From Cyanosarcina radialis HA8281-LM2 (lineage in GTDB: Bacteria > Cyanobacteriota > Cyanobacteriia > Cyanobacteriales > CCAP-1448): a stretch of 64,000 nt of DNA. Position 1 is the stretch's first letter, and the number at the start of each line of letters is the position of its first letter. The translations under genes were made by a program, and so were the position numbers. The DNA is taken from the NCBI GenBank assembly GCA_019359615.1, contig JAHHHA010000003.1:248001-312000 (forward strand), written 5' to 3'. The notes beneath the pieces were generated by a model. That model was not told the DNA's origin and did no database searches. It saw only the letters and a list, made by a program, of their open reading frames with translations. Below, one piece after another: positions 1 to 64,000 of the stretch.

Positions 1-2
1 CG

Positions 3-692
3 GCAATCTTCCCCGATCTGTTTAAACCGCTAAGTGAGATGCCAGCTAGCCTGCGCAGCCACATCCGCTATCCGGTAGACTTTTTCAAGATGCAAGCAAA
101 ACAGTTGATGGATTATCACATGACCGATCCGCAAGTGTTTTACAACCGCGAAGATCGATGGCAAATCCCTAACGAAGTTTACGGCGATAAACCTCGTTTG
201 GTCGAGCCTTATTACCTAATTACCAGCTTGCCAACCGTCCCCTTTGAAGAGTTTATTTTGCTATTGCCATATACCCCCAAAGAAAGGACGAATTTAATTG
301 CTTGGCTGGCAGCGCGATCGGATACCGAAAACTACGGTAAGTTGTTGCTATACGTTTTTCCGAAGCAACAACTGGTTTACGGACCCGAACAAATTGAAGC
401 TCGCATCAACCAAGATCCGGTAATTTCGCAGCAAATTTCTCTTTGGAATCGGCAAGGTTCGAGAGCGATTCAAGGTAACTTACTAATAGTTCCGATCGAG
501 AGATCTTTGCTTTACGTCGAACCTCTTTACCTAGAATCTACCCAGAATCGCCTACCAACTTTAATCAGGGTGATAGTGGCTTACGAAAATCGGATCGTGA
601 TGGCTAACACTTTAGAACAAGGACTGCAAGCAATTTTTCAACCAGAAAAGCCAGCCAGTCCCCCGATCGTGCGCCCTGTAGAAGAGCCATGA
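3..692 (+). CDS. UPF0182 family membrane protein, C-terminal part (5' end outside window)
   Basis: The frame is open from the left edge ([18 protein letters not shown]...), so the first ATG at 39 is internal and the gene starts outside the window. The visible 229 residues match the soluble C-terminal region of UPF0182 (PF03699) proteins. Landmarks are [38 protein letters not shown] and a late [14 protein letters not shown] followed by LEQGLQAIF. Family members are usually around 900-1000 residues with N-terminal membrane helices, so only the last quarter is present. The biochemical role of the family is unknown to me. The protein ends at 692 in a Pro-rich tail. The gene converges on gyrA, and the gap between them holds AATTCGCAATT-type repeats. 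Confidence 0.85.
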
Positions 693-704
693 TAAGCTAC
701 AACT

Positions 705-822
705 GTCAATTCGCAATTCGCAATGTTCGTAATGCAACTATCCAACTGGATAATTGTCATTAGTAAGTTTCAAGCTTCCACCGATCGTAATTGCGAATTG
801 CGGACTGGTAATTGCGAATTGG
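705..822. repeat. AATTCGCAATT-type interspersed short repeats
   Basis: Two clusters (about 705-725 and 790-822) of CAATTCGCAATT / AATTGCGAATT units lie between two converging genes. The same word recurs at about 5498-5542, 14776-14805, 15328-15362, 35354-35392 and 52401-52434. It is a dispersed simple-repeat family confined to gaps or gene edges. Confidence 0.7.
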
Positions 823-828
823 ATCGAT

Positions 829-3372
829 CTATTCTTCGGCTTCGATATCTCCTTCTTCGCCGTTGGATGGGGGAACTAAGGCGACAGCAGCGATCGCATC
901 ATCTTCGTCTAGTCGTTGCACCCGCACTCCCGTTGCCATCCGCGACTGCGGAGAAATGGCATTGACGGTCTGCCGAATGATAATTCCTCGACTGGTAACG
1001 ATCATTAACTCGTCGTCAGGGTTGACGATGTGGAGGGCAGCCAATTTATCTCCTTTTTTGCGGAACTTAATCGCCATTACTCCCAACCCGGCGCGATTTT
1101 GCAACCGGAATTGAGATACTGGTACTCGCTTGCCCAATCCTCCGGTAGTAATGACTAACACCCAAGGCCCTTCGCCATTAGTCACGGGCAGATCTTCTGT
1201 TATCTCTACCTCTTCTTCTGCACCCTCAGCGATCCGATCGACGATTTGAGATGGCAGAATGTCCATGCTGATTAGTTCGTCACCCGATCGCAAAGCCATA
1301 GATCTAACTCCTCGCGTCGCCCTACCCAGCGGGCGCAATTGCGAGCGATCGGTGCGAAAATGAATTGCCATTCCCGCCCTAGAACCGATGATAATGCTAT
1401 CTTCTTCTTTGGCCCTACGCACCCACCGCAGTTGGTCCCCTTCTTCTAAGGAAATCGCAATTAAGCCGTTGGTACGGATACTGCTAAAGGCAGCTAGTGC
1501 CGTTTTCTTAATATAGCCGCCGCTGGTAAGCATCACCAGATATTCATCGCTGGTGAATTCGGCTACTGGGACGATCGAGGTGATTTTTTCTTGTTGGGGA
1601 ATCGGCAGCAATTGCACGATCGGCGTACCCCTGGCAGTACGAGAGCTAGCTGGAATTTGGTAGGCTTTGAGGCAATAAACTACGCCTCGGTTGCCGAAGA
1701 ACAAAATACTGTCGTGGTCGCAACAGGTGAAGAAATGCTCTACGCCGTCGTCTTCTTTCATCCGAGCGCCAGCTTTGCCCCGCGTGGCGCGGCTTTGGGC
1801 TTCAAAAGAACTAACTGGCATCCGCTTGATGTAGCCTTGCTCGGTTAAGAGAATTACGGCTTTTTCATTGGCAATCAGATCGGTATCTTCCAGTTCTCCT
1901 TCGCTCAGTTCGATCGCCGTCCGCCTTGGGGTGGCGTAGGCGGTTTTGATTTCCTGGGCTTCGGTTTGAATTATTTCTAAGATCCGAGAGCGGTTGGCCA
2001 GGATGTCTTGAAAGTTAGCAATTTGAGCTTGCAAATCTTCGTGTTCTAAGCGGATTTTTTCGGCTTCCAACGCTGTCAGCCGTCGCAGTTGCATTTGCAA
2101 AATGGCATCGGCTTGCGCTTCCGAAAGTCCGTAATTTTCTATCATTCCTTGCTTCGCCGTCGGCGTGTCGGCGGCTTGGCGGATCAGTTCGATCAACCTA
2201 TCTAGGTTAGCTAGGGCAATCAACAACCCTTGCAACAGGTGATCTCGTTCTTGGGCTTTTCTGAGTTCGTATTGCGTCCGCCGGGTGATGCACTCGATCC
2301 GGAAGTCTAAAAATACTTGGAGGAATTGCTTGATGGTGAGGAGTTGGGGTTCTCCATTCACCAACGCCAGCATATTGGCCCCAAAGTTGGCTTGAATCGG
2401 CGTTTGTTTGTACAGGTTGTTGAGGACGACGCGGGGATAGGCATCGCGCTTGAGTTCGATGACGATTCGCATCCCGTCGCGATCGCTTTCATCCCTGATA
2501 TCGGCAATTCCTTCTAGTCGCTTGTCGTTGACTAATTCGGCGATTTTTTCGATCAGGGCGGCTTTATTAGTTTGATAGGGCAACTCGGTGACAATAATGG
2601 CCTCTCGATCGGGACGGCCTCGGTGTTCGATGGTTTCGATTTCTGCGACCCCCCGCATGGTAATCGAACCGCGTCCAGTGGTGTACGCTTCTTTAATGGC
2701 GGCAGTTCCCAGGATTTGCCCTCCTGTCGGGAAATCCGGGCCGGGAATGTATTGCATCAGTTCGCGATCGCCGATTTCGGGATTTTGAATCAATGCCACT
2801 AAGCCATCGATTACTTCTCCCAAGTTGTGAGGGGGAATATTGGTAGCCATGCCCACGGCAATTCCAGAAGAGCCGTTGAGCAATATCTGAGGAATCCGGG
2901 ATGGCAATACCAAGGGTTCTTGCTGGGAGCCATCGAAGTTATCGCCAAAATCGACGGTTTCTAGCTCGATATCCCGCAACATGGCGTTAGTCGTCAGCGA
3001 TTGCAAGCGACACTCGGTATAACGCATGGCGGCGGGCGGATCGTTGTCGATCGAGCCGAAGTTACCGTGGCCGTTGATTAGGGGCGATCGCATGGAGAAG
3101 TCTTGCGCCATCCGCACCAGGGCATCGTAGACGGCTGTATCTCCGTGGGGGTGATATTTTCCTAATACTTCCCCCACCACGCGGGCGCACTTCCGAAACG
3201 GGCGATCTGCTGTCAGCCCCAACTCGTGCATGGCGTAGAGAATCCGGCGATGGACTGGTTTCAGACCATCTCTGGCATCAGGTAACGCTCTGCCCACAAT
3301 TACGCTCATGGCGTATTCCAGGTAAGAGCGGGACATTTCGTTACGCAGATCCGTGGGGACAATCCCGGTCAT
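829..3372 (-). CDS. gyrA: DNA gyrase subunit A
   Basis: This is the 847-residue type IIA topoisomerase A subunit, which with GyrB introduces negative supercoils into cytoplasmic DNA using ATP. The N-terminus has the breakage-reunion domain: [38 protein letters not shown], and the catalytic tyrosine in [10 protein letters not shown] near residue 125. The quinolone-pocket region reads [16 protein letters not shown]. The second half carries the six-bladed GyrA C-terminal repeats, with GyrA-box-like RATRGKAG and QNRAGLGV. There is a short acidic tail rather than a long one. Full length, no frameshift. The start at 3372 gives the usual [13 protein letters not shown] opening. The gene stands alone; gyrB lies about 50 kb away in the same window. 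ParC is a formal alternative, but the C-terminal blades and the presence of one partner gyrB favour GyrA. Confidence 0.95.
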
Positions 3373-3835
3373 ATGGTAAAAAACTCCGTTAGCAATAGAA
3401 TTTGCTAGCTACAGGATGATAAATTAAAGAAAAGGCTTTTAAGCCCCGCGCTGTTCCCTGAATATAGCCAGTTATATTTAAAATTTTAGCACAATTCCGT
3501 CCCCGTTGCTGTGACGGGAATGGGCAGCGGTTGGTCAAATCAAGTCAAATGTCAAAACTCAAAAGTCAAAAAGACCGTGCTAAAAAAAGCAAGCACCTGC
3601 GAGTGTGCGATCGAATTTGCCAGTCAAAGTCATCTCTATGCCATACGAAATAAGTAATACAGGCTTTTTTCTCCTCGCCGAGGTACTTGCATTTCTCAAA
3701 AGGCTCGCTCCAGCGTTGTTACAGGTGCAGTCAAGATATATTTTGTTAAAAAAGTATTTTCTGGACTCGAAAAAAATAGAGGTGCTTGTAAAATGGTTTC
3801 AGAGCAGTTATGGAGAGCGGGTTTTGGCGATCGCA
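3373..3835. other. gyrA upstream region and putative CRISPR leader
   Basis: There is no convincing gene in these 463 bases. The left part (to about 3490) is the leader of gyrA, which reads leftward. The segment 3540-3580 has GTCAAA-type short repeats. The right part (about 3690-3835) is AT-rich with poly-A runs and a TATATTTT word near 3739. It runs directly into the first CRISPR repeat, so it is the likely leader of an array transcribed rightward. The small reading frames across it resemble nothing I know. Confidence 0.5.
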
Positions 3836-4160
3836 GTGCTGTTACCTTAGATGCCGTAAGGCGTTGATCACTTTGTTCCAAACAAGCCATGCGAGAAGAG
3901 AGACGATGTGCTGTTACCTTAGATGCCGTAAGGCGTTGATCACTTATTAGGCAAAAAAGAGAAAGCCGATCGCCCCTGGTGCTGTTACCTTAGATGCCGT
4001 AAGGCGTTGATCACGCTTGCCCTCGGTGAGTAAGTTCCGCACCAAAGATGAGTGCTGTTACCTTAGATGCCGTAAGGCGTTGATCACGAACGGTAAAAAC
4101 CAGCAAGCGCACTAAGTTAAAGTAGTGCTGTTACCTTAGATGCCGTAAGGCGTTGATCGC
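3836..4160 (+). CRISPR. Small CRISPR array: five 36-nt repeats, four spacers, no cas genes in window
   Basis: A 36-nt repeat beginning GTGCTGTTACC and ending GGCGTTGATCAC occurs at 3836-3871, 3908-3943, 3979-4014, 4052-4087 and 4125-4160. The four unique spacers are 36, 35, 37 and 37 nt (3872-3907, 3944-3978, 4015-4051, 4088-4124). The first four repeats are identical; the fifth ends ATCGC instead of ATCAC, as expected of the leader-distal repeat. The repeat can fold GATGCC-GTAA-GGCGTT with two G:U pairs. These pairs would be mismatches in the opposite transcript, so both clues point to rightward transcription with the leader at the left. No cas gene lies within 60 kb to the right or 3.8 kb to the left. 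I do not assign a subtype. The array stops about 20 bp before a decayed PIN gene. Confidence 0.93.
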
Positions 4161-4178
4161 CACCTACACGATAGAGGA

Positions 4179-4445
4179 TTGGGCACTGGAGGGGAGAGCG
4201 AGGCAATCGTCCTGACGATCGAGTGAGAAGCTCAGTTGCTCCTAATTGATGAAGCCAGAGGACGGAGAGTAGCTCGATCGCATGGTTTGAATTACATTGG
4301 CACAGTGGGTATATTGGTGGTAGCCAAGCGGAATGATTTGCTCTCTTCTGTCACCCCCTGTTTGGACGACCTCATCGCTTCTGGTTTTCGGATAGACCAG
4401 CAGTTATATCGAACTGCTCGCGAGTTAGCTGGTGAAGCTACCTAA
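4179..4445 (+). pseudogene. DUF3368 PIN-domain toxin remnant (C-terminal half, internal stop)
   Basis: Translation from 4179 gives LGTGGESEAIVLTIE, then TGA at 4224-4226, then EAQLLLIDEARGRRVARS...GLNYIGTVGILVVAKRNDLL and a C-terminus LYRTARELAGEAT. This is the second half of DUF3368-type PIN toxins: the GESEAI acidic motif, LLIDEARGR, and the IGT(V/L)GIL strand. The N-terminal half with the first catalytic Asp is missing and an in-frame TGA interrupts the remainder. A TTG at 4236 could restart a 69-residue fragment, but that would lack most catalytic residues. Homology begins about 20 bp after the last CRISPR repeat, so the array or a deletion probably removed the 5' half. No partner antitoxin gene is visible. 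Confidence 0.75.
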
Positions 4446-4618
4446 CCGCTCTTTTAGCTCTGTCGAACTTGCCCGATCGCCTGCGCTCTGGTATGAGGTC
4501 GAACCATTAGAATTAGGAAAGGAGATCGATTCTACTTAGGGAAGAATTCCTTAGATCGATGCACCTGATGGGAAGACGCTCTTCCACGGACTGTAAAACA
4601 CCACACTTGGAAAACATC

Positions 4619-4834
4619 ATGTTTCTCAGCGAATTAACACCCTTGGTCAAAGAGATAACCCAGCAACCATTAGCTTTCTTTGGTGGGTTCTTTTCTGGAG
4701 TGCTGCGACTGAACTTAGCAGACGAACCAGTTAATAGTTGGCTCCATAAGCAAACAGGTACGACATATACACCTCCAACTACGAGTAGCGACAACGGCAA
4801 AAGCCAAGGACCTCAATCGATTGAAATCGATTAA
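4619..4834 (+). CDS. Conserved small cyanobacterial protein of unknown function
   Basis: A 71-residue protein starting MFLSELTPLVKEI at 4619. The region QQPLAFFGGFFSGVLRLNLADEPV is hydrophobic and glycine-rich, followed by a polar, Thr/Ser-rich tail ending in IEID. I recall similar short proteins in other cyanobacteria next to RRM genes, but no function. An upstream ATG at 4559 in the same frame would add 20 residues (MHLMGRRSSTDCK...) that look non-conserved, so I prefer 4619. It precedes the RRM gene by about 270 bp on the same strand, and the gap is too long to prove co-transcription. Confidence 0.6.
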   Translation: MFLSELTPLVKEITQQPLAFFGGFFSGVLRLNLADEPVNSWLHKQTGTTYTPPTTSSDNGKSQGPQSIEID

Positions 4835-5101
4835 GCCAGCCGTTAGTTAGCAACCTCTAACCAAATTGAGGATGTAAACTAAGTGACACTCAAACTTAGA
4901 GGAGTAGGCTATTATAAGACCATAATTAGAAGTTCATGCCGATCTTTGGCGAAGTGAAAGACTGAGAAATTCGTCTCATACGATTCTCGATCGCGATCGC
5001 TGGCCATAGATCGATCGGACAAGACCTCGATCGCGTTCGTAGAGTCTTAACTTATGTCTGATGTTTGAACTTTTGTTCATCGTTCAGCCTTATTGATTCA
5101 C
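4835..5101 (+). promoter_or_regulatory. Long 5' region of the RRM gene
   Basis: These 267 non-coding bases precede the RNA-binding protein. A TATTATAAG word at about 4910-4918 could be a -10 element, followed by a leader of roughly 180 nt rich in GATCGATCG and GCGATCGC words. Cyanobacterial rbp genes are known to be cold-regulated through their leaders. That regulation applies here only by analogy; I did not identify a specific element. Confidence 0.3.
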
Positions 5102-5392
5102 ATGACCATTTACATTGGAAACCTGTCTTATCAGGCCACCGAAGAAGACTTGAAATCAGTCTTTGAAGATTACGGTACAGTCAAACGAGTTGTCTTACCC
5201 ACAGATCGCGAGACTGGAAGGATGCGCGGCTTTGGCTTTGTCGAAATGCAAACCGACGACCAAGAGGATAAGGCCATTACAGAATTAGATGGCGCTCAAT
5301 GGATGGGTCGTCAACTCAAAGTCAACAAAGCTAGACCTCGCGACGACGATCGTCCCGGTAATGGTGGTGGAGGCCAACGCGACAGGTTCTAG
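5102..5392 (+). CDS. RNA-binding protein with single RRM domain (RbpA type)
   Basis: 96 residues. A single RRM spans residues 1-80, with RNP2 IYIGNL at residues 3-8 and RNP1 RGFGFVEM around residues 42-49. A short tail follows (DDRPGNGGGGQRDRF), rich in Gly and charged residues. This architecture is typical of the cyanobacterial Rbp family, implicated in mRNA binding and cold acclimation. The start is ATG 5102, directly before TIYIGNLSYQ; an upstream TTG at 5093 is unnecessary. The gene is preceded by a long leader and followed by a hairpin. Confidence 0.93.
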   Translation: MTIYIGNLSYQATEEDLKSVFEDYGTVKRVVLPTDRETGRMRGFGFVEMQTDDQEDKAITELDGAQWMGRQLKVNKARPRDDDRPGNGGGGQRDRF

Positions 5393-5396
5393 TAAA

Positions 5397-5434
5397 GAAG
5401 CTCATCTCCCGCATTTTTGTAGGAGAGGAGCTTC
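5397..5434 (+). terminator. Hairpin downstream of the RRM gene
   Basis: Perfect 7-bp arms GAAGCTC (5397-5403) and GAGCTTC (5428-5434), with an inner CTCC/GGAG pairing. A weak T-rich stretch (ATTTGTTTTA) begins about 7 nt later. It starts five bases after the stop codon, consistent with a terminator or a 3'-stabilising hairpin. Confidence 0.5.
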
Positions 5435-5551
5435 ATGGTCATTTGTTTTACTAAATAACCAAAACAATTGTTAAGTCGCAATTTGTAATAAATGCCTTCG
5501 TCACGCTCGGCATTGTGAATTGCGAACTGCCAATTGCGAATTGATTTGGCA

Positions 5552-6634
5552 TCAATCTCCCAAACAAATTCCCAATCCTCTAGCAGTTTTCACTAGAGTA
5601 TCGTTGGGATCTACGGCTCGATATTGACCGATCGCTTCGGCAATAGGGACGATCGCTACTTCGCGATTTTGCCAAGTCACCATTCGATCGTATTGTTCGC
5701 TAGCAATTAGATCGACTGCTGCCACTCCAAAAGCCGAACCGAGCAAGCGATCGAGGGGCGAAGGAATGCCGCCTCGCTGTACGTGTCCTAAAACGGTCAC
5801 TCTAGTCTCTGCGCCACTAGTAGTGGCAATTTCCTCGGCTAAGTAATTCCCAATCCCACCCAAGCGACATTCGCCAAAGCGATCTTGATACTTCATCAGT
5901 TCGCCCTCGGTAGTGCAAACTGCTTCGGAGACGATCGCGCTGCAAAAGTTTTTGCCCTGGTCCTGACGTTCTTTGATTTTGCGACAAACATTGTCTAATC
6001 GGTAGGGGATTTCGGGAATCAAGATGATATCCGCGCCGCCAGCAATGCCAGCATTCAAGGCAATGTGTCCGGCATCGCGCCCCATCACTTCCAGGATCAT
6101 CACCCGACTGTGACTGGCAGCGGTGAAATGCAACCGATCGAGAGCTTCAGTAGCAATGTTGACAGCCGTATCGAATCCGATCGATCTTTCGGTGATGCCT
6201 ACGTCATTATCGATCGTTTTGGGGATGCCGATTAAATTAATCTTTCCTTGCTGGGCAATGCGCCGCAGAATTGCCAAACTTCCGTCTCCACCGACCCCAA
6301 TCAAAGCATCGAGGCCGAGTTGGTGGTAGCCCTCAATAATTTCGTCCGAGCGATCGCTCAGAGAACCGTCAGCCATGGGGAAGGCAAAGGGGTTGCCTTT
6401 GTTGGTCGTTCCTAAAATCGTGCCGCCCATAGTTAGCGTCGTATCTACTCGATCGATATCTAGATAGAGCGCTTGCACGGGGCGAGACATCAAGCCTACG
6501 GTAGAGCGACAGATGCCCATCACTTCCCAATCGTAAGTGCCAACCGCACGATGGACTACTGCCCTAATTACAGCATTGAGTCCAGCACAGTCGCCACCGC
6601 TAGTTAAAATGCCTATTCTTTTGTGTTCTCCCAT
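5552..6634 (-). CDS. pfkA: 6-phosphofructokinase
   Basis: A 360-residue phosphofructokinase, phosphorylating fructose 6-phosphate in glycolysis. Visible motifs are ILTSGGDCAGLNAVIRA near the N-terminus, GGDGSLAI, PKTIDNDVG, the MGRDAGHIAL region, IPEIPY, and GHVQRGG(I)PSPLDR. Gly in GGDGS is the residue usually linked with ATP use, while Lys in PKTIDND occurs in PPi-type and some ATP-type enzymes, so phosphoryl-donor assignment from sequence alone is not certain. I chose ATG 6634 (MGEHKRIGILTSGG); an ATG ten codons upstream (6664) would add MAVKTCLARH, which is atypical. A doubled TTATATAGCAGTTCT word lies just upstream at 6669-6702. Confidence 0.93.
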   Translation of the reverse strand: MGEHKRIGILTSGGDCAGLNAVIRAVVHRAVGTYDWEVMGICRSTVGLMSRPVQALYLDIDRVDTTLTMGGTILGTTNKGNPFAFPMADGSLSDRSDEIIEGYHQLGLDALIGVGGDGSLAILRRIAQQGKINLIGIPKTIDNDVGITERSIGFDTAVNIATEALDRLHFTAASHSRVMILEVMGRDAGHIALNAGIAGGADIILIPEIPYRLDNVCRKIKERQDQGKNFCSAIVSEAVCTTEGELMKYQDRFGECRLGGIGNYLAEEIATTSGAETRVTVLGHVQRGGIPSPLDRLLGSAFGVAAVDLIASEQYDRMVTWQNREVAIVPIAEAIGQYRAVDPNDTLVKTARGLGICLGD

Positions 6635-6858
6635 ATGTCTTGCCAAGCAAGTTTTTACCGCCAATGGTTTATATAGCAGTTCTTATTTTATATAGCAGTT
6701 CTCCGGTGACATAATCGATCGGGTTGGTAAGATTGAGGAAATTCGATCGACAAATATAACCATTTAAATCAAAATTGTGTAAAAACTGTTGTAATCGGTT
6801 ATAAATCGGCTCAGTTTCGCTCTAGCTCCGAAAAGCTGTGGCTAGCTGGGTCGGATTT

Positions 6859-8262
6859 TTAAATTGGGTTAAAAATAAAAATTAGTTTGATTTCCCAAGA
6901 TTGCCCGTCTCTCATAATATTAATTTGACGCAAAAACTCTCGAAAGTAAAATCGCCGTTCGGATTCTGATAAATCCAACCAAAATTGTGGCAGCGAAACT
7001 GTTTGAGCCACAAGTTGTAAATTAACAGGCGGTAAAGTGGCTATTTGAGCTTGCAATTTGGCAATTTCAGTCTTTAATTTGTAAGCCCGTAATTGTGAAG
7101 TTTCTGCATCTAAAATCCCACTAGCGGTTAAGCTTGGTAATTGCTCTAGAATGTTTTGTTTTTGAATTACTCGATCGCTAAGCACTCGCGCCAAGTCTTG
7201 ATAAGGTAATCCTGGCTTGGCAGTTTGAGCGATTGAATTCAAGCGAGCTACTTCTTGGGGTAAATCGTGACAAATGCTTTGAATGGTTTGTTGTAATACT
7301 CGATCGTAAGGAATGCCCTGACACTTTGGTTTTTGCAGACATTTAGTGGGGCGGAGATAGAGATACTCGTGCTGTTGGCGATGGCTGCTAGCGCGAGTTA
7401 TCGTCATGGGAGAATTACACTCTCCGCAAACCACCAATCCTGCTAGGGAACGGGGGGCGCTGGCACTGCGCGGCGAGAATCGGCGATTGCGCCCTAGCAG
7501 GCGATCGATCTGGGCCCCTTCTTCCCTAGAAACAATCGCCGCGTGGGTATCGGCAATCACATCTCCATTTTGATAACCCGTATCGCCTCGATAGACGGGG
7601 TTAGTCAGCCAACGCTGTCCGGTAGAAACCGAAATTTTTTTGTTGTATTTCTTCTCTATGTAACCGACTGCCCGCCGCAAGCAACCGTAGAGCAAAAATT
7701 GTTCAAAAAAGTCTTTAACTGCGGGTGCAGCGGTGCGATCGAGGATGTAACGTTCCTTGCCTCGCTTGTAACCGTAGGGCGCTCTCCCCGGCGGCGGCGT
7801 GCCTTGAAGGCGATTGCGGGCGTGTCCGGCGCGAATTGAGCGGCTGTGCTGGTGCTGCTGCATCTGTTGCAGCACTTCCAGGGAACTTAATGGTTCTGCC
7901 TCAGTAGTGACTACTTCAATTCCTAAAGATTGGAGTAAATGCAAGCGATCGCTCACCTCTGGGAGCGAATCTCCCAATTCTTCCCAGCGGCGGATTAATA
8001 GGCGATTTGGTGATTCAGTTTGACAGTCGAGAATTAACTCTTGCAGTTGCGATCGATCGCCTAAATCTCGATAAATGCGATCGACTTCACAGCCCCAAAT
8101 ATTCTCATCTGGTGATGGCTCAAACAAAGGATCGCTGTAAGTGTAGGCAATAACTTGCATAAACTGTCTTGCATTAGGGCACACCGTAGATTCTAAGCCA
8201 AAGTTATTTGTCAGCCAATTTGCTAGTGTTGGAGGTAGTTGAGCATCAACCCAAATCTTCAT
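6859..8262 (-). CDS. Cyanobacterial serine-recombinase-family protein with a DUF5615 toxin N-terminus fused in frame
   Basis: Residues 1-33 (MKIWVDAQLPPTLANWL...) are the start of a DUF5615 PIN-like protein, cut off early. From Met35 (8160) the protein becomes a cyanobacterial recombinase-family protein: MQVIAYTYSDPL, a resolvase-like N-terminal region (LLIRRWEELGDSLPEVSDRL), GHARNRLQG, APYGYKRGK with the recombinase domain TNPVYRGDTGY, a zinc-ribbon (VVCGECNSPM ... KCLQKPKC), then a coiled coil and the C-terminal SESERRFYFREFLRQI. The real recombinase start is probably Met35. The classical catalytic Ser motif of resolvases is not evident, as I recall for this cyanobacterial group (XisF-like relatives), so activity is uncertain. 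The gene overlaps the upstream DUF433 gene by 4 bp, so the fusion may be translated by coupling. Confidence 0.85.
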   Translation of the reverse strand: MKIWVDAQLPPTLANWLTNNFGLESTVCPNARQFMQVIAYTYSDPLFEPSPDENIWGCEVDRIYRDLGDRSQLQELILDCQTESPNRLLIRRWEELGDSLPEVSDRLHLLQSLGIEVVTTEAEPLSSLEVLQQMQQHQHSRSIRAGHARNRLQGTPPPGRAPYGYKRGKERYILDRTAAPAVKDFFEQFLLYGCLRRAVGYIEKKYNKKISVSTGQRWLTNPVYRGDTGYQNGDVIADTHAAIVSREEGAQIDRLLGRNRRFSPRSASAPRSLAGLVVCGECNSPMTITRASSHRQQHEYLYLRPTKCLQKPKCQGIPYDRVLQQTIQSICHDLPQEVARLNSIAQTAKPGLPYQDLARVLSDRVIQKQNILEQLPSLTASGILDAETSQLRAYKLKTEIAKLQAQIATLPPVNLQLVAQTVSLPQFWLDLSESERRFYFREFLRQINIMRDGQSWEIKLIFIFNPI

Positions 8263-8492
8263 GCCGTCAGTCTAGTAAAGTCTGTGCGGCGTGCGGCGAA
8301 GAGCAGGCAAGCTTGAATATCTGCCAGTTCCAAATCGGGGAAATCTTCTAGTATTTCAGTTACGCTAACGTTTTCAGCTAACATTTCCAAAATATCGGTG
8401 ACTCGAATTCGCATTCCTCGAATGCAGGGACGACCACCACACTGGCCGGGGGTTTGGGTAATACGAGTAAGCAAGCCAGTTGTTAGGTTCAT
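8259..8492 (-). CDS. DUF433 domain antitoxin
   Basis: 77 residues from ATG 8492 (MNLTTGLLTRITQTPGQCGG). Motifs: CGGRPCIRGMRIRV, then VTDILEMLAENVSVTEILEDFP and LADIQACLLFAARR. This is the DUF433 winged-HTH-like fold, normally the antitoxin encoded just before a DUF5615 PIN-like toxin. Here the stop codon overlaps the next start by 4 bp (ATGA), as in intact pairs, but the toxin is truncated to about 25-33 residues and fused to a recombinase. The antitoxin may therefore be an orphan. The frame extends upstream to 8684, but that part is the antisense of a recombinase 5' duplication, so I reject the longer start. Confidence 0.85.
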   Translation of the reverse strand: MNLTTGLLTRITQTPGQCGGRPCIRGMRIRVTDILEMLAENVSVTEILEDFPDLELADIQACLLFAARRTDFTRLTA

Positions 8493-8580
8493 AAGGGTGC
8501 CTGCAAGCTGCTTTGGTTGTCTCCATTTTACCGAGTAGTGCGATCGTCTTGCTCGCGCGAGTAAGACGATCGAGTCACTA

Positions 8581-8670
8581 TTAATTGCGATCGACTTCAC
8601 AGTCCCAAATATTCTCATCTGGTGCTGGTTCGAGCAAAGGATCGCTGTAAGTGTAGGCAATAACTTCCAT
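8581..8670 (-). pseudogene. Truncated duplicate of the recombinase 5' end (29 codons)
   Basis: ATG at 8670 opens MEVIAYTYSDPLLEPAPDENIW, nearly identical to residues 35 onward of the downstream recombinase (MQVIAYTYSDPLFEP...), and stops at TAA 8583-8581. By eye the nucleotide copies 8587-8670 and 8077-8160 differ at only six positions over 84 bp. The similarity weakly continues a few tens of bases upstream of the ATG (GCTAATGC... in both). The two copies bracket the DUF433/DUF5615 piece. This one looks like the original start codon of the recombinase gene, cut off by the insertion. Confidence 0.85.
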
Positions 8671-8780
8671 AAGCAGTCGAGCATTAGCCCTCAATGCCCT
8701 CGAACCAAAAGCGATCTGCTAAATTAGAGAAACTTACTGGCATTGAGCGTTGTGAAAGGACATCACCAGAGGGATAGATA

Positions 8781-9086
8781 ATGGAGCTAAATGAATTGCC
8801 AGGAGCGGAGTTAATCTTACCTGGGCTCGAAGATCTTCGTCATGGTAAAAATAATACGATCGGGTCGCTATTAATCGCGATCGCCTCTGTACGCTTAACC
8901 GCAGCGGGCTTAGATATTCCGAAACAGCCTCTAGTATCGGAGCCAGAATTGGCCTTGTATGCCCATCTTCAGAACGAACGCGATGATGCTTATTCTTACT
9001 ACAATGCTTTACTAAATAGCCTCAACAGCTTTTGTGCTGCGCTCGAACTGAAGTCCAAATATCGACGAACAGGCTTAGGTGTTTGA
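8781..9086 (+). CDS. Hypothetical protein
   Basis: 101 residues from ATG 8781, preceded by a purine-rich GAGGGATAGATA ribosome-binding region. It begins MELNELPGAELILPGLEDL and continues with an alpha-helical stretch (TIGSLLIAIASVRL), then YAHLQNERDDAYSYYNALLNSLNSF. No signal peptide or membrane helix is evident and I do not recognise a domain. Codon use and the internal helix pattern look coding. It diverges from the DUF433/recombinase module. A role linked to that module is possible but unsupported. Confidence 0.5.
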   Translation: MELNELPGAELILPGLEDLRHGKNNTIGSLLIAIASVRLTAAGLDIPKQPLVSEPELALYAHLQNERDDAYSYYNALLNSLNSFCAALELKSKYRRTGLGV

Positions 9087-9148
9087 AACCTGCAATTTGT
9101 CGTACTCGATCGAGCAAATGGGGTGGTTAAGACTTTGTTATTAAATAT

Positions 9149-9214
9149 TAGACATCTCCAACAATTCTTGTAGGGTAGGCAGGAAAGCCTGCCCTCGATC
9201 TTAGGAGATGTCTA
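9149..9214. mobile_element. 66-bp MITE-like element with 11-bp terminal inverted repeats
   Basis: TAGACATCTCC at 9149-9159 is the exact reverse complement of GGAGATGTCTA at 9204-9214. Inside, AGGCAGG-AAAG-CCTGCC forms a second inverted repeat. A half copy with the same left end (TAGACATCTCCAACAAT) occurs at 49761. It is too short to encode anything and is probably a non-autonomous element mobilised by a transposase elsewhere. Confidence 0.75.
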
Positions 9215-9242
9215 TTCCTTTAATCCACGATTCCCATTAGCA

Positions 9243-10115
9243 TTAAAGTCGATCGAGCCAATTTAGAATGATGGGATTTACCAGATCTGGGCGTTCGTCG
9301 TGAGGACAATGCCCCGTATTGGGGATAGCCACAAATTCCACAGGTTGACCTTTGGCGTTCAATTCTTGGAAGATGTTTTCTGCACTTACGGGCATCCAAG
9401 GATCTGCTGCTCCCCACAGAACTAAAAGGGGTCGCTTCACGTCGGGCAATAGCTCGGCAATACCGCGACCGGGAGGTGCAGAGATAATCGAGGCAAACAC
9501 TTTGTGAGCGCCAGGATCGCAGGAAGGAGCGTAAATTAAATCCACTAGCTCGTCGGTCACGGCTTCCTGGTGACGATAAACCTGGAGTAGAGTCCGGCGG
9601 ATGCGCTCTTTCTGGCGAATGCGATCGAATACAATCGGACCGAATAAATTAGAAGTCACCAATCGCTTAAATCCATTCATCATCAATCTCACAGGTAGAT
9701 TGAGTTCGCGAGGGCGATGGCTCAATCCCCCAGCACAGTTAATCAAAACTGCCCCCGCTGCTATTTCTGGATGGTCGGCTACTACGATTAAACTCAGTAA
9801 TGCCCCAATCGAGTTGCCGATGAATACGGTTGGTTCTTGAATGTGGAATTCCCAAAAATCCTTCACCAATTGTTGCCACAAATCGAAACTGTATTTCAAT
9901 GGTGGCTTCGCGGAACCGCCAAATCCTAGTAAATCTATCGCCCATACCTGGTAGCCGCTAGCAGCTAGCGCCGGAATATTCTGCCGCCAGTGTCCGATAG
10001 ATGCGCCAAAACCATGAATTAGCAACAATGGTCGGCCAGTTCCCTTAACCGTGTATTCAATCTGATGTCCTTGCCAAGTCCACTTCAGTCTTTCCCAGGT
10101 GCTTGTAGTTATCAT
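9243..10115 (-). CDS. Alpha/beta-fold hydrolase
   Basis: 290 residues from ATG 10115 (MITTSTWERLKWTWQGHQIEY). Features of the alpha/beta hydrolase fold: LLLIHGFGASIGHWR with the oxyanion-hole HGFG, DLLGFGGSAKP, the nucleophile elbow GNSIG with its Ser, the acid in WGAADPWMP, and the catalytic His in NTGHCPHDERP close to the C-terminus. The spacing is as in cyanobacterial hydrolases related to haloalkane-dehalogenase/epoxide-hydrolase-like and pheophytinase-like enzymes; the substrate cannot be read from sequence. The frame is open upstream to 10295, but those 60 residues are poorly structured and include a GGTTGGGTT-type repeat, so I exclude them. Its 5' region faces the next gene on the same strand. 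Confidence 0.88.
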   Translation of the reverse strand: MITTSTWERLKWTWQGHQIEYTVKGTGRPLLLIHGFGASIGHWRQNIPALAASGYQVWAIDLLGFGGSAKPPLKYSFDLWQQLVKDFWEFHIQEPTVFIGNSIGALLSLIVVADHPEIAAGAVLINCAGGLSHRPRELNLPVRLMMNGFKRLVTSNLFGPIVFDRIRQKERIRRTLLQVYRHQEAVTDELVDLIYAPSCDPGAHKVFASIISAPPGRGIAELLPDVKRPLLVLWGAADPWMPVSAENIFQELNAKGQPVEFVAIPNTGHCPHDERPDLVNPIILNWLDRL

Positions 10116-10308
10116 CTGGCCGCTAGTCACGATCGTTATTGTTAAGTTTCTTAAAGTTCTATTATACCGATTCTCAACCAGGTCTAGCTTCCAGGCTGTT
10201 GGTTGGGTTGAACGGTAGCGAAACCCAACATCAACAAAGAGTTTTAATTGGGTTTCTAAATCTTGTTTGACGATCGAGGTAGTCTTTTCAACCAAATCTA
10301 GTGCGAAG

Positions 10309-10770
10309 TTAAGACTGAAATTGAGGTTTTTCTACCCGGACGTTAGCAGGCAAAACTGTGGAATTAGAAACCTTATTAAATATTCTAGATTCAGGAGAAA
10401 AAGCAGTTGGTCTGGGTTTGCCGGGGGCCAAGTTATCAGTTTCTACGCGGAGTTTGTTATTGTCTGTAAACTCAAAAATCGTCAACACTTTTTGCCGACC
10501 GTGAATTACATCTAGTTGCATCGGTTTAGTTTGAGTATTAAGCTGATATTTCAGGATAAATACTTTTGCCCGTCGATCGCTAGGAATCATAAATAATTGA
10601 TTGTCAGGTGTGAATACAAATTTTATTTGTTGTTCTTCGATCGTTGTTTCCCAAGTTCCGAGTAATTGCTTTTCAGCAGATGGAGTTTGGGTATAGCCAG
10701 GTAGGGAAACTATAGAGACGGCGATCGCCATACTTCCCATTAAACTTAAGAACGGTGTTTGGTAGCTCAT
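10309..10770 (-). CDS. Secreted lipocalin-like hypothetical protein, paralogue 1
   Basis: 153 residues with an N-terminal signal peptide (FLSLMGSMAIAVSIVSLPGYTQT, cut probably after the small residues near 25-30). A beta-rich domain follows: LLGTWETTI, FVFTPDNQLFMI, KYQLNTQTKPMQLDV, VLTIFEFTDNNKLRVE, PTAFSPES. The LLGTW opening and alternating strands resemble small lipocalin-like domains found in secreted cyanobacterial proteins. It is a clear paralogue of the N-terminal half of the next gene upstream (LLGTWQATV ... TIFELTDDNKLRIE). It ends after the beta domain with no second domain. Function unknown. Confidence 0.75.
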   Translation of the reverse strand: MSYQTPFLSLMGSMAIAVSIVSLPGYTQTPSAEKQLLGTWETTIEEQQIKFVFTPDNQLFMIPSDRRAKVFILKYQLNTQTKPMQLDVIHGRQKVLTIFEFTDNNKLRVETDNLAPGKPRPTAFSPESRIFNKVSNSTVLPANVRVEKPQFQS

Positions 10771-10833
10771 GATAATTTTCCTGATTAATACGAAATAGGT
10801 ATTTTGTTTTCTTTAGATGTGAATCGATCGCGA

Positions 10834-10909
10834 CCAGATAGAGAAATTATAGAAATGGCGATCGCTATCTTTCCAATCCCAGTAAAAACAGATGTTTGAT
10901 AGTTCGCGA
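10834..10909 (-). pseudogene. Decayed third copy of the signal-peptide region of the neighbouring paralogues
   Basis: The 10834-10909 stretch aligns base for base with 10697-10770 (the start of paralogue 1), sharing CCAG(A/G)TAG(A/G)GAAA(C/T)TATAGA and a GATCGC core. The ATG has become GCG and the rest of the gene is gone. It lies between the two intact paralogues. Confidence 0.65.
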
Positions 10910-10965
10910 TCGTTTCCCCCAATTATAAAATCTCGATCTCAAGGCAAAAGCTACTCAAGCAGAGA

Positions 10966-11811
10966 TTAAAACTGAACTTCAGAATATCCAGAAGGACAAG
11001 TTGGTGGTGCTTTAGGTATCACTTCTAACTGAGGTTTTGGTACAGTTTTAGTAGGTTCGTTGCTTTCACAAACTACCGAACTCATGACAAATTTACCTTG
11101 CGAATTTTTATATCGATAAACAATGCCGACATAACTTTTCAATCCATCGATTTTAGCTATGCCTGTTGCCATCGTTTTTTCTGTTTCTGTCACTACCAAT
11201 TTGTAAGAATAATTATTGTTAGTTTCGCTTGCATTTCCCGAACCGCTGAGAATGCTTAACCCTATTCGTTCTAAGCTGTCACCAAAGGTGCTATTTTTCT
11301 TCCGATAAATTGTTTGAGCTTTGTTAATTCCCCTCATGTCATATTTAGCTTCATCTTCATAAATATCCTCATCTCTTTGTACTCGCGTATCAGGAGGCAA
11401 TGATGTAGAATCAGAAACTTTTTGAAATACTACTGACTCAGAAGAAAAACTTTTTGGCCTGGTCTTTCCAGGTGCTACCTCTTCAAGTTCTATGCGTAAT
11501 TTGTTATCATCAGTTAATTCAAAAATGGTCAATACTTTTTCTTGACGATGAGTTAGATCTAATTGCATTGGTTTGGTTTGTGTATTAATTTGATATTTCA
11601 CTGGGATGGCAGGTGAATCTCCCTCAATGAGAAATAATTGGTTGTCAGGTGCAAATACAAAAGTTCCCCGTATTTCTCGGACCGTCGCTTGCCAAGTTCC
11701 GAGTAATTTCTGTTCGACAGAAGGGGCGGGGTTAGAGCTAGATGGGGAAACTATAGAGATGGCGATCGCCGTACCACAGATGAGACTTAAAAAAGAGGTT
11801 TGACAATTCAT
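10966..11811 (-). CDS. Secreted protein: lipocalin-like domain fused to type IV pilin-like G/H domain, paralogue 2
   Basis: 281 residues. Signal peptide (FLSLICGTAIAISIVSPSS), then the same beta domain as paralogue 1 (LLGTWQATVREIRG, FVFAPDNQLFLI, KYQINTQTKPMQLDL, VLTIFELTDDNKLRIE; residues about 35-140). From about residue 160 it changes to a pilin-like G/H domain: GINKAQTIYRKKNSTFGDSLERIGL, YSYKLVVTETEKT, GLKSYVGIVYRY, and a C-terminal Cys in MSSVVCESNEP followed by Pro-rich PKPQLEVIPKAPPTC. Type IV pilin-like G/H family proteins normally have this domain after a pilin-type N-terminus. Here a secretory signal and a different beta domain replace it, so assembly into a pilus is doubtful. Envelope or periplasmic location is inferred. 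Confidence 0.78.
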   Translation of the reverse strand: MNCQTSFLSLICGTAIAISIVSPSSSNPAPSVEQKLLGTWQATVREIRGTFVFAPDNQLFLIEGDSPAIPVKYQINTQTKPMQLDLTHRQEKVLTIFELTDDNKLRIELEEVAPGKTRPKSFSSESVVFQKVSDSTSLPPDTRVQRDEDIYEDEAKYDMRGINKAQTIYRKKNSTFGDSLERIGLSILSGSGNASETNNNYSYKLVVTETEKTMATGIAKIDGLKSYVGIVYRYKNSQGKFVMSSVVCESNEPTKTVPKPQLEVIPKAPPTCPSGYSEVQF

Positions 11812-12123
11812 AACAAGCTGCCTGAAATCTAGTTGAAATTATAATTGTTTCCTTAAAGATAAAGCAACAACAGCTTTGACTAAAGCCTCGATCGAGTTCC
11901 TCTGGTGATTTTCTGCTTTGGTTGGCGATCGCGTTTTTCTCAGATTTAGTCTATCTGGCTGGGGAAACTATGTCGATCGCGATCTTTATTGTTAAGTTTT
12001 TTTCAACTTTTAGTTTCTGTGGTAAAGTTCTCTGGCATATCGAGGACGAACTAAGAAACATAGATACGCTTCTAGCGTCTTAAGCAGTTATTTAGTTATT
12101 CAGTGTCGAGGTGACACAGAGCT
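11812..12123. other. Intergenic region between divergent secreted-protein genes
   Basis: These 312 bases separate the leftward pilin-like gene and the rightward SLH gene and must contain both promoters. A short GGGGAAACTAT word followed by GATCGCGATC at about 11958-11980 resembles the 5' ends of the paralogues to the left and may be another trace. No gene seen. Confidence 0.5.
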
Positions 12124-13653
12124 ATGAACCATAATTCTCTTGCCTTACTAGGTAGCCTGCTAGCTACTACCAGCATCGCGATCGCCAATCCCTTACCTTT
12201 GACGGCCAGCACCTCTACCTCGAACTCAGCAGGTCTGGCCGATAGAACTGGACAGCAAGTTTTACTGGCTCAAGCTTCTAACCCAATAGAGGCCATACAA
12301 GCGGTCGGTAAAGCCGTACTCAAAGATGCAAGCGATCGCACGGGCATCCCCCAATCAGAACTCAACATTGTTGAAGTCAAACAAGAAACTTGGCCCGATA
12401 GTTGCTTGGGCTTAGAAACGGCCGGAACCAGTTGCGCCCAAGCCACAGTTCCAGGGTGGAAAATGGTCGTCAGCGGCGGCGAACAACGCTTGGTTTATCG
12501 CACCAACCTTTCTGGAAGTGCCGTTAAGTTAGATGCAGCCGCCAGTCAGATTAAAAACGCTCAAACTACCCCCAGACTGTCAACTCAAGCCAGTCCATCT
12601 CCAGCGACGACTTCGCCACCACCAAGTATTGCCTCTCAACCTTCTTCCTCCTCCCCGGCTGCTCGGCCTCCAGCCACCACGCCTCAAATAACTACACCAG
12701 ATGCCCCCTTGCCGAACCCCAATCCCGCTCAGATGCCCTTGCGATTGGTGAGAATTCCCCAACCACAGGGAGTTAGCCCGCGCAGCGAAAGACCCCAGCC
12801 ATCGCCAGCGGTCAAACCCAGTCCTAGCAATACCACCAGTCAGGCCAACTCTAGTAACCCTGCTAGAACTCCAACTGTAAAACCCAGTCCCAGCAACACC
12901 ACTACCCAAGCCAACTCTAGTAACGCCACTAGAACCCCAACTGTCAAGCCCAGTCCTAGTAACACGACCACAGCGAGAACCAACTCTAGTACCCCCACCA
13001 GAACGGCAGCCAACCAGCGCCAAACCTCCAGACCGCAGGCAACTAGCCCTCGCAAAATCAAGCTAGAATTTACCGATGTTCCAGATAACTACTGGGCTAG
13101 AGATTTCATTGCCGAACTGGTTCAAAGAGACATCATTAAAGGTAATAAAGGTCGCTTTCGCCCTGACGATCCGATGACGCGGGGCGAGTTCTCTGCCTTG
13201 ATCGCTCTGGCATTCAACAAGAAACCAATTATTCGTCCAGTCATAGATTTTGCTGACATCAAGCCGGAGCGATGGGAGCATTCATATCTGTTGGATGCTT
13301 ATCAGAGAGGCTTTTTTGAGGTTGGTCCTAATAAAGAGATCAATCCCAACCAAAAAATTTCTCGCCTGGGGGTTATAGTTGCCCTCACCAGAGGATTGCA
13401 GTATTCTCCTGATGGCTCGCCAGAAACCATTTTGCAAGTCTACCGCGATGCTGCTACCATCCCCAGTAGTTTTCGCATCATAGTAGCGGCTGCAACTGAG
13501 AAGAACTTGGTAGTTAACTATCCCAACGTTAAGCTGCTCAAACCGAATAAAGGCGCTACCCGCGCTGAAGTAGCTGCTTTTATCTATCAGGCCATGGCCA
13601 GCGATGGCAATCTCGCTACCATTCCTTCACCATATATAGTGACGGCAAAATAG
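12124..13653 (+). CDS. SLH-domain surface protein with Pro/Ser/Thr-rich repeat linker
   Basis: 509 residues. The signal peptide covers residues 1-30 (LALLGSLLATTSIAIANPLPLTA). Residues about 55-135 form a small cyanobacterial domain with a conserved core ELNIVEVKQETWPDSCLGL, a Cys pair, VPGWKMVV, and LVYRTN. Residues about 140-310 are a low-complexity Pro/Ser/Thr linker containing three tandem 22-residue repeats. From residue 313 come S-layer-homology repeats: FTDVPDNYWARDFIAEL...GRFRPDDPMTRGEF, then ADIKPERWEHSYLLDA, then a third with ATRAEVAAFIYQAM. SLH modules bind pyruvylated wall polymers in bacteria, and cyanobacteria use them in cell-surface and porin proteins. It is probably envelope-anchored, with the N-terminal domain displayed. 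The preceding gene is divergent. Confidence 0.87.
   Translation: MNHNSLALLGSLLATTSIAIANPLPLTASTSTSNSAGLADRTGQQVLLAQASNPIEAIQAVGKAVLKDASDRTGIPQSELNIVEVKQETWPDSCLGLETAGTSCAQATVPGWKMVVSGGEQRLVYRTNLSGSAVKLDAAASQIKNAQTTPRLSTQASPSPATTSPPPSIASQPSSSSPAARPPATTPQITTPDAPLPNPNPAQMPLRLVRIPQPQGVSPRSERPQPSPAVKPSPSNTTSQANSSNPARTPTVKPSPSNTTTQANSSNATRTPTVKPSPSNTTTARTNSSTPTRTAANQRQTSRPQATSPRKIKLEFTDVPDNYWARDFIAELVQRDIIKGNKGRFRPDDPMTRGEFSALIALAFNKKPIIRPVIDFADIKPERWEHSYLLDAYQRGFFEVGPNKEINPNQKISRLGVIVALTRGLQYSPDGSPETILQVYRDAATIPSSFRIIVAAATEKNLVVNYPNVKLLKPNKGATRAEVAAFIYQAMASDGNLATIPSPYIVTAK
12811..13005 (+). repeat. Three 66-bp tandem repeats coding the linker
   Basis: Units at 12811-12876, 12877-12942 and 12943-13005 each encode VKPSPSNTT...N-S-S...R-T-P-T, 21-22 residues. 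The third is slightly diverged and ends in RTA. This is likely a length-variable linker. Confidence 0.8.
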
Positions 13654-13963
13654 CTGTCGAACCTCTTCTAGAAAGGGGAAGATTTACCGTTTATCCTTCC
13701 CCTCTCGACCTCACCCCCAGCCCCTCTCCTGGGAGGCTACCGTGTATACATAAGCCCCCAGAGCTTTGCTAAACGCAGTTGGCCCTCATCCCCCAACCCC
13801 TTCTCCCTGGGGAGAAGGGGAGCCGGAGTCAAGCCAGTTTCCAGTTCAGTCGCCAGCAATTCTCCATGACCAATTCAGGCGGTTAGAGTCTTTCGTCCCT
13901 CTCCCGACTCCCCCCTTACCAAGGGGGGACACAGGGGGGGGTAGGAGAGGGATAAAACAGTTT
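13654..13963. repeat. Cluster of CCCCTCTCCC-type intergenic repeats between convergent genes
   Basis: The 310-bp gap between two convergent genes is built from recurring blocks: CACCCCCAGCCCCTCTCCTGGG (about 13706-13735), a hairpin CTTCTCCCTGGGGAGAAG (about 13800-13818), and CCCCTTACCAAGGGG followed by a GGTAGGAGAGGG block (about 13911-13950). The same internal blocks occur in the MITE-like element at 26462-26614 and inside the oxoprolinase gene near 39981. No gene. The hairpins could terminate both flanking genes. Confidence 0.65.
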
Positions 13964-14689
13964 TTAAATCCGCATCAGCAAGTTCAATCCATGGGTATCG
14001 GTACCGCAGGTATTTAGCAGTCCGTAAGCATTACCGAGACTTTTAACTTGTTGGGTTTGTTTGGGACTCGGTTGCCAAGGGTTAGGGTTATGGTAAGCGT
14101 AGTAGGTTTCTACTCCATCAATCCCTAACTCGGCCGCCCCTGGAATCAGTTCTTGAGCCGAAAGGCGATAGCGAGCCGGATGAGCCAGAACCGCTAATCC
14201 TCCAGCTTCATGTAAAGCCGCGATCGCATTTCCAGCCTTAGCGTCTTTACCTTTAGGTCTATGGCCTTGTAAATATCTTTGCAGCGCGGGATGTTCGGGA
14301 TCGAAAGCATAACCCAAGATATGGACTTCGGTATCTAAAAGGTCGGCAGTAATTTCTACCCCCGTCCAAAGTTGAAGTGCTGTCTCTGATGAAGGAGATA
14401 CCTTACCTCTCCCAGTGCTTTCTAGCCACTCCAACCAACGTTGGGCAGCGTAGTAGCCCAAGACGCTATGGTGATCTGTGATGGCTAGCCCTTTAAGTCC
14501 GATATCGATCGCTTGCTCGATCAGAAGCTCTGGAGCTAATTGTCCGTCCGAGCAAAGCGTGTGCATATGAAAGTTAAACGATCGCGGACAACTTTCGGCA
14601 TCGATCGTTTCCAGCACTTGCTTGAGAGCAGTTACATTCTCTGCTGCTGGCTGGATTGAAGCCGAATCCCGAACAAAATAGGTCTCCAT
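13964..14689 (-). CDS. PHP-domain metal-dependent phosphoesterase
   Basis: 241 residues of the PHP family (YciV/RNase AM-like). Metal-binding motifs read HMHTLCSDGQLAPELLIEQA (H-x-H and D), then GLAITDHHSVLGY, GVEI, VHILGYAFD, VLAHPARYR, VETYYAYHN, and a final GTDTHG. These cover the usual set of PHP ligands. The enzyme is a likely Mg/Mn/Zn-dependent phosphoesterase acting on nucleotides or RNA ends in the cytoplasm; the substrate is not determined. It starts at ATG 14689 with a 35-residue lead-in before the domain. It converges with the SLH gene. Confidence 0.88.
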   Translation of the reverse strand: METYFVRDSASIQPAAENVTALKQVLETIDAESCPRSFNFHMHTLCSDGQLAPELLIEQAIDIGLKGLAITDHHSVLGYYAAQRWLEWLESTGRGKVSPSSETALQLWTGVEITADLLDTEVHILGYAFDPEHPALQRYLQGHRPKGKDAKAGNAIAALHEAGGLAVLAHPARYRLSAQELIPGAAELGIDGVETYYAYHNPNPWQPSPKQTQQVKSLGNAYGLLNTCGTDTHGLNLLMRI

Positions 14690-15027
14690 AATTGCCTAAA
14701 AATTCGCTCACCTTCACAGATCGCGGAAAGGTTTCTAATTGTTAAGAGTAGCTCAAGCTTAAAAAAACGTCACGGATGAATGATGAATTGTGAATTATGA
14801 ATTATGAATGGGGGGATAAGGCATAAGGCATAGGGGATGGAGCATTGGTGATTTTACCTCTCTCTCCCTCCTCTCCCCTTCCTGAGATTTGTTTACAGAG
14901 GTTCAACAAGATTTTTAATTATTTTTTAAGATTTCTGACATATTCGTTTGTCAAGAGCGATCGCGTCTATTGTGAAGGATAGCCAATTTGGTAGCCGCAC
15001 TGTCATTGAAACAGTAGCATTGCAATA
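14690..15027. other. Intergenic region with short repeats
   Basis: 338 bases with no gene. 14776-14805 carry GAATTGTGAATTATGAATT-type repeats, 14817-14840 a GGCATAAGGCATAGGGG run, and 14860-14885 a CTCTCTCCCTCC run. The right part is AT-rich with a possible promoter for the small membrane protein that starts at 15028. Confidence 0.4.
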
Positions 15028-15321
15028 GTGATAACGTTCCCTAATTTCCTGCGTTCCTTAGTGCTAGCAATAGTTATGAGCTTTTTGGCTCCCACTTTAT
15101 TGGTAGCAGGATTGCTAACAAGTCTCTCTGTGGCCAGCTATCTGCCTGGAATAGAGATAATCGGTCAAACTGCGATCGCCCAAGTTTTGCATTTTTTAGC
15201 TACTTTTGGCAACGGTTGTCCTTGGGAAGGAATCTTAGTTATCGGCTTGACCTGGAGCTTTGTCGGAGCCTTATTTGATACCTACGCTTTCTATCGCTAC
15301 CAAAGTTGGCGCAGTAATTGA
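15028..15321 (+). CDS. Small integral membrane protein, unknown
   Basis: 97 residues from a GTG start (15028). Two or three hydrophobic segments: FLRSLVLAIVMSFLAPTLLVAGLLTSLSVA, QTAIAQVLHFLATF and GILVIGLTWSFVGALFD, with a charged C-terminus YRYQSWRSN. It resembles uncharacterised small cyanobacterial membrane proteins. GTG is preferred because the next in-frame ATG (residue 17) would remove half of the first helix. Confidence 0.6.
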   Translation: MITFPNFLRSLVLAIVMSFLAPTLLVAGLLTSLSVASYLPGIEIIGQTAIAQVLHFLATFGNGCPWEGILVIGLTWSFVGALFDTYAFYRYQSWRSN

Positions 15322-15637
15322 CCAAAACAATTCACAATTCGCAGTTCACAATTCGCAATTGTTAATTGGGGTTCAAAGCTATCGATTCTGCCACACCAGC
15401 GAGACAACCTATACCCTTGCCACCTAAGCAGGCGAGTCAATAAACTAGCTGAGGGCTATTCCCATGCCCCATGCCCCATGCCCTATGCCTCATGACCAAT
15501 GCCTTTTTCTATCTCAATCTTTCTTTAAGTATAGTTAAACTAGAATTTAGATCGAGTTAGATGGTTTTGATACCAAAGACTAAGCTCCATCTAGCCGATA
15601 AAGAGTTGAGTTAGAGCAGCAGGCAAAGAAAATTCGC
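15322..15637. other. Intergenic region upstream of ftsH
   Basis: 316 bases with no gene. AATTCGCAATTG-type repeats at about 15328-15362 are followed by a run of CCCATGCCCCATGCC units (about 15460-15495). The segment 15500-15637 is AT-rich and should hold the ftsH promoter. Confidence 0.45.
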
Positions 15638-17617
15638 ATGAATAACAGTTCCTTAAGGAAAGTATCGCTGGATCGAGATTCGGAAGAAAATTCTTCCCCC
15701 AAGTTGGCAGATCGATCGCCGGGTTCGCATCGATCGGCAAAAAGCCATTCGAGATCTGCAAGCAAACCGCGAAAATTCTGGCAGATAGCTAGCGCGATAC
15801 TGCTTCAGGGGCTGCTGCTAGGAGGACCTGCCTTGGCAACCGGAGAACAAAACCCTCTTACCTACGGTCAACTTTTAAGAAATATTAGGGGAAACCAAGT
15901 TACCAAAGTTGAAATCGATCCCGTCAACAAAATTGCCAAGGTAACAACCAAAGACAAACCAAACGCTCCGCAAGAAGTAATTCTTTTGGATCAAAATCCA
16001 GAGCTAATTAAGACTATCAACGACCACAACCGCGATCCAAAAAGTACGCAAAAAGTAGAACTTCAAGTAGAAGCAGGTGCCGATCGCCGGGCGGCTCTAG
16101 GACTTGCGATTAACTTACTTTTAGTCTTCTTATTATTAGCCGGACTGGTGGCACTGCTGCGGCGCTCTACTAACGCTTCTGGGCAAGCATTGAATTTTGG
16201 GAAATCTCGCGCTCGCTTCCAAATGCAAGCCAGCACTGGAATTAAATTTGAGGACGTAGCTGGGATCGAAGAAGCTAAAGAAGAACTCCAAGAAGTTGTT
16301 ACTTTCCTCAAACAACCAGAAAAATTTACTGCCGTCGGCGCTCGGATTCCTAAAGGCGTGCTGCTAGTCGGCTCACCAGGAACGGGGAAAACCTTACTGG
16401 CTAAAGCTATATCTGGCGAAGCCGGAGTTCCCTTCTTCAGTATCTCCGGTTCGGAATTCGTGGAAATGTTCGTCGGGGTGGGGGCTTCTAGAGTCAGAGA
16501 TCTGTTCAAGAAAGCCAAAGAAAACGCCCCATGCTTGATCTTTATCGATGAAATCGATGCAGTCGGACGGCAGCGGGGAGCAGGAATCGGCGGCGGTAAC
16601 GACGAGCGGGAACAAACCCTCAACCAATTGTTAACCGAAATGGACGGGTTTGAAGGTAATACCGGAATTATCATCATCGCCGCCACCAACCGTCCTGACG
16701 TGCTAGATTCTGCCCTATTAAGACCGGGACGGTTCGATCGCCAGATTATGGTGGATGTCCCCGACATTAAGGGTCGCTTGGGGATCTTAGAAGTCCACGC
16801 CCGCAACAAAAAACTAGAGCCAGAAGTCTCATTAGAAGCCATCGCCCGCCGCACTCCAGGATTTACTGGGGCTGACTTAGCTAACCTGCTCAACGAAGCC
16901 GCGATCTTAACTGCCAGACGGCGCAAAGAAGCGATCGGGATGCTAGAAATTAACGATGCAGTCGATCGAGTTGTAGCCGGAATGGAGGGCACGCCGTTAG
17001 TCGATGGCAAGAGCAAGCGCCTGATTGCCTATCACGAAATCGGTCATGCCTTGGTGGGAACGCTAATCCCAGCCCACGATCCGGTACAAAAAGTCACGTT
17101 AATTCCCAGAGGGCAAGCTCAAGGGTTAACCTGGTTTACCCCAGATGAAGAACAAGGCTTAGTCAGTCGGGGCCAATTGTTGGCGCGGATTAGCGGTTTG
17201 CTAGGCGGACGGGCAGCCGAAGAAATCATTTTTGGCGACGCTGAGATTACCACTGGGGCAGGAAACGATCTAGAGAAGGTAACTTACTTAGCGAGAATGA
17301 TGGTGACTCGGTTTGGGATGTCCGATCTAGGTCCCGTTTCTTTGGAAAGCGATAGCGGAGAAGTGTTTTTAGGACGAGATTGGCAGGCTCGTTCGGAATA
17401 CTCCGAAGAAATTGCCTCTCGCATTGACGATCGAGTGCGATCGATCGTGCAACATTGTTACGATATCGCTCGCGAGTTAATCCAAGAACACCGAGACTTG
17501 GTAGATACCTTGGTCGAACTGTTGTTAGAAAAAGAAACGATCGAGGGCGATCTCTTCCGTCAACTAGTCACAGAAAGCACCCAGCCAGCCGGAAAGCAAT
17601 TGGCGGTGTCTAAATAA
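15638..17617 (+). CDS. ftsH: ATP-dependent zinc metalloprotease FtsH
   Basis: A 659-residue AAA+ membrane protease that degrades damaged membrane proteins, notably photosystem subunits in thylakoids. Architecture: a basic, Ser-rich N-terminal extension of about 45 residues; a first helix ([18 protein letters not shown]); a lumenal FtsH-extracellular domain ([20 protein letters not shown]); a second helix ([22 protein letters not shown]); the AAA module with Walker A GSPGTGKT at about 245-252, pore [11 protein letters not shown], Walker [12 protein letters not shown] and [23 protein letters not shown]; and the zinc site HEIGH at about 466-470 with downstream [10 protein letters not shown]. Walker A has Ser where GPPGTGKT is usual. 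Cyanobacteria have four FtsH paralogues; I do not assign which. Confidence 0.95.
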
Positions 17618-17711
17618 ACGGGCATCGGGCATCGGGCATCGATTGCTTTTTCTTCATGACTCCTGCCCAGCCTGTAGCTCTGGCGGTGTCTGTTTTCAGC
17701 TAACAGGATTG

Positions 17712-17803
17712 ATACCAAGTCCGGTTTCCAAAACCCTCTTTCCCTCAACGAGCCTCCGGCTCCCCTCTCCCAAGATTGGGAGAGGGGTTGGGGGGTGAGG
17801 GCT
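17712..17803. mobile_element. Half copy of the 153-bp MITE-like element
   Basis: ATACCAAGTCCGGTTTCC at 17712 followed by CAAAACCCTCTTTCCCTCAA, then GCCTCCGGCTCCCCTCTCCC, is the reverse complement of the right half of the element at 26462-26614. The internal GGGAGAGGGGTTGGGGGGTGAGGGC arm closes it at about 17803. The opposite terminal inverted repeat is missing. It lies in the convergent gap after ftsH and may act as its terminator. Confidence 0.7.
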
Positions 17804-17827
17804 GGTTAATGGGTAAATCTTGGGGAA

Positions 17828-18352
17828 TTACTCGACTTTAACGTCAATAATGCTGATTTTGAAGTTGTAATTCGAGCCTTCTAGCTCTAGCACCGTGCCG
17901 ATTTTGACCGGATTGTTACCGAGGACAGGCCCCTTATCGGTTATTCTTCCCTGGCCGACTAAGGTGATGAGCATATCAGCCCCATAGTCATACGGCCTGG
18001 GATCTGGTAAGGCTTTAACCGTACCATCTGGTTGGGGCACGGTGACTAATTCTTCCAACCTCTTGACAGATTTAATTTCAATCTGACTGTACTCTTGGTT
18101 GCGCACGTTAATCTTGGTCTTCTTTTCCTTGATGAATTGACCGATCAAAACGTCAGGATCTCGCACGCTCAAACCTCTGACAACCCCCTCAACCTCGACA
18201 CTTTTAGTCGAGCCGATTTGAGCTATAGAAGTTCCAGAAGGGCCGGGCAGCAAGAAGATCCCAGCAACAACTAACAAAATCACCAAGGCAGCACCGATAT
18301 CTAAAATGCTCACCTTGCCAAATAAACGCCCTCGCGAATCTAAAATAGTCAT
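17828..18352 (-). CDS. DUF4330 domain protein
   Basis: 174 residues. It opens MTILDSRGRLFGKVSILDIGAALVILLVVAGIFLLPG, the typical DUF4330 signature: a short cytoplasmic SRGRLFGK(V/I)(S/N)ILD followed by one membrane helix (about 19-36). The remainder is a beta-rich extracytoplasmic domain (VEVEGVVRGLSVRDPD, IKSVKRLEEL, ADMLITLVGQGRIT, VLELEGSNYNFKISI). It is found widely in cyanobacteria, with unknown function. It is likely the last gene of a leftward group including the glycosyltransferase and radical SAM genes, although 178 bp of purine-rich simple sequence separates it from them. Confidence 0.88.
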   Translation of the reverse strand: MTILDSRGRLFGKVSILDIGAALVILLVVAGIFLLPGPSGTSIAQIGSTKSVEVEGVVRGLSVRDPDVLIGQFIKEKKTKINVRNQEYSQIEIKSVKRLEELVTVPQPDGTVKALPDPRPYDYGADMLITLVGQGRITDKGPVLGNNPVKIGTVLELEGSNYNFKISIIDVKVE

Positions 18353-18529
18353 GCCAAAAAGAAGTTGTTCTAGCGATCGCTAACCACAATAGCAGCACTG
18401 ATGTCAGATAGACAAATCTTGTTAAGAGGAGAGGGAAGACGCGGGGAGGGGAGAGGGGGGAGAGAGGGAAGAGAGCGATTCTATACTACTGACTTTTGAC
18501 TTTTGACTTTTGACTTCCGCGCAGCGGTA

Positions 18530-19927
18530 CTAGCTTTCGCTTTCTAACAATACTTCATCGTTGCCTTGATGCACGGTTTTTACCCATTTGAGTTGCTTGG
18601 GACGGATCGACATCCGGGCCGTGGTGCTAGCGATGACTACAAACCAATGAACCATATAAACCATGCCTTTGATGGCTTGGAGTAAAACTGCGAACGGTTT
18701 GTCGTTTTTCTGACTGCGGCGCAACCCTACGAACATGGTGGCAAAGGATAAAGCAAAACCGCAGCCAGTTAAGGGCGCGAGTATGGGCGGTCGGTGACGG
18801 ACTAAAGCCATCAAAAAGTCGGGGACGACCGCTGTTGGCAACAGATACTGGATCAATACGAAGGAGAAGAATAAATCGATCGTCTTTCGGGTTCCCAAAC
18901 GATGGCGAAGAATCGGCCGCCAGTAGTCTAGATATCGCTGATATCCCCCTTCTGCCCAGCGATTGCGCTGATGCCATAAGGCTAAAGCCGTAGTTACGCC
19001 TTCTTCTCCAACTACTGGTTCTTCCAGAATTTGGATATCCCAGCCATCGAGGTGCAAGCGAATAGTTAAATCTAGATCGTCGGTAATCGTCTCTTCATTC
19101 CAGCCACCGCAGCGCTTTAGCGCCGAACGGCGGACGAACTGACCGTTACCTCGCAGTTCTCCTATACCCCCAATACCCACCCGATGCCGTTGCAAATGAG
19201 TGTCGAGGGCCATTTCGGCTATTTGCCCCTCAATCCAAAAATTGGCAGTGGGATTGACTACGGCTTTTTGGACTTGCACCGCTCCTACCCGCTCTTGATT
19301 AAAACAGGGCACGATGCGACGGAGTAAATCTGGAGTCACCCTGGCATCGGCATCAAAGACCGCGATAATCTCTCCTCGCGTCAGCGGCAAAGCTTGATTT
19401 AAAGCACCTGACTTGCCCCCTGTGGCCCCGGCCGAGCGATGCAAAACTCGAAGCTGTTGGTATTCCCCAGCCAGTCGCTCTAATAATGCAGGCGTGCGAT
19501 CCGTACTGCGATCGTCGATTACCCAAAGTTCGTATCGCTCGGCGGGGTAATCTAAATTACACAGCATCTTGACTAAATTGCCGATGACTGCTTCTTCATT
19601 TTTGGCTGCTACCAACAGCGATACGTAGGGATACTCGGATAGATTTTCCCCCGATAGAGGTTCTGGGACTGGTAGCGGACGAGCGAAGAGCAGCCGAATC
19701 GTGTGCAGGCAAAACATCCCCGTCAGCCCCAAGACTACCCAAATTCCCCAAGAAAAGGAATGTAGGGCGATCGTGCCGCTCCAAACCATGGCTAAAACTA
19801 CGGCTGCTTTCCGCCTGCGCCCTTCTAGCCCTTGGAAAAGATCGCTTTGCAGATCGTCATCTAGCAAAGTTTCGATCTCATCCAACTCGCTGTAAGAATC
19901 TTTTTCTGGCCAGGAATTCTCCGGCAT
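18530..19927 (-). CDS. Glycosyltransferase family 2 (processive, membrane type)
   Basis: 465 residues. A cytoplasmic N-terminus is followed by two hydrophobic stretches (KAAVVLAMVWSGTIALHSF, IWVVLGLTGMFCLHTIRLLF). The GT-A domain has SLLVAAKNEEAVIGNLV, ELWVIDDRSTDRT, IAVFDADARVTPD (D-x-D), TDDLDLTIRLHLDGW and the QxxRW-like HQRNRWAEGGYQRY. At least three C-terminal membrane helices follow (FFSFVLIQYLLPTAVV, GCGFALSFATMFVGL, MVYMVHWFVVIAS). This is the layout of cellulose/hyaluronan-synthase-like enzymes, and exopolysaccharide synthesis is likely. Its 5' end overlaps the stop of the radical SAM gene by 50 bp, so the two are co-transcribed. Confidence 0.88.
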   Translation of the reverse strand: MPENSWPEKDSYSELDEIETLLDDDLQSDLFQGLEGRRRKAAVVLAMVWSGTIALHSFSWGIWVVLGLTGMFCLHTIRLLFARPLPVPEPLSGENLSEYPYVSLLVAAKNEEAVIGNLVKMLCNLDYPAERYELWVIDDRSTDRTPALLERLAGEYQQLRVLHRSAGATGGKSGALNQALPLTRGEIIAVFDADARVTPDLLRRIVPCFNQERVGAVQVQKAVVNPTANFWIEGQIAEMALDTHLQRHRVGIGGIGELRGNGQFVRRSALKRCGGWNEETITDDLDLTIRLHLDGWDIQILEEPVVGEEGVTTALALWHQRNRWAEGGYQRYLDYWRPILRHRLGTRKTIDLFFSFVLIQYLLPTAVVPDFLMALVRHRPPILAPLTGCGFALSFATMFVGLRRSQKNDKPFAVLLQAIKGMVYMVHWFVVIASTTARMSIRPKQLKWVKTVHQGNDEVLLESES

Positions 19928-20855
19928 AGGTCACTTGATTGAGCCACCAGTATTTATCGATCCCCATAAAAAAGCTGGGTATCAAATAACACCATACCGT
20001 ACATCCTTCGCATACTGATAGCTTTCCTTGAGATTGGCGATATTTTTCTACTTCCTCCGACTGGCGATAGAGTTCGTAAAGTTTGCCGTCGATCGCAACT
20101 CCAGATTGAGCGAAGTGATAGCAAGGTAGGAGCAATTTATCGTCGGGAGAAATCGCAATTACTGCATCTACGGCTTTACAGCGTGGATTTTTGATATCGT
20201 TGCCGCCATCTTGAATAAATGCCAAGGCTGCTTTGTTGTAGCCGATTTCTCTGTACTTCCTGGCGGCCGATTCGATCGCCGCTATCATCTGAGGAGTAGG
20301 ATTTTTGTCGGAGTTGTAGTGTTCGTGAGCGGTGAAAGCTGGGTTGAGCCAAGCTCGTGCCTTCAGCCTGCGGGCTAATTCGCCCACTTCGTCGATCCGA
20401 TCGAAATTTTGGGCAGTGACGGTATGGTTCAGAACTGGATGTTCTCCGAGAGCATGGGCAAGTTCTACCGACTCGACCAAAGTATCAAAAATCTGTACGC
20501 CCCGCGAGCGATCGTGACTTTCCGAGTCAGGGCCGTCTAGAGAAAAATTCAAAAAGTCAACTAGCCCCTGCATTTCCTTCGCCTTTTTGGGGTAAAGGAT
20601 AGTATTGGTAGTCATGCTAGTCATAAACCCCTGCCGCTTGGCTTCGGTATAAATTTGCCCCACGTCGGAGCGCAGCAGCGGTTCGCCACCCGTAAAATCG
20701 ACATACCTCACACCTAAACGGCGCAAATCTTTGAGGTTGTGTTGAATAGTGGTAAAGTCAGCTTCTTCAGGTGGTTCTAGCGCCCAAATGTTACAAAAAT
20801 GACAGCGAGCATTGCAGCGATAGGTTAGGTAGTAATTCGCAACCAGAGGAGCCAT
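19878..20855 (-). CDS. Radical SAM protein with C-terminal cysteine cluster
   Basis: 325 residues. The radical SAM cluster motif CNARCHFC (C-x3-C-x2-C) is at about 14-21, then the GGEPLL motif after YVDFT, then the NTILYP and LNFSLDGPDSESHDRSRG regions. The C-terminal part has NPRCKAVDAVIAISPDDKLLLPCYH and VCEGCTVWCYLIPSF, a partial SPASM/twitch-like Cys set suggesting an auxiliary Fe-S cluster. The product is not recognised. Coupling to a glycosyltransferase suggests lipid, polysaccharide or sugar modification. Start ATG 20855 is immediately ahead of APLVANYYLTYRCN, as in HpnH-like relatives. Confidence 0.87.
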   Translation of the reverse strand: MAPLVANYYLTYRCNARCHFCNIWALEPPEEADFTTIQHNLKDLRRLGVRYVDFTGGEPLLRSDVGQIYTEAKRQGFMTSMTTNTILYPKKAKEMQGLVDFLNFSLDGPDSESHDRSRGVQIFDTLVESVELAHALGEHPVLNHTVTAQNFDRIDEVGELARRLKARAWLNPAFTAHEHYNSDKNPTPQMIAAIESAARKYREIGYNKAALAFIQDGGNDIKNPRCKAVDAVIAISPDDKLLLPCYHFAQSGVAIDGKLYELYRQSEEVEKYRQSQGKLSVCEGCTVWCYLIPSFFMGIDKYWWLNQVTYAGEFLARKRFLQRVG

Positions 20856-21015
20856 AGATTTTTGTTAGGTATCTTTTCTAGTCATTCTTCAGTTATAGTA
20901 AACCCACAGTCAACTCCTAAGAACTCTTCAATCTGTAGTAATTTTGGATAAGATCGCTAGTATGAGAGAGTTTGCCTGACGTTGACTCACGAAGAAGAGA
21001 ATTATTGTATCGTTC

Positions 21016-21411
21016 ATGTCTAGCGAATTAATTGAAAAACTAGAACCAGCCGACCGAGAGGATATTAACCTCTACGCGCCTTTCTACCCTCCCGCGACTA
21101 GGGAAATTTTACCTAAAGCGCTAAGTCTTTATAAAAAAGGATATTTAGAAGGTCAAAGGCAAATCGAAGGTAGCGATAGCATTACTTTTGTAGCTACCTG
21201 GCCCGTGTCTCGACTGCCATTAGATTTAACCTGTTGCCGCATTCAGTTTAACGGTCAGGCGGAATTGAGTTACCAAGTCACCTTGCAAAACTCGGAGTTG
21301 GTCAATTACCTAATCGACGTGATTAATGCTTACAAGCGATCGCAAGCTGTCGATTTTCCCCAACCCTTCTATCGCAAGCTGCTACGCATTAGCGAGCAAA
21401 CACAATCTTAA
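21016..21411 (+). CDS. Conserved hypothetical protein
   Basis: 131 residues: MSSELIEKLEPADREDINLYAPFYPPATREILPKAL, then a beta region ITFVATWPVSRLPLDLTCCRIQFNGQAELSYQV, then a helical C-terminus (LVNYLIDVINAYK). Soluble, with no signal. It looks like the small uncharacterised proteins often found upstream of the BioD-like/DRTGG gene in cyanobacteria, as it is here. It is separated from that gene by 150 bp of CCCCTGC repeats. Confidence 0.65.
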   Translation: MSSELIEKLEPADREDINLYAPFYPPATREILPKALSLYKKGYLEGQRQIEGSDSITFVATWPVSRLPLDLTCCRIQFNGQAELSYQVTLQNSELVNYLIDVINAYKRSQAVDFPQPFYRKLLRISEQTQS

Positions 21412-21562
21412 AGGAGTTCAGGAGTTCAGAATGTCAGTTGTCAGTGGTGAGTAGTTAATTTCCCCCTGCTTCCCCTGCCTCCCCTGCCTCCCCTGCTCCC
21501 ACTCTCCCCTTCTCTGCGGAAATATGCTAAGTTCGGAAATCTAATAAATGAGGAATGAGGGC

Positions 21563-22633
21563 ATGGCAAAATCCGCTAAGTATTCGATCGTTGGCTCGAC
21601 AGAAGCTTATAGCGGTAAGTCAGCGACGATCTTGGGCATCATCCACCAACTGCTAGCCAAAGGGTTAGATATTGCCTACGGCAAACCTTTGGGCACCTGT
21701 TTTAACGTCAAGCAACCTCAAGGCAGCGAGGAGGACGTACACTTCTTAACTGAGGTGTTTGACTTAGCAGAGAATCGAGTGCGATCGCCTCTGTTGTCTC
21801 TCGACGAAGCAACTATAGAGAAACGCTTGCGGGGAGAAGATACTACCGATTATCGTCAGGCTTTAAAAGAGTACCTCCAGCAACCAAGCGGAGATTTAGT
21901 TTTATTAGAAGGACCGGGAACCCTGTCAGAGGGTCTATTGTTCGATCTATCTTTGCTGCAAGTAGCTGAGGTTTTAGAAGCAGCAGTATTAGTGGTTGCT
22001 AGATTTAACTCGGTGTCGCTGATAGACTCGCTGCTATCGGCTAAACAGCAACTAGGTAAGTATTTAATCGGGGTTTTAATTAACGATATTCCTGCCTCTC
22101 AAATGGAAACGACCGATGCTGTAATCCGGCCGTTTTTGGAAAAACACGGGATTCCCGTGTTGGGAATGCTCCCTAGAAGCGCTCTGCTGCGAAGCGTCAG
22201 CGTCCAAGAACTAGTAAAACAACTCCAGGCAGAGGTACTCTGTCGCTCCGATCGCTTAGATTTGATGGTGGAAAGCTTGACCATTGGCGCGATGAATGTC
22301 AGTTCGGCCCTAGAGTATTTTCGCAAGGGCAACAACATGGCAGTGGTGACGGGAGGCGATCGCACCGAGATTCAACTGGCAGCTTTAGAAACTTCAACTC
22401 AGTGTTTGATCCTCACCGGCCATTTGCCGCCTCAACCTTTTATTCTCAGTCGGGCTGAAGATTTAGAGATTCCCGTGCTGTCAGTCGATATGGATACGCT
22501 GACTACCGTAGAAATTATCGACCATGCTTTCGGTAACGTCCGCGTCCACGAACCGATTAAAGTGCAATATATCAATAAACTGATGTCTCAGCACTTCGAT
22601 CTCGATCGGCTGCTGAACCAACTGGGTTTTTGA
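21563..22633 (+). CDS. BioD-like N-terminal / DRTGG-domain protein (phosphotransacetylase N-terminal-like)
   Basis: 356 residues from ATG 21563, which follows a GAGG ribosome site; an ATG 15 bp upstream is less likely. The N-terminal P-loop-like region (YSIVGSTEAYSGKSATILGI) and LVLLEGPGTLSEGLLFDLS and VLVVARFNSVSLIDSLL match the dethiobiotin-synthetase-like fold. The C-terminal segment (LTIGAMNVSSALEYFRKGNNMAVVTGGDRTEIQLAAL) is the DRTGG domain, ending VDMDTLTTVEIIDHAFG. The same two domains form the N-terminus of long phosphotransacetylases, but no Pta catalytic domain is present. A regulatory or nucleotide-binding role is inferred. Cytoplasmic. Confidence 0.87.
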   Translation: MAKSAKYSIVGSTEAYSGKSATILGIIHQLLAKGLDIAYGKPLGTCFNVKQPQGSEEDVHFLTEVFDLAENRVRSPLLSLDEATIEKRLRGEDTTDYRQALKEYLQQPSGDLVLLEGPGTLSEGLLFDLSLLQVAEVLEAAVLVVARFNSVSLIDSLLSAKQQLGKYLIGVLINDIPASQMETTDAVIRPFLEKHGIPVLGMLPRSALLRSVSVQELVKQLQAEVLCRSDRLDLMVESLTIGAMNVSSALEYFRKGNNMAVVTGGDRTEIQLAALETSTQCLILTGHLPPQPFILSRAEDLEIPVLSVDMDTLTTVEIIDHAFGNVRVHEPIKVQYINKLMSQHFDLDRLLNQLGF

Positions 22634-23075
22634 GCGATTTAGGTAATCTTTAATCTTTTCTTTATAGATATCTTCCGAACTGGGTTGAATTTTTTGCCAA
22701 ATTTACCTATGTTATAAGGCGGCTAAACAAACCAAAGATTTGAGCCGAGATTTACTGCAAACTGGTAGTCCGCCATTATGGTTTCGATCTCAAATTCGAT
22801 CGAAACACCTGCAATCACCAGTTGTGCGAGCATCTTGCTCGCTACATCATAATCTCGCTTGCGAGCTAGGACGTTGGCGCTAACGCGCACGCTCCGCGTA
22901 CCGTCAGGTCGTCCGCAGGACTTACGCACTGCATAACTATGACTAATTAAGCAGATTTGATGTGACAGGCAGTTTTTATCTTCTCCTGTCCTGCGGTTTT
23001 TTCTTGAAAGGAGTTCGAGAGCATCCTGAACTTTTGAACTCCTGAACTCCTGTATTCTTCTTTAAGAGGGCTGTG
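22634..23075. other. Intergenic region with short dispersed repeats
   Basis: 442 bases with no convincing gene. About 22828-22915 carry blocks seen often in cyanobacterial gaps: a GCGAGCATCTTGCTCGC hairpin (22826-22842) and GCGCACGCTCCGCGTACCGTC. About 23010-23055 are GAACTCCTGAACTCCTG units, the same family as at 46885, 41433 and 61310. Confidence 0.5.
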
Positions 23076-23918
23076 ATGGTCAAAAAAGCTAATAACCTCA
23101 GAATGGGCTTGCCCCTAGCTGCTGCCCGATTCATGCTACTCAAGCATCCCCTGCTGCTGTTAGCAGGAGTATGGGTTTTGCTATTGTTAATAGCTACTAC
23201 CGCCGCTAAGGGACTGATAAATCCTGGCGGAGAACTCTATCAGGCAGAGGAGACATCGATCGCAGCTACAACTTTTGAAGAACCACTCAAAATTGCACAA
23301 ACCGATCCGATTGCAGAAACCGACCCGATAATTGCACCCAGCCCCATAATTGCAACTAGCCCGATCGAGATCGGCGAAGTTAGCAGCGATAAGGGTAAAC
23401 CACCTTGGTTGTATGGAGCGATCGCTTTGGGGCTTCTTGGTGGTTCGGGTTTAGCTTATTTCCGACTCCAGCAAACCACGCAACGCTCTCGCCGTCGCCT
23501 TCTCAAGCCAATTACTGCGGGGAAGAAGTCTAGTCTTAATTCGCCAGTTTCTCGCCGCACAGCGCGTCAAGAATCGAAAGCGGTGCAAAAATCAAAACCC
23601 CCCCTTGCGACCGCTATGGCTACCAGCGGGCATCGAGAAGTGAAGACAAAGAGCAAAACTCCAGTTACTCCCAGGCGCAACCCCGCTACACCCCTACGTT
23701 CACCTACTGCCAGCAATGCTTCCCCAAGGATGAATTCAGCCCCAAACCTGCGGCGAGAACCAGGTTTGAGAACGCCAGAAGTGACAGTCACCCCACCGTC
23801 GAGAAGTCGTCGGCGCTCTGGAAAAGTGAATAAGTCGATCGATCGTCTAGATATGCGCCAGCGGCAGCCTCTAAACGATTGGGTGGACGATCGCTATTAC
23901 AAGTCGCAAGCGAGATAA
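23076..23918 (+). CDS. Hypothetical two-helix membrane protein with basic low-complexity tail
   Basis: 280 residues. The first helix is at about 24-45 (LLLLAGVWVLLLLIATTAA). An acidic extracytoplasmic stretch follows with repeated DPI-A motifs (TDPIAETDPIIAPSPIIATSPI). The second helix is WLYGAIALGLLGGSGLAYFRL, and a long Arg/Lys/Ser/Pro-rich tail ends LNDWVDDRYYKSQAR. No domain recognised. The disordered basic tail and conserved-looking C-terminal motif suggest a structural or anchoring role. ATG 23076 is preferred over GTG 23073. Confidence 0.6.
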   Translation: MVKKANNLRMGLPLAAARFMLLKHPLLLLAGVWVLLLLIATTAAKGLINPGGELYQAEETSIAATTFEEPLKIAQTDPIAETDPIIAPSPIIATSPIEIGEVSSDKGKPPWLYGAIALGLLGGSGLAYFRLQQTTQRSRRRLLKPITAGKKSSLNSPVSRRTARQESKAVQKSKPPLATAMATSGHREVKTKSKTPVTPRRNPATPLRSPTASNASPRMNSAPNLRREPGLRTPEVTVTPPSRSRRRSGKVNKSIDRLDMRQRQPLNDWVDDRYYKSQAR

Positions 23919-23922
23919 AAGA

Positions 23923-24246
23923 TTATCTTTCAGGTGTATGGTTATCTGTAATTTCGTCCAGATTGAGCTTCTCTTTCGGAGTTTTGCCTGACGAGTTGGA
24001 TTTGTCGTTGCGAGCATCATGCGATGACGAAACTCGGCTTTGCCACTCCCGGCGTTGTTCCTTCATCTCGTTGGCTTTCTCATCAGAGACGAATTTGGTG
24101 TCGTCAGCCGAAATAAATGTTTCAGGATGAGAAGATACTGCGATCGCTGCTGTTGGAGTAAAACCTAAAAGCATTACCAACATAATTAGCAACGCGGTCA
24201 ACCTTTTGGCGATCCCCTTCAAGGAGCGAAATACATAAGTTGTCAT
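23923..24246 (-). CDS. Small secreted hypothetical protein
   Basis: 107 residues from ATG 24246 (MTTYVFRSLKGIAKRL). A classical signal peptide (KRLTALLIMLVMLLGFTPTAAIA) is followed by a charged, helical mature region (KFVSDEKANEMKEQRREWQSRVSSSHD) and a polar tail. The stop lies 5 bp from the stop of the converging membrane-protein gene. An upstream ATG at 24300 would add 18 residues before the signal and is not needed. Function unknown. Confidence 0.6.
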   Translation of the reverse strand: MTTYVFRSLKGIAKRLTALLIMLVMLLGFTPTAAIAVSSHPETFISADDTKFVSDEKANEMKEQRREWQSRVSSSHDARNDKSNSSGKTPKEKLNLDEITDNHTPER

Positions 24247-24738
24247 ATATCTACCTTTTCCGTAAATGATTGGAAGCGAATAAATGGCTTCGGAAAGCAA
24301 TTATACTACCCTAATCAAAAGCGATCGCGATTACGTCTTCCATAAGAGATAAACGATATTTTCGACAGGCAGGGCGAGCGTGGCAGATTGTTGATGAAAT
24401 TCCGCTTCGCTAAATACCTGCTACGTGTAAATTCCTTGGTAGGGGCGCAAGGCCTTGCATTGGTGTCAAGTTAACGGTCAAGAGCTTTGTCCGACAGGGG
24501 TTCAAAACCCCACCTCTCAAAGCGAAAGTCCTCGCTCAGAGGACTGCCGATCTCTGGGTAATTTAGTTCATTAGTCCATTTCAATGGACTTGAGCTATTA
24601 GCCGGGGGTTTTGAACCCCCGGCTAATAGCTGAAATAATTTGTGGCTGAGTTTAGCCTGAAAGAGTCTTTATCGATGCTCTAGAGCGATCGCCAACAATA
24701 CACAAATCTCTACAATTCCGAATTCCTTTCTTCCGAAC
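24247..24738. other. Intergenic region with palindromic repeats
   Basis: 492 bases with no gene. It contains part of a GTAGGGGCGCAA-type palindrome (about 24450), a GGGGTTCAAAACCCC hairpin (24496-24510), the 8-bp-arm hairpin AGTCCATTTCAATGGACT (24573-24590) and the 39-bp palindrome at 24593-24631. The last two together look like one composite repeat. Confidence 0.5.
24593..24631. repeat. Perfect 39-bp palindrome (18-bp arms, 3-nt loop)
   Basis: AGCTATTAGCCGGGGGTT (24593-24610) pairs exactly with AACCCCCGGCTAATAGCT (24614-24631) around TTG. It is directly preceded by a second hairpin (24573-24590). The long GC-rich stem lies 108 bp downstream of the 24739-26271 gene and could terminate it. 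The composite form suggests a dispersed palindromic repeat. Confidence 0.8.
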
Positions 24739-26271
24739 TCATATTGGCTTACGAGTGTAGCGATGCTTGACTCCTACGGGGAAATACTCTGGATCTCCAG
24801 TCGGAGTTAGCGTTACTTGTGGCGTTTGATATTCCGGGGGGACGTAGTTAGCGAATTCGCTATTGAGTCGGAGTAATTGAGCTAGAATTGCTGAGGCGAT
24901 CGCAGGTTTCATCTCTTCATTTTCTGCTACTTCTGGGGCTAATTCTACTACTACAGACAAGTAGTTATTGCGAGCGGCATCTTCCTTAACTTGCAAGACA
25001 AATTTGCCCGTTACCCACTCTCTAATTACTGGCTCCTCTAACCCTACAGTCACGTTTTCTGGATAGATATTAGCACCGAAATAAGAAACAGTAAAATGAG
25101 ATCGTCCGAAGACATAGACAAAAGGTAGAGAATGAATTCCTCTTCCACCTTTATCTGTCAAACTATCTAGAGGATTGAAACCCCATCCAGCTAAAAATTG
25201 TAGCAAATCTTGACAAGAAATAATGCCGCCGTTATCCGAGATGTGATAGCGCACTAAAGGAATGCCATTGTCTCCCGAAAATAGCAGCGTTCCTTCATGC
25301 ACTTCAAAGAAGCGACTGAGAGGATCGTATTGCACTAAAGTTGGCAGCCGCGATTCTCTAAATAAAGCGCGAGCAGCATCGGGATTGTTAGCTAAAAAGC
25401 GACGAATGCAAATACTCAGGGGCGTTTCATTTCCTAAAACCCCGGCATCAGCAGTGCCGTAGAGAGAAGCAGAATCGTAACATGGGTTAGTCAAACCGAC
25501 TCTTTCGCCCACCAAGCTGCGCCATTCTTCACTAAAAACTTCACCAGCAAATACCATTTTAATTCGATATTTTTGCCAATCTATATCGCGAGCAATACCA
25601 CTATCGATAACATCTTTAATAAATGGGGGATATCCCAACAAAACTACCCGTTCAAACTCTTCACCAACTTCTTGGATAACTCGAAAGATTTCTTCTTTAT
25701 TATTGCCAGGAGCGACAACTGTAATGGGATAGCCTTTACTAGCCAGGTAGCGACAGCAATTAAGGGTGTAAATTCCTCCTACCCAAGTACCTAATGTAAA
25801 ACAAATTACAGCTAACGTTCGACCCTCATCAGCAGCAAAACTATCGTGAAATATTTGCTCGAAACGGGTGGCAATTTGCAGTTCGTCAGTAAAAAAACGC
25901 GGCCAAAATGTAGGTTTACCCGTGGAACCAGAAGAAACCGCGATCGCATCGCAGGTTTCCAATTTTCCATCGCGGCACAATTGGGGTAAAGAATAATGCC
26001 GCAAGTAGTTTTCTTTGGTAATTAGGGGTAGTTTTTGAAAATCAGCAAAAGTTTGGATGGCGGCAGGATCGATGCCCTGTTTAGTTAATAAATCTCGATA
26101 AGCTGGAACCGTACTAGCAACAGATTGAAACAGATGCAAAGCATTAGTTTCTGGCGCTAAATGCTGATGTCTTTGCAAGCGTTCTTCTAACGGTGAAGTC
26201 AAAAATTCTTTAAAGGACTTTATGGCTCGTTGACGTTGTTCTGGTTGCATAAAGACATCCTCCAAATTCAC
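24739..26271 (-). CDS. Adenylate-forming enzyme, phenylacetate-CoA-ligase/CoF390-synthetase-like
   Basis: 510 residues of the ANL superfamily, PaaK-like branch. The AMP-binding P-loop is AIAVSSGSTGKPTFWPR, followed by WVGGIYTLNCCRYLASKG, VVLLGYPPF, MVFAGEVFSEEWR, YGTADAG, and LVRYHISDNGGI (the acidic adenine/ribose site region). The C-terminal domain contains FGRSHFTVSYFGANIYPENV and ends HRYTRKPI. It would activate a carboxylate as an acyl-adenylate; the substrate is unknown. There is no carrier protein or downstream pathway gene adjacent. Start ATG 26271 or the internal Met8 (26250, MQPEQRQRAIKSF) are both possible. Confidence 0.85.
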   Translation of the reverse strand: MNLEDVFMQPEQRQRAIKSFKEFLTSPLEERLQRHQHLAPETNALHLFQSVASTVPAYRDLLTKQGIDPAAIQTFADFQKLPLITKENYLRHYSLPQLCRDGKLETCDAIAVSSGSTGKPTFWPRFFTDELQIATRFEQIFHDSFAADEGRTLAVICFTLGTWVGGIYTLNCCRYLASKGYPITVVAPGNNKEEIFRVIQEVGEEFERVVLLGYPPFIKDVIDSGIARDIDWQKYRIKMVFAGEVFSEEWRSLVGERVGLTNPCYDSASLYGTADAGVLGNETPLSICIRRFLANNPDAARALFRESRLPTLVQYDPLSRFFEVHEGTLLFSGDNGIPLVRYHISDNGGIISCQDLLQFLAGWGFNPLDSLTDKGGRGIHSLPFVYVFGRSHFTVSYFGANIYPENVTVGLEEPVIREWVTGKFVLQVKEDAARNNYLSVVVELAPEVAENEEMKPAIASAILAQLLRLNSEFANYVPPEYQTPQVTLTPTGDPEYFPVGVKHRYTRKPI

Positions 26272-26461
26272 CTAAACGTGCAAGATATTGCGTCTCTAGC
26301 TTCTTTTCAGGCTAACAAATGTAGCTCAAACGGTGCGTTACGACGGATTATTGAATTCAAATTAGAGCAAAGGTTATCGCCGTCTAACGCACGCTACCAA
26401 ATCTACCGGATCGACAAGCTGTAGGTTGGGTTGACGGCAGGAAACCCAACGAACCCAAATC

Positions 26462-26614
26462 ATACCAAATCCGGTTCTCATACCATCCATTGCTGCCCTC
26501 ACCCCCAACCCCTCTCCTACCCCCCCTGTGTCCCCCCTTGGTAAAGGGGGAGTTGGGAGAGGGGAGCCGGAGGCTCCTTGAGAGAAAGACGGTTTTGGAA
26601 ACCGGATTTGGTAT
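26462..26614. mobile_element. 153-bp MITE-like element with 15-bp perfect terminal inverted repeats
   Basis: ATACCAAATCCGGTT at 26462-26476 is the exact reverse complement of AACCGGATTTGGTAT at 26600-26614. Between them lie the blocks TCACCCCCAACCCCTCTCC, CCCCCTTGGTAAAGGGGG and GGGAGAGGGGAGCCGGAGGCTCC. Half of the same element recurs in reverse orientation at 17712, and inner blocks recur at 13706-13950 and 39981-40044. It is non-coding. In the 412-bp gap 26272-26683 I see nothing else except a GGTTGGGTT...AACCCAAC repeat at about 26421-26450. Confidence 0.8.
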
Positions 26615-26683
26615 CACAATACTTCTGCCGATCGCTGACAAAAAACGATTAATGCAATTATATGTTTTAAATGTCAGAGCAGC

Positions 26684-27784
26684 TTAGATATCGTAATTTT
26701 GTCGGTAATAATTTTGGTATTCTTCAGATAATAAGGGTTTCCACCAGTCGCGGCGATCGAGATACCATTCGACTGTTTTTCGCAATCCCTGCTCGACAGT
26801 AACCGAAGGAGTCCAACCTAACTGAGTTTTGATTTTAGTGGCATCGATCGCATAACGTCGATCGTGTCCGGGGCGATCTTTGACAAAAGTAATTAATTTG
26901 TTAGCTGGATGCACTGGTAATTGAGGGGCTAATTCATCCATTAACTGGCAAAGCATCTGCACCAGATCGATATTTTTAACTTCATTGTTGCCGCCGACAT
27001 TATACGTTTCCCCCGGCTGGCTTTGATGAATTACTACATCTAAAGCCGTACAATGATCGACAACATAGAGCCAATCTCTAACGTTTTGTCCGTCTCCATA
27101 AACGGGCAATGGTTTCCCCAGCAACATATTGATGCACATCAGGGGAATTAGCTTTTCGGGAAATTGATAAGGGCCGTAATTATTAGAGCAATTGGTAATA
27201 ATTGTCGGCACGCCATAGGTATGATGGTAAGCCCTAACTAGATGATCGCTGCCAGCTTTCGAGGCCGAGTAGGGGCTGTTGGGAGTATAGGAAGTGGTTT
27301 CGGTAAAAGCTGGATCGGTGGCTGACAGAGAGCCGTAAACTTCATCAGTAGAAACGTGGAGAAATAGGGCGTGCGATTCGTTCGACGGTTTGAGAACCGA
27401 TTCCCAACGTTGCCGGAAGGCTTCTAACAGGGTAAACGTGCCAACTACGTTAGTTTGCACGAAGGCATCTGGAGTTAATATAGATCGATCGACGTGAGAT
27501 TCAGCGGCAAAGTGGGCAACGGTGTCGATATTTTCTGTGGCTAACAGTCGATCGATTAAAGCGCGATCGCAGATATTTCCTGAAACGAACTGAAAATTCT
27601 CTCGATTTTCTAGGGCTGCGAGATTGGCTCGATTTCCGGCATAGGTAAGCGCGTCTAATACTACCACTCGATCTTCAGGGTAGCGATCGCACCAATAATG
27701 GACAAAATTCGAGCCGATAAATCCCGCACCACCCGTGACCAACAATCGGCGAGGCGTTCCCGTTTCTTTAGTAGATGAAACCAT
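26684..27784 (-). CDS. rfbB: dTDP-glucose 4,6-dehydratase
   Basis: 366 residues. It converts dTDP-glucose to dTDP-4-keto-6-deoxyglucose, the branch step to dTDP-rhamnose and other deoxysugars. NAD-binding Rossmann motif VTGGAGFIGSNFVHY is at about 19-25. Further landmarks are HFAAESHVDRSI, HVSTDEVYGSL, the catalytic YSASKAGSDHLVRAY (Y-x3-K), NCSNNYGPYQFPEKLIPL, GDGQNVRDWLYVVDHC, YNVGGNNE and DRPGHDRRYAID. This is the full extended-SDR set and normal length. No other rfb genes are adjacent. It forms the left flank of the 28-34.6 kb accessory island. Confidence 0.94.
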   Translation of the reverse strand: MVSSTKETGTPRRLLVTGGAGFIGSNFVHYWCDRYPEDRVVVLDALTYAGNRANLAALENRENFQFVSGNICDRALIDRLLATENIDTVAHFAAESHVDRSILTPDAFVQTNVVGTFTLLEAFRQRWESVLKPSNESHALFLHVSTDEVYGSLSATDPAFTETTSYTPNSPYSASKAGSDHLVRAYHHTYGVPTIITNCSNNYGPYQFPEKLIPLMCINMLLGKPLPVYGDGQNVRDWLYVVDHCTALDVVIHQSQPGETYNVGGNNEVKNIDLVQMLCQLMDELAPQLPVHPANKLITFVKDRPGHDRRYAIDATKIKTQLGWTPSVTVEQGLRKTVEWYLDRRDWWKPLLSEEYQNYYRQNYDI

Positions 27785-28067
27785 TATCTAGAGGTAATTT
27801 CAGCCAGTTTGTCCTCAAAACCTATTAATTGTAGGGCATTTTTTAGGCGATCGCCACGATTTTTGCCAACTATGCAGCTTGTGGAAGGAGTTTGAGGGAG
27901 ATGTTCTTTTAATTATCGCTCTTCCTCTTCATTTTTGAAGCTGGAGCGATCGCTTGCCTGCGCGGAGCGCGTATCGATCTTTAATAATTCTACTCTTTTA
28001 TTACACTTGTTACACTTATTACAGTTATCTTAAAAGTGGCATTGTTTGCCCTCACCTGAGATTTGCC

Positions 28068-28535
28068 ATGAATAAGTCGATCGAACTTCCCGATTCTGTC
28101 TTTGTCCCGGAACCAGACGCGCAAGCGATCCAACGCTTAGAGGTCGTGCTGGCTCAAGCTCACCCGAAGCTGGTGGGGAGCGATGGAGAAGAGATCGAGA
28201 TTCCAGACTCGGTTTATCAAATTCTGCGCCAGGTAATTCACCAGATGGCAGCAGGGCGGGCAATGAAGCTAGTTCCTTACGATCGCTACCTCAGCAGTCA
28301 AGAAGCGGCGGATTTACTCAACGTCTCGCGCCCTTACCTATATTCCCTATTGGAGCAGGGGCAGATTCCCTACATTAAGGTAGGAACTCACCGACGCATC
28401 CGGTTTGAAGACTTGATGGCGTACAAGCAGCAGAGAGATATGCAGCGCCGTCAGGCTTTGAGCGAACTAACGGCTTTGAGCCAAGAATTAGGCTTCTACG
28501 CCCCAGAAACTCCAATGTCCGAGAACAACTCATAG
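28068..28535 (+). CDS. Excisionase-family (HTH) antitoxin
   Basis: 155 residues from ATG 28068 (MNKSIELPDSVFVPEP). The N-terminal half is helical and acidic (IQRLEVVLAQAHPKL, YQILRQVIHQMAAGRAMK). An excisionase/MerR-type HTH follows at about 78-125: LSSQEAADLLNVSRPYLYSLLEQGQIPYIKVGTHRRIRFEDLMAYKQ. The gene ends 3 bp before the PIN toxin gene. In this class the DNA-binding partner neutralises the toxin and represses the pair. Upstream in-frame sequence to 27954 is low-complexity and AT-rich (LLFYYTCYTYYSYL) and is excluded. Confidence 0.85.
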   Translation: MNKSIELPDSVFVPEPDAQAIQRLEVVLAQAHPKLVGSDGEEIEIPDSVYQILRQVIHQMAAGRAMKLVPYDRYLSSQEAADLLNVSRPYLYSLLEQGQIPYIKVGTHRRIRFEDLMAYKQQRDMQRRQALSELTALSQELGFYAPETPMSENNS

Positions 28536-28538
28536 ACG

Positions 28539-29093
28539 ATGGTGGCTGTATTTCCTGTCATCCTCGACTCTTGCGTACTTTACCCGATGTACCTCAGAGA
28601 CACCCTGCTGTCAGCGGCGGAAGCTGGGCTGTATCGGGTGTATTGGTCGCAGTCGATTTTAGATGGAGCGATTCGCAATCTGGTAGCCAACGGACAAATT
28701 ACCGGGCCGCAAGCGGATCGCCTGGAAAGACAAATGAAGCTGGCTTTTCCAGAGGCTACGGTAGAGGTAACGGAACGCCTGATTCCCTGCATGGATAACC
28801 ATCCTGGCGATCGCCACGTGTTAGCAGCAGCTTTACTTGCCAAAGCTCAGGTAATTGTCACCGACAACCTCAAGCACTTTCCCGCCGAATCTCTGGGGCA
28901 ATTTCGAGTTGAAGCTCAGAGTGCAGACCAATTCTTGACTTACCTGTACGACTTGTTTCCTGAGTCCATGCTTGAAGTCCTCCAGACTCAGGCGAGCGGG
29001 TTGAGGAACCCACCGATGTCTGTTGACTCGCTCCTCAATCTCTTAGAAAAGTCTGTGCCTACCTTCGTTAGCCGATTTCACTCTCGATCGTAA
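28539..29093 (+). CDS. PIN-domain toxin (ribonuclease)
   Basis: 184 residues. The PIN fold has acidic residues in the expected places: VILDSCVLYPMYLRDTLL (first Asp), WSQSILDGAIRNLV (Glu position occupied by Asp), HPGDRHVLAAALLAKAQVIVTDNLKHFP (the D-x2-H-x-L-A-A-A and TDN motifs). A C-terminal helical region (LLNLLEKSVPTFVSRF) follows. It is predicted to cleave RNA when released from the antitoxin encoded 3 bp upstream. Its position at one end of the island beside HerA-NurA-MTase fits a defence/stability function, but the TA pair reads in the opposite direction. Confidence 0.87.
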   Translation: MVAVFPVILDSCVLYPMYLRDTLLSAAEAGLYRVYWSQSILDGAIRNLVANGQITGPQADRLERQMKLAFPEATVEVTERLIPCMDNHPGDRHVLAAALLAKAQVIVTDNLKHFPAESLGQFRVEAQSADQFLTYLYDLFPESMLEVLQTQASGLRNPPMSVDSLLNLLEKSVPTFVSRFHSRS

Positions 29094-29474
29094 TTGACAC
29101 TTTTTCCACCTTGCTCTGGCTGGGTTGGCGAGAATGCCTCCGGCACGCTTTGCGACCGCCCTGTACGAACACGCTCAAAATGGATTAGATTGTCCCTCCA
29201 ACCAAGTAATGAGGCTAGATAGTCCCCATCTACGCCCTGCTATTCAAGCGACTGCGTTGGCGTTAGCCTGTGCGTTAGCACGTATCGCTAATAACTTGAT
29301 TTTTAAACCGTAATCCTTGGGCGGACAACTGACAAGGGTGCGATCGCTTTATTCTAGAACGAAGTTGAGACACTAAGGGACTTGCGCGGAAATAAAATAC
29401 CAGCCACAGGATTGGTTGCTCGAAGAGGTAGTCAAATAATTGGTAGGGTATTAAGTTGCAAATCCCTAACTATT
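29094..29474. other. Gap between convergent TA module and HerA-NurA-MTase operon
   Basis: 381 bases. A 62-codon open frame (29125-29313) has no recognisable features and I reject it as a gene. I see no direct repeat of the tRNA-Ala 3' end here. No clear terminator hairpin recognised. Confidence 0.45.
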
Positions 29475-30596
29475 TCAAGGTTGCATGATAATATCAACTT
29501 CACCTGGTTTTTTTGATTTGTCTCCAAACAAAGCGGTTTGAGTTTTCTTTTTATAGGGTTGTGTTACTACTTCAAGAGATTTTGTCGGGAAGACTTCACG
29601 CAAAACCTCTAAGGTAGTTTGTTTCGTAAACTCCCTGGCATCAGTTCTAACATATACAATTGCTTTACTATCCATAATATCAGCACATTTACTGAATACT
29701 TGTTGTAATAACTCTCGATATGCAGTTTTTGATTCAAATTTATTTTGCCACTTATCGCTAATCCAGATAGGCTTATTGGAACCACCAAGCATCCAAAGAC
29801 GCAACCACTGATCGTAATGATAATTAGTAAGTTTGTAGTATGGAGGAGATGTAAACAGAAGATTAAAAGGTTTTTGAGTGCCGCAAACAACTTTTTTAGT
29901 TAATGTATCAACTAAAGACGTACTATCACCCAGTATGACTCTACCACCTTCTAAATTAGGACTTCCTTTAGCATAACGCCATTCTATTCGCCGTAATAGA
30001 AACTCTACCGGATCTATTTCTGGAGGTGTTAGGTGTTTTCTTTTCCACCAGTTTATAGAATAATCAGGACTCATTGATTTCCCTTGGCGCATCTGATTTG
30101 ACAGTGATTGTTCTCTCCTTCCATGTAAATGAACTAGTATTATAGCCATGAGTGTTGCATCAACTATGCTGCACTTCCAGTTAAGTTCCTTGCGAACAGC
30201 TAATAAGTAGCGTAATACATTTAGCGAATAACAAAACTGAAAAAACTCAGGCAAATCATCTATCTCTTGCTGCTCGATAGAATTAGCCACATCTGCAAGT
30301 TGTTTAAGACGTTTTGTGACATTAACTTTTAGTGCAGGCTTCAACTTTACAAAGCCATAAAGCCACCCAACAGGATTAATTTCTATGCCTAACCCTGAGC
30401 GATTCATTGCTGCTGCTGCATAAACACTTGATGCACGACCTGCAAATGGATCGATGATTACATCTCCAGGTTTTGAATAGTTTTCAACCACATGAAATGC
30501 AAATTCTTTAGGAAACATAGCGTAGTACGGACCTAAACCAGACCATCTACCTATAGCTGAACTCAAGCTAAGCTGGTTACTAACTTCATGCATCAT
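29475..30596 (-). CDS. DNA (amino-)methyltransferase linked to HerA-NurA
   Basis: 373 residues. An amino-methyltransferase with SAM-binding motif I DPFAGRASSVYAAAA at about 49-53, preceded by a motif X-like segment (GLGPYYAMFPKEF), followed by GIEINP (motif II) and catalytic motif IV TSPPYYKL at about 255-262. The order X-I-IV with a long spacer (about 200 residues) leaves room for a target-recognition region in the middle. TSPPY is typical of N4-cytosine and some N6-adenine enzymes, and base specificity cannot be called. The start overlaps the stop of the NurA gene by 4 bp, so it is translated as the third cistron of the operon. AT-rich, with no HIP1 octamer seen. It could protect host DNA from the NurA nuclease. 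Confidence 0.88.
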   Translation of the reverse strand: MMHEVSNQLSLSSAIGRWSGLGPYYAMFPKEFAFHVVENYSKPGDVIIDPFAGRASSVYAAAAMNRSGLGIEINPVGWLYGFVKLKPALKVNVTKRLKQLADVANSIEQQEIDDLPEFFQFCYSLNVLRYLLAVRKELNWKCSIVDATLMAIILVHLHGRREQSLSNQMRQGKSMSPDYSINWWKRKHLTPPEIDPVEFLLRRIEWRYAKGSPNLEGGRVILGDSTSLVDTLTKKVVCGTQKPFNLLFTSPPYYKLTNYHYDQWLRLWMLGGSNKPIWISDKWQNKFESKTAYRELLQQVFSKCADIMDSKAIVYVRTDAREFTKQTTLEVLREVFPTKSLEVVTQPYKKKTQTALFGDKSKKPGEVDIIMQP

Positions 30597-31957
30597 TTTC
30601 CATTTTCCGCCATAAGTTCTTTTGCCAGATTTTCTAAAACTTTATTACCAAGACGGAGAGGAATAGCGGCTTCTGCATTTGCTGAAACTAGCGGAACTAA
30701 AGCATTAGGAAAACGAGAAGAGACCAATCTATCTAAAAGCCCAACTGCATCTGCAAGACGTGGATAATGAAATTGAGTGGCTTGAGTTAAATCTCTATGC
30801 TCAGGAGAAAGAAAAGGTAAAGTAGCTACGATACGCGCCCCGCATTTAGTTTTATAAAAAAACTTGCGGCCAAAGTAGGTAGCATCACCGTAGGGTCTTG
30901 TACTATCAGAAAAAATAATATTTTGTTTAATGTATGAATCTGTTAATAACCCTACTGATTGAGGCGGAAAGTTTCCGAATCCTCCATCTTCCTTTCTATC
31001 CAAATCTTCAAAATGTTCTACAAAAGTTCCAGTTTTTTCCACGCCAACGAGAAGAATATCCTTTCCTTCTGTAAATTGTTTTGCTACCGAATTAATTCGG
31101 CATAGTTCCTGATATATAGCTTGGCTAATCCATGCTGGTTGTCCAAACACTGCTAATTGACCATCAATGACAATTGCCAATCTACGTAAGCTAGAAAGCC
31201 ATTTCTTTGCCTCTAATGTTCTTAAAATATGTACCATCCATACTCGTTCCCAAACTTGCATTATTTCACCAAATATAGCACCATTTGTACCTGCTGGATT
31301 CATTCTTTCGTGTATACGTAAAGCATCAGTAGAATATAAAGAACGTGATAAGTTACACGAGCAAGTATACTTACCATTCCCTCGTAAATAATCGTTATTC
31401 TGTGGACAATCTTCATAAGGACATTTTTGAGTTCTATCGGTAATAGGTTTATAAGCTAAGAGAGACTCATAAGTATCGAGTAAAGACTCTCCATCTTCTG
31501 ACATTTTTACTGAACTCAAAACATCAAATATTGATTTCCTCAATGAATCTTTGGCGGACCTTTCGCCTTCACAAACTACATTACAACCCGGCAAAGCACA
31601 ATCGATGGACTCGGCTTGCTCTATAGTTTTAAATTCTTTAGGGTTAACAGGACGCTGCCGATCGAGCTTTTGCATCTTAGCAACATCTAAAATCACGGAA
31701 GCTACTGTCACATAAGAAGCTTCTGCCCCAGGAAAACCATTTTTTATATCTACTTCTGCATGACTACCATCTATCGCTATTAATAATTCTGGTATCCAGC
31801 TACCAGGATGAATCTGTAATGGTTGGAGTATTTTTAAAGAGCTTGTATTTTCAGATGAAGTTTTTACTTTGTAACTTCCAAGTAATTTTTGAACGCGGTC
31901 GCTTTCTACAAGACGGCGCAAGGGTTGGTATTGGGCAAATTCTCCTTCGTATGGCAC
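30593..31957 (-). CDS. nurA: NurA-domain nuclease
   Basis: 454 residues. The NurA signature is AIDGSHAEVDI at about 61-71 (catalytic Asp with small residues), followed by AEASYVTVASVILD. A second acidic site is in LAIVIDGQLAVFG and a third in the C-terminal SLLTDSYI-like strand (VGLLTDSYIKQNI). A Cys-rich insertion sits in the middle: CPYEDCP ... YTCSCNLSRSLYSTDALRIHERM, which could bind zinc. The terminal region has YPRLADAVGLLDRLV and NAEAAIPLRL. NurA is a 5'-3' nuclease that works with the HerA hexamer. Here it starts 3 bp after the herA stop, the classic HerA-NurA coupling, but followed by a methyltransferase instead of Mre11-Rad50. Confidence 0.85.
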   Translation of the reverse strand: MPYEGEFAQYQPLRRLVESDRVQKLLGSYKVKTSSENTSSLKILQPLQIHPGSWIPELLIAIDGSHAEVDIKNGFPGAEASYVTVASVILDVAKMQKLDRQRPVNPKEFKTIEQAESIDCALPGCNVVCEGERSAKDSLRKSIFDVLSSVKMSEDGESLLDTYESLLAYKPITDRTQKCPYEDCPQNNDYLRGNGKYTCSCNLSRSLYSTDALRIHERMNPAGTNGAIFGEIMQVWERVWMVHILRTLEAKKWLSSLRRLAIVIDGQLAVFGQPAWISQAIYQELCRINSVAKQFTEGKDILLVGVEKTGTFVEHFEDLDRKEDGGFGNFPPQSVGLLTDSYIKQNIIFSDSTRPYGDATYFGRKFFYKTKCGARIVATLPFLSPEHRDLTQATQFHYPRLADAVGLLDRLVSSRFPNALVPLVSANAEAAIPLRLGNKVLENLAKELMAENGK

Positions 31958-31960
31958 TGG

Positions 31961-34063
31961 CTATACCTCAAATTTCTGAATTTGTACTGGTATTACAAAA
32001 AGATTACTTAATGTTTTAACACGAAGAAAACCTTTATCTTGTGCGCGACGTATTGATGATTCAAAATCCTCAAAATCATAGTATTTGCGAAGTTCTCTTG
32101 TTTCATCAGTATTGTTCAGATGTCCGATAAACCAATTGGCTGTATTCTTGAGAATATTTCTTTGAATGCTGCTAACCTCTTGAGTAGCGTACACCATACC
32201 AATATGATATTTTGCTCCCTCTTTGGCAGTTCGTACCCAGACATCTTTTAAATCCATATCTGTACCTGCTGGCAAAAGGTTATGAGCTTCTTCTAGATAG
32301 ACGATAATCTCAGGTATATTTTTCTCGCCTTTGCGAAAGAGGCTCTGATTTTCTCGAAAAATGTGCCACATTAATCTTTCTGCTGATGATTTATTAATTT
32401 CAGGTTCACCACTTGATTGGTCAATAATGACTAATTTTCCATCTTTCAAGTGTTGATATATCTCTACTGCGTAATCAGTGGTTGTGGTACTGGTGTGCTG
32501 ATTGCGAACTTTACCAATTTGTCTAGAACCGTTAGGTCGCACAAACATTTCTAAGAGTTTCTTCAAATCTTCATCTGCCCAAGGGTCTCCAGATGCTCTG
32601 GGGCGTTCTGTAATATACCAGTTTTCAAATTTTTGATAACTACTATCTTTATCTATCATGAAACTATAAAGATACTCGAATGCGGTTGCCAACTCCGACC
32701 ATGTGGGCGTTTCCTTCTGAAGAATTTTAGCAGCCGACTCATAATTAGCATTTTCAGCAGTTTCTGCACTTGTTTGTAAGTTTGTTATCAGTTCTTTATT
32801 AAATAAGTTTTTAATATCTGGTTGAAGGGTTTGAGGAGGTTGAAAATCTGCTTTTTTAAGTAAAGCTCGGTAAACTAGTACACGACGCTTATATCTTGTC
32901 ATTGCACTCCGATCGTTTTCGTCAGGACGCTCAAAAACTACTTGTCGAAAATTTTGAATATACTTCGATCCATCTGCTACTAAAGTTGCATCAATAATTT
33001 CTTTGCCAATTTGAAGATTACCGTCAGCAAAGAAATTTAAAAGCATTAACTTACGCTTCGGATCGTTAGGATGCGCTAAGATTCCATATGTTACAACATC
33101 TTCTTCTTTACCAGAAAAATCAGATTTCCATACATTCTTTATCGCCGAAGGATTTTTCTGCTGATTGATATCTTGTTCATTTTCATTTGCATATTCCCCA
33201 TTGGGATCGAAAACTATTTGACCAATACGATGCGGGTGTTTATCTGCAAATCTCAATTTAAATACCGACTGTAAAATAATTTTGGTAGTATTAGACTTAC
33301 CAGTTCGAGTCATGCCAAACAATGCAGTTTTTTGTCCAAGCAAATCTTCTGGCAGAAGCTCAACGCCTACATCTGATACTCCCTGAAATGAACGATTAGT
33401 TGATGCATACCGAATTTTTCCAACTATAACTGATTGACTAGTTCGTTGTCGTTCACGATCTGGATCTCGATAATTGACTATAAGCGATAAAGCTTTGTTA
33501 TTCGGCTTGTAAACTTTTAAACCTCTATTAGGATAATAATTAGAAATATCACTGCCAAAACGTAAAACCAAGGTATCAGGCGCTTCGCTATCAGAAGCGC
33601 GATCTAAAAAAAATGTACCAACAACTTTACATCTAACACCAGCATAGGATAGTAAATGATGTGTTTGAAAGTCCATCATACCTTGACTATCCCAGTGTGT
33701 ATGTGTATCTTCTCGACTCGCTCTTTGTGCTGCTTCAACTCGAACCCGTTCGGCTTCAACCGCATTTGGAAGTGCAGCAGCATCCATAACGCGCAAAAGT
33801 AATACGGATGCATCTTCAGTTTTGTAGTCAGTAGATTCTTCTGGATTGATACGGGTTGCAATTAGAAAACTTAAACTAGGAATACCGCCAACTTGCTGGC
33901 GATGTAGATCGTGTATCTGTACTAATGCAGTTTCATAGCCAATCGAATAGACTTCGCCAACATACTGATTTGCCTGAATTAAAGTTGTAAAGATTTCTTT
34001 AGCTATTTTCTCAGCAGATTTATCTTGATCGTCTTGAAATGCCTCTTCTAGTTTTGATCCCAT
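31961..34063 (-). CDS. herA: HerA-like hexameric ATPase/translocase (DUF87)
   Basis: 700 residues. The N-terminal 220-240 residues contain the HAS-barrel-like region ([16 protein letters not shown] at about 35-50). Walker [13 protein letters not shown] is at about 249-256 after KTALF, then [13 protein letters not shown], a long helical insertion (about 340-520), and Walker [15 protein letters not shown] at about 588-600, with [22 protein letters not shown] and [23 protein letters not shown]. This is the HerA/FtsK-family DNA-translocase layout. It is probably a ring that feeds DNA to the NurA nuclease encoded 3 bp downstream. First gene of the three-gene operon; AT-rich codon usage differs from the neighbouring housekeeping genes. 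Confidence 0.9.
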
Positions 34064-34462
34064 AAAGCAACTGTTCCTATTTGATTAAAAAAAATAATTT
34101 TATACTCTAGCAATTATTTTACCTGTTAAGTGCAATTTTTCTGCTGTATTTACTCTTCTCGCTTATCAATATCTAAATTAAATAGTTGATTAGAATCAAA
34201 CGGTATTTTGGGGTAAAAGCGCAATTCTACTTATTTCCCATTTTACTGGCTAACCACTGATGAATCCGATCGAACCATACAGGAACGCCAGGTTTACCAG
34301 ATCTTAAGGATGCGATCGCCTTCTATACATCAAACTCTACAAGCTTTAGCGATCGCCTTTTACGATCGATCGCCCCACTATCTTTGGGTGTTGACGGTAG
34401 ATGACTCACGAGTTGCTATATCAAGATAGAAAAGCCGATCGCGGTCAAAACTAGAAACGACA
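34064..34462 (-). promoter_or_regulatory. Upstream region of the HerA operon
   Basis: About 400 bases between the operon start and the tRNA-Ala terminator. The part next to herA (34064-34140) is very AT-rich. Read leftward it has a TATAAA word (complement of 34098-34103) with a TTAACA about 19 bp before it, a plausible promoter for the operon. The rest is ordinary HIP1-containing DNA (GCGATCGC at about 34313 and 34351), so the composition change falls near 34,150-34,300. No gene seen. Confidence 0.4.
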
Positions 34463-34485
34463 AAACCCTTTCTGGTAAAGGGTTT
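34463..34485 (-). terminator. Rho-independent terminator of tRNA-Ala
   Basis: AAACCCTTT (34463-34471) and AAAGGGTTT (34477-34485) form a perfect 9-bp stem with a CTGGT loop. Read leftward the stem runs into TTTTG, a T-tract. It begins 9 bases after the tRNA 3' end. Confidence 0.8.
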
Positions 34486-34493
34486 GAGAGTTA

Positions 34494-34566
34494 TGGAGAA
34501 TAGGGAACTCGAATCCCTGACCTCTGCGGTGCGATCGCAGCGCTCTACCAACTGAGCTAATTCCCC
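34494..34566 (-). tRNA. tRNA-Ala (anticodon CGC)
   Basis: 73 nt. The acceptor stem GGGGAAT/ATTCTCC carries the alanine identity wobble G3:U70. The D arm is GCTCAGTTGGTAGAGC. The anticodon stem CTGCG/CGCAG encloses loop ATCGCAC with CGC in the middle, which reads GCG codons. The T arm is AGGGATTCGAGTTCCCT and the discriminator is A. CCA is not encoded. A HIP1 octamer lies within the anticodon arm. The gene sits at the right border of the accessory island and could be an integration landmark. Confidence 0.95.
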
Positions 34567-34640
34567 TCGCGGAAATGCCGAGCTAGGAATTTACCCAACT
34601 CATTTGTTAACTATTCTATCGCGATCGGTACTCGGCGGCA

Positions 34641-35354
34641 TTAGCTCGATACTGTAGTTCCAGCGTAAACTTGCTGTACGCGATCGATCTCCAAGTCACA
34701 AAGATAATCTACAGCCCAGTCAGCTTGGCGTTGGATAAAATGAAACGGGTAGGTGTTGGGGACTCCTACTACTTGCATTCCGGCTTGCTGCGCGGCTCTA
34801 ATGCCAGCGGGAGTATCTTCAATTGCCAAACAATCAGCCGCCTCGATCTGAAGGTCGGGATATAACTCCTTCAATCGCTCTACTGCCAACAGATATCCAT
34901 CTGGTTCTGGTTTGCTAGCCATCAGATCGTCACCAGCGATGACGAACTCAAAATACTGCCTCAGTCCAGCCCGATTTAATACCATTTCGATCTCCGATCG
35001 CAAGGCCCCGCTGACCACAGCCATTAAGAGTTGAGATGCCTGCAATTTAAAGATAAAATCGGCGATATCTGGATAAATCGGCAGTTTTTCTAGCTTTTCG
35101 ATTTGACTGCGATAGGTTATGGCTTTTTTGGCGACGATTTTATTTAAATACTCATCGGTGACAAACCGGCCTCGACGGGTAAGTAACTCTTTTAACGCGG
35201 TGCGATCGCTCCTACCCAAGCAGATTTTGCGGTCTTCCTCTGGCTGAGGACGTAAATTTTCTTCCAGCAGAATTTGCTCGATCAGTTGTTGATGGATTGG
35301 TTCGTCATTGATAATCGTGCCGTTAAAGTCAAACAGAACTGCCTTAAGAGTCAT
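34641..35354 (-). CDS. HAD-superfamily hydrolase (beta-phosphoglucomutase/phosphatase-like)
   Basis: 237 residues from ATG 35354 (MTLKAVLFDFNGTIINDE). HAD motif I reads DFNGTI, with Asn in place of the usual second Asp. Motif II is VVSGALRSEI, motif III is the SKPEPDGYLLA lysine, and motif IV is CLAIEDTPAGIRAAQQAG. The helical cap (IHQQLIEQILLEENL...) is of the C1 type as in CbbY/PGMB. The N+2 substitution removes the general acid/base Asp of typical phosphatases, but I recall DFNG subfamilies, so it may be a functional variant rather than decay. The frame extends 9 codons upstream (MKIENCEFN), but these codons are an AATTCGCAATT-type repeat. Confidence 0.85.
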   Translation of the reverse strand: MTLKAVLFDFNGTIINDEPIHQQLIEQILLEENLRPQPEEDRKICLGRSDRTALKELLTRRGRFVTDEYLNKIVAKKAITYRSQIEKLEKLPIYPDIADFIFKLQASQLLMAVVSGALRSEIEMVLNRAGLRQYFEFVIAGDDLMASKPEPDGYLLAVERLKELYPDLQIEAADCLAIEDTPAGIRAAQQAGMQVVGVPNTYPFHFIQRQADWAVDYLCDLEIDRVQQVYAGTTVSS

Positions 35355-35545
35355 ATTAAATTCGCAATTTTCAATTTTCAATTCGCAATTTGCGCGATAG
35401 GGAAAGCTGGTATATTTAACAGATTATACGCCAAGATTTAACTTTTTATAAATCGATATTATTGAGAGCGATCGCTGTGGGACAGCATCAAGATAGTATT
35501 ACCTCTAAATCAAATAAAGAGAATGTCGATCGCGAGATATTGAGT

Positions 35546-36103
35546 ATGAAGGATGGTAATGTCATTTTCTATCGCGCTTTTTTCGATCGACAACACAGTC
35601 AGCAATTATTTACGGCATTAAACAATAGTATAAGTTGGCAACAAAACCGAATAAAGTTATTTGGCAAATATCTGCTCGAACCTCGATTGACGGCTTATTA
35701 CGGAGAGCGATCCTATTGTTATTCAGGCGTAACCAGACAGCCACTTCTATGGACTCCAGTTTTATTAGAAATCAAATCAAAAATCGAACCTGTGGCTGGA
35801 GTCAAATTCAATGCCGTTTTACTCAATTTATATCGCCATGGTAGCGACAGTATGGGGTGGCATAGCGATGACGAACGAGAATTGGGCGAAAACTCAATTA
35901 TTGCTTCTGTCAGTTTCGGTGCAACCAGACGTTTTATATTTCGCCGTAAAAACGATCGCGCTCTCAAAGTTGAGTTAAATTTAGGCGATGGAGATCTGTT
36001 AATTATGGGCGGCAAAACTCAACAATTTTGGCAGCATCAAGTTCCCAAAGTTAGGCGAGAAGTTGCGCCCAGGATTAATTTGACATTTAGAGTAATTATT
36101 TAA
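35546..36103 (+). CDS. AlkB-like 2-oxoglutarate/Fe(II) dioxygenase
   Basis: 185 residues from ATG 35546 (MKDGNVIFYRAFF); upstream in-frame TTG/GTG starts exist. The jelly-roll core has LEPRLTAYYGERSYCYSG, NAVLLNLYRHGSDSMGWHSDDERELGENSIIASVSFGATRRFIFR (the H-x-D iron ligands WHSDDE), GDGDLLIMGGKTQQFWQH (third His ligand) and PRINLTFRVI with the Arg that binds 2-oxoglutarate. This matches AlkB/ALKBH2-type repair of alkylated bases. Length is normal for short AlkB proteins. It stands alone on the + strand, diverging from the HAD gene. Confidence 0.9.
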   Translation: MKDGNVIFYRAFFDRQHSQQLFTALNNSISWQQNRIKLFGKYLLEPRLTAYYGERSYCYSGVTRQPLLWTPVLLEIKSKIEPVAGVKFNAVLLNLYRHGSDSMGWHSDDERELGENSIIASVSFGATRRFIFRRKNDRALKVELNLGDGDLLIMGGKTQQFWQHQVPKVRREVAPRINLTFRVII

Positions 36104-36117
36104 CAGAATAAGCAGTC

Positions 36118-36240
36118 GTGTCTGGGAAATTCTTTGTCGATCGAGGTGGAACTTTTACCGATATAGTGGCGATTTCTCCAAAAAATCGGGTCAATATTCA
36201 CAAATCGCTCCCCAAGTGGAGCCAGTCAAACAGCCAGTAA
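36118..36240 (+). pseudogene. 5' stub of a second 5-oxoprolinase/hydantoinase A gene
   Basis: GTG 36118 opens VSGKFFVDRGGTFTDIVAISPKNRVNIHKSLPKW and stops at TAA 36238. The first 30 residues match the start of the full gene at 39278 (MTWQFFVDRGGTFTDIVAISPQDRV...). The similarity ends around 36210, and the rest of the gene is absent. Its tail overlaps the 3' end of the converging DUF1445 gene (stop 36226). The position beside DUF1445 suggests the oxoprolinase once began here. Confidence 0.85.
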
Positions 36241-37008
36241 CTCATCTTTAAGATCGGCGACAAACATATGTCCTGGTGCGTGGGTAATTGCCAGTTCTGG
36301 CTTGGCATGAAACAGTGCGATTTGAGTAGTAACACCGCACGCCCAAAACACGGGAATCTCTTGCTCGCCAATAGTAACTGCATCCCCAAAATCAGGACAA
36401 TCTATGTTTTGAATGCCGATCGCTGCCGGATCTCCCAGGTGTATGGGAGTACCATGAGTTTTAGAGTAGCGGCTAGTAATCTGCACGGCTTGAATCGCTG
36501 CTGGGGGCGAAAGAGGTCGCATAGAAACTACCATCTCTCCTGAGAAACATCCTGCGGGCAAACAGGGGATGTTTGTCCGATACATGGGCACATTTTTACC
36601 TTCCTCAATATGTCGCACTGGTAAACCCGCTTTTAGCATAGCTGTTTCAAATGTGAACGAACAGCCAATTAAAAAAGCTACAAGATCGTCGCGCCAGAAT
36701 TGTCTGATATCTGTGGTTTCTTCTACCAGTTTGCCATTAGAGAAGACCTGGTAACGGGGTAAATCGGTTCTCAGATCTGCGCCTGGTGCGATCGATCGAG
36801 GTTCGGGACTTCCTGGATCTGTAACCTCAAGTACGGGACAAGGTTTGGGATTTCTTTGACAGAATAGGAGAAAGTCAAAGGCTAAAGACTGTGGCAGAAC
36901 TACTAAATTAGCTTGGACGAATCCAGCAGCTACTCCGGCTGTGGAACTAGTAAATTGTCCCAGACGACAAAGTTCTCTAATTTGTACTGGAGTGAAAGAT
37001 GATTTCAT
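36226..37008 (-). CDS. D-glutamate cyclase-like protein (DUF1445, putative hydro-lyase)
   Basis: 260 residues, the usual length for DUF1445. Landmarks: [40 protein letters not shown], the DLPRYQVF and [21 protein letters not shown] segments, [15 protein letters not shown], and C-terminal [36 protein letters not shown]. Mammalian DUF1445 proteins convert D-glutamate to 5-oxo-D-proline, and bacterial homologues are usually annotated as putative hydro-lyases. The adjoining oxoprolinase stub and the full oxoprolinase 2.3 kb away support a 5-oxoproline function here. It reads opposite to the oxoprolinase. Confidence 0.87.
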
Positions 37009-37194
37009 ACAAAAGTGTTGAATAAAAAGCGTCCTTAATTGGCGATTCTAAGTAATTTTGCCAAGTAGATTAACCACGCTCGTGGTAAAAATTTTGCCAC
37101 GAGCATAGTAGCGCGATCGCTCTAAGTAAAGCATAGTTATATGGGTAAGTGGTGTAGCGATCGGTTCGTGGATTCAGGTAATTGATTTTTAGAG

Positions 37195-39150
37195 ATGCTA
37201 ACGATGTGTAAGGTTTGCCAAACAGTTATCGCTCGATTAAACATCGATCTCGATCGTTTTTTTGCCGATCTTCAAATTCAAAATGACTCTGATAAACAAC
37301 AACTAATCTGTGAATCGCTGCTCGGATATAAACCCCAAGAAATTGCCAAAAAAAGGTGTTTAAACGAGGTTCGCCAACAATTATCGCATGGGCAACATAA
37401 ATTTTCTGAGCAACAAGTCGATCGGGAGGTTGATAGGATCGCTAATTCGGCTGAATTTATCGAAAAAATTAACCGAAAAGCAACTAATGAAATCAGACCT
37501 AAATTGTCTAAGGATATTTACCCGCTAATTGCCAATTTGATGAATGTAGAAATCGATCGTATCAGTGGTAACTGGGCAAAGATTATTATTTTTTTATTAG
37601 ATCGTTATAGACTAGATTCCCGACCCATTAACCGCAACAATTTTGCTTTAGGCATTAGTCATGGAGAAAAAACTTTACTTAATAATAGTTCTAATAGTTT
37701 AACTATAAGGACGGCAACAAAATTGTTTGAATTAGGAAATTACCATCTAGCATTTGAGAATTTTATCCTAGCGTGGGAGGAGGAAAGAGAAAAAACAAAG
37801 CTAGAAAATCCTGAATTACTAATTGGGTTACTAAATTGCTGGCTCGATCGCGATCGAGACGAGTTGCTCAAAAAAGGAGTAGAAATTTATGCGATCGCTG
37901 TAGTAGTGCCAATTTCTCATAACCATGGAATTGTTGCTAAAGAACTGCTGCGAGGGATATCTCAAATTCAATTGCAAGCCAATCTAGAGGCTGTAGACGG
38001 TTTAAGCAATGGTGAGATACTAAAAAAGGCGATCGCTCTTCAATCTCACTTAAGTAGTCTAACTGCTCGCAGCCGCAGAATATGTCTGCAAATTTTAATA
38101 GTTAATGAAGATAATAATTTAACCGAGCCAGTGAATCAAACAGCAGAAAAATTGGCAGCGAGCGCCCAAGAGTTAAAAATAATTGCTGTCATCGGTCACT
38201 ACTCTAGTGAGATGACTGAAAAAGCGGTTAGAGCTTATGCTGAAAAAGGTTTAGTTTTAATCAATCCTAGTAGCACTTCAGATCGCCTATCTACTTTAGC
38301 AGAGCGAGATTATTTCTTTAGACTAACAACACCCGATCGCATCGCCACCCAACATCTAGCTAGATATCTGACCGATAGAACTCAAGAATTACAAAAATTG
38401 GCAATCCTCTACAACGAAAGTAGTATCTATAGCCAATCTTATAGAGACGCACTCTATCAAAAACTGCAATATTCCTCAAGTATTCAACTGTTAGAAAATT
38501 GCGGTCATCTTCACCAAGATTTTTCCACCTATATCAAGCCCTATATAGAAGCAATGAGAAAGTCAGATGCGAACGTCCTAGTTATTATTCCCGATGGTGG
38601 CATCGAACCGCGATCGCTCTATAATGCCGAACTAATTGGGGCGGCTAATATTAACAATTGTCTGATTATTGGCTCTGCTACTTTTTACCAACAAAACATT
38701 TTAGATTGGCTGGGAGAAAACATTAGCAGTAGATCTTTATTTGAAGAAAAGTTAGGCAATATCATTTTTGTAGTTCCTTGGCACTGGCACAGTCGATTAA
38801 ACGGCTGCCACACTCAAAACTTTCGAGCAGTAGATTTTTGTAGATTAGGTTCCCAGTTGTGGGGAGAAGAAAAAGTGACTTGGCGCAGTGCGACTGCTTA
38901 TGATTCTATGCTAATTTTAATTGCAGCTTTGGAAAGAGAGATAAATCAAAACTCTGAAACCTTACAAAAGAATCTGAATCATTTTTTTAAGCAACAGCAT
39001 GGTTGGATTCAGGGAGTAACGGGAAAAATTGAATTTGACGAAAACGGCGATCGCCTCAATCCTCCTACAGAAATTGTCACCATTACGTGGGTTACACAAA
39101 AAAGTTGCTGCGAATTTATTCCCCTTGAATTAGATCGATCGCGTGCGTAA
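37195..39150 (+). CDS. Cytosolic protein with N-terminal helical domain and C-terminal periplasmic-binding-type (Peripla_BP_6) receptor domain
   Basis: 651 residues. From about residue 235 it is a type I periplasmic-binding fold: YAIAVVVPISHNHGIVAKELLRGISQIQ, an L-shaped hinge with ICLQILIVNEDNN, IAVIGHYSSEMTEKAVRAYAEKGLVLINPSSTSDRLS, YFFRLTTPDRIATQHLARYL, LAILYNESSIYSQSYRDAL and a final IEFDENGDRLNPPTEIVTI. This is the branched-chain amino-acid receptor family, but there is no signal peptide or membrane helix. The N-terminal 230 residues are helical, with a possible HTH-like segment (SLLGYKPQEIAKKRCLNEVRQQLS at about 42-65). It may be a cytosolic small-molecule sensor. It lies between the two parts of the 5-oxoproline locus, which may suggest the ligand. 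Confidence 0.75.
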   Translation: MLTMCKVCQTVIARLNIDLDRFFADLQIQNDSDKQQLICESLLGYKPQEIAKKRCLNEVRQQLSHGQHKFSEQQVDREVDRIANSAEFIEKINRKATNEIRPKLSKDIYPLIANLMNVEIDRISGNWAKIIIFLLDRYRLDSRPINRNNFALGISHGEKTLLNNSSNSLTIRTATKLFELGNYHLAFENFILAWEEEREKTKLENPELLIGLLNCWLDRDRDELLKKGVEIYAIAVVVPISHNHGIVAKELLRGISQIQLQANLEAVDGLSNGEILKKAIALQSHLSSLTARSRRICLQILIVNEDNNLTEPVNQTAEKLAASAQELKIIAVIGHYSSEMTEKAVRAYAEKGLVLINPSSTSDRLSTLAERDYFFRLTTPDRIATQHLARYLTDRTQELQKLAILYNESSIYSQSYRDALYQKLQYSSSIQLLENCGHLHQDFSTYIKPYIEAMRKSDANVLVIIPDGGIEPRSLYNAELIGAANINNCLIIGSATFYQQNILDWLGENISSRSLFEEKLGNIIFVVPWHWHSRLNGCHTQNFRAVDFCRLGSQLWGEEKVTWRSATAYDSMLILIAALEREINQNSETLQKNLNHFFKQQHGWIQGVTGKIEFDENGDRLNPPTEIVTITWVTQKSCCEFIPLELDRSRA

Positions 39151-39277
39151 TAAATAAATACCACGAGCGTAGCATAAGTTTTTAGAGAAACACCATTATC
39201 TTATAACTAGAACTCTGCGAAACTTTGCGCTTACCTTTGCGTACCTTTGCGTTAAAAAAATCCCAGGAGAAAACCTC

Positions 39278-42200
39278 ATGACTTGGCAATTCTTTGTAGA
39301 TCGCGGTGGCACCTTCACCGACATAGTAGCGATTTCCCCCCAAGATCGGGTCGAAATTTACAAATTGCTTTCAGAAAGCGATCGCTACTCCGATGCAGTA
39401 GTCCAAGGAATTAGAGACATTATCGGTATTCCTGCTAACGAACCCATTCCTTCAGACAGCATTGAAGTGGTGAAAATGGGAACGACTGTAGCGACAAATG
39501 CCCTGTTAGAAAGAAAAGGCGATCGCACCCTCTTAATTACTACCAAAGGCTTTCGAGATGCCTTACGCATCGGCTATCAAAACCGTCCTAACATCTTTGC
39601 TTTAGAGATCGTACTGCCAGAAATGCTCTACGAAAGAGTTGTTGAAGTAGAAGAACGCTACACCGCGCGAGGAGAAGAATTAATCCCAGTCGATCTCAAT
39701 GCCCTACGCCCCCAACTGCAAGCGGCTTATGATGATGGCATTCGCAGTTGTGCGATCGTTTTCATGCACGGCTATCGCTATCCCCAACACGAACGACAGG
39801 TAGCCATTCTCGCCAGAGAAATCGGTTTTACTCAAGTTTCCACATCTCATGAAGTCAGCCCCTTAATGAAGTTAGTCAGTCGGGGCGATACTACCGTAGT
39901 TGATGCTTACTTATCTCCAATTTTGCAGCGGTATGTCGATCGTGTTAGCACTCAGTTGATGTCAGATCCAGTAGATGGCAGCCCTCACCCCGCCCTGACG
40001 GGCACCCCTCTCCCAAGCTTGGGAGAGGGGCTGGGGATGAGGGCAAATTTAATGTTTATGCAGTCGAATGGTGGATTAGTTGATGCCCAAAAGTTTCGCG
40101 GTAAAGACAGCATCTTATCGGGGCCTGCTGGCGGTATTGTCGGGGCAGTACAAACCAGTTTGAGGGCAGGTTTCGATCGCATCATCAGCTTCGATATGGG
40201 CGGTACGTCTACCGATGTCGCCCATTTTAACGGCGAATACGAACGCACCTTTGAAACCGAAGTAGCAGGGGTAAGAGTGCGATCGCCGATGATGTCTATT
40301 CACACTGTAGCTGCTGGTGGCGGTTCGATTTTGCAATTCCAAGATGGACGGTATCGAGTCGGGCCGGAATCGGCGGGGGCAAATCCGGGTCCTGCTAGCT
40401 ATCGTCGAGGCGGCCCGCTGACGGTGACGGATGCCAATGTGATGGTAGGTAAGTTACACCCGCAATTCTTTCCGCAAGTATTTGGCGAAAACGGCGATTT
40501 ACCCTTAGATGTCGAAGTCGTGCGGCAAAAGTTCGATCGACTGACGGCCCAAATTGGAGACGGCAGAACCCCAGAACGAGTAGCGGCTGGATTTTTAGCG
40601 ATCGCAGTCGATAATATGGCCAATGCCATCAGGAAAATCTCTTTGCAGCGGGGTTACGATGTCTCGGAGTATACCTTGTGTTGCTTTGGTGCTGCTGGCG
40701 GACAACACGCTTGCTTAATCGCTGAGGCGTTGGGAATGAAGCAGGTGTTTATTCATCCCTATGCTGGAGTGCTATCGGCTTATGGCATGGGTTTGGCAGA
40801 CGTGCGGGTACTGCGGGAACGGGCAGTAGAACGGGTTTTGAATGAGGATTCGATCGCTGAGTTAGAAGAACTTCTGGCTGAGTTGGAAGCGGAAGGAAGA
40901 AAAGAAGTCAAAAGTCGTAGGGGCGCAAAGCATTGCGCCCGTACAAAAGTCAAAACTAAGAACTTGGAAAAAAGTGTAGAACAGCTAGATTTGGTTTCTC
41001 TCCAAGTAATTAGAAAGGTTCATCTGAGGTATGAGGGAACGGATGCACCGCTGATAGTGGATTTTGGCGATCTGGTGGAGATGAGACAGCAATTCGATCG
41101 ATTGCACCAACAAAGTTACGGCTTTGTCATGCCAGAAAAAGCCTTAGTTGTGGAAGCTGCGTTGGTGGAAGTGGTATTAAAGACTGAGTTACCCGAAGAA
41201 TTATTAATCCAACGTCGCACAGACAAACCTCCTGTGCCTATAGCCACAGTGCAAATGTACGCAGCAGATAGATGGCACGCCACACCCGTATTTCAGAGGC
41301 AAGATTTGCAGCCAGCAGACGAGATTAACGGTCCTGCGATTGTAGTTGAAACAACTAGTACAAATGTCATCGAACCAGGTTGGCAAGCACGGGTAAGCGA
41401 TCGCAATTATCTCATTTTGAATAGAATTGAGAAGTTCAGGAGTTCAGGAGTTCAGAAGCTCAAGAGTCGTGAATTCACCCCATCTCCCCATCTCCCCATC
41501 TCCCCCTCCTCCTCTCCCGATCCCGTCAAGCTAGAGATCTTCAGCAACCTGTTTCGATCGATCGCTGATGGCATGGGGATTACTCTGCAAAAAACGGCAT
41601 CTTCAGTCAACATCAAAGAACGCTTAGATTTCTCTTGTGCCATCTTCGATTCTGAAGGTGAATTAGTTGCCAATGCCCCCCATATTCCGGTCCATTTGGG
41701 TTCGATGAGCGAATCTGTGCGATCGCTAATTTCCGCACGTGGCAATACGATCGAACCTGGAGATGTCTTCGCCTCCAACAACCCCTACAACGGCGGTACG
41801 CACCTCCCCGACATCACCGTAATTACTCCCGTATTCGCTAAAGATACAATCGATAGGCTAAAACTCAACTCAACACTCAACACTCAACACTCAACACTTT
41901 TTCCCCCCCTCTTCTTCGTTGCTTCTCGCGGCCACCACGCCGACATCGGTGGCATTGCTCCCGGTTCCATGCCTCCTCGCAGCACTAATATTGCAGAAGA
42001 AGGAATTTTAATCGATAACTTTCTGCTGATATCTCAAGGTAAATTCAGAGAGCCAGAACTAGTAGAATTACTGTCTCAAGGTAATTATTCCGCTCGTAAT
42101 ATCGGTCAAAACATTGCCGATTTAAAAGCTCAAATTGCTGCCAACGAATGCGGCGTTCGAGAATTACAGAAGATCTGCGATCGCTACGGTTTAGATACGA

Positions 42201-43126
42201 TCGCAGCTTATATGGGCTTCGTTCAAGATAATGCTGAAGAGTCAGTTCGCCGAGCGATCGAAGTTTTACAAGACGGTCATTTTAGCTATTCATTAGATAA
42301 TGGCAGCGTTATTCGAGTAGCAATTGCGATCGATCGTCAAAATCGCAGCGCCACCATCGATTTTACTGGTACTTCACCCCAATTACCTAATAATTTCAAC
42401 GCTCCCTCTGCTGTCTGCAAAGCCGCAGTTTTATATGTTTTTCGCACTTTACTAGATCGCGATATTCCTTTAAATGTCGGCTGTCTCAGACCTTTAGAAA
42501 TTATTATTCCGGAAGGATGTATGTTGAATCCACGCTATCCGGCGGCTGTCGTCGCTGGAAATGTGGAAACTTCTCAAGCAGTTACTAATGCTTTGTATGG
42601 GGCATTAGGAATTATGGCATCTGCTCAAGGAACGATGAATAATTTCACCTTTGGTAATGCCAAATATCAGTATTACGAAACTATTTGCGGCGGTTCTGGT
42701 GCGGGTAAGACTTTTCATGGTACAGATGCAGTTCACACTCACATGACCAATTCTCGCCTCACCGATCCAGAAGTATTAGAATCGCGATTTCCCGTACTAT
42801 TAGAAAGCTTTGCTATTCGTCCGCACAGTGGCGGTAAAGGACATTATTGTGGTGGCAATGGAGTAATTCGGCGAATAAAATTTCTCGAACCGATGACAGC
42901 CGGAATTCTATCTAATTGTCGCCTAGTTCCTCCTTTTGGCTTGCAAGGTGGAGAATCTGGGGCTGTAGGGCGAAATTATGTCGATCGCACTGACGGTACG
43001 GTTGAAGAATTGGGCAGCACGGCTACTGTAGAGATGAACCTTGGTGACGCATTTGTGATTGAAACACCAGGTGGAGGCGGTTATCAAGAAACCATGTTTT
43101 TAAATCCCACATCACAAATAATGTAG
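39278..43126 (+). CDS. 5-oxoprolinase / hydantoinase A+B fusion, with repeat insertions
   Basis: 1282 residues. An ATP-dependent 5-oxoprolinase-like enzyme that would open 5-oxoproline to glutamate. The HyuA half (1 to about 715) begins FFVDRGGTFTDIVA and includes VKMGTTVATNALLERKGDRT, the MQSNGGLVD strand, LSGPAGGIVGA, SFDMGGTSTDVA, HTVAAGGGSI, NPGPASYRRGGPLTVTDAN and CCFGAAGGQHA. The HyuB half (about 750 to the end) has LGITLQ-type KTASSVNIKERLDFSCAIFD, DVFASNNPYNGGTHLPDIT, FFVASRGHHADIGGIAPGSMPP, and ends GDAFVIETPGGGGYQ. Four stretches are intergenic-type repeats translated in frame (residues about 235-256, 547-556, 719-747, 861-877). They lie in surface or linker positions and the frame remains open, so function is possible. 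It is near the DUF1445 gene. Confidence 0.9.
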   Translation: MTWQFFVDRGGTFTDIVAISPQDRVEIYKLLSESDRYSDAVVQGIRDIIGIPANEPIPSDSIEVVKMGTTVATNALLERKGDRTLLITTKGFRDALRIGYQNRPNIFALEIVLPEMLYERVVEVEERYTARGEELIPVDLNALRPQLQAAYDDGIRSCAIVFMHGYRYPQHERQVAILAREIGFTQVSTSHEVSPLMKLVSRGDTTVVDAYLSPILQRYVDRVSTQLMSDPVDGSPHPALTGTPLPSLGEGLGMRANLMFMQSNGGLVDAQKFRGKDSILSGPAGGIVGAVQTSLRAGFDRIISFDMGGTSTDVAHFNGEYERTFETEVAGVRVRSPMMSIHTVAAGGGSILQFQDGRYRVGPESAGANPGPASYRRGGPLTVTDANVMVGKLHPQFFPQVFGENGDLPLDVEVVRQKFDRLTAQIGDGRTPERVAAGFLAIAVDNMANAIRKISLQRGYDVSEYTLCCFGAAGGQHACLIAEALGMKQVFIHPYAGVLSAYGMGLADVRVLRERAVERVLNEDSIAELEELLAELEAEGRKEVKSRRGAKHCARTKVKTKNLEKSVEQLDLVSLQVIRKVHLRYEGTDAPLIVDFGDLVEMRQQFDRLHQQSYGFVMPEKALVVEAALVEVVLKTELPEELLIQRRTDKPPVPIATVQMYAADRWHATPVFQRQDLQPADEINGPAIVVETTSTNVIEPGWQARVSDRNYLILNRIEKFRSSGVQKLKSREFTPSPHLPISPSSSPDPVKLEIFSNLFRSIADGMGITLQKTASSVNIKERLDFSCAIFDSEGELVANAPHIPVHLGSMSESVRSLISARGNTIEPGDVFASNNPYNGGTHLPDITVITPVFAKDTIDRLKLNSTLNTQHSTLFPPLFFVASRGHHADIGGIAPGSMPPRSTNIAEEGILIDNFLLISQGKFREPELVELLSQGNYSARNIGQNIADLKAQIAANECGVRELQKICDRYGLDTIAAYMGFVQDNAEESVRRAIEVLQDGHFSYSLDNGSVIRVAIAIDRQNRSATIDFTGTSPQLPNNFNAPSAVCKAAVLYVFRTLLDRDIPLNVGCLRPLEIIIPEGCMLNPRYPAAVVAGNVETSQAVTNALYGALGIMASAQGTMNNFTFGNAKYQYYETICGGSGAGKTFHGTDAVHTHMTNSRLTDPEVLESRFPVLLESFAIRPHSGGKGHYCGGNGVIRRIKFLEPMTAGILSNCRLVPPFGLQGGESGAVGRNYVDRTDGTVEELGSTATVEMNLGDAFVIETPGGGGYQETMFLNPTSQIM
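39981..40044 (+). repeat. CCCCTCTCCC-type palindromic repeat inside the oxoprolinase gene
   Basis: GCCCTCACCCC ... GGGGATGAGGGC flanks a perfect 26-bp palindrome at 40005-40030 (CCCCTCTCCCAAG arm). It is the same block family as the MITE interior at 26490-26560 and the gap at 13706-13950, here translated as PHPALTGTPLPSLGEGLGMR between two conserved oxoprolinase segments. Confidence 0.85.
40917..40944 (+). repeat. GTAGGGGCGCAAAGC palindrome inside the oxoprolinase gene
   Basis: The near-palindrome of 28 bp has a perfect sister copy at 61145-61172 in an intergenic region and a partial one near 24450. It is translated as RRGAKHCART in a charged segment of the protein. Confidence 0.85.
41433..41519 (+). 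repeat. GTTCAGGA and CTCCCCAT repeat block inside the oxoprolinase gene
   Basis: Three GTTCAGGA units are followed by three CATCTCCC units, exactly the composition of intergenic runs elsewhere (e.g. 44985-45020, 53848-53880, 59010-59045). They encode the HyuA-HyuB interdomain linker. Confidence 0.85.
41861..41908 (+). repeat. CAACACT tandem repeats inside the oxoprolinase gene
   Basis: Tandem CAACACT heptamers (AACTCAACTCAACACT...) are translated LNSTLNTQHSTLF between the conserved DITVITPVFAK and FFVASRGHHADIG segments. Similar heptamers occur at about 58940-58965 outside genes (as GTGTTGA on the + strand). Confidence 0.8.
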
Positions 43127-43205
43127 GTTGGGTAGAGCGATAGCGAAACCCAACTCTCCTGGAATGTTGGGTTTCTAGCAATCGACTTATATCTCCCTCG
43201 ATCGA

Positions 43206-43886
43206 TTATTCTTTGATATCTAAGGAATCCAAAAAGGCTCTGGCTTCTGGAAAAGTGAGATTGCCATCTTCAGCCACGACGATCGCTTGATATAAAGTTG
43301 GACTTGACCCTTCGGGATTGACAATCATGCGTTGAATAATAGCTAAATTGTTCTGTCCTTTCATCGTCACTTCTCGGCCTGGATACCCATTTTGGGTAAT
43401 CTCTTTTTCGTCAGTGACAGTGGCACTGGTGCTTTTAGCCGCATTATCTCTCGCCCCGTCTAACCCTTTTTTCACGTCAAATGTCGATCCCGGTGGTAGA
43501 GGAATGCTACTTTCAGCCGTACCGAAAAATCTTTTGTTGGCGTTATCGCTATAGCCTACTAGGACAAACTCTATAGGGCCGGATGCCGACTGAGCCGATT
43601 GTTTGTTCTCTGTGGGTTTGCCAGGAAACTTAGCAGTATAGTTACCGCTTTGAGCCGAATAGTCAGACCAACCGCTGGTATCCCCGCTGGAGCTTGAAGG
43701 GGTTGCAGGCGACTCGGTGGTTGAGGGTGACTCAGTAGTTGAGGGCGACTCGGTGGCAGTAGTTGCGGGAGAACTTGTTGCTGCTGGTGATGTTCCGGGC
43801 GATGGAGACTGGGTGGTCTGCGTAGTATTGCAAGCCGCCATCGGAACGACCAGAGCTAAAACGATTGGTAATAATGGTAGTTTCAT
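43206..43886 (-). CDS. Probable lipoprotein with Ser/Thr/Pro-rich linker
   Basis: 226 residues. A signal peptide of the lipoprotein type (LPIVLALVVPMAAC, with Cys near residue 19 as the likely lipidation site) is followed by a low-complexity linker of repeated TESPSTTESP units (residues about 25-75). A compact beta-alpha domain follows (YTAKFPGKPTENKQS, IEFVLVGYSDNANKRFFGTAES, GYPGREVTMKGQNNLAIIQRMIVN, YQAIVVAEDG, FPEARAFLDSLDI). I have seen this last domain in cyanobacterial lipoproteins but know no function. Probably anchored on a membrane facing the periplasm. Confidence 0.75.
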   Translation of the reverse strand: MKLPLLPIVLALVVPMAACNTTQTTQSPSPGTSPAATSSPATTATESPSTTESPSTTESPATPSSSSGDTSGWSDYSAQSGNYTAKFPGKPTENKQSAQSASGPIEFVLVGYSDNANKRFFGTAESSIPLPPGSTFDVKKGLDGARDNAAKSTSATVTDEKEITQNGYPGREVTMKGQNNLAIIQRMIVNPEGSSPTLYQAIVVAEDGNLTFPEARAFLDSLDIKE

Positions 43887-43996
43887 TGATTTTGCGTAGC
43901 AAAGGATTTTGCTCGATTCACAACATAGGTTGACTAAAGGGAAGAAAGTGTGAGGGCTAAAAATCCAGACTACCTTACTTTCAGAACGACAGCAAC

Positions 43997-44917
43997 TTAA
44001 CGAGAGTTGACAGTTCCAGAAAATTGCAGCGATCGCACCGGAGCAACGCCAGCCAGATCGAGGATTTGGGGAATTAAGTCTTCTCGTTTTACTGCCATTA
44101 AATGTACGCCTTGGCAGAGTTGACTGGCCATTTTGACTTGTTCGGCAGCAATGGCTATTCCTTCCTGCAAGGGATCGCTCGCACTCGCCAACCGATCGAT
44201 GATTTCTTGGGGAATATTAACTCCAGGAACGCACCGATTGATGAAGGCGGCATTTTTAGCTGATTTGAGCAGAAAAATTCCTGCCAAAATCGGTTTATTA
44301 CTACCAGCGACAATTTGAGTCATAAACTTTTCTAAGCGATCGAAATCGCAAATTAGTTGACTTTGGAAAAATTGCGCTCCCGCTATAACTTTGCGTTCAA
44401 ATCGCCGTTGCAACCCCGACCAACTCGGAGATTGAGGATCGACCGCCGCCCCAGGAAATAAATCTGTAGCGCCATCGGTGAGCGGTTTTTCGTTGCTATC
44501 GATTCCAGCGTTAAGTTTTTCAATTAGTTGCAACAACCTGACCGCTTCTAAGTCGAACACGGCTTTAGCATCGGGATGGTCGCCAGCTTTAATCGGATCG
44601 CCAGTTAAAGCCAGAATATTGCGGATACCCAAGGCAGATGCTCCCATCAGATCGGCCTGCAATCCGATCCGGTTGCGATCGCGACAAGCAATCTGACAAA
44701 TTGGTTCGATCCCCTGCTGCAATAAAATTACCGAAGCCGCCATCGGGCACATCCGCAGTACCGCCCGACTGCCATCAGTAATATTGATCGCGTGTACCCG
44801 ATCTTTGAGGAGGCGGGCCATTTTTACCATATGTGCTGGATCTCCTCCTTTGGGAGGCGCTACCTCAGCAGTAATCAAAAATTCACCTGCCTCAACCGCC
44901 GATCTAAAATTTTTCAT
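43997..44917 (-). CDS. Methylenetetrahydrofolate reductase family protein
   Basis: 306 residues with the MTHFR TIM-barrel pattern: ITAEVAPPKGGDPAHMVKMA at the N-terminus, VHAINITDGSRAVLRM, GIEPICQIACRDRNRIGLQADLMGASALGIRNILALTGDP (the folate/FAD-binding core), FQSQLICDFDRLEKFM, ILAGIFLLKSAKNA, VPQEII-like NIPQEIIDRLA, and the C-terminal GVHLMAVKRED. The enzyme reduces 5,10-methylene-THF to 5-methyl-THF for methionine synthesis. The spacing fits the short cyanobacterial/acetogen type rather than E. coli MetF, so I leave the symbol open. Confidence 0.88.
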   Translation of the reverse strand: MKNFRSAVEAGEFLITAEVAPPKGGDPAHMVKMARLLKDRVHAINITDGSRAVLRMCPMAASVILLQQGIEPICQIACRDRNRIGLQADLMGASALGIRNILALTGDPIKAGDHPDAKAVFDLEAVRLLQLIEKLNAGIDSNEKPLTDGATDLFPGAAVDPQSPSWSGLQRRFERKVIAGAQFFQSQLICDFDRLEKFMTQIVAGSNKPILAGIFLLKSAKNAAFINRCVPGVNIPQEIIDRLASASDPLQEGIAIAAEQVKMASQLCQGVHLMAVKREDLIPQILDLAGVAPVRSLQFSGTVNSR

Positions 44918-45020
44918 TTTTTAATCGTCATAATAAATTAATGTCATTGTAAGAGCGAACAGTTCGGTTGTCAGTGTTAATTTTCTCCCCATCTCCCCAT
45001 CTCCCTCTCTCCCTCTTCCC

Positions 45021-46028
45021 CTACAGCGGTACTGAATAACCCAGCGCTGCTTTAGCTTGGCTCAGGGTGCGATCGGCGATCGCTTGGGCTTTTTCCCGTC
45101 CTTGGCGCAAAACTGACTCTAAATAGCCTTTATCGTCCATTACGGCTCGATATTTGTCTTGAATGGGCTTGAGAGCGTTAATCGTAGTTTCTGTTAGCAA
45201 GGGTTTGAACTGACTCCAGCGCATCTGTGCGCACTCGGCTGTTACTTCTGCTTTTGTCTTTCCAGAAAGTAACATATATAGAGTCAAGAGATTGTGGCAT
45301 TCTGGTCTTTCGGAATTGTCAAATTCTAAACCCTCGAACAAGTCAGTTTTACAGCGTTTGATCTTTTTAGCGATCGCATCTGGCGGATCTAGCAAATTAA
45401 TCCGGCTACCTTCTGCCGGATCGGACTTGGACATTTTCTTAGTACCATCTGTCAGGCTCATGACTCTGGCACCTTCTGCCCGAATCAGCGGTTCTGGGAG
45501 CTTAAACACTGGTTGCTTGCGAGCAAATTGATGGTTAAATCTAGCCGCCAAATCGCGAGTTAGTTCTAGATGCTGCTTTTGATCTTCTCCCACTGGAACT
45601 TTATCAGCTTGGTAAAGCAAAATATCTGCTGCCATCAGCACCGGATAATCTAGCAAGCCAGTGCTGACGTTTTCGCCCTGTTTCACCGCCTTTTCCTTAA
45701 ACTGAATCATATCTTCCAGCCAGTTCAGCGGGGTAATGCAGTTGAGCAACCAAGTCAGTTCGCTATGGGCAGAGATATGAGATTGGACGAAGATGCTAGT
45801 GCATTCTAAATTCATCCCACAGGCTAAATAAAGGGCTGCGATCGCATAAGTGTCAGCCGCCAAAGTCGCGGGGTTGTGGGGTACGGTAATCGCGTGTAAA
45901 TCGGCTACGCCAAAGAAATTTTCGTACTGGTTTTGCCCTTCTACCCAGTTACGAATAGCGCCCAAATAGTTACCCAGATGTAGATTGCCAGTTGGTTGGA
46001 CTAAGGAAAGAACTCGCTGGTTGCCCAT
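45021..46028 (-). CDS. trpS: Tryptophanyl-tRNA synthetase
   Basis: 335 residues, normal for bacterial TrpRS (class I). The HIGH-equivalent is PTGNLHLGN at about 12-20 and the KMSKS loop is TKKMSKSDP near 196-204. Other conserved points are GVADLHAITVPHNP, CGMNLECTSIFVQSHI, YPVLMAADILLYQADKVPVGEDQKQHLELTRDLA and a C-terminal REKAQAIADRTL. It charges tRNA-Trp in the cytoplasm. CTCCCCAT-type repeats lie just downstream (44985-45020). Confidence 0.95.
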   Translation of the reverse strand: MGNQRVLSLVQPTGNLHLGNYLGAIRNWVEGQNQYENFFGVADLHAITVPHNPATLAADTYAIAALYLACGMNLECTSIFVQSHISAHSELTWLLNCITPLNWLEDMIQFKEKAVKQGENVSTGLLDYPVLMAADILLYQADKVPVGEDQKQHLELTRDLAARFNHQFARKQPVFKLPEPLIRAEGARVMSLTDGTKKMSKSDPAEGSRINLLDPPDAIAKKIKRCKTDLFEGLEFDNSERPECHNLLTLYMLLSGKTKAEVTAECAQMRWSQFKPLLTETTINALKPIQDKYRAVMDDKGYLESVLRQGREKAQAIADRTLSQAKAALGYSVPL

Positions 46029-46093
46029 TGCTCGTGTTTGATATCCGTGCCAGAAAAATAGTCTGAATCTCGTTCTCTAAATTATGACAGGAC

Positions 46094-46768
46094 TTATAGA
46101 GTTTCTGGATCTATTCCTAGCAATCGCAATCGTGCCTCCAGAGTTTGCACCCGTTGTTGTTCTTTCTGAATGCGTTCTTCAGGAGTGAGGTATCTTTTCC
46201 CTTCCTCGTCATACCAATAGAGCCATTCTCGCTCTATTCCCAGATAAGTTCCCCGTTCCGATCCAATAGCTAAATCAATCTCTGGGAGCCAGACTGGATT
46301 TCCTTCCTGCAATATATAGCTACCATTGACTAAGCGGTGTACTTCCAATTTAGGTTTGCGGCGACGGCGGGGAGAATAGATGACGTAGTACGACACCCCC
46401 ATTTCTTCGTATTCATGCTTTTTTGTGGTGTATTCTCCTCGATAGGTTTGAGACACTACTTCTAGCACTAAAATCGGGGTAACGTTTTCTTCCCACAGGG
46501 TATAACTGAGGCGCAATTCCTCGTCAAATACTCGATCGACTCCCAAACTCAAGAAGCCATCTGGGACTATAGGCGGTTCTTTGGGGTCGTAATATATCGC
46601 CATATCGACCCCAAAGAACCAATCCATCCGTTCTGCCCAGATTAAAGCTAGGATGACTTTAAGCATCCCAGGAATTAGGTCTTGAAGTTCGTTATCCACG
46701 GGGGTATCGTCAGAATCAGGGAGTTCTTCAGCGGAGGGCCAAGCTTTTTGAGGATTGTACTCAAACAT
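46094..46768 (-). CDS. Uma2-family (DUF820) protein
   Basis: 224 residues. Uma2 restriction-endonuclease-like fold: MDWFFGVDMAIYYDPKEPPIVPDGFLSLG (catalytic Asp in PDG), PILVLEVVSQTYRGEYTTKKHEYEEMGVSYYVIYSPRRRRKPKLEVHRL (E-V-x-S and Lys of the PD-(D/E)xK-like core), then the charged tail WYDEEGKRYLTPEERIQKEQQRVQTLEARL ending in the common cyanobacterial coiled coil. Highly multiplied family in cyanobacteria; no clear biological role or substrate. Confidence 0.9.
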   Translation of the reverse strand: MFEYNPQKAWPSAEELPDSDDTPVDNELQDLIPGMLKVILALIWAERMDWFFGVDMAIYYDPKEPPIVPDGFLSLGVDRVFDEELRLSYTLWEENVTPILVLEVVSQTYRGEYTTKKHEYEEMGVSYYVIYSPRRRRKPKLEVHRLVNGSYILQEGNPVWLPEIDLAIGSERGTYLGIEREWLYWYDEEGKRYLTPEERIQKEQQRVQTLEARLRLLGIDPETL

Positions 46769-46924
46769 AACGGTGGCGGTTACAATCGGTGCGATCGCTC
46801 TTTGAACTCCATTATCGCTAATTACTGCCTGGTCGTTAGAACTTCAGTTCGCCAAAAGCTCAGAATTATTCTTTTCTCCTTCTAAATTCTGAACTCCTGA
46901 ACTTCTGTATTCTTTCTTAAAAAT

Positions 46925-47671
46925 ATGAGCCAAAATTTAGAGCCATATTACCAAGTCTTGGGGCTAGAGCCAGGAGCATCCCTGAAAGAAATCAATCGAG
47001 CTTATAAAAAACTAGCATCGACTTGGCATCCCGATCGCTTTCATCAAGAAGATCCAGAATTATTAAATTCTGTCACTGAAAAGCTCAAAGAAATCAATCA
47101 CGCTCGCGATTTATTGCGTGCGTTTCACCGCCAAAATCGATCGACTCCTAGCGGCCATGGTCATAGATCGAGAGCTAGCGATGGCCACCCACCCAAGCCG
47201 CCTTCATCCCAACGTCGCGCCTCATCTACTCCCAAAACGCCATCTCCGCCAAAGCCAAAGAGTTCGCCTAATTCTACTAGTAGTAAATCAAACCAGCGCC
47301 CATACCATCGAGATATGAGTGGTATCGATTTGAGGGGAGCAGATCTAAAAGAAAAAGATTTATCTGGCAGAAATTTGAAAGGAGCCAATCTAACAGGTGC
47401 TAATTTGAGCGATAGTTTCCTGCACAATGTCAACTTAGAAGAAGCTGATTTAACGAGAGCAAATTTGTTTCGCGCTAATTTATTTCAGGCCAATCTCAAA
47501 AAAGCAATTTTACGAGAAGTTAATTTAGTCGGGGCTGACTTGAGTGGTGCCGATCTGAGCGGTGCAGATTTGACGGGAGCCAAAGTGGGTTTCGGTCAAA
47601 AAGTTATGGTGAAATTAACTCAGGTCAAACTCACAGGAACTATTCTTCCTGATGGCTCGATTCATTCTTAG
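46925..47671 (+). CDS. DnaJ-domain protein fused to pentapeptide repeats
   Basis: 248 residues. The J domain is at residues 5-65 (YYQVLGLEPGASLKEINRAYKKLASTWHPDRF, with HPD intact). A basic Ser/Pro-rich linker (about 70-130: PPSSQRRASSTPKTPSPPKPKSSP) follows, then pentapeptide repeats A(D/N)LXX from about 137 (IDLRGADLKEKDLSGRNLKGANLTGANL...) forming a right-handed beta-helix of about seven coils. The J domain would recruit and stimulate an Hsp70, and the helix probably targets it to a membrane or client. Preceded by a GAACTCCTGAAC repeat at 46890-46905. Confidence 0.92.
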   Translation: MSQNLEPYYQVLGLEPGASLKEINRAYKKLASTWHPDRFHQEDPELLNSVTEKLKEINHARDLLRAFHRQNRSTPSGHGHRSRASDGHPPKPPSSQRRASSTPKTPSPPKPKSSPNSTSSKSNQRPYHRDMSGIDLRGADLKEKDLSGRNLKGANLTGANLSDSFLHNVNLEEADLTRANLFRANLFQANLKKAILREVNLVGADLSGADLSGADLTGAKVGFGQKVMVKLTQVKLTGTILPDGSIHS

Positions 47672-47934
47672 TTTTAGATAGAAGATTAAGCAGAGGCGAT
47701 CTCTAAGTAAAGTAGAGCTAAAATTCTGTCATTCCTATATCTTTATGGATGCAATAGTTTTGTAGCATTTCTCAATTTATTTAAGTACATTCTTGTGGGA
47801 TAGGATTCCAGCCTGTCCCACAGAGCAGTATGGAGGTCTATTTTAAAGGGCCAGCAAGATGCCCACCCCACAAAAAAACACTGTAGCTCATATTTTTGAG
47901 AAACGCTGCTACATACTTTTTAATTCAGTTAAAA
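47672..47934. other. Intergenic region with inverted repeat fragments
   Basis: 263 bases. GTGGGATAGGATTCCAGCCTGTCCCAC (47794-47820) forms a hairpin with GTGGGA/TCCCAC ends. It is followed by CATGCCCACCCCAC-type fragments related to the dispersed TAGACATCTCC family seen at 9149 and 49761. No gene. Confidence 0.4.
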
Positions 47935-48804
47935 ATGAATCGACTTAAAGCAATCTATCAAGAACAACTCCGATCGATCTATGGAGTTGATGGTATTGAA
48001 TTCCCCGATTCATTGTTCTGGTTGGGCGATTTTGTGTTATCTCTATCAGCTGACGAACGAGGAAGTTTCTGGGATTCTCTTTTAAACTTAGTCCCTATCG
48101 GTCCGATCGAATGGTTATTAAAACTAGCCCAAGGAGATGCTATTAATGTAGCGAACTCCCGCTCTTGGGATTATTGGTGGCTTAACAACCATTACTACAT
48201 GGATCTCCCAGAATTCTTAACTTGCTGCACGACTGATACGGCAGGCGAGCATTGGGGATTATTAATCGACGACCCAGCTTTAGGATTTCGCGGGGTGGCT
48301 ACGTTTTACAATGGTGAGCCATGGCCCATAACTGTCTATGACAGCATATTACACGCCATTAGTTGCAGATTTGATGATGCCATTGAAGCTTACAAACAAT
48401 GGATCGAAGATGATTTCGATGTGGAAACATATACCGAGTGCCTAGATGCCGCTCAAATTTGGAAAACTCGATTCGCGGGATTTATGGCAGATAATGGATT
48501 AAGTCTTGATGATGGCAGACCAGCAGGAATTGACGATAAAACTGGCTTGAGTATTGTACCTGTCGATCGTCTTAATGCAGAGCAAAACCAACGCGCGATT
48601 GCTTTATTGGCAGAAGCACGTTCTTTATGGTACTGGGATACAAGCAGCGAAGAAGAAAATCTAGCCAGGACAAAACAAGCTCGCGAACTGATGCAAGCTG
48701 CTTACGAACTGATGGAGCGACCTAAACTAATAGAGATTTTGAACGTATTTTATGAGGAGCGGCTACAGATGATAGCCTATCGTCAAAGCAAGAAGAGGCA
48801 ATAG
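47935..48804 (+). CDS. Hypothetical protein, possible HPF1/DUF2228-like (ADP-ribosylation family)
   Basis: 289 residues from ATG 47935 (MNRLKAIYQEQLRSIYGV). The layout recalls the HPF1 (histone PARylation factor, DUF2228) fold: an opening IEFPDSLFWLGDFVLSL, then IGPIEWLLKL, then YYMDLPEFLTCCTTDTAGEHWGLLIDDP, GVATFYNGEPWP, then TGLSIVPVDRLNAEQ and a C-terminal helix QARELMQAAYELMERPKLIEILNVFYEER. The PPEF-to-gap-to-H(M/W)G-to-DDP order and the helical end resemble HPF1. No signal or membrane segment. The assignment is by visual resemblance only, with SUKH/SMI1-like folds as the alternative. Confidence 0.5.
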   Translation: MNRLKAIYQEQLRSIYGVDGIEFPDSLFWLGDFVLSLSADERGSFWDSLLNLVPIGPIEWLLKLAQGDAINVANSRSWDYWWLNNHYYMDLPEFLTCCTTDTAGEHWGLLIDDPALGFRGVATFYNGEPWPITVYDSILHAISCRFDDAIEAYKQWIEDDFDVETYTECLDAAQIWKTRFAGFMADNGLSLDDGRPAGIDDKTGLSIVPVDRLNAEQNQRAIALLAEARSLWYWDTSSEEENLARTKQARELMQAAYELMERPKLIEILNVFYEERLQMIAYRQSKKRQ

Positions 48805-48872
48805 GCTTAGTGCCTCGATCGGACAATATTGATGAATGACAAATGATTTCATCATTTATCATTCACTATTCA

Positions 48873-49160
48873 TCATTCATCGCTGTTGCCAGGAGAATCT
48901 TGGTAAAGAGCATCTAGTTGTTTGCGAGCGTCTTCGACATTAATCGATCGCATCACTAACAGCGGCTCGTTAATTACATTTCCCATATCATCGAGCAATT
49001 CGGGGTGGGGAATCGAATTAGATCGATTGCCATAACCCGCCGCTCTTGGGGCGTAATGGCGTTGAGCGTCTTGACTCAAAGTGAATAAATTGCGGACTAA
49101 ATTGGCGATCGCTAAACCTGCAATGATGATAAAAGCTAAAATGTAGAGTACCTGTAACAT
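48873..49160 (-). CDS. DUF2973 domain protein
   Basis: 95 residues from ATG 49160 (MLQVLYILAFIIIAGLAIANLVRNLF): one N-terminal membrane helix, then a polar stretch and the family signature HPELLDDMGNVINEPLLVMRSINVEDARKQLDALY. It is restricted to cyanobacteria with unknown function, and usually sits beside DUF2605 as it does here (32 bp apart, same strand). Confidence 0.9.
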   Translation of the reverse strand: MLQVLYILAFIIIAGLAIANLVRNLFTLSQDAQRHYAPRAAGYGNRSNSIPHPELLDDMGNVINEPLLVMRSINVEDARKQLDALYQDSPGNSDE

Positions 49161-49192
49161 CTCGTCCTCCAAATAATTTTTATCGCGTGAAT

Positions 49193-49525
49193 TTAAGATT
49201 CTCGATCGTTATGCTTGAGCTTTCGCCATTTCATAGCTACCTGCCAGCATTCGCCGACTAACTGATGCCACGGCTTCATCGTTGCTGTCTCGATTCCCAC
49301 TCGGCCGTCAGTAGCATCAAACATCATCTGAGCAGTGCTGACTTCTTGCTGAGCAAATTTGACTCGCTCTAACAAATCTGCTTGCTCTTGGGTACTTAAA
49401 AAGGAGATATTTTCGGTTTCTAATAAAGAACGCGATCGGGCAAACCAGTATTGAAAGTCTTCTAAAAGCGGTTTTAGTACCTGTTTGAGCAGTTCGGGTT
49501 CCGACATGGGGTAATCCGACATCAA
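49193..49525 (-). CDS. DUF2605 domain protein
   Basis: 110 residues. Helical throughout: LLKQVLKPLLEDFQYWFARSRSLLE, TQEQADLLERVKFAQQEVSTAQMMFDATDGRVGIE, WHQLVGECWQVAMKWRK. This is the DUF2605 signature; it pairs with DUF2973 in cyanobacteria and likely forms an operon with it. Any of Met1, Met2 or Met7 could be the start. Soluble. Confidence 0.88.
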   Translation of the reverse strand: MMSDYPMSEPELLKQVLKPLLEDFQYWFARSRSLLETENISFLSTQEQADLLERVKFAQQEVSTAQMMFDATDGRVGIETATMKPWHQLVGECWQVAMKWRKLKHNDRES

Positions 49526-49890
49526 TTTAAAACCAAATTTTAACCTACATCTTTAATCTTAGCTTTATTTACAATTATTAATATTTTATTTATTCCCAGT
49601 TAATTCAATCGATCCCCAAGGCAGACCCGGCGATCGAAGGTAATAGGCTACACTATGCTAGATGTAGCAATCTTATTCGATCGACGGGTAAGTATCTTGC
49701 TCGATCGTGGGACAGCCAAGATGGCTACAGTTCGACAAGCTCACCGCAAGTCCCACAAGAATAGACATCTCCAACAATAATTGTCAGGGAGGCATCCTGC
49801 CTGCCTTTGAGTTTAATTCCAATGGATTGCTGTGGCTCTAAATCAACCCTCGCGCTCTTTTGTCAACCAACCAAAGCAAATTTGTAACTT
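49526..49890. other. Gap upstream of prfB with a half MITE-like element
   Basis: 365 bases between divergent genes with no gene seen. 49526-49600 is AT-rich. At 49707-49757 a TGGGACAGCC...TCCCACA hairpin occurs, and at 49761 begins a half copy of the TAGACATCTCC element. The prfB promoter should lie at about 49810-49885, but no clear -10 stands out. Confidence 0.4.
49761..49805. mobile_element. Half copy of the TAGACATCTCC MITE-like element
   Basis: TAGACATCTCCAACAATAATTG at 49761 matches the left end of the 9149-9214 element through the GG(T/G)AGGC(A/T)...CCTGCC core, but the right terminal repeat is absent. Confidence 0.6.
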
Positions 49891-51001
49891 ATGATCGAAG
49901 TTTTAGACCTCAAACGCGAAGTCGGAACGTTATCTCAGCGCCTGGGTAAAACCCAGGACTATCTTTGACCTCCCAGCCTTAAACGCCAAAATTCAAGATC
50001 TAGAGCAAATCGCAGCGCAAGCTGACTTTTGGGACGACCAAACCAGCGCCCAAAAGACGCTACAAGAACTCAACGATCTCAAGTCTCACTGGCAGCAGTT
50101 CCAAGATTGGAAAAGCAAGCTAGAAGATGCCAAAGCCGCGATCGAACTGTTGGAATTAGAAACAGATGAGGGACTGCTGCAAGAAGTAGATACCAACATC
50201 AAGCAATTAGGCCAAGAACTCGATCGCTGGGAATTAGAACAGCTACTATCGGGACCTTACGACACTCAAGGAGCCGTGTTAACCATCAACGCGGGCGCTG
50301 GTGGGACGGACGCTCAAGATTGGGCAGAAATTTTGTTGCGGATGTACGTGCGGTGGGCAGAAGGTAGCGGTTACAAAGTCCATGAATTGGAGCGATCGGA
50401 AGGGGATGAAGCCGGGATTAAGTCCGTTACCTTAGAAATCGACGGACGTTATGCCTACGGCTACCTGAAAGCCGAAAAAGGGACTCATAGGCTGGTCAGA
50501 ATTTCTCCCTTCAACGCTAACGGCAAGCGCCAGACTAGCTTTGCTGGGGTAGAAGTGATGCCGACGATCGATAATTCGGTAGAAGTAGACATTCCCGCCG
50601 AAGATTTAGACATCAGTACCTCTCGTTCTGGGGGTAAAGGGGGGCAAAACGTCAACAAGGTGGAAACGGCAGTTCGCATCGTCCACAAACCGACAGGGAT
50701 CGCCGTTCGTTGCACTCAAGAGCGATCGCAGTTGCAAAACAAAGAAAAAGCTTTGGCGATCCTCAAAGCCAAGCTACTGATTATCGCTCAAGAACAACAC
50801 GCTCAAAAGATTGCCGAAATCAAAGGCGATATGGTGGAAGCAGCTTGGGGAAACCAGATCCGCAACTACGTGTTTCACCCCTATCAGTTGGTCAAGGACT
50901 TGCGAACTAACACCGAAACTACCAACGTGACGGACGTGCTCGACGGTCATCTCGACCCCTTTATTGAAGCCTATCTGAGGCAGGAAAATCAGTTAACCTG
51001 A
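49891..51001 (+). CDS. prfB: Peptide chain release factor 2 (programmed +1 frameshift)
   Basis: The first 25 codons ([18 protein letters not shown]...QDYL) reach an in-frame TGA at 49966-49968. A +1 shift after CTT continues with D-L-P-A-L-N-A-K-I in the frame that ends at 51001, giving 369 residues. Domain 2/3 motifs are [32 protein letters not shown] and the catalytic GGQ in [18 protein letters not shown]2 reads UAA and UGA, and the shift autoregulates it. The start is ATG 49891. Without the shift the gene would appear truncated to a start near 50150. The tRNA-Thr gene follows on the other strand. Confidence 0.95.
49951..49969 (+). promoter_or_regulatory. prfB +1 programmed frameshift site
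   Basis: ACCCAGGACTATCTTTGAC contains the conserved TATCTTTGAC slip site. CTT (49963-49965) is followed by TGA (49966-49968) and then C. AGG at 49955-49957 is a weak internal Shine-Dalgarno compared with the E. coli AGGGGG. Confidence 0.9.
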
Positions 51002-51056
51002 ACTTCACGATCGCTCTAGTAGTGCGAGCATATTGCTATCTCTTGGTTTTAACTTA

Positions 51057-51128
51057 AGCTGGTGACGGGATTTGAACCTGCGACCGGCTGATTACAAATC
51101 AGCTGCTCTACCACTGAGCTACACCAGC
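51057..51128 (-). tRNA. tRNA-Thr (anticodon UGU)
   Basis: 72 nt. The acceptor stem GCTGGTG pairs with CACCAGC. The D arm is GCTCAGTGGTAGAGC. The anticodon stem GCTGA/TCAGC encloses TTTGTAA with TGT central. The T arm GCAGG TTCAAAT CCCGT is typical. The discriminator base is U; CCA is not encoded. It lies between convergent prfB and the flavoprotein gene, on the strand of the latter. Confidence 0.95.
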
Positions 51129-51157
51129 AAGCAGAAATCAGTATAGCAAATCTCCCC

Positions 51158-52402
51158 CTATTTTCCCATCGCCTGGCCTGCCAGCCAAGCCGTTGTCCAA
51201 GCACTTTGAAAGTTAAACCCCCCCGTAACGCCATCAATATCGAGGATTTCGCCAGCAAAATAAATTCCCGGACAGCAACGGCTTTCCATGGTCTTGAAGT
51301 CTACCTGTTTGAGGTTAACGCCACCACAGGTAACGAATTCTTCTTTAAATACTCCTTTGCCCTCAATTTGATACTCGCCTTGGTTAAGTTCTTGGATCAG
51401 GAGGTTGAGGGTTTTGTGAGATAAACCCGCCCAGCGATCGTCTGCATTAATGCCAGCGGCGGCAATTAAACTCTGCCACAGGCGGCGCGGAATGGGAACC
51501 GGACAGCTAGTAGAAATTTGCCGTTGAGGCAACTGAGATTTAACCGCTAGCAGCATTAGCCGCAGTTTTTCTCGATCGTACTGCGGCAACCAATTAACCA
51601 CCAAAGGCATTTGGTAATGACGCTCCCTAAGTACCCTAGCCCCCCAAGCGGAAAGTTTGAGAATGGCAGGACCGCTCAATCCCCAATGAGTAATCAGCAC
51701 CGCCCCCGTTTGTTCTAAATCGCCTTTGCCGCCAACTGACAATCGCACTTTTGCCGATTGGACGCTGACTCCAGCCAAGTCTTGCAACCGAGGATCGCCG
51801 ATGTTGAAAGTAAATAGAGAAGGAACTGGCGGTTCGATCGCGTGTCCTGACTCCTCAGCCCACTTGTAACCCGCCGGATTGCTCCCTGTAGCCAGTAAAA
51901 TGCGATCGCACGGCAACACCTCCCCCGATTTCAACTCCAATTCCCAACTTGCAGACGGTAGCCGCCTAATTCCTACTACAGCTACACCCGTGCGCACCTT
52001 AACCCCAGCATCTATAGCCGCTTCGAGCAAACAATCGACGATCGTTGCCGAATCATCTGTAACTGGAAACATCCTGCCATCGGCTTCGGTTTTCAACTTC
52101 ACGCCGCGAGACTCGAACCACTCCACCGTGTCCTTAGCCTGGAAACGGCTAAAAGCGCCCCGCAGTGCCTTACCGCCTCTGGGGTAATGTTGAACCAAAA
52201 TCGCCGGATCGAAGCAAGCGTGAGTCACGTTGCACCTGCCGCCGCCAGAGATCCGCACTTTACTTAAAGGTTGACGCGCCGCCTCTAGCAAAGTTACTCG
52301 AACGTCAGGATGCGTTTCAGCACAAGCGATCGCCCCGAAGAAGCCCGCCGCCCCACCTCCTATTACTACTACTTCTAGCGATCGCACGTCGATATCTTTC
52401 AA
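51158..52402 (-). CDS. NAD(P)/FAD-dependent oxidoreductase, HI0933 family
   Basis: 414 residues. N-terminal FAD-binding VVVIGGGAAGFFGAIACAE at about 11-29, then LEAARQPLSKVRISGGGRCNVTH (the family hallmark), RGGKALRGAFSRF, GVKLKTEADGRMFPVTDDSATIVDCLLEAA, ILLATGSNPAG, GHAIEPPVPSLFTF, GAVLITHWGLSGPAILKLSAWGARVL, TCGGVNLKQVDFKTMESR, and final GIYFAGEILDIDGVTGGFNFQSAWTTAWLAGQAM. This is the HI0933-like/aminoacetone-oxidase family of flavoproteins; the substrate is unknown. It begins 30 bp from the tRNA-Thr end. Confidence 0.9.
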   Translation of the reverse strand: MKDIDVRSLEVVVIGGGAAGFFGAIACAETHPDVRVTLLEAARQPLSKVRISGGGRCNVTHACFDPAILVQHYPRGGKALRGAFSRFQAKDTVEWFESRGVKLKTEADGRMFPVTDDSATIVDCLLEAAIDAGVKVRTGVAVVGIRRLPSASWELELKSGEVLPCDRILLATGSNPAGYKWAEESGHAIEPPVPSLFTFNIGDPRLQDLAGVSVQSAKVRLSVGGKGDLEQTGAVLITHWGLSGPAILKLSAWGARVLRERHYQMPLVVNWLPQYDREKLRLMLLAVKSQLPQRQISTSCPVPIPRRLWQSLIAAAGINADDRWAGLSHKTLNLLIQELNQGEYQIEGKGVFKEEFVTCGGVNLKQVDFKTMESRCCPGIYFAGEILDIDGVTGGFNFQSAWTTAWLAGQAMGK

Positions 52403-52435
52403 TTGCGAATTGTGAATTGCGAATTGCGAATTGAT

Positions 52436-52594
52436 TTACTCTGGCTCGAATTCGTCTTTAGCTGCCCCGCAAACCGGACAAACCCAGTCATCTGGAAGAT
52501 TTTCAAACGGCGTACCCGGTGGAATACCGCTATCTGGATCGCCTTCTTCAGGATCGTATACGTGAGCGCAGACGGTACATACATACTTTTGCAT
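52436..52594 (-). CDS. rub: Rubredoxin
   Basis: 52 residues: [20 protein letters not shown]...[21 protein letters not shown]. The two C-x2-C pairs (CTVC at residues 6-9 and CPVC at 39-42) bind a single Fe. It is a small electron-transfer protein. An AGGAGG ribosome site precedes ATG at 52594. No C-terminal membrane anchor is present, unlike the photosystem-II-associated rubredoxin RubA. AATTGCGAATT repeats begin directly after the stop (52401-52434). Confidence 0.93.
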
Positions 52595-52655
52595 TTTTAA
52601 CGTCCTCCTGTTCTCTCAGATCGCCTAACAGCATCAGCTTGGTTAGGATAGTTCC

Positions 52656-52859
52656 CTAACGCCGACTTTTAGCAAAGCCGTACGCCAAGCCCGTGAAGAT
52701 CGCCAGCAACATTAGCAACCAAAATATGCCGCCTGGAATAAACGTCAAAATCCCAATTCCTCTAAGCACGTAGAGAGCAATTGTCGCTATGACAATAATG
52801 CTAAAAAGAAAAGCTAATGTCTGAGTCATATCACTATAGGCCTGTTCGAGTTCCATCAT
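52656..52859 (-). CDS. Small two-helix membrane protein
   Basis: 67 residues from ATG 52859 or 52856. Two hydrophobic helices (LAFLFSIIVIATIALYVLRGIGIL and GGIFWLLMLLAIFTGLAYGFAKSRR), with a short N-terminus (MELEQAYSDM). Starts 4 bp after the miaA stop, so it is likely co-transcribed with it. Function unknown. Confidence 0.6.
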   Translation of the reverse strand: MMELEQAYSDMTQTLAFLFSIIVIATIALYVLRGIGILTFIPGGIFWLLMLLAIFTGLAYGFAKSRR

Positions 52860-52863
52860 AGCC

Positions 52864-53793
52864 TTACTCGTGGGTAAACTCTTTTACTGCTCGCCAGACT
52901 CGATCGAACAAATCTAAACTATCGGCATCAAACCACTCAATTTCAGGATAAGCACGGAACCAAGTTCGCTGTCTTTTAGCAAATTGACGGGTGTGCAAAA
53001 CAATAAGTTCTTTAGCTTCAGTTAGAGTCAAATCTCCTTGAAGATACTGTTTCATTTCTCGATAACCCAACGTATCTAATAAGGGCAAATCGCTACTATA
53101 TTTTTGACAAAGTGCTTTTACTTCCTTTTCCCAACCGATTGCCAACATTTCCTCAGTACGCTGTTCGATCCGGCGTTTGAGAATGGCAGAATCGCTATCT
53201 AAACCAATTTGCAAAATTGGATATGTCGGGGGATTTTCTCCTTGTTGTTCCGAAATTGGGCGGCCGGTTACATAAAATACTTCCAGAGCGCGTAACGTCC
53301 TCACCGGATCGTTGGGGTGGATCTTTTGGGCAGCGATCGCATCTACTTGTTGCAACATCGTATATAGTTGTTGCTGGCCTAGAGATGCCAGTTGCGATCG
53401 CAATTCTGGCTGCGGTGCGACTCTAGGGATCTTCATTCCTCGGACGATCGATTTGATATACAATCCAGTGCCACCAACGAGAAGAGGGGGAGACGAATGT
53501 AGAGACGTAGCAGTGCTACGTCTGGAAGAGGGGGGTGAAGAGATTAGGGTTTGGGCTTGTTGTTGGTATTCTGCAACCGTAAGAGTTTCTGTGGGATCGC
53601 AGATATCGATTAAATAATGTGGTATCAGTTGTTGCTGGGCAGCGGTGGGTTTGGCCGTGCCGATGTCAAACTCGCGGTATACCTGACGGGAATCAGCACT
53701 GAGGATTATAGATTGTAGCCGTTGGGCAAGAGCGATCGCCAATCCCGATTTCCCCGTCGCTGTCGCCCCGCAAATTACGATCGAACTCGTCAT
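52864..53793 (-). CDS. miaA: tRNA dimethylallyltransferase, with repeat insertion
   Basis: 309 residues. It adds an isopentenyl group to A37 of tRNAs reading UNN codons. P-loop GATATGKSGLAIALA at about 8-15, then LSADSRQVYREFDIGTAKPT, HYLIDICDP, VGGTGLYIKSIVRG, VDAIAAQKIHPNDPVRTLRALEVFYVTG, IGWEKEVKALC and the C-terminal HTRQFAKRQRTWFR. Between the PTETLTVAEYQQQAQTLI and LLVGGTGLY segments an extra stretch SSPPSSRRSTATSLHSSPP (about residues 86-104) is encoded by a dispersed palindrome (53503-53523), so the protein has a loop insertion. A small membrane-protein gene follows. Confidence 0.93.
   Translation of the reverse strand: MTSSIVICGATATGKSGLAIALAQRLQSIILSADSRQVYREFDIGTAKPTAAQQQLIPHYLIDICDPTETLTVAEYQQQAQTLISSPPSSRRSTATSLHSSPPLLVGGTGLYIKSIVRGMKIPRVAPQPELRSQLASLGQQQLYTMLQQVDAIAAQKIHPNDPVRTLRALEVFYVTGRPISEQQGENPPTYPILQIGLDSDSAILKRRIEQRTEEMLAIGWEKEVKALCQKYSSDLPLLDTLGYREMKQYLQGDLTLTEAKELIVLHTRQFAKRQRTWFRAYPEIEWFDADSLDLFDRVWRAVKEFTHE
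53503..53523 (-). repeat. AGACGTAGCA palindrome inside miaA
   Basis: Arms AGACGTAGCA and TGCTACGTCT with a single G between them. An identical copy lies in the intergenic region at 61241-61261, and a relative (AGACGTTGCA arms) at 63269-63288. Confidence 0.85.
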
Positions 53794-53935
53794 TGAGTGC
53801 TACTTGCCGCCTTTTAATAGTACAATTGTTCTTATAGATCCTTGTCTCCCCATCTCCCCATCTCCCTATCCCCCTGCACCCCCTAAATAAACATCTCTTG
53901 AACTAGCCCTAAAGTCGTCTTTAACCCATTTGTGT

Positions 53936-53941
53936 TATAAT
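53936..53941 (+). promoter_or_regulatory. Probable -10 element of the gyrB promoter
   Basis: A perfect TATAAT with an upstream TGTG lies 70 bp before the gyrB ATG, in a short AT-rich gap. No good -35 hexamer is found at 16-18 bp, so an extended -10 type is likely. Confidence 0.45.
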
Positions 53942-54010
53942 TCAGGAGTGTTTTGTTATTTTCAAACCTGAATCGGCTTAAGCCCGATTATTAACGGAGA
54001 GACTTATTGC

Positions 54011-57000
54011 ATGACCAGCAGTTATAGCGCCGAGCAAATTCAAGTTCTCAAAGGTCTAGAACCTGTAAGAAAACGACCTGGGATGTATATTGGTTCGACC
54101 GGGCCGAGGGGACTGCACCATCTAGTTTACGAAGTTGTAGACAATGCGATCGATGAAGCTCTGGCAGGATACTGTTCTCATATAGAAGTAGATCTAAATG
54201 CCGACGGTTCGGTCAGCGTTACCGACGACGGCCGGGGGATTCCTACAGACACTCACCCCGAAACAGGCAAATCGGCAATTGAAACCGTTATGACTATCCT
54301 CCATGCTGGGGGTAAGTTTGGCGGTGGTGGCTACAAAGTTTCTGGAGGGTTGCACGGAGTCGGCGTTTCTGTAGTTAACGCCTTGTCAGAAACGATAACA
54401 GTTACCGTTTGGCGCGACAAGAAGGTACACACCCAACTTTACCAACGCGGTATTCCCGTTACTGACCTTGAATCAAAGCCCTCCAAAGAAGCACGAACTG
54501 GAACTTCAGTCACTTTCAAGCCAGATACAGAAATTTTTACTACTGGTACGGAGTTCGATTATACCACCATCGCCAGTCGCCTGCGGGAATTGGCCTATCT
54601 CAATGCAGGCGTTAAAATTACCCTGACAGACAACCGCCTGGAATTGCTCAAAAGCGACGAGCCAAAAACTGAAACGTACGAATACAAAGGCGGTATTCGA
54701 GAATATGTCGCTTACATGAATAGCGACAAGCAACCCCTCCACGAAGAAATTGTCTACGTGCAAGGGGAAAAGAACGACGTGCAAGTCGAAGTTTCCTTGC
54801 AGTGGTGTACCGATGCTTACAGCGATAACTTGCTGGGGTTTGCCAACAACATTCGGACGGTTGATGGTGGTACGCACCTGGAAGGGTTGAAGACAGTTTT
54901 GACCCGGACTTTGAATGCGATCGCCCGCAAGCGCAATAAAATCAAAGAAAACGAACCTAACCTCAGCGGCGAACACGTCCGGGAAGGCATGACTGGGGTA
55001 ATTTCAGTTAAAGTTCCCAATCCTGAATTTGAAGGTCAAACCAAAACCAAATTAGGCAATACAGAAGTTCGAGGTATTGTTGACTCTTTAGTGGGAGAAG
55101 TTCTTACCGAATATTTAGAATTCCGGCCTGGTGTTGCTGACTCAATTCTTGATAAAGCGATTCAGGCATTTAAAGCTGCTGAAGCGGCTCGCCACGCGCG
55201 AGAATTAGTCAGGAGAAAATCAGTTTTAGAATCTTCTCCTTTACCAGGAAAACTAGCTGATTGTAGCTCTAGAGATCCAGGCGAATCAGAAATATTCATC
55301 GTCGAAGGGGACAGTGCTGGCGGCTGTTTTGCTGGAGATACATTGGTAGCCCTAGCGGATGGACGCAATCTCAGTTTTAAAGAAATTGTGGCCGAACAGG
55401 CAATGGGTAAAGAGCATTTTTGCTACACCATCCGCCACGATGGAACTATTGGGTTAGAGCGCATCATCAATCCGCGAATCACCAAAACTAATGCAGAAGT
55501 TATCAAACTGACATTGGATAATGGAGAAACTCTAATTTGTACCCCAGCTCATCAGTTTATGCTGCGAGATGGTAGTTACAAACCCGCAGCTTTGCTGACT
55601 CCTGAAGATTCGCTAATGCCTCTGTATCGAAAGCTGTCGGATATAACCGAACCAGAGATTACCATTAACGGTTACGAGATGGCTTGGAGTCCGCGTTCCA
55701 ATACCTGGCTGTTTACTCATTTGCTAGCAGACTGGTATAACCGCTGGCAAGGCGTTTACACGGAAGCAGCAGGCGCACATTGTCATCATGTAGATTTCAA
55801 CAAGCTCAACAACAACCCCACAAATATTCAACGGCTTCCTGCTGACGAACATTTGCGACTGCACCAGAATCATTTGAAACAAACATTACATCGTCCCGAT
55901 GTGGTGGAAAAATGCCGCGAAATTCGCCAAAGTAAAGAATTTCGCAGCATGATGAGTCAAAGAATGCAGCAGGTAGAAACACGGCAAATTCTTTCGGAGC
56001 AGGCTAAGGCGCAATGGGAAGATGAAGCTTACAAAGCTTATATGGTCAGTAAGTGGCGCGAGTTTTATGAAAGTAACGAAGCTTATCGCCAACAAAATAA
56101 CCAACAATTGCACCAAGCTCAACAAGAATATTGGAGCGACAAAGCTAACTGCATAAATCAAGCCGAACGAGTTCGCAATTATTTTGCTAACAACCCTCAA
56201 GCACGGGAAACTCTTTCAGATATTGCCAAGCAACAATGGCAAGATGATGTTTTACTAGAGTGGCGGCGATCGAAAACACAGGAGCAATGGACACCTGAAT
56301 TTCGCGCCAAGCGTTTGGCAGCATTGAACCAAACATACTATCGCAAAACTATCTCTGCTTTGAAGCAAATCGAGATCGATCGAGGCAGGCTAGATTTAGA
56401 AGCTTATCGCACTTACCGAATTGGCACTAAAGATAAGTCTTTACTGCGGTTTGAGACATTCTGCGATCGCTACTTTGAAGGTAACGAAATCTTAGCCCGC
56501 GAAGCCGTTGCTAACTACAACCACCGGGCGATCTCGATCGAACGTTTAACAGAACGGATAGACGTTTACGATATCGAAGTGCCTAATACTCATAACTTTG
56601 CTTTAGCCAGTGGAGTGTTCGTCCATAACAGTGCCAAGCAAGGACGCGATCGCCGTTTTCAAGCTATCTTGCCTTTGCGAGGTAAAATCCTTAACATCGA
56701 GAAAACTGACGACTCTAAAATCTACAAAAATACCGAAATCCAATCCTTAATTACGGCTCTAGGATTAGGCGTAAAAGGTGAAGAGTTTGATGCCTCTCAG
56801 TTGCGCTACCACCGCATAGTAATTATGAGCGTAGCCGGAGACGAGCCAACGCTGGTAAGGCACAACTCTGGCAAGACAGAATTCGTGTCGATCGGGCGAT
56901 TTATTGATGATTGCGTAGAAGGACGACGCGCTACGCATGAGTATGAGGTAGTTTCTTTCGATCCAGTTACCCACGCCACCAGGTTTCGTCCTTTAAAAGC

Positions 57001-58909
57001 TGTAATTCGCCACGGCCACGAAGAGCCGATGTATAAAATTACAACGCGCTACAATCGCTCGGTTAAAGTCACATCTTCTCATAGCGTGTTTGTGTTTGAA
57101 AACGGGCAGGTCAAACTGAAGAAAGGTAACGAAATTAAAGCTGGAGATATTCTAGTTGCCAGTCGGCGTTTACCTCAACCATCAACTAATCTCACCCAAG
57201 TCGATCTGTTAGAAACATTCTACCAGGCTGAACTAACTAAATCCCTTTACGTGCGGGGTGAAGATGTGCGACTAATTGCCAGCCAACGAGTGCTAGCAAA
57301 AGTTGAAAAGCCCGATCTGTGGAGCGAGCCGAGAGTTTTATTAGATTCGTTAGGATGGCAGCAACTAATTAAACTGCGCCAATCGGTAGGACTAACTCAA
57401 AAGCAAGTGGCAGGAGCTTGTGGAGTCAAGCAAGCAATTACTATTAGTCACTGGGAACGAGGAATTAATCGACCAATTCTGTCTCATTTCTTAAACTATC
57501 TGGAGACAATTGGTGGGAATGACAATATCGTCTACCATCAACTACCATCGAAAATCGACGAACATCTAGCTCGATCGGATAGCAGCAAAAATGCTCGTTG
57601 GCGCGAAGTTAGTTGTTACAAGCCATTAGATGAATTCACGTCTACTGAATTAGCCCAACTAGGTGCTGAGGTGCAAATCGTACCCCAAGCTCACAGCGAA
57701 AAAGCATTTGGGCGATACTTGCCGATTACTCGCGAATTAATGTGGTTTCTCGGTTGGTATGTAGCTGAAGGAACTCTAAGCCAACATCAAGTCAGCCTGA
57801 ATTTGGGTAAAAAAGACGATCGATTTATTCCCGAATTGAAAGCAGCTATAGCTGCGGTATTTGGTGAGACACCTCGTTGTTATCGAGATCCCGATAGCGA
57901 AGGTCTGAAACTTTACTTTCATAGCGTTGCTGCTGCCCGATTGTTGCAAGCATGGGGACTAGCTAATCGCGCTCATCAAAAGAAACTACCAGACATTCTA
58001 TTTAGCGTGTCTGAAGAAATGAAGATGGCGTTTTTGGAGGGTTATTTTTTAGGTGATGGCACGACCGCAGGAATTCACCTTTCATTCACTACCAACTCAA
58101 GAGAACTAAAAGATGGAATCCTATATCTTTTAGGACAATTAGGGATAGTTGCCTCTAGCAGTCACCATCAACCATCAACCAAACCTGACGCTCCAATTCA
58201 GACCCGCCATCCTTATTGGAACATCACCATCGGCGGTAAGGAACAAATCGATCGCTCTTGCCAAATTTGGCAGCGTCACGCTAACGCCCACCAGTTAGAA
58301 GCGCATCTAACGCGCCCAAATCGCAAACCGACCGATTGTATAGCAATTAGCGAAGATCTGATGGGGTTAAAAGTTATTTCTGCTGAGGAAGTCGATTTAG
58401 TCGGCGACTACGTTTATGACTTTTCAGTTGAAGATGATGAAAACTTCATTTGCGGTACGGGTGGAATCGCCTGTCACAATACGGATGCTGATGTCGATGG
58501 AGCGCACATCCGTACCCTATTGCTGACGTTTTTCTATCGCTATCAAAAGTCCCTGATCGAGCAAGGTTACATTTATATTGCTTGTCCGCCGCTGTACAAA
58601 GTGGAACGGGGCCGCAGTCACTATTACTGCTATAGCGATCGCGAATTGGCTAACCTAATTCAACACGAATTTCCTGCCAATGCCAGCTACACGATCCAGC
58701 GGTTCAAAGGGTTAGGGGAAATGATGCCAGCGCAATTGTGGGATACCACGATGAATCCAGAAACTCGCACCTTGAAGCAAGTTGAGATTGAAGATGCTGC
58801 CGAAGCCGATCGCATATTTACAATCTTAATGGGCGATCGCGTTGCCCCCCGTCGGGAATTTATCGAAACCTTCGGTCCTCGGCTCAACCTCGCCGAACTC
58901 GATATTTAA
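54011..58909 (+). CDS. gyrB: DNA gyrase subunit B precursor with two inteins
   Basis: 1632 residues; removing inteins of 435 and 551 residues leaves a normal 646-residue GyrB. Host motifs: the N-terminal ATPase GHKL domain [63 protein letters not shown]; the [66 protein letters not shown]; and the C-terminal [20 protein letters not shown]. The breaks (|) are the intein sites, both in the most conserved TOPRIM motifs. GyrB supplies ATP-driven strand passage with GyrA. The protein must splice twice to be active. The start is at ATG 54011 after GGAGAG. Confidence 0.96.
55325..56629 (+). mobile_element. Intein 1 in GyrB (HNH endonuclease type)
   Basis: 435 codons, inserted after EGDSAGG. Cys1 begins [13 protein letters not shown] (block A) and the end reads [21 protein letters not shown] followed by Ser+1 (blocks F and G). 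Block B is [11 protein letters not shown] with the T-x2-H. In the middle an HNH homing-endonuclease region has [22 protein letters not shown]. It is followed by long helical stretches with repeated YR/KQxxW-type motifs that may bind DNA. Splicing residues Cys1, the penultimate His and terminal Asn are intact. Confidence 0.9.
56828..58480 (+). mobile_element. Intein 2 in GyrB (LAGLIDADG endonuclease type, with HTH)
   Basis: 551 codons, inserted after RYHRIVIM and before TDADVDG. Ser1 begins [13 protein letters not shown]; block B is [13 protein letters not shown]; the end reads [22 protein letters not shown] followed by Thr+1. Two LAGLIDADG-like motifs are [14 protein letters not shown] (about intein residue 304) and [13 protein letters not shown] (about 401). 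Between the splicing block and endonuclease is an XRE-like helix-turn-helix ([32 protein letters not shown]), which may assist target binding. Ser1, His and Asn are intact. Confidence 0.9.
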
Positions 58910-59148
58910 GAAGAATAGAGGAGTTTAGGAGCGTAGGAAGTGTTAAGTGTCGAGTGTTGAGTGTTGAATTAAGAATTCTCCTCTGCTCCCCTGCCTCCCC
59001 TGCTCCCTCTCTCCCCATCTCCCCATCTCCCTCTCTCCCCATCTCCTTTGTCTGTCGAGGCAAAATAGTTCATGACAAACCTTTCAGCAGTCGCTAATTG
59101 TCGTAGGATCGATCGATAGGCTAAATCGGGCAAGGAAGTTAATCGACA
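58910..59148. repeat. CTCCCCAT/GTGTTGA simple repeats between genes
   Basis: GTGTTGAGTGTTGA at about 58950-58963, and a run of CTCCCCATCTCCCCATCTCC at about 58980-59045. The same short-repeat families recur in several gaps and inside the oxoprolinase gene. No gene in the 239-bp gap. Confidence 0.55.
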
Positions 59149-59754
59149 ATGCACCTGCCTTTCTTCATTTCACTAGCAACTGCTTTAGTCGCCATTTACA
59201 TCGCCAAGAATTCGGCTGACGAGATTTCATACCTCGCTACTGCAATTGTAGTTGTCAGCTTAGTATTGACTTTGATCTTTGCCCCTTGGCAGTTGCAAAT
59301 TTTGTTGCTGATCTCGATCTGGTTTAGTAAGAAGCTATTTTTTCCCTTTACCAGATCCACGGTTGAGTCTCAGTCCAACCAGAAAGTTGAGTCCGATCTC
59401 GAAAAACAAATTGCTATTGCTCAACCTCGATCGATCCAAATCCAGATAACCAAGTTGGCTTATAGAGGTGTTAGCTATCAGTCTGACTCCCCCATACAGC
59501 CAGAGGTTAAAGGTAAGATTATTGGCAAATATCGGGGCCTGGTTTGCCAAACCAGCCAGCTAGAAAATCCTCCAGCGCAGGCATCAAATTTAAACCTGAA
59601 ATACCGAGGAGCTTGCATTAATCCTACCCCTTCGGTCGCGGAGGCATCCCCGACAACTCCCAAGGTGAGAATCGGGATAAAAACAGCTACTCGAAAAGTC
59701 GGAAGTAGGGGTATCGTACTGGTACGCCCGGTTCTTTCTCCAAATCAAAATTAA
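59149..59754 (+). CDS. DUF4278-containing membrane protein
   Basis: 201 residues. Two hydrophobic segments (LPFFISLATALVAIYIA and TAIVVVSLVLTLIFAPWQLQILLLISIWF), then a soluble tail with three copies of the DUF4278 motif: KLAYRGVSYQ, GKYRGLVC and LKYRGACI (the YRG signature). A basic C-terminus follows (IGIKTATRKVGSRGIVLV). DUF4278 occurs in many small cyanobacterial proteins of unknown function, usually once, so the three copies here may form a repeat. The 3' end overlaps the converging TIGR02652 gene by 68 bp. Confidence 0.8.
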   Translation: MHLPFFISLATALVAIYIAKNSADEISYLATAIVVVSLVLTLIFAPWQLQILLLISIWFSKKLFFPFTRSTVESQSNQKVESDLEKQIAIAQPRSIQIQITKLAYRGVSYQSDSPIQPEVKGKIIGKYRGLVCQTSQLENPPAQASNLNLKYRGACINPTPSVAEASPTTPKVRIGIKTATRKVGSRGIVLVRPVLSPNQN

Positions 59755-60193
59755 TTACTTCCCAGCAGGGTTCGGCTTCAGAATCGGGACTAAACTCGAC
59801 TGGTAAACCATACAGTCGAGGTTTTGGTTTCTCTGGTTGGTTTTGCCAGGGAGTGCTGCGATCTAAATAAGCACTAATTAATTCCCGATAGCGACTGGCA
59901 ATGATTACCCGCGTAGCTCGATAACCTTGAGTATAGAGGCGGTCTAAGGCTTCATGGATTTCAAATCTAATGCCATCGGGATGGGTGTGTTGCCTGTACC
60001 ATTCATTATCCCAACGCCGCCAGTGACGACCTGATTGCAAATGTACCAGTTCGCTGGTGTTTGGATCTGCCTCAAAAGCGCCGTGACGGGGACATAAATA
60101 CGTGTCTGTTAGCGTCAAGGCTGGAATCGTTTGACGGCAGTGAGGACATTGAATCTCTGGTCCAAATATGGGATAGTGCAAAGCTGGATTCAT
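59687..60193 (-). CDS. TIGR02652 family protein (zinc-ribbon)
   Basis: 168 residues. The N-terminal Cys motif IQCPHCRQTIP...YLCPRHGAFEADP is zinc-ribbon-like (C-x2-C ... C-x2-H), followed by LVHLQSGRHWRRWDNEWYRQHTHPDGIRFEIHEALDRLYTQGYRATRVIIASRYRELISAYLDR, all typical of TIGR02652. The C-terminus PCWEVINFDLEKEPGVPVRYPYFRLFE is strongly conserved in the family. Cyanobacteria-only, unknown role. Its last 68 bp overlap the DUF4278 gene tail to tail. Confidence 0.9.
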   Translation of the reverse strand: MNPALHYPIFGPEIQCPHCRQTIPALTLTDTYLCPRHGAFEADPNTSELVHLQSGRHWRRWDNEWYRQHTHPDGIRFEIHEALDRLYTQGYRATRVIIASRYRELISAYLDRSTPWQNQPEKPKPRLYGLPVEFSPDSEAEPCWEVINFDLEKEPGVPVRYPYFRLFE

Positions 60194-60321
60194 TTTTTAA
60201 AGGCGGACTGGCAGATCTCTAAGCAACCGTCTGGTGTGGCTTTATTATATCCTGTCGATCGCTGCCCTTAAGTTTGCCAGTTACCGCGCTAAGTTTGGCG
60301 ATCGATTGTCAAGATTTGTTT

Positions 60322-60852
60322 ATGAAATCTCCGTCTTATTGGCCTGAAGTAGATCTTGCTGCTGCTGCCTTTGTGGCTGCCAACGCTGTAGTTATCGGCG
60401 CGGTTAAAGTCGCCGCTGGCGCTAGCATTTGGTACGGTGCGGTGGTTCGAGGCGACGTGGAACGGATTGAAATTGGCGAGAAAACCAATATTCAAGATGG
60501 AGCGATTTTACATGGCGATCCCGGTCAGCCTACGATTTTAGAAGATTTTGTGACTGTAGGGCATCGGGCTGTAATTCATTCTGCTTATATCGAAAGGGGT
60601 TGTCTTATAGGAATTGGCGCTGTGGTTCTAGATGGAGTGCGCGTCGGCGCTGGTAGCATCATTGGGGCTGGCTGCGTGGTGACGAAGGATGTCCCCTCTT
60701 TATCTATGGTGGTGGGCGTTCCAGGCAAGCGGTTGCGCGAGGTTTCTGAGTCTGAAGCTGCCGAACTCATAGAGCACGCCAGACGTTACGAGCAGTTAGC
60801 CCTAGTTCATGCTGGCAAGGGCAGCGATTTGGGATTTACAAAATCTATTTAA
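60322..60852 (+). CDS. Gamma carbonic anhydrase-like hexapeptide-repeat protein
   Basis: 176 residues from ATG 60322 (MKSPSYWPEVDLAAAAF); an upstream start at 60274 would add 16 residues. Left-handed beta-helix of hexapeptide repeats: AANAVVIGAVKVAAGASIWYGAVVRGDVERIEIGEKTNIQDGAILHGDPGQPTILEDFVTVGHRAVIHSAYIERGCLIGIGAVVLDGVRVGAGSIIGAGCVVTKDVP. The three His at the metal site are present (LHGDP, VGHRAVIH), as in gamma-CA. CcmM-like N-terminal domains and archaeal Cam are relatives. Whether it is an active anhydrase is not shown. The next gene, psbY, follows 87 bp downstream. Confidence 0.87.
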   Translation: MKSPSYWPEVDLAAAAFVAANAVVIGAVKVAAGASIWYGAVVRGDVERIEIGEKTNIQDGAILHGDPGQPTILEDFVTVGHRAVIHSAYIERGCLIGIGAVVLDGVRVGAGSIIGAGCVVTKDVPSLSMVVGVPGKRLREVSESEAAELIEHARRYEQLALVHAGKGSDLGFTKSI

Positions 60853-60939
60853 AACTTGCGGCCAAAAGGGTTCGAGTTGCGCTAAAAATAGAAGATGAGA
60901 ATTGTTTAAGAAACTTCAAACTTGAGAGAGGAGATAAAT

Positions 60940-61056
60940 ATGGACTGGCGCTTGTTAATAGTTCTTTTGCCAATTATTGGGGCCGGTACTTGGGCAGCTT
61001 TCAACGTTCTCCCCATTGCCCTCAGACAGCTAGATGCTTTCCTGAATAAATCTTAA
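60940..61056 (+). CDS. psbY: Photosystem II low-molecular-weight protein PsbY
   Basis: 38 residues: [16 protein letters not shown]...[21 protein letters not shown] single membrane helix with the MDWR opening typical of cyanobacterial PsbY and the RQL near the end. It is a peripheral PSII subunit near cytochrome b559. The ribosome site GAGAGAGGAG precedes the ATG, and a strong terminator follows 26 bp after the stop. Identification is by pattern. Confidence 0.75.
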
Positions 61057-61082
61057 ATAGATTTAAACCAGCTAGCGATCGA

Positions 61083-61118
61083 CCGACTGTTGCCCATTGC
61101 TGGTGGCAGTCGGTTTTT
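61083..61118 (+). terminator. Rho-independent terminator after psbY
   Basis: CCGACTG (61083-61089) and CAGTCGG (61107-61113) form a 7-bp stem followed by TTTTT (61114-61118). Confidence 0.8.
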
Positions 61119-61144
61119 AATCGGACGAGAGCAACACGTATTGG

Positions 61145-61172
61145 GTAGGGGCGCAAAGCTTTGCGCCCCTAC
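61145..61172. repeat. Perfect 28-bp GTAGGGGCGCAAAGC palindrome
   Basis: A self-complementary element, the intact sister of the copy inside the oxoprolinase gene (40917). Another palindrome, AGACGTAGCA-type, follows at 61241-61261. The remaining gap to 61335 contains CTCCTAAACTTC units and no gene. Confidence 0.85.
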
Positions 61173-61335
61173 AGGTATTCGATTACAAATTCTCTCTCAT
61201 ACCAATTCTCATCGCTCGCCGGAGACATAACTGGGCTGGGAGACGTAGCAGTGCTACGTCTCTACATGAGGATCTCTGCGGCTACTTTTGATAAATGGTA
61301 TAAACTCCTAAACTTCTAAACTCCTAAACTCCTAG

Positions 61336-62925
61336 ATGGATCTCAATCACCTGCTGGTTTGGCTTGTTAGTATTTCTTGCTTTTCGCTCCTAATTCGATC
61401 GACTCGCCTGCCCAAAGGGGAGAATCGCGGCTGGCTCTTGGTTTCTGGAGCGATATTGGCAGTTACAGCCCTGCTGGGATGGCTCAATTTTGCTATCGCT
61501 GGTTGGCTCGGTGGCAGCTTGTGGGCAATTTTCATCGTGGTGCCCGTGCTGATAATGCAGCAGATGAACCGCCTAATTTTTCAAGAACGCTACGGTAGAG
61601 CTAGACGATTAGCAGCGATTTTGCGCTGGCTGCATCCGGCTGATGGTTACTGGGAACAGCCTCAACTATTGCAGGCTTTAGATTTAGGCCAGCGGGGACA
61701 AATGGAGCGGGCAAGCGCGATTCTCAACCGTTACCGCGACACTACTAGCTCTCTAGGCCGTGCGGCAAAGGCTCTATTGTATCGCATGGACAATCGGTGG
61801 GCAGAGTTACTGATGTGGATGCAAAGTAGCATCCCCTCAGAACAGTTATACCAAAGCCCGACGCTGCTCAGTTTATACTTGCGAGGTTTGGGAGAAACCG
61901 GAGATTTAAACGGTTTACTGCACGAGTGGGAACGCTGGAAAAGCAACTTAGAAAACTCTGGCAACTTAGGAACGCTAAATTTAGTCAGAATGTTCGTCTT
62001 GGCATTTAGCGGCCGAACTGAAGAAGTGCAGAGATCGTTCGATCGCTCCTTGAATAACTATTCTGGCAATACTCGCCAATTTTGGTTAGCTACTGCCAAC
62101 CTCGCTGCTGGCAATCGCGCCCTCGCTGAAGAACAACTGCTAGCCTTGCGAGATCCCCATAACATTCCTTTAAACAATGCCATTACTTGGCGTTTATCTC
62201 ACCCCGATATTAACGCCGATCGGGTACTTACTCAAACATCGAGACAGATTATCGATCGCACAGTAGCAGAATCATACCAAGACGATCGCTATGGTGGGGC
62301 GCTCGCTTTTAGCAACAAGAAAGCCTATGTCACTTATGGAATTATCTGCTTGAATTTGTTGGTATTTGCCTTAGAAAAAAGAGCGGGAGTTAGCGAAAAC
62401 TTTGGAGATATCAAAAATATTGAGATTTTATATCGACTAGGCGCATTAGTTCCAGAAGTAGTTTGGCAGGGAGAATGGTGGCGGTTATTAACTGCTACTT
62501 TCTTGCACTATGGCTGGTTGCACCTCTCGTTAAATATGCTCGGTTTGTATTTTCTGGGCGCGTTTGTAGAATCAGCTTTAGGAATTTGGAGATACTTGCT
62601 TGCCTACTTAATTAGCGGGGTGGGGTCGATGCTAGTTATTACCTTGGTAGCTGTAGTTGCAGCACCTCAAGAGCCGCAAATTGTCGTCGGTGCATCAGGC
62701 GCGATTATGGGCATGATAGGAGTCATGGCGGCAATTTTGCTTCAAGGTTGGCGCAAAGAAAAATCTCGCCTAGCGGCTAAGCGTTTAAGAGCAGTTCTCT
62801 TCATTATTGGCTTGCAAGTGGTTTTCGATGCCACAACCCCTCACGTCAGCGGTTTAGGTCATATGTCTGGGCTAATTTTGGGCTTTCTCACCGCTAGTTT
62901 ATTGCCACTCAATTTCAAAAAATAA
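61336..62925 (+). CDS. Rhomboid-family intramembrane serine protease with long N-terminal domain
   Basis: 529 residues. The N-terminus has membrane helices (LLVWLVSISCFSLLI, GWLLVSGAILAVTALLGWLNFAIAGWLGGSLWAIFIVVPVLIMQQM). Residues about 95-320 are soluble and TPR-like (LLQALDLGQRGQMERASAILNRYRD, LLHEWERWKSNLENSGNLGTLNLVRMF, FWLATANLAAGNRALAEEQL). The rhomboid core starts about residue 340: NLLVFALEKRAGV, EWWRLLTATFLHYGWLHLSLNMLGLYFLGAFVE, the nucleophile GASGAIMGMIG (Ser454) and the dyad His in GLGHMSGLILGF (His509). Both catalytic residues are present. The TPR-like domain presumably binds partners. A terminator follows. Confidence 0.9.
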   Translation: MDLNHLLVWLVSISCFSLLIRSTRLPKGENRGWLLVSGAILAVTALLGWLNFAIAGWLGGSLWAIFIVVPVLIMQQMNRLIFQERYGRARRLAAILRWLHPADGYWEQPQLLQALDLGQRGQMERASAILNRYRDTTSSLGRAAKALLYRMDNRWAELLMWMQSSIPSEQLYQSPTLLSLYLRGLGETGDLNGLLHEWERWKSNLENSGNLGTLNLVRMFVLAFSGRTEEVQRSFDRSLNNYSGNTRQFWLATANLAAGNRALAEEQLLALRDPHNIPLNNAITWRLSHPDINADRVLTQTSRQIIDRTVAESYQDDRYGGALAFSNKKAYVTYGIICLNLLVFALEKRAGVSENFGDIKNIEILYRLGALVPEVVWQGEWWRLLTATFLHYGWLHLSLNMLGLYFLGAFVESALGIWRYLLAYLISGVGSMLVITLVAVVAAPQEPQIVVGASGAIMGMIGVMAAILLQGWRKEKSRLAAKRLRAVLFIIGLQVVFDATTPHVSGLGHMSGLILGFLTASLLPLNFKK

Positions 62926-62943
62926 CTCGATAATCAAAAAAAT

Positions 62944-62977
62944 AAGGGAGCGAGAAACCCCTTTTCTCTCCTCCCTT
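62944..62977 (+). terminator. Hairpin after the rhomboid gene
   Basis: AAGGGAG (62944-62950) and CTCCCTT (62971-62977), extended inward by GAGAAA/TTTCTC, followed by AATTATT. It begins 18 bp after the stop codon. Confidence 0.65.
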
Positions 62978-63339
62978 AATTATTGCAGTATCAACCTACT
63001 GTAGATAAACTAAACTGAACCTAACATCAAAAGCCAGAAACTTTAATTATTAGCAGCAGAACAGACAGGAAAACAGTTTATTTTTAACCCGTGATGTTAT
63101 GTTTATTTATACTTATCTACTTACATTTAGGAAACATTATCTGTGTATTCACTTAACTGAAGTCTAACACGCCTTTTTGCGATCGTCATCCTCTCCGTAA
63201 ATTTACTGACCTGTTTTATGATTTTTGGCAAAGAAAAGCAATAAGGAGTTCAGAAGTTCAGAATGTAGAGACGTTGCATGCAACGTCTTTACAGTAGTTC
63301 AGGAGGAAAAGAAGGCAAAAGGCAAGAGTTCGATTTTCC
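62978..63339. other. Gap between rhomboid and dapF
   Basis: 362 bases with no gene. 62990-63150 is AT-rich. 63242-63262 are GGAGTTCAGAAGTTCAG units and 63269-63288 is a perfect 20-bp palindrome of AGACGTTGCA arms, related to those in miaA and at 61241. A frame at 63225-63569 runs antisense into dapF and is rejected. Confidence 0.5.
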
Positions 63340-64000
63340 TCAAGTGGGAAGGGAAGAAATACTGCCAGCAAACACTCGTTCGGCGGGACCTGTCATGTAA
63401 ACTCGCCCGTCAGTTGGCGACCATTCAATTTCCAGACAACCCCCAGGCAGTTCGACCGTACAGACGCGATCGCATTTTCCCGTCAGCACGCCAGCGACTA
63501 CAGCAGCACAAGCCCCCGTACCGCAAGCCAAAGTTGCACCTGCACCCCGTTCCCACACCCGCATCTTGAGATAATTCGATCGCACTACTTCAATAAACTC
63601 CGTATTAGTACGGAGAGGAAAACTCGGATGATTTTCAAACTGAGGGCCGAGAGTTTCTAGAGGAATCACTGCTACATCTTTGACAAAGGTAATGCAGTGA
63701 GGATTGCCCATGCTGACGCAGGTAACTTGCCAAGTAGCATCGGCAACGGTTATGGGCAAATCGATCGCTTTTTCCTCACCAGCGGTCAATGTGGTAGGAA
63801 TCTCGGCGGCTGTCAGCCTCGGCATACCCATATCGACCGTCACTCGGCCGTTAGGTTGCAGCTTGGGGATAATAGTTCCAGCTAGGGTATGAATGCGATA
63901 CTCGGTTTTGGCCTTATCGCCCTCTAACTCCGCGACAAACTGAGCCAAACAGCGAATACCATTGCCGCACATCTCTGGTTCCGAGCCATCAGAGTTGAAA
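63340..64000 (-). CDS. dapF: Diaminopimelate epimerase (5' end outside window)
   Basis: About 220 C-terminal residues are visible. At the right edge the frame reads [21 protein letters not shown], containing the first catalytic Cys (MCGNG). The second catalytic motif is [16 protein letters not shown] with its Cys. Also visible are [27 protein letters not shown] and the C-terminal [11 protein letters not shown]. The enzyme interconverts LL- and meso-diaminopimelate for lysine and peptidoglycan synthesis. The start codon lies to the right of the window. Confidence 0.93.

Follow-up and report, generated by a model that had tools for sequence, protein, structure and literature searches.

Tandem genes for probably exported lipocalin-like proteins with and without a C-terminal pilin-type head in Cyanosarcina radialis: a probable case of local amplification and head loss

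Results

The window, by which we mean the whole 64,000-nucleotide stretch of the Cyanosarcina radialis HA8281-LM2 genome that was analysed, contains two related open reading frames on the minus strand. The short paralogue (153 aa, positions 10309..10770) consists of a hydrophobic leader and a lipocalin-like barrel, without a pilin domain. The long paralogue (281 aa, 10966..11811) has a hydrophobic leader and a lipocalin-like barrel followed by a C-terminal Pilin_GH domain. Both frames lie where a previous sequence-only reading had placed its tandem paralogues, and this designation is confirmed by the 56% identity of their first domains (N-terminal ~150 residues, BLASTP 4e-55). When the two genes were compared over 148 codons, dN was 0.29 and dS was 0.77, a ratio which suggests that their common barrel is under constraint.

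PF16734 (Pilin_GH) matched residues 153-259 of the long protein with an E-value of 7.4e-20 and 71.9 bits, well over the cut-off of 28.9. By eye, neither a GFTLxE-type prepilin peptidase site nor a hydrophobic N-terminal stalk was found in this protein, whereas the prepilins encoded at C38 and C59 of the same genome do carry the prepilin site and the hydrophobic alpha1-N (again by eye). The long gene thus combines a pilin-like domain with a non-prepilin leader, as had been described. In common with the Pilin_GH family, it has a score over the curated cut-off, the fold of a pilin head, and a pair of conserved cysteines, but its domain follows a lipocalin-like barrel and there is no pilin stalk. 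For the barrel of either protein, nothing exceeded the cut-off in Pfam or NCBIfam. The best named profile was TIGR03067 (NCBIfam, Planc_TIGR03067), which matched residues 50-124 of the short protein (E 8e-5, 22.9 bits) and residues 50-122 of the long protein (E 3e-5, 24.4 bits); the cut-off is 40.15 bits, hence neither is a member by that model.

Inspection of the two leaders by eye revealed a hydrophobic core, no Lys or Arg ahead of the core, where a positive n-region is usual, and no clear AxA motif. Both proteins are probably secreted. The Sec leader of another G/H-family protein took eYFP to the medium of Synechococcus PCC 11901 at 58.7% (PMC13297417), a result which backs export by such leaders in general and not by the leaders of the short and long proteins. 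Lipoprotein anchoring was considered as a family trait and rejected, as a lipobox pattern occurred in 7 of 85 sequences and was poorly placed in several of them. A frameshifted barrel-only paralogue elsewhere in the genome (G000:C18:42514-42932, L020; the C18 copy) has a leader with the lipobox-like sequence SLAGC. Where this copy has the cysteine, the short protein has Y, the long protein S, and the remnant described below R (by eye).

Between the two genes lies a remnant of a third copy (10799..10931, minus strand), which comprises only the leader region and the barrel start. Its start codon is gone, with GCG in place of ATG, and homology stops after ~35 codons. It is identical to the DNA of the short gene in 89 of 132 columns (67%); the alignment score was 234, compared to a shuffle maximum of 139, and none of 500 dinucleotide shuffles was as good. 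A profile built from three copies of the same genome also recovered it genome-wide (E 7.3e-4). The sequence-only reading had reported a signal-peptide remnant at 10834-10909. This third copy is real, but its extent is larger and reaches into the barrel start. On sequence grounds, we regard it as a dead scrap. Upstream of the long gene, repeat D3 (11955-11984) suggested a fourth remnant, which was rejected, as 53, 219, and 66 of 500 shuffles were as good in comparisons with the short gene, the long gene, and the remnant, respectively.

AlphaFold models, for which the input alignments had 24 and 31 rows, reached a mean pLDDT of 82.9 each. In the model of the short protein, eight antiparallel strands form a barrel (residues 38-135), and the model of the long protein has a barrel (38-133) and a pilin head (147-278). 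The short protein (barrel ~32-135) aligned with 4gzv at a VIA Z of 9.7 (rmsd 3.7, 95 residues aligned) and residues 146-281 of the long protein with the truncated minor pilin PilE 4noa at a VIA Z of 10.0 (rmsd 3.0, 97 residues aligned), values slightly higher than the best Z of 7-8 that the structural aligner's own note gives as typical for models without a clear match. Foldseek found no match to either model in the PDB at E 0.001 or better, and a sequence search of solved structures returned nothing beyond one weak PilA match (E 0.016). The barrel fold is common to the bacterial lipocalin-like structures 4gzv, 4iab, and 4i95, pallilysin (5jk2), and potempin E (8ehc), with a Z of 9.2-9.7 for the short protein; however, sequence identity to these structures is 12-17%, and their titles name no pilin-like head. 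A GxW motif (G38, W40) near the first barrel strand is invariant in the alignments made here, and GxW is a lipocalin/calycin signature. Two cysteines of the head occur without exception in the 24 fused proteins that were aligned. At the fold level only, the models support a lipocalin-like barrel and a minor-pilin-like head well, but not overwhelmingly. The name "lipocalin-like" used in the earlier reading is borne out by these models and not by any profile above cut-off.

The pair is flanked on the left by a gene that we take to be alpha/beta-hydrolase-like (9243..10115, minus strand) and on the right by a gene with a hydrophobic leader and a domain that is presumably SLH (S-layer homology-like; 12124..13653, plus strand). 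By tblastn, both neighbours were found in the nearest relative compared (G001:C127) and in G012:C3, where they adjoin in divergent orientation with a gap of slightly more than 100 bp, compared to ~2 kb in the window. Four loci were read in total; G003:C511 has a short hydrolase match only, at the contig end, and G015:C31 has no hydrolase match. Two direct repeats of family D5 are present in the window, one on the hydrolase side (10130..10152, plus strand) and one on the side of the SLH-type gene (11980..12002, plus strand). The repeat core TTATTGTTAAGTTTYTT (17 bases, including one degenerate) has no perfect match in the 6.5-Mb genome other than these two repeats, and a third place matches with one mismatch. 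At the uninterrupted site of G001, the intergenic stretch contains the repeat once, with one mismatch (by eye).

When the two sides in the window were joined across the repeat and aligned with the G001 intergenic stretch, the score was 123, whereas 1000 simple shuffles reached 96 at most. The interior of the insert did not match that stretch, as 64 of 1000 shuffles aligned as well. Neither G001:C127 nor G012:C3 carries any of the 31 barrel matches found in relatives. These sequence comparisons support the insertion of a ~1.85-kb cassette, containing the long gene, the remnant, and the short gene and bounded by a direct repeat at its ends, between the hydrolase-like and SLH-type genes. A mobile element was considered as the carrier and rejected, as inspection by eye of the stretch between the repeats showed no transposase-like open reading frame. 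The repeat exceeds the usual transposon target duplication in length.

In the genome of C. radialis, seven barrel matches were found, which correspond to five intact genes (the window pair, two on C21, and one on C29) and the frameshifted C18 copy in two pieces. The same genome encodes nine Pilin_GH domains, and the barrel-then-head order recurs in three further fused copies. Across 60 genomes, this one included, barrel genes are present in 22 and Pilin_GH in at least 59. The sequence-only reading had pointed to other cyanobacteria as the place to look for the two-domain architecture, and it was indeed found there: 25 of the 31 barrel matches outside the own genome are fused and 6 are barrel-only. 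Among 50 named loci, 23 are fused (e.g., in Nostoc, Komarekiella, Calothrix, Symploca, and Oscillatoria) and 27 are barrel-only, many of them from relatives of Microcoleus, Tychonema, and Leptolyngbya; these loci were collected by two peptide patterns, and the ratio is no census. No second barrel gene was found in their flanks (up to 4 kb per side). Tandem fused copies are present in G022 and G048. In a plasmid collection, a single protein was distantly related to the long one (28% identity, E 3e-18); it stands on a Calothrix record and is annotated as "hypothetical protein". Judged from this distribution, the fused architecture is old and occurs widely. Elsewhere in the window, a gene at positions 46097-46843 (minus strand) is 67% identical to L075:581-1291, a gene near the fused barrel gene of G001:C36.

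A barrel tree was calculated from 79 rows, omitting five loci that duplicate genomes already included, two duplicate entries, and L053 and L054, whose barrels are degenerate. The short gene, the long gene, and the C18 copy form one group (100/93), and its sister consists of the fused genes G001_C1 and G001_C36 (99/96). Alternative orders within the trio received AU p values of 0.39-0.45, so that the head may have been lost once or twice. A tree that holds the short gene together with the 31 other barrel-only rows (C18 excepted) was rejected (AU p 2.6e-67), although this test is blunt, since those rows are not one clade. The fused or barrel-only state changes seven times on the tree, and five times when the short gene and the C18 copy are removed. 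Over long times, the head has therefore been gained or lost repeatedly.

For the head tree, 40 stretches were picked by choice among the matches listed, and two repeat rows and one fragment were removed. With 54 rows, the heads of the long gene, G001_C1, and G001_C36 were placed with true pilins (100/98), which suggested that a true pilin had been the source of a second fusion, independent of the first. With 107 rows, the head of the long gene fell into a mostly fused half (100/85), which comprises 45 of all 46 fused heads and 10 other rows. Its grouping with the G001_C1 and G001_C36 heads was weak (90/9), and the bootstrap had not settled. Joining the head of the long gene to 27 true pilins was rejected (AU p 1.5e-4). 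The prepilin pattern missed at least two rows that are prepilin-like (L133, L146); they were scored as "other" and are not among the 27. The idea of a second fusion was dropped after these two results.

The DNA that follows the short gene was also compared with the head of the long gene. Matches as good were obtained in 4 of 300 simple and 20 of 500 dinucleotide shuffles, which is a hint of a lost head but not convincing. The three-copy profile continues beyond the stop of the short gene. A candidate pilin-domain remnant after the C18 copy was rejected, as 276 of 300 shuffles were as good.

Discussion

We consider it rather probable that the locus is a locally amplified small branch of an old cyanobacterial family, whose members are probably exported and consist of a lipocalin-like barrel with or without a C-terminal pilin-type head, and that it was shaped by tandem duplication and head loss. 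An ancestral fused gene would have been duplicated in tandem. One copy would then have dropped its pilin head and remained under constraint (the short gene), one would have been deleted down to its leader (the remnant), and one would have been kept complete (the long gene). The pair itself belongs to a known but little-characterised family, and the insertion of the cassette is the local part of its history.

The sequence-only reading had proposed the opposite direction, namely that the long copy gained its pilin domain. According to this explanation, the ancestor consisted of a barrel alone, and a pilin gene was the source from which the long copy newly acquired its head. Barrel-only genes are indeed common, heads were gained or lost repeatedly within the family, and the 54-row tree set the heads of the long gene and its two G001 relatives with true pilins. 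However, the larger tree shifted these heads to the mostly fused half, the AU test rejected a place for the long head among the pilins, and the sister genes in G001 are fused, so that any gain would be older than the window pair at least. We therefore regard a gain by the long gene as improbable. Since the window pair stands beside fused G001 genes in the trees, head loss by the short gene is likelier, and fusion, followed by duplication and then by head loss in the short gene, would be the most economical reading of the sequences. The "active domain shuffling" claimed previously is not supported at the locus, where sequence comparison shows the fusion to predate the pair; over longer times, the seven state changes on the barrel tree speak in its favour. 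The earlier reading had also named a counter-case, in which the two domains are always fused in relatives and the short gene is a truncation. The domains are not always fused, as shown by the 27 barrel-only loci, but the short gene does look truncated from a fused ancestor.

Two further points of this history can be explained differently. The cassette could be ancestral and could have been lost from G001 through recombination between the flanking direct repeats, an event which would yield exactly the one-copy site seen there. Since G012, which belongs to a different family, likewise has the flanking genes adjacent without the cassette, and since no barrel match in relatives was located at either site, we think that such a loss is unlikely and prefer insertion. 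As to the long protein, its head has a minor-pilin fold (the alignment with PilE described above), and, despite its unusual leader, the protein could be a genuine subunit of a pilus or pseudopilus. Yet, unlike the prepilins of the same genome, it has no GFTLxE-type site or N-terminal stalk, and a barrel of ~110 residues lies ahead of the head. We regard a role as a subunit as very unlikely.

We also propose a mode of action for the two proteins. The leaders would carry both across the inner membrane. In the periplasm or at the surface, the barrel may bind a small, probably hydrophobic ligand. The head, with a pilin fold but neither a hydrophobic stalk nor a prepilin cleavage site, would act as a docking module rather than as a pilus subunit and would attach the long form to a pilus, a pseudopilus, or the outer membrane as its partner in the envelope. 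The short form would be a freely diffusing barrel. A bolder version, which we offer as a long shot, is that such proteins are pilus-coupled ligand carriers throughout the cyanobacteria: the stalkless head would dock on the outside of the pilus or pseudopilus polymer and position the cargo barrel, and genomes would tune the proportion of docked (fused) and free (head-lost) barrels. Should docking on pili hold true, a large group of envelope proteins that have received little study would be open to testing.

In the open-licence literature, no work was found on TIGR03067 or on a cyanobacterial minor pilin with a lipocalin. Titles and the beginnings of abstracts named no barrel-head protein; for Pilin_GH, a plant paper was found, and for cyanobacterial periplasmic lipocalin-like proteins, unrelated titles. 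Within one inserted cassette, the locus would clearly illustrate how genes are amplified, lose a domain, and decay, and the uninterrupted site is available in a relative. Moreover, a Pilin_GH domain is readily taken to indicate a pilin, but it often ends a protein that is not a pilin and is probably exported. Annotation by domain name is therefore misleading.

Several other arrangements of the domain were observed. In the fused proteins L053 and L054 (G039:C6 and G012:C43), the barrel is strongly reduced in length and the leader contains a lipobox or near-lipobox. G000:C65:45972-46943 (L021) comprises two tandem genes in which Pilin_GH follows a degenerate non-prepilin N-terminus, and in L131, L132, L143, and L151 an apparent secretory leader (by eye) precedes Pilin_GH without a prepilin site. 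Pilin_GH also stands at the end of a protein that has a membrane segment and, by eye, resembles Ser/Thr kinases (G000:C45:132192-132545, L014), and L160, L156, and L161 (G004, G012, and G020) are further long proteins with a terminal Pilin_GH. The head of L014 clusters with the C65 heads near the long gene of the window, apart from the heads of L160, L156, and L161. Finally, Pilin_GH domains follow one another within a single protein in L158 (G054:C81), which has three, and in L159 (G055:C6:2057115-2058542), which has four.

Follow-up and report, generated by a model that had tools for sequence, protein, structure and literature searches.

Organisation of the operon and its proteins

Open reading frames and Pfam searches located three genes in the window (the whole 64-kb stretch of DNA that was analysed), arranged head-to-tail on the minus strand with HerA first. 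The HerA-family hexameric DNA translocase ATPase has 700 amino acids (positions 31961..34063, minus strand; PF01935, E=1.7e-10). It is followed by a NurA nuclease of 454 amino acids with a four-cysteine insertion and a GTG start (30593..31957, minus strand; PF09376, E=3.3e-12) and by a DNA amino-methyltransferase of 373 amino acids (29475..30596, minus strand; PF01555, E=3e-14). All three matches exceed the Pfam curated cut-offs. HerA and NurA are separated by 3 bp, while NurA and the methyltransferase overlap by 4 bp. The coordinates and the Pfam matches thus bear out the three coupled genes and the spacings given in the initial annotation, in which no stated feature was found to be wrong. 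The operon holds no additional gene, and TdpC, Sir2 and DUF4297 are absent from it.

In the HerA protein the Walker A (10 residues, not shown) and Walker B (YLEEAHN) motifs are intact. The closest solved chain was TdpA (phmmer against PDB sequences, E=1.7e-17), and in the profile search of PDB TdpA scored 99.7 bits, the runner-up 57. Judged from the sequences, HerA and TdpA are homologous, which does not imply orthology. The HerA chains of several solved anti-phage complexes gave weak matches, and the score against the NCBIfam HerA_antiphage model NF042943 was 48.7 bits, below its cut-off of 800.

The catalytic motif of NurA is intact, since D63, E237 and D265 are invariant. The Cys-rich insertion mentioned in the initial annotation is borne out by an alignment of 26 sequences, all of which have C179, C184 and C199, with a fourth Cys close by. 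This insertion resembled the RPA70 zinc ribbon in the PDB profile search, but with E=0.1 the resemblance was not retained. By predicted fold, the structure nearest to NurA was TdpB (8wfd_G, Z 20.5 across 321 residues; Foldseek and VIA-align), the second being Sulfolobus NurA with Z 15.3; the canonical NurA proteins of Sulfolobus, Deinococcus and Thermococcus are related in fold (Z 10-15), more weakly than TdpB. Since the NurA profile search of PDB returned no significant sequence match, the kinship with TdpB is drawn from the predicted fold.

The methyltransferase is permuted, with motif I (DPFAGR) in the N-terminal and motif IV (TSPPY) in the C-terminal part, both intact. Its product is probably N4-methylcytosine, as suggested by the SPPY motif. 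About 80 columns are invariant in the alignment of 20 homologues from eight phyla. The model of the protein (pLDDT 88) is that of a Rossmann-type methyltransferase, and it had no structural neighbour that was telling.

Distribution and exchange of the methyltransferase partner

Using NurA as the sole query, 22 loci were retrieved, and the ordered, co-directional HerA-NurA-methyltransferase triplet was present in 20 of them. These belong to eight phyla: Cyanobacteria, Chloroflexota, Poribacteria, Abditibacteriota, Gemmatimonadota, Acidobacteriota, Planctomycetota and that of a gammaproteobacterial MAG. The search for conserved triplets that had been proposed earlier thus proved that the arrangement is not unique to the window genome, and since NurA alone had been used for retrieval, the recurrence of both order and strand is far beyond chance. 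Of the two exceptions one locus is truncated, and the other, in Roseithermus, has a complete Type I hsdRMS beside HerA-NurA. No fourth gene is common to all loci. In the wider family a stand-alone methyltransferase is adjacent in 29 of the 33 readable loci, and only 6 other methyltransferase-like ORFs were seen among 593 ORFs. The clade and the wider family thus both show conserved linkage of a nuclease gene with a DNA methyltransferase gene, which is a feature of restriction-modification (R-M) systems.

In the clade of the window the partner is the permuted PF01555 methyltransferase. Among 386 cyanobacterial genomes the close form of this enzyme was confined to the window genome, and in that genome and 60 relatives it was restricted to genomes with HerA-NurA; in this clade no link of the methyltransferase to a different system, the possibility raised in the initial annotation, was seen. 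An extra methyltransferase relative in genome G351 was set aside, being a homologue of the haloarchaeal enzyme and having no HerA-NurA nearby. The NurA and methyltransferase trees agree at the supported nodes and the two genes are co-inherited. Outside the clade, among distant HerA-NurA relatives on cyanobacterial chromosomes, on plasmids and in Vibrio prophages, the partner changes. In a haloarchaeal plasmid and a Deferribacter plasmid HerA-NurA is accompanied by a distant relative of the permuted PF01555 methyltransferase, in two cyanobacterial genomes a beta-class PF01555 methyltransferase lies immediately upstream of HerA, and in Vibrio prophages the partner is a Dam-like enzyme. Such an exchange of non-homologous methyltransferases beside HerA-NurA is the pattern that restriction-modification predicts. 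In three related Nostocales plasmids HerA-NurA has no adjacent DNA methyltransferase, and on the Nostoc and Tolypothrix plasmids none of the tested methyltransferase classes turned up at another position either. Since a nuclease with no self mark would be dangerous, this plasmid clade may function differently.

The module is rare and patchy, being present in 3 of 292 cyanobacterial genomes. Among the defence neighbours are Tiamat TmtA, next to two copies, a Type III methyltransferase and Type I genes; many loci have ordinary metabolic neighbours rather than defence islands. This distribution bears on a role in DNA repair, in which HerA-NurA would resect broken DNA ends, an activity proposed for the archaeal and Deinococcus proteins, with no mechanistic link to the neighbouring methyltransferase. 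The fold of NurA is related to that of the Sulfolobus, Deinococcus and Thermococcus enzymes, and canonical herA-nurA reportedly lies together with rad50-mre11 in thermophilic archaea. Sporadic presence, mobile carriage (see below), the consistent coupling with a methyltransferase and the absence of rad50/mre11 from the operons argue against this role, which we regard as very improbable. An SbcC-like gene is located about 1.8 kb from one module (L033), the sole one among the annotated flanking genes.

Mobile carriage and origin of the window copy

In Calothrix elsteri and in genome G014 the module is carried as cargo in a type V-K CRISPR-associated transposon (CAST), beside Cas12k, TnsB, TnsC, TniQ and MerR. 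In the relatives L031 and L002 it lies between cas12k/cvkR and tniQ-tnsC-tnsB; the Cas12k of L031 was recognised with E=1.4e-187, that of L002 is cut by the contig end. In the Vibrio prophages the module sits between integrase and excisionase, and relatives are carried also by plasmids, one of them archaeal, and by a viral contig.

A probable trace of such a transposon was found in the window. Between HerA and a tRNA-Ala(cgc) gene that points at the module (34494..34566, minus strand; ARAGORN), a CvkR-like MerR regulator remnant of a V-K CAST is preserved as a pseudogene of 37 codons with an in-frame stop (34239..34349, minus strand). It matched the MerR of L003 with 59% identity in tblastn (E=1.5e-8) and with 77% over 96 nt in blastn (E=1.2e-8); the MerR identity of the CvkR-like regulator was given by Pfam. 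Because this decayed fragment is kept between the tRNA-Ala and HerA, the window copy probably arrived near the tRNA-Ala as cargo of a type V-K CAST, the transposition genes of which would have been lost after insertion. V-K CASTs usually have a tRNA directed toward their left end (PMC9938897), and the tRNA-Ala(cgc) is likely the former attachment site. No remnants of Cas12k, TniQ, TnsB or TnsC were present in the window and no att-type direct repeats were found flanking the module. The Rfam scan of the CAST loci gave tRNAs and nothing else, and in the comparison with relatives for an empty site the synteny around the module was lost.

The carriage by CAST, prophage and plasmids could also be taken to mean that the module stabilises its carrier, as an R-M-like addiction device which kills the cells that lose the mobile element, phage defence being secondary. 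Addiction behaviour is established for R-M systems. However, mobility genes are not visible at the window copy or at many chromosomal copies, which persist all the same, and the biochemistry would be identical to that of the R-M reading, the selective benefit alone being different. We give such a stabilising role hardly any credence.

Relation to known systems and proposed function

TdpABC is a phosphorothioate defence system consisting of a HerA-like translocase, a NurA-fold nuclease and a modifying enzyme, and the phosphorothioate keeps TdpAB from attacking self DNA. The module shares these three components with TdpABC (PDB 8wet, 8wfd, 8y1k), TdpA leading the PDB sequence matches of HerA and TdpB the fold matches of NurA. 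TdpABC modifies DNA by TdpC sulfuration, whereas the module has a PF01555 methyltransferase instead; its NurA, with 454 amino acids and the Cys-rich insertion, differs from the 358-amino-acid TdpB, the identity being about 15%. Sir2-HerA and DUF4297-HerA likewise combine a HerA hexamer with an effector, which in the module is replaced by NurA and the methyltransferase. With the canonical HerA-NurA pairs of archaea and Deinococcus the module shares both enzyme folds, but those pairs have no known methyltransferase linkage or sporadic mobile carriage. In HerA/FtsK capture systems the translocase feeds invader DNA to a nuclease (PMC10853773), an idea shared by DndFGH and the module; NurA is unmentioned there and the module lacks DndFGH and Orc/Cdc6 components.

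No single system in PADLOC-DB 2.0.0 had models matched by all three proteins: NurA gave 0 matches, while HerA and the methyltransferase matched, with modest scores, only general models of HerA and of Type II methyltransferases. A literature description of HerA, NurA and a methyltransferase as a defence system was not found either, though subscription journals may hold one. The arrangement is less unprecedented than the initial annotation implied, in view of the TdpABC layout and of the ICETh1 operon of Thermus thermophilus, Tth111II - NurA - TdtA - PF01555 methylase, the mobile element of which occupies a tRNA gene (PMC5365140).

ICETh1 resembles the module in gene content, as one operon encodes NurA, a HerA/FtsK ATPase and a PF01555 methylase. 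It differs in gene order, with NurA ahead of TdtA, in having a Type IIG restriction enzyme and in its known role, which is DNA donation. Donation is the main rival to the R-M reading: HerA would export genomic DNA processed by NurA to other cells, with the methyltransferase as an accessory. In Thermus TdtA and NurA are required and deletion of the methylase has a minor effect (PMC5365140, PMC7767461). In the window, however, no Type IIG gene, ICE integrase or competence-linked gene adjoins the module. The module rides as cargo on transposons and prophages with mobility genes of their own. Its partner methyltransferases are swapped and rarely lost, and transfer would not require that. We therefore consider donation unlikely.

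The module is best read as a methylation-based, TdpAB-like restriction system, and we are fairly confident that the three genes form one R-M-like immune module. This logic, put forward in the initial annotation, is supported by the methyltransferase exchange, the defence neighbours in some relatives, the carriage by CAST, prophage and plasmid and the kinship with TdpA and TdpB. The methyltransferase would mark host DNA, probably as N4-methylcytosine, and may in addition be the subunit for recognition. HerA, as a hexameric translocase, and NurA, as an RNase-H-fold nuclease, would assemble into a complex which takes hold of dsDNA that enters the cell unmarked, pumps it and degrades both strands in vivo, as the HerA-NurA complex of Thermococcus kodakarensis does with dsDNA (PMC12977600), and so would exclude phages and plasmids. 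The methyl mark would stop the attack on self, like the phosphorothioate for TdpAB. Whether the module amounts to a distinct, undescribed R-M class of bacteria and archaea, with a processive HerA-NurA effector that senses base methylation as it pumps DNA and with methyltransferases from several classes as interchangeable partners, and spread by CASTs, prophages and plasmids, we judge to be an even question.

If the R-M reading is true, HerA-NurA, long filed under DNA repair, acts in addition as effector in a modular restriction system, the self-mark of which can be changed by a methyltransferase swap, and a link is made between TdpABC, ordinary R-M and the donation operon of Thermus. The Thermococcus HerA-NurA was recently suggested to serve defence rather than repair (PMC12977600), and the role of the archaeal enzymes would become testable. 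Type V-K CASTs would gain a defence cargo; HerA and NurA are unmentioned in the text of a survey of Tn7-like cargo (PMC8649781).

Besides the Nostocales plasmids, the loci with metabolic neighbours and the donation role of a similar gene set in Thermus, one property of the methyltransferase counts against the R-M reading. The region 144-186, between motifs I and IV, has 15 invariant residues and is unusually conserved across phyla, while the specificity regions of R-M enzymes usually diversify. This region could be a target-recognition or docking surface.

The operon and its conservation

The three genes lie on the minus strand, HerA at 31961-34063, NurA at 30593-31957 and the methyltransferase at 29475-30596, and each product scored above the Pfam curated cut-off. 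HerA and NurA are separated by 3 bp, while NurA and the methyltransferase overlap by 4 bp, exactly as described in the initial annotation. The catalytic motifs of all three proteins are intact in the window and invariant among the relatives. The Cys-rich insertion of NurA, also noticed earlier, proved to be conserved, with C179, C184 and C199 kept by all 26 aligned sequences; part of the insertion is missing from the NurA of L031, a cyanobacterial locus outside this alignment. Just past the methyltransferase end of the module, genes for an HTH_17 protein and, 3 bp on, a PIN-domain protein (27954-29093, plus strand) are likely to form a toxin-antitoxin pair.

NurA was the sole query in a single scan covering 84,980 species genomes, which returned 22 relatives, and HerA, NurA and the methyltransferase occurred in identical order and strand in 20 of these 22 loci. 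The triplet is thus conserved beyond its source genome and, since only NurA was used as query, the co-occurrence of the methyltransferase is independent evidence. The triplet loci span Cyanobacteria, Chloroflexota, Poribacteria, Abditibacteriota, Gemmatimonadota, Acidobacteriota, Planctomycetota and one gammaproteobacterial MAG. One of the two exceptions (L023) is a short contig that matches over HerA and the first part of NurA only; in the other (L020, Roseithermus) a Type I R-M system adjoins HerA-NurA. The NurA and methyltransferase trees are concordant at supported nodes, therefore the module has been inherited as a unit.

Within Cyanobacteria, NurA of the window family was found in 3 of 292 genomes and the HerA profile in 3 of 386. 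In a set made up of the window genome and the 60 genomes nearest to it, two had the methyltransferase; both carry HerA-NurA, so the enzyme is not tied to a different system there. Comparison of the flanking genes revealed no fourth gene common to all NurA-found loci. Tiamat TmtA lies near the copies in L014 and L017, the latter also neighbouring a Type III methyltransferase with a UvrD-PDDEXK protein; Type I genes lie near those in L020 and L021, and ordinary metabolic genes flank many others. The triplets of L012 and L013 are nearly identical, though their MAGs are assigned to Poribacteria and Gammaproteobacteria; either the module was transferred recently or a contig was misbinned. In three other MAG-derived loci (L006, L015, L021) a frameshift divides HerA, through either sequence error or decay.

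Exchange of methyltransferases and carriage by CASTs

More distant HerA-NurA pairs (HerA about 28-39%, NurA 19-29% identity) are accompanied by different methyltransferases. A distant homologue of the window enzyme is found downstream of HerA-NurA on a haloarchaeal Halorarius plasmid and a homologue upstream on a Deferribacter plasmid, where a TnpA/TnpB IS605-type element interrupts HerA (L028:5952-11206). In the cyanobacterial genomes L031 and L032 the enzyme directly preceding HerA is a beta-class PF01555 methyltransferase with reversed motif order, and in Vibrio prophages a Dam-like methyltransferase is convergent with HerA-NurA, the block being bracketed by integrase and excisionase. Altogether, a stand-alone methyltransferase adjoins 29 of 33 readable loci, a count that further classes could escape because the detection models were derived from these same classes; of the other four loci, one has a Type I system and three, on related Nostocales plasmids, have no adjacent methyltransferase. 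The rest of these flanks contained only 6 methyltransferase-like ORFs out of 593. In L035 and L036 HerA lies past the contig end. The Nostocales plasmids (L025, L026, L046) encode HerA and NurA together with an XRE-like regulator, and this version may be regulated or use a different mark. In Spirulina sp. a beta-class enzyme of the L031/L032 kind (L005:4048-5106) is followed 0.8 kb downstream by a complete triplet and could be a second methyltransferase of the same module.

Two relatives carry the module in type V-K CRISPR-associated transposons (CASTs), and a third keeps CAST-type genes around it. In L031 tnsB-tnsC-tniQ flank it on one side and a MerR regulator with Cas12k (E=1.4e-187) on the other, in a compact element (L031:5226-14970) whose visible cargo is only the beta-methyltransferase, HerA and NurA; a tRNA-Leu lies at 15351-15434. 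The Calothrix elsteri copy (L002), with a NurA 89% identical to that of the window, has TniQ-TnsC-TnsB on one side and, on the other, MerR with a Cas12k truncated where the contig ends. The Hassallia copy (L003), beside tRNA-Cys, is flanked by MerR, still intact, and by what remains of TniQ. These surroundings agree with the published order of tRNA, array, cas12k, cvkR, cargo, tniQ, tnsC, tnsB (PMC9938897). In the window, a 37-codon remnant with an in-frame stop (34239-34349), 59% identical to the Hassallia MerR (E=1.5e-8), lies between tRNA-Ala and HerA. Because of this decayed fragment, we infer that the window module arrived as CAST cargo and that the transposition genes then decayed.

Kinship with TdpABC and the proposed mechanism

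TdpA was the top PDB match of the window HerA. The predicted structure of NurA (pLDDT 79) was nearest to TdpB of the TdpAB complex (Z 20.5, 321 residues), ahead of the Sulfolobus (Z 15.3) and Deinococcus (Z 13.6) NurA proteins. TdpABC, related to the module by these two matches, reportedly destroys phage DNA lacking phosphorothioate, and the phosphorothioate mark on self DNA is said to block TdpAB; the mark of the module would be methylation-based. The initial annotation had put forward a candidate undescribed system: the module is real, widespread and mobile, but it is best read as a methylation-based counterpart of TdpAB and hence not categorically new.

The anatomy and coupling of the genes, the exchange of partners, the mobility and the structural kinship are established, and a restriction-modification logic is well supported. 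Most likely, the methyltransferase would mark self DNA, while HerA and NurA would act as a complex that pumps and degrades DNA without the mark; methylation would inhibit this degradation, and exclusion would presumably follow. The HerA-NurA pair of Thermococcus breaks down dsDNA on both strands, and the authors of that study suggest an antiviral role (PMC12977600). A counter-precedent is the similar Thermus ICETh1 operon of NurA, the HerA homologue TdtA, a PF01555 methylase and a Type IIG enzyme, whose role is DNA donation, which needs NurA and TdtA, the methylase having only a minor effect (PMC5365140, PMC7767461).

Unusually, residues 144-186 of the window methyltransferase, between motifs I and IV, include 15 invariant positions and are conserved equally with the catalytic parts. 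Judged from the alignment, either the target is probably the same in all phyla or the region is a surface on which HerA-NurA docks; if the latter, the methyltransferase would be a subunit of a restriction complex. The SPPY motif of amino-methyltransferases points to N4-cytosine, and its presence therefore suggests that the window enzyme produces N4-cytosine methylation.
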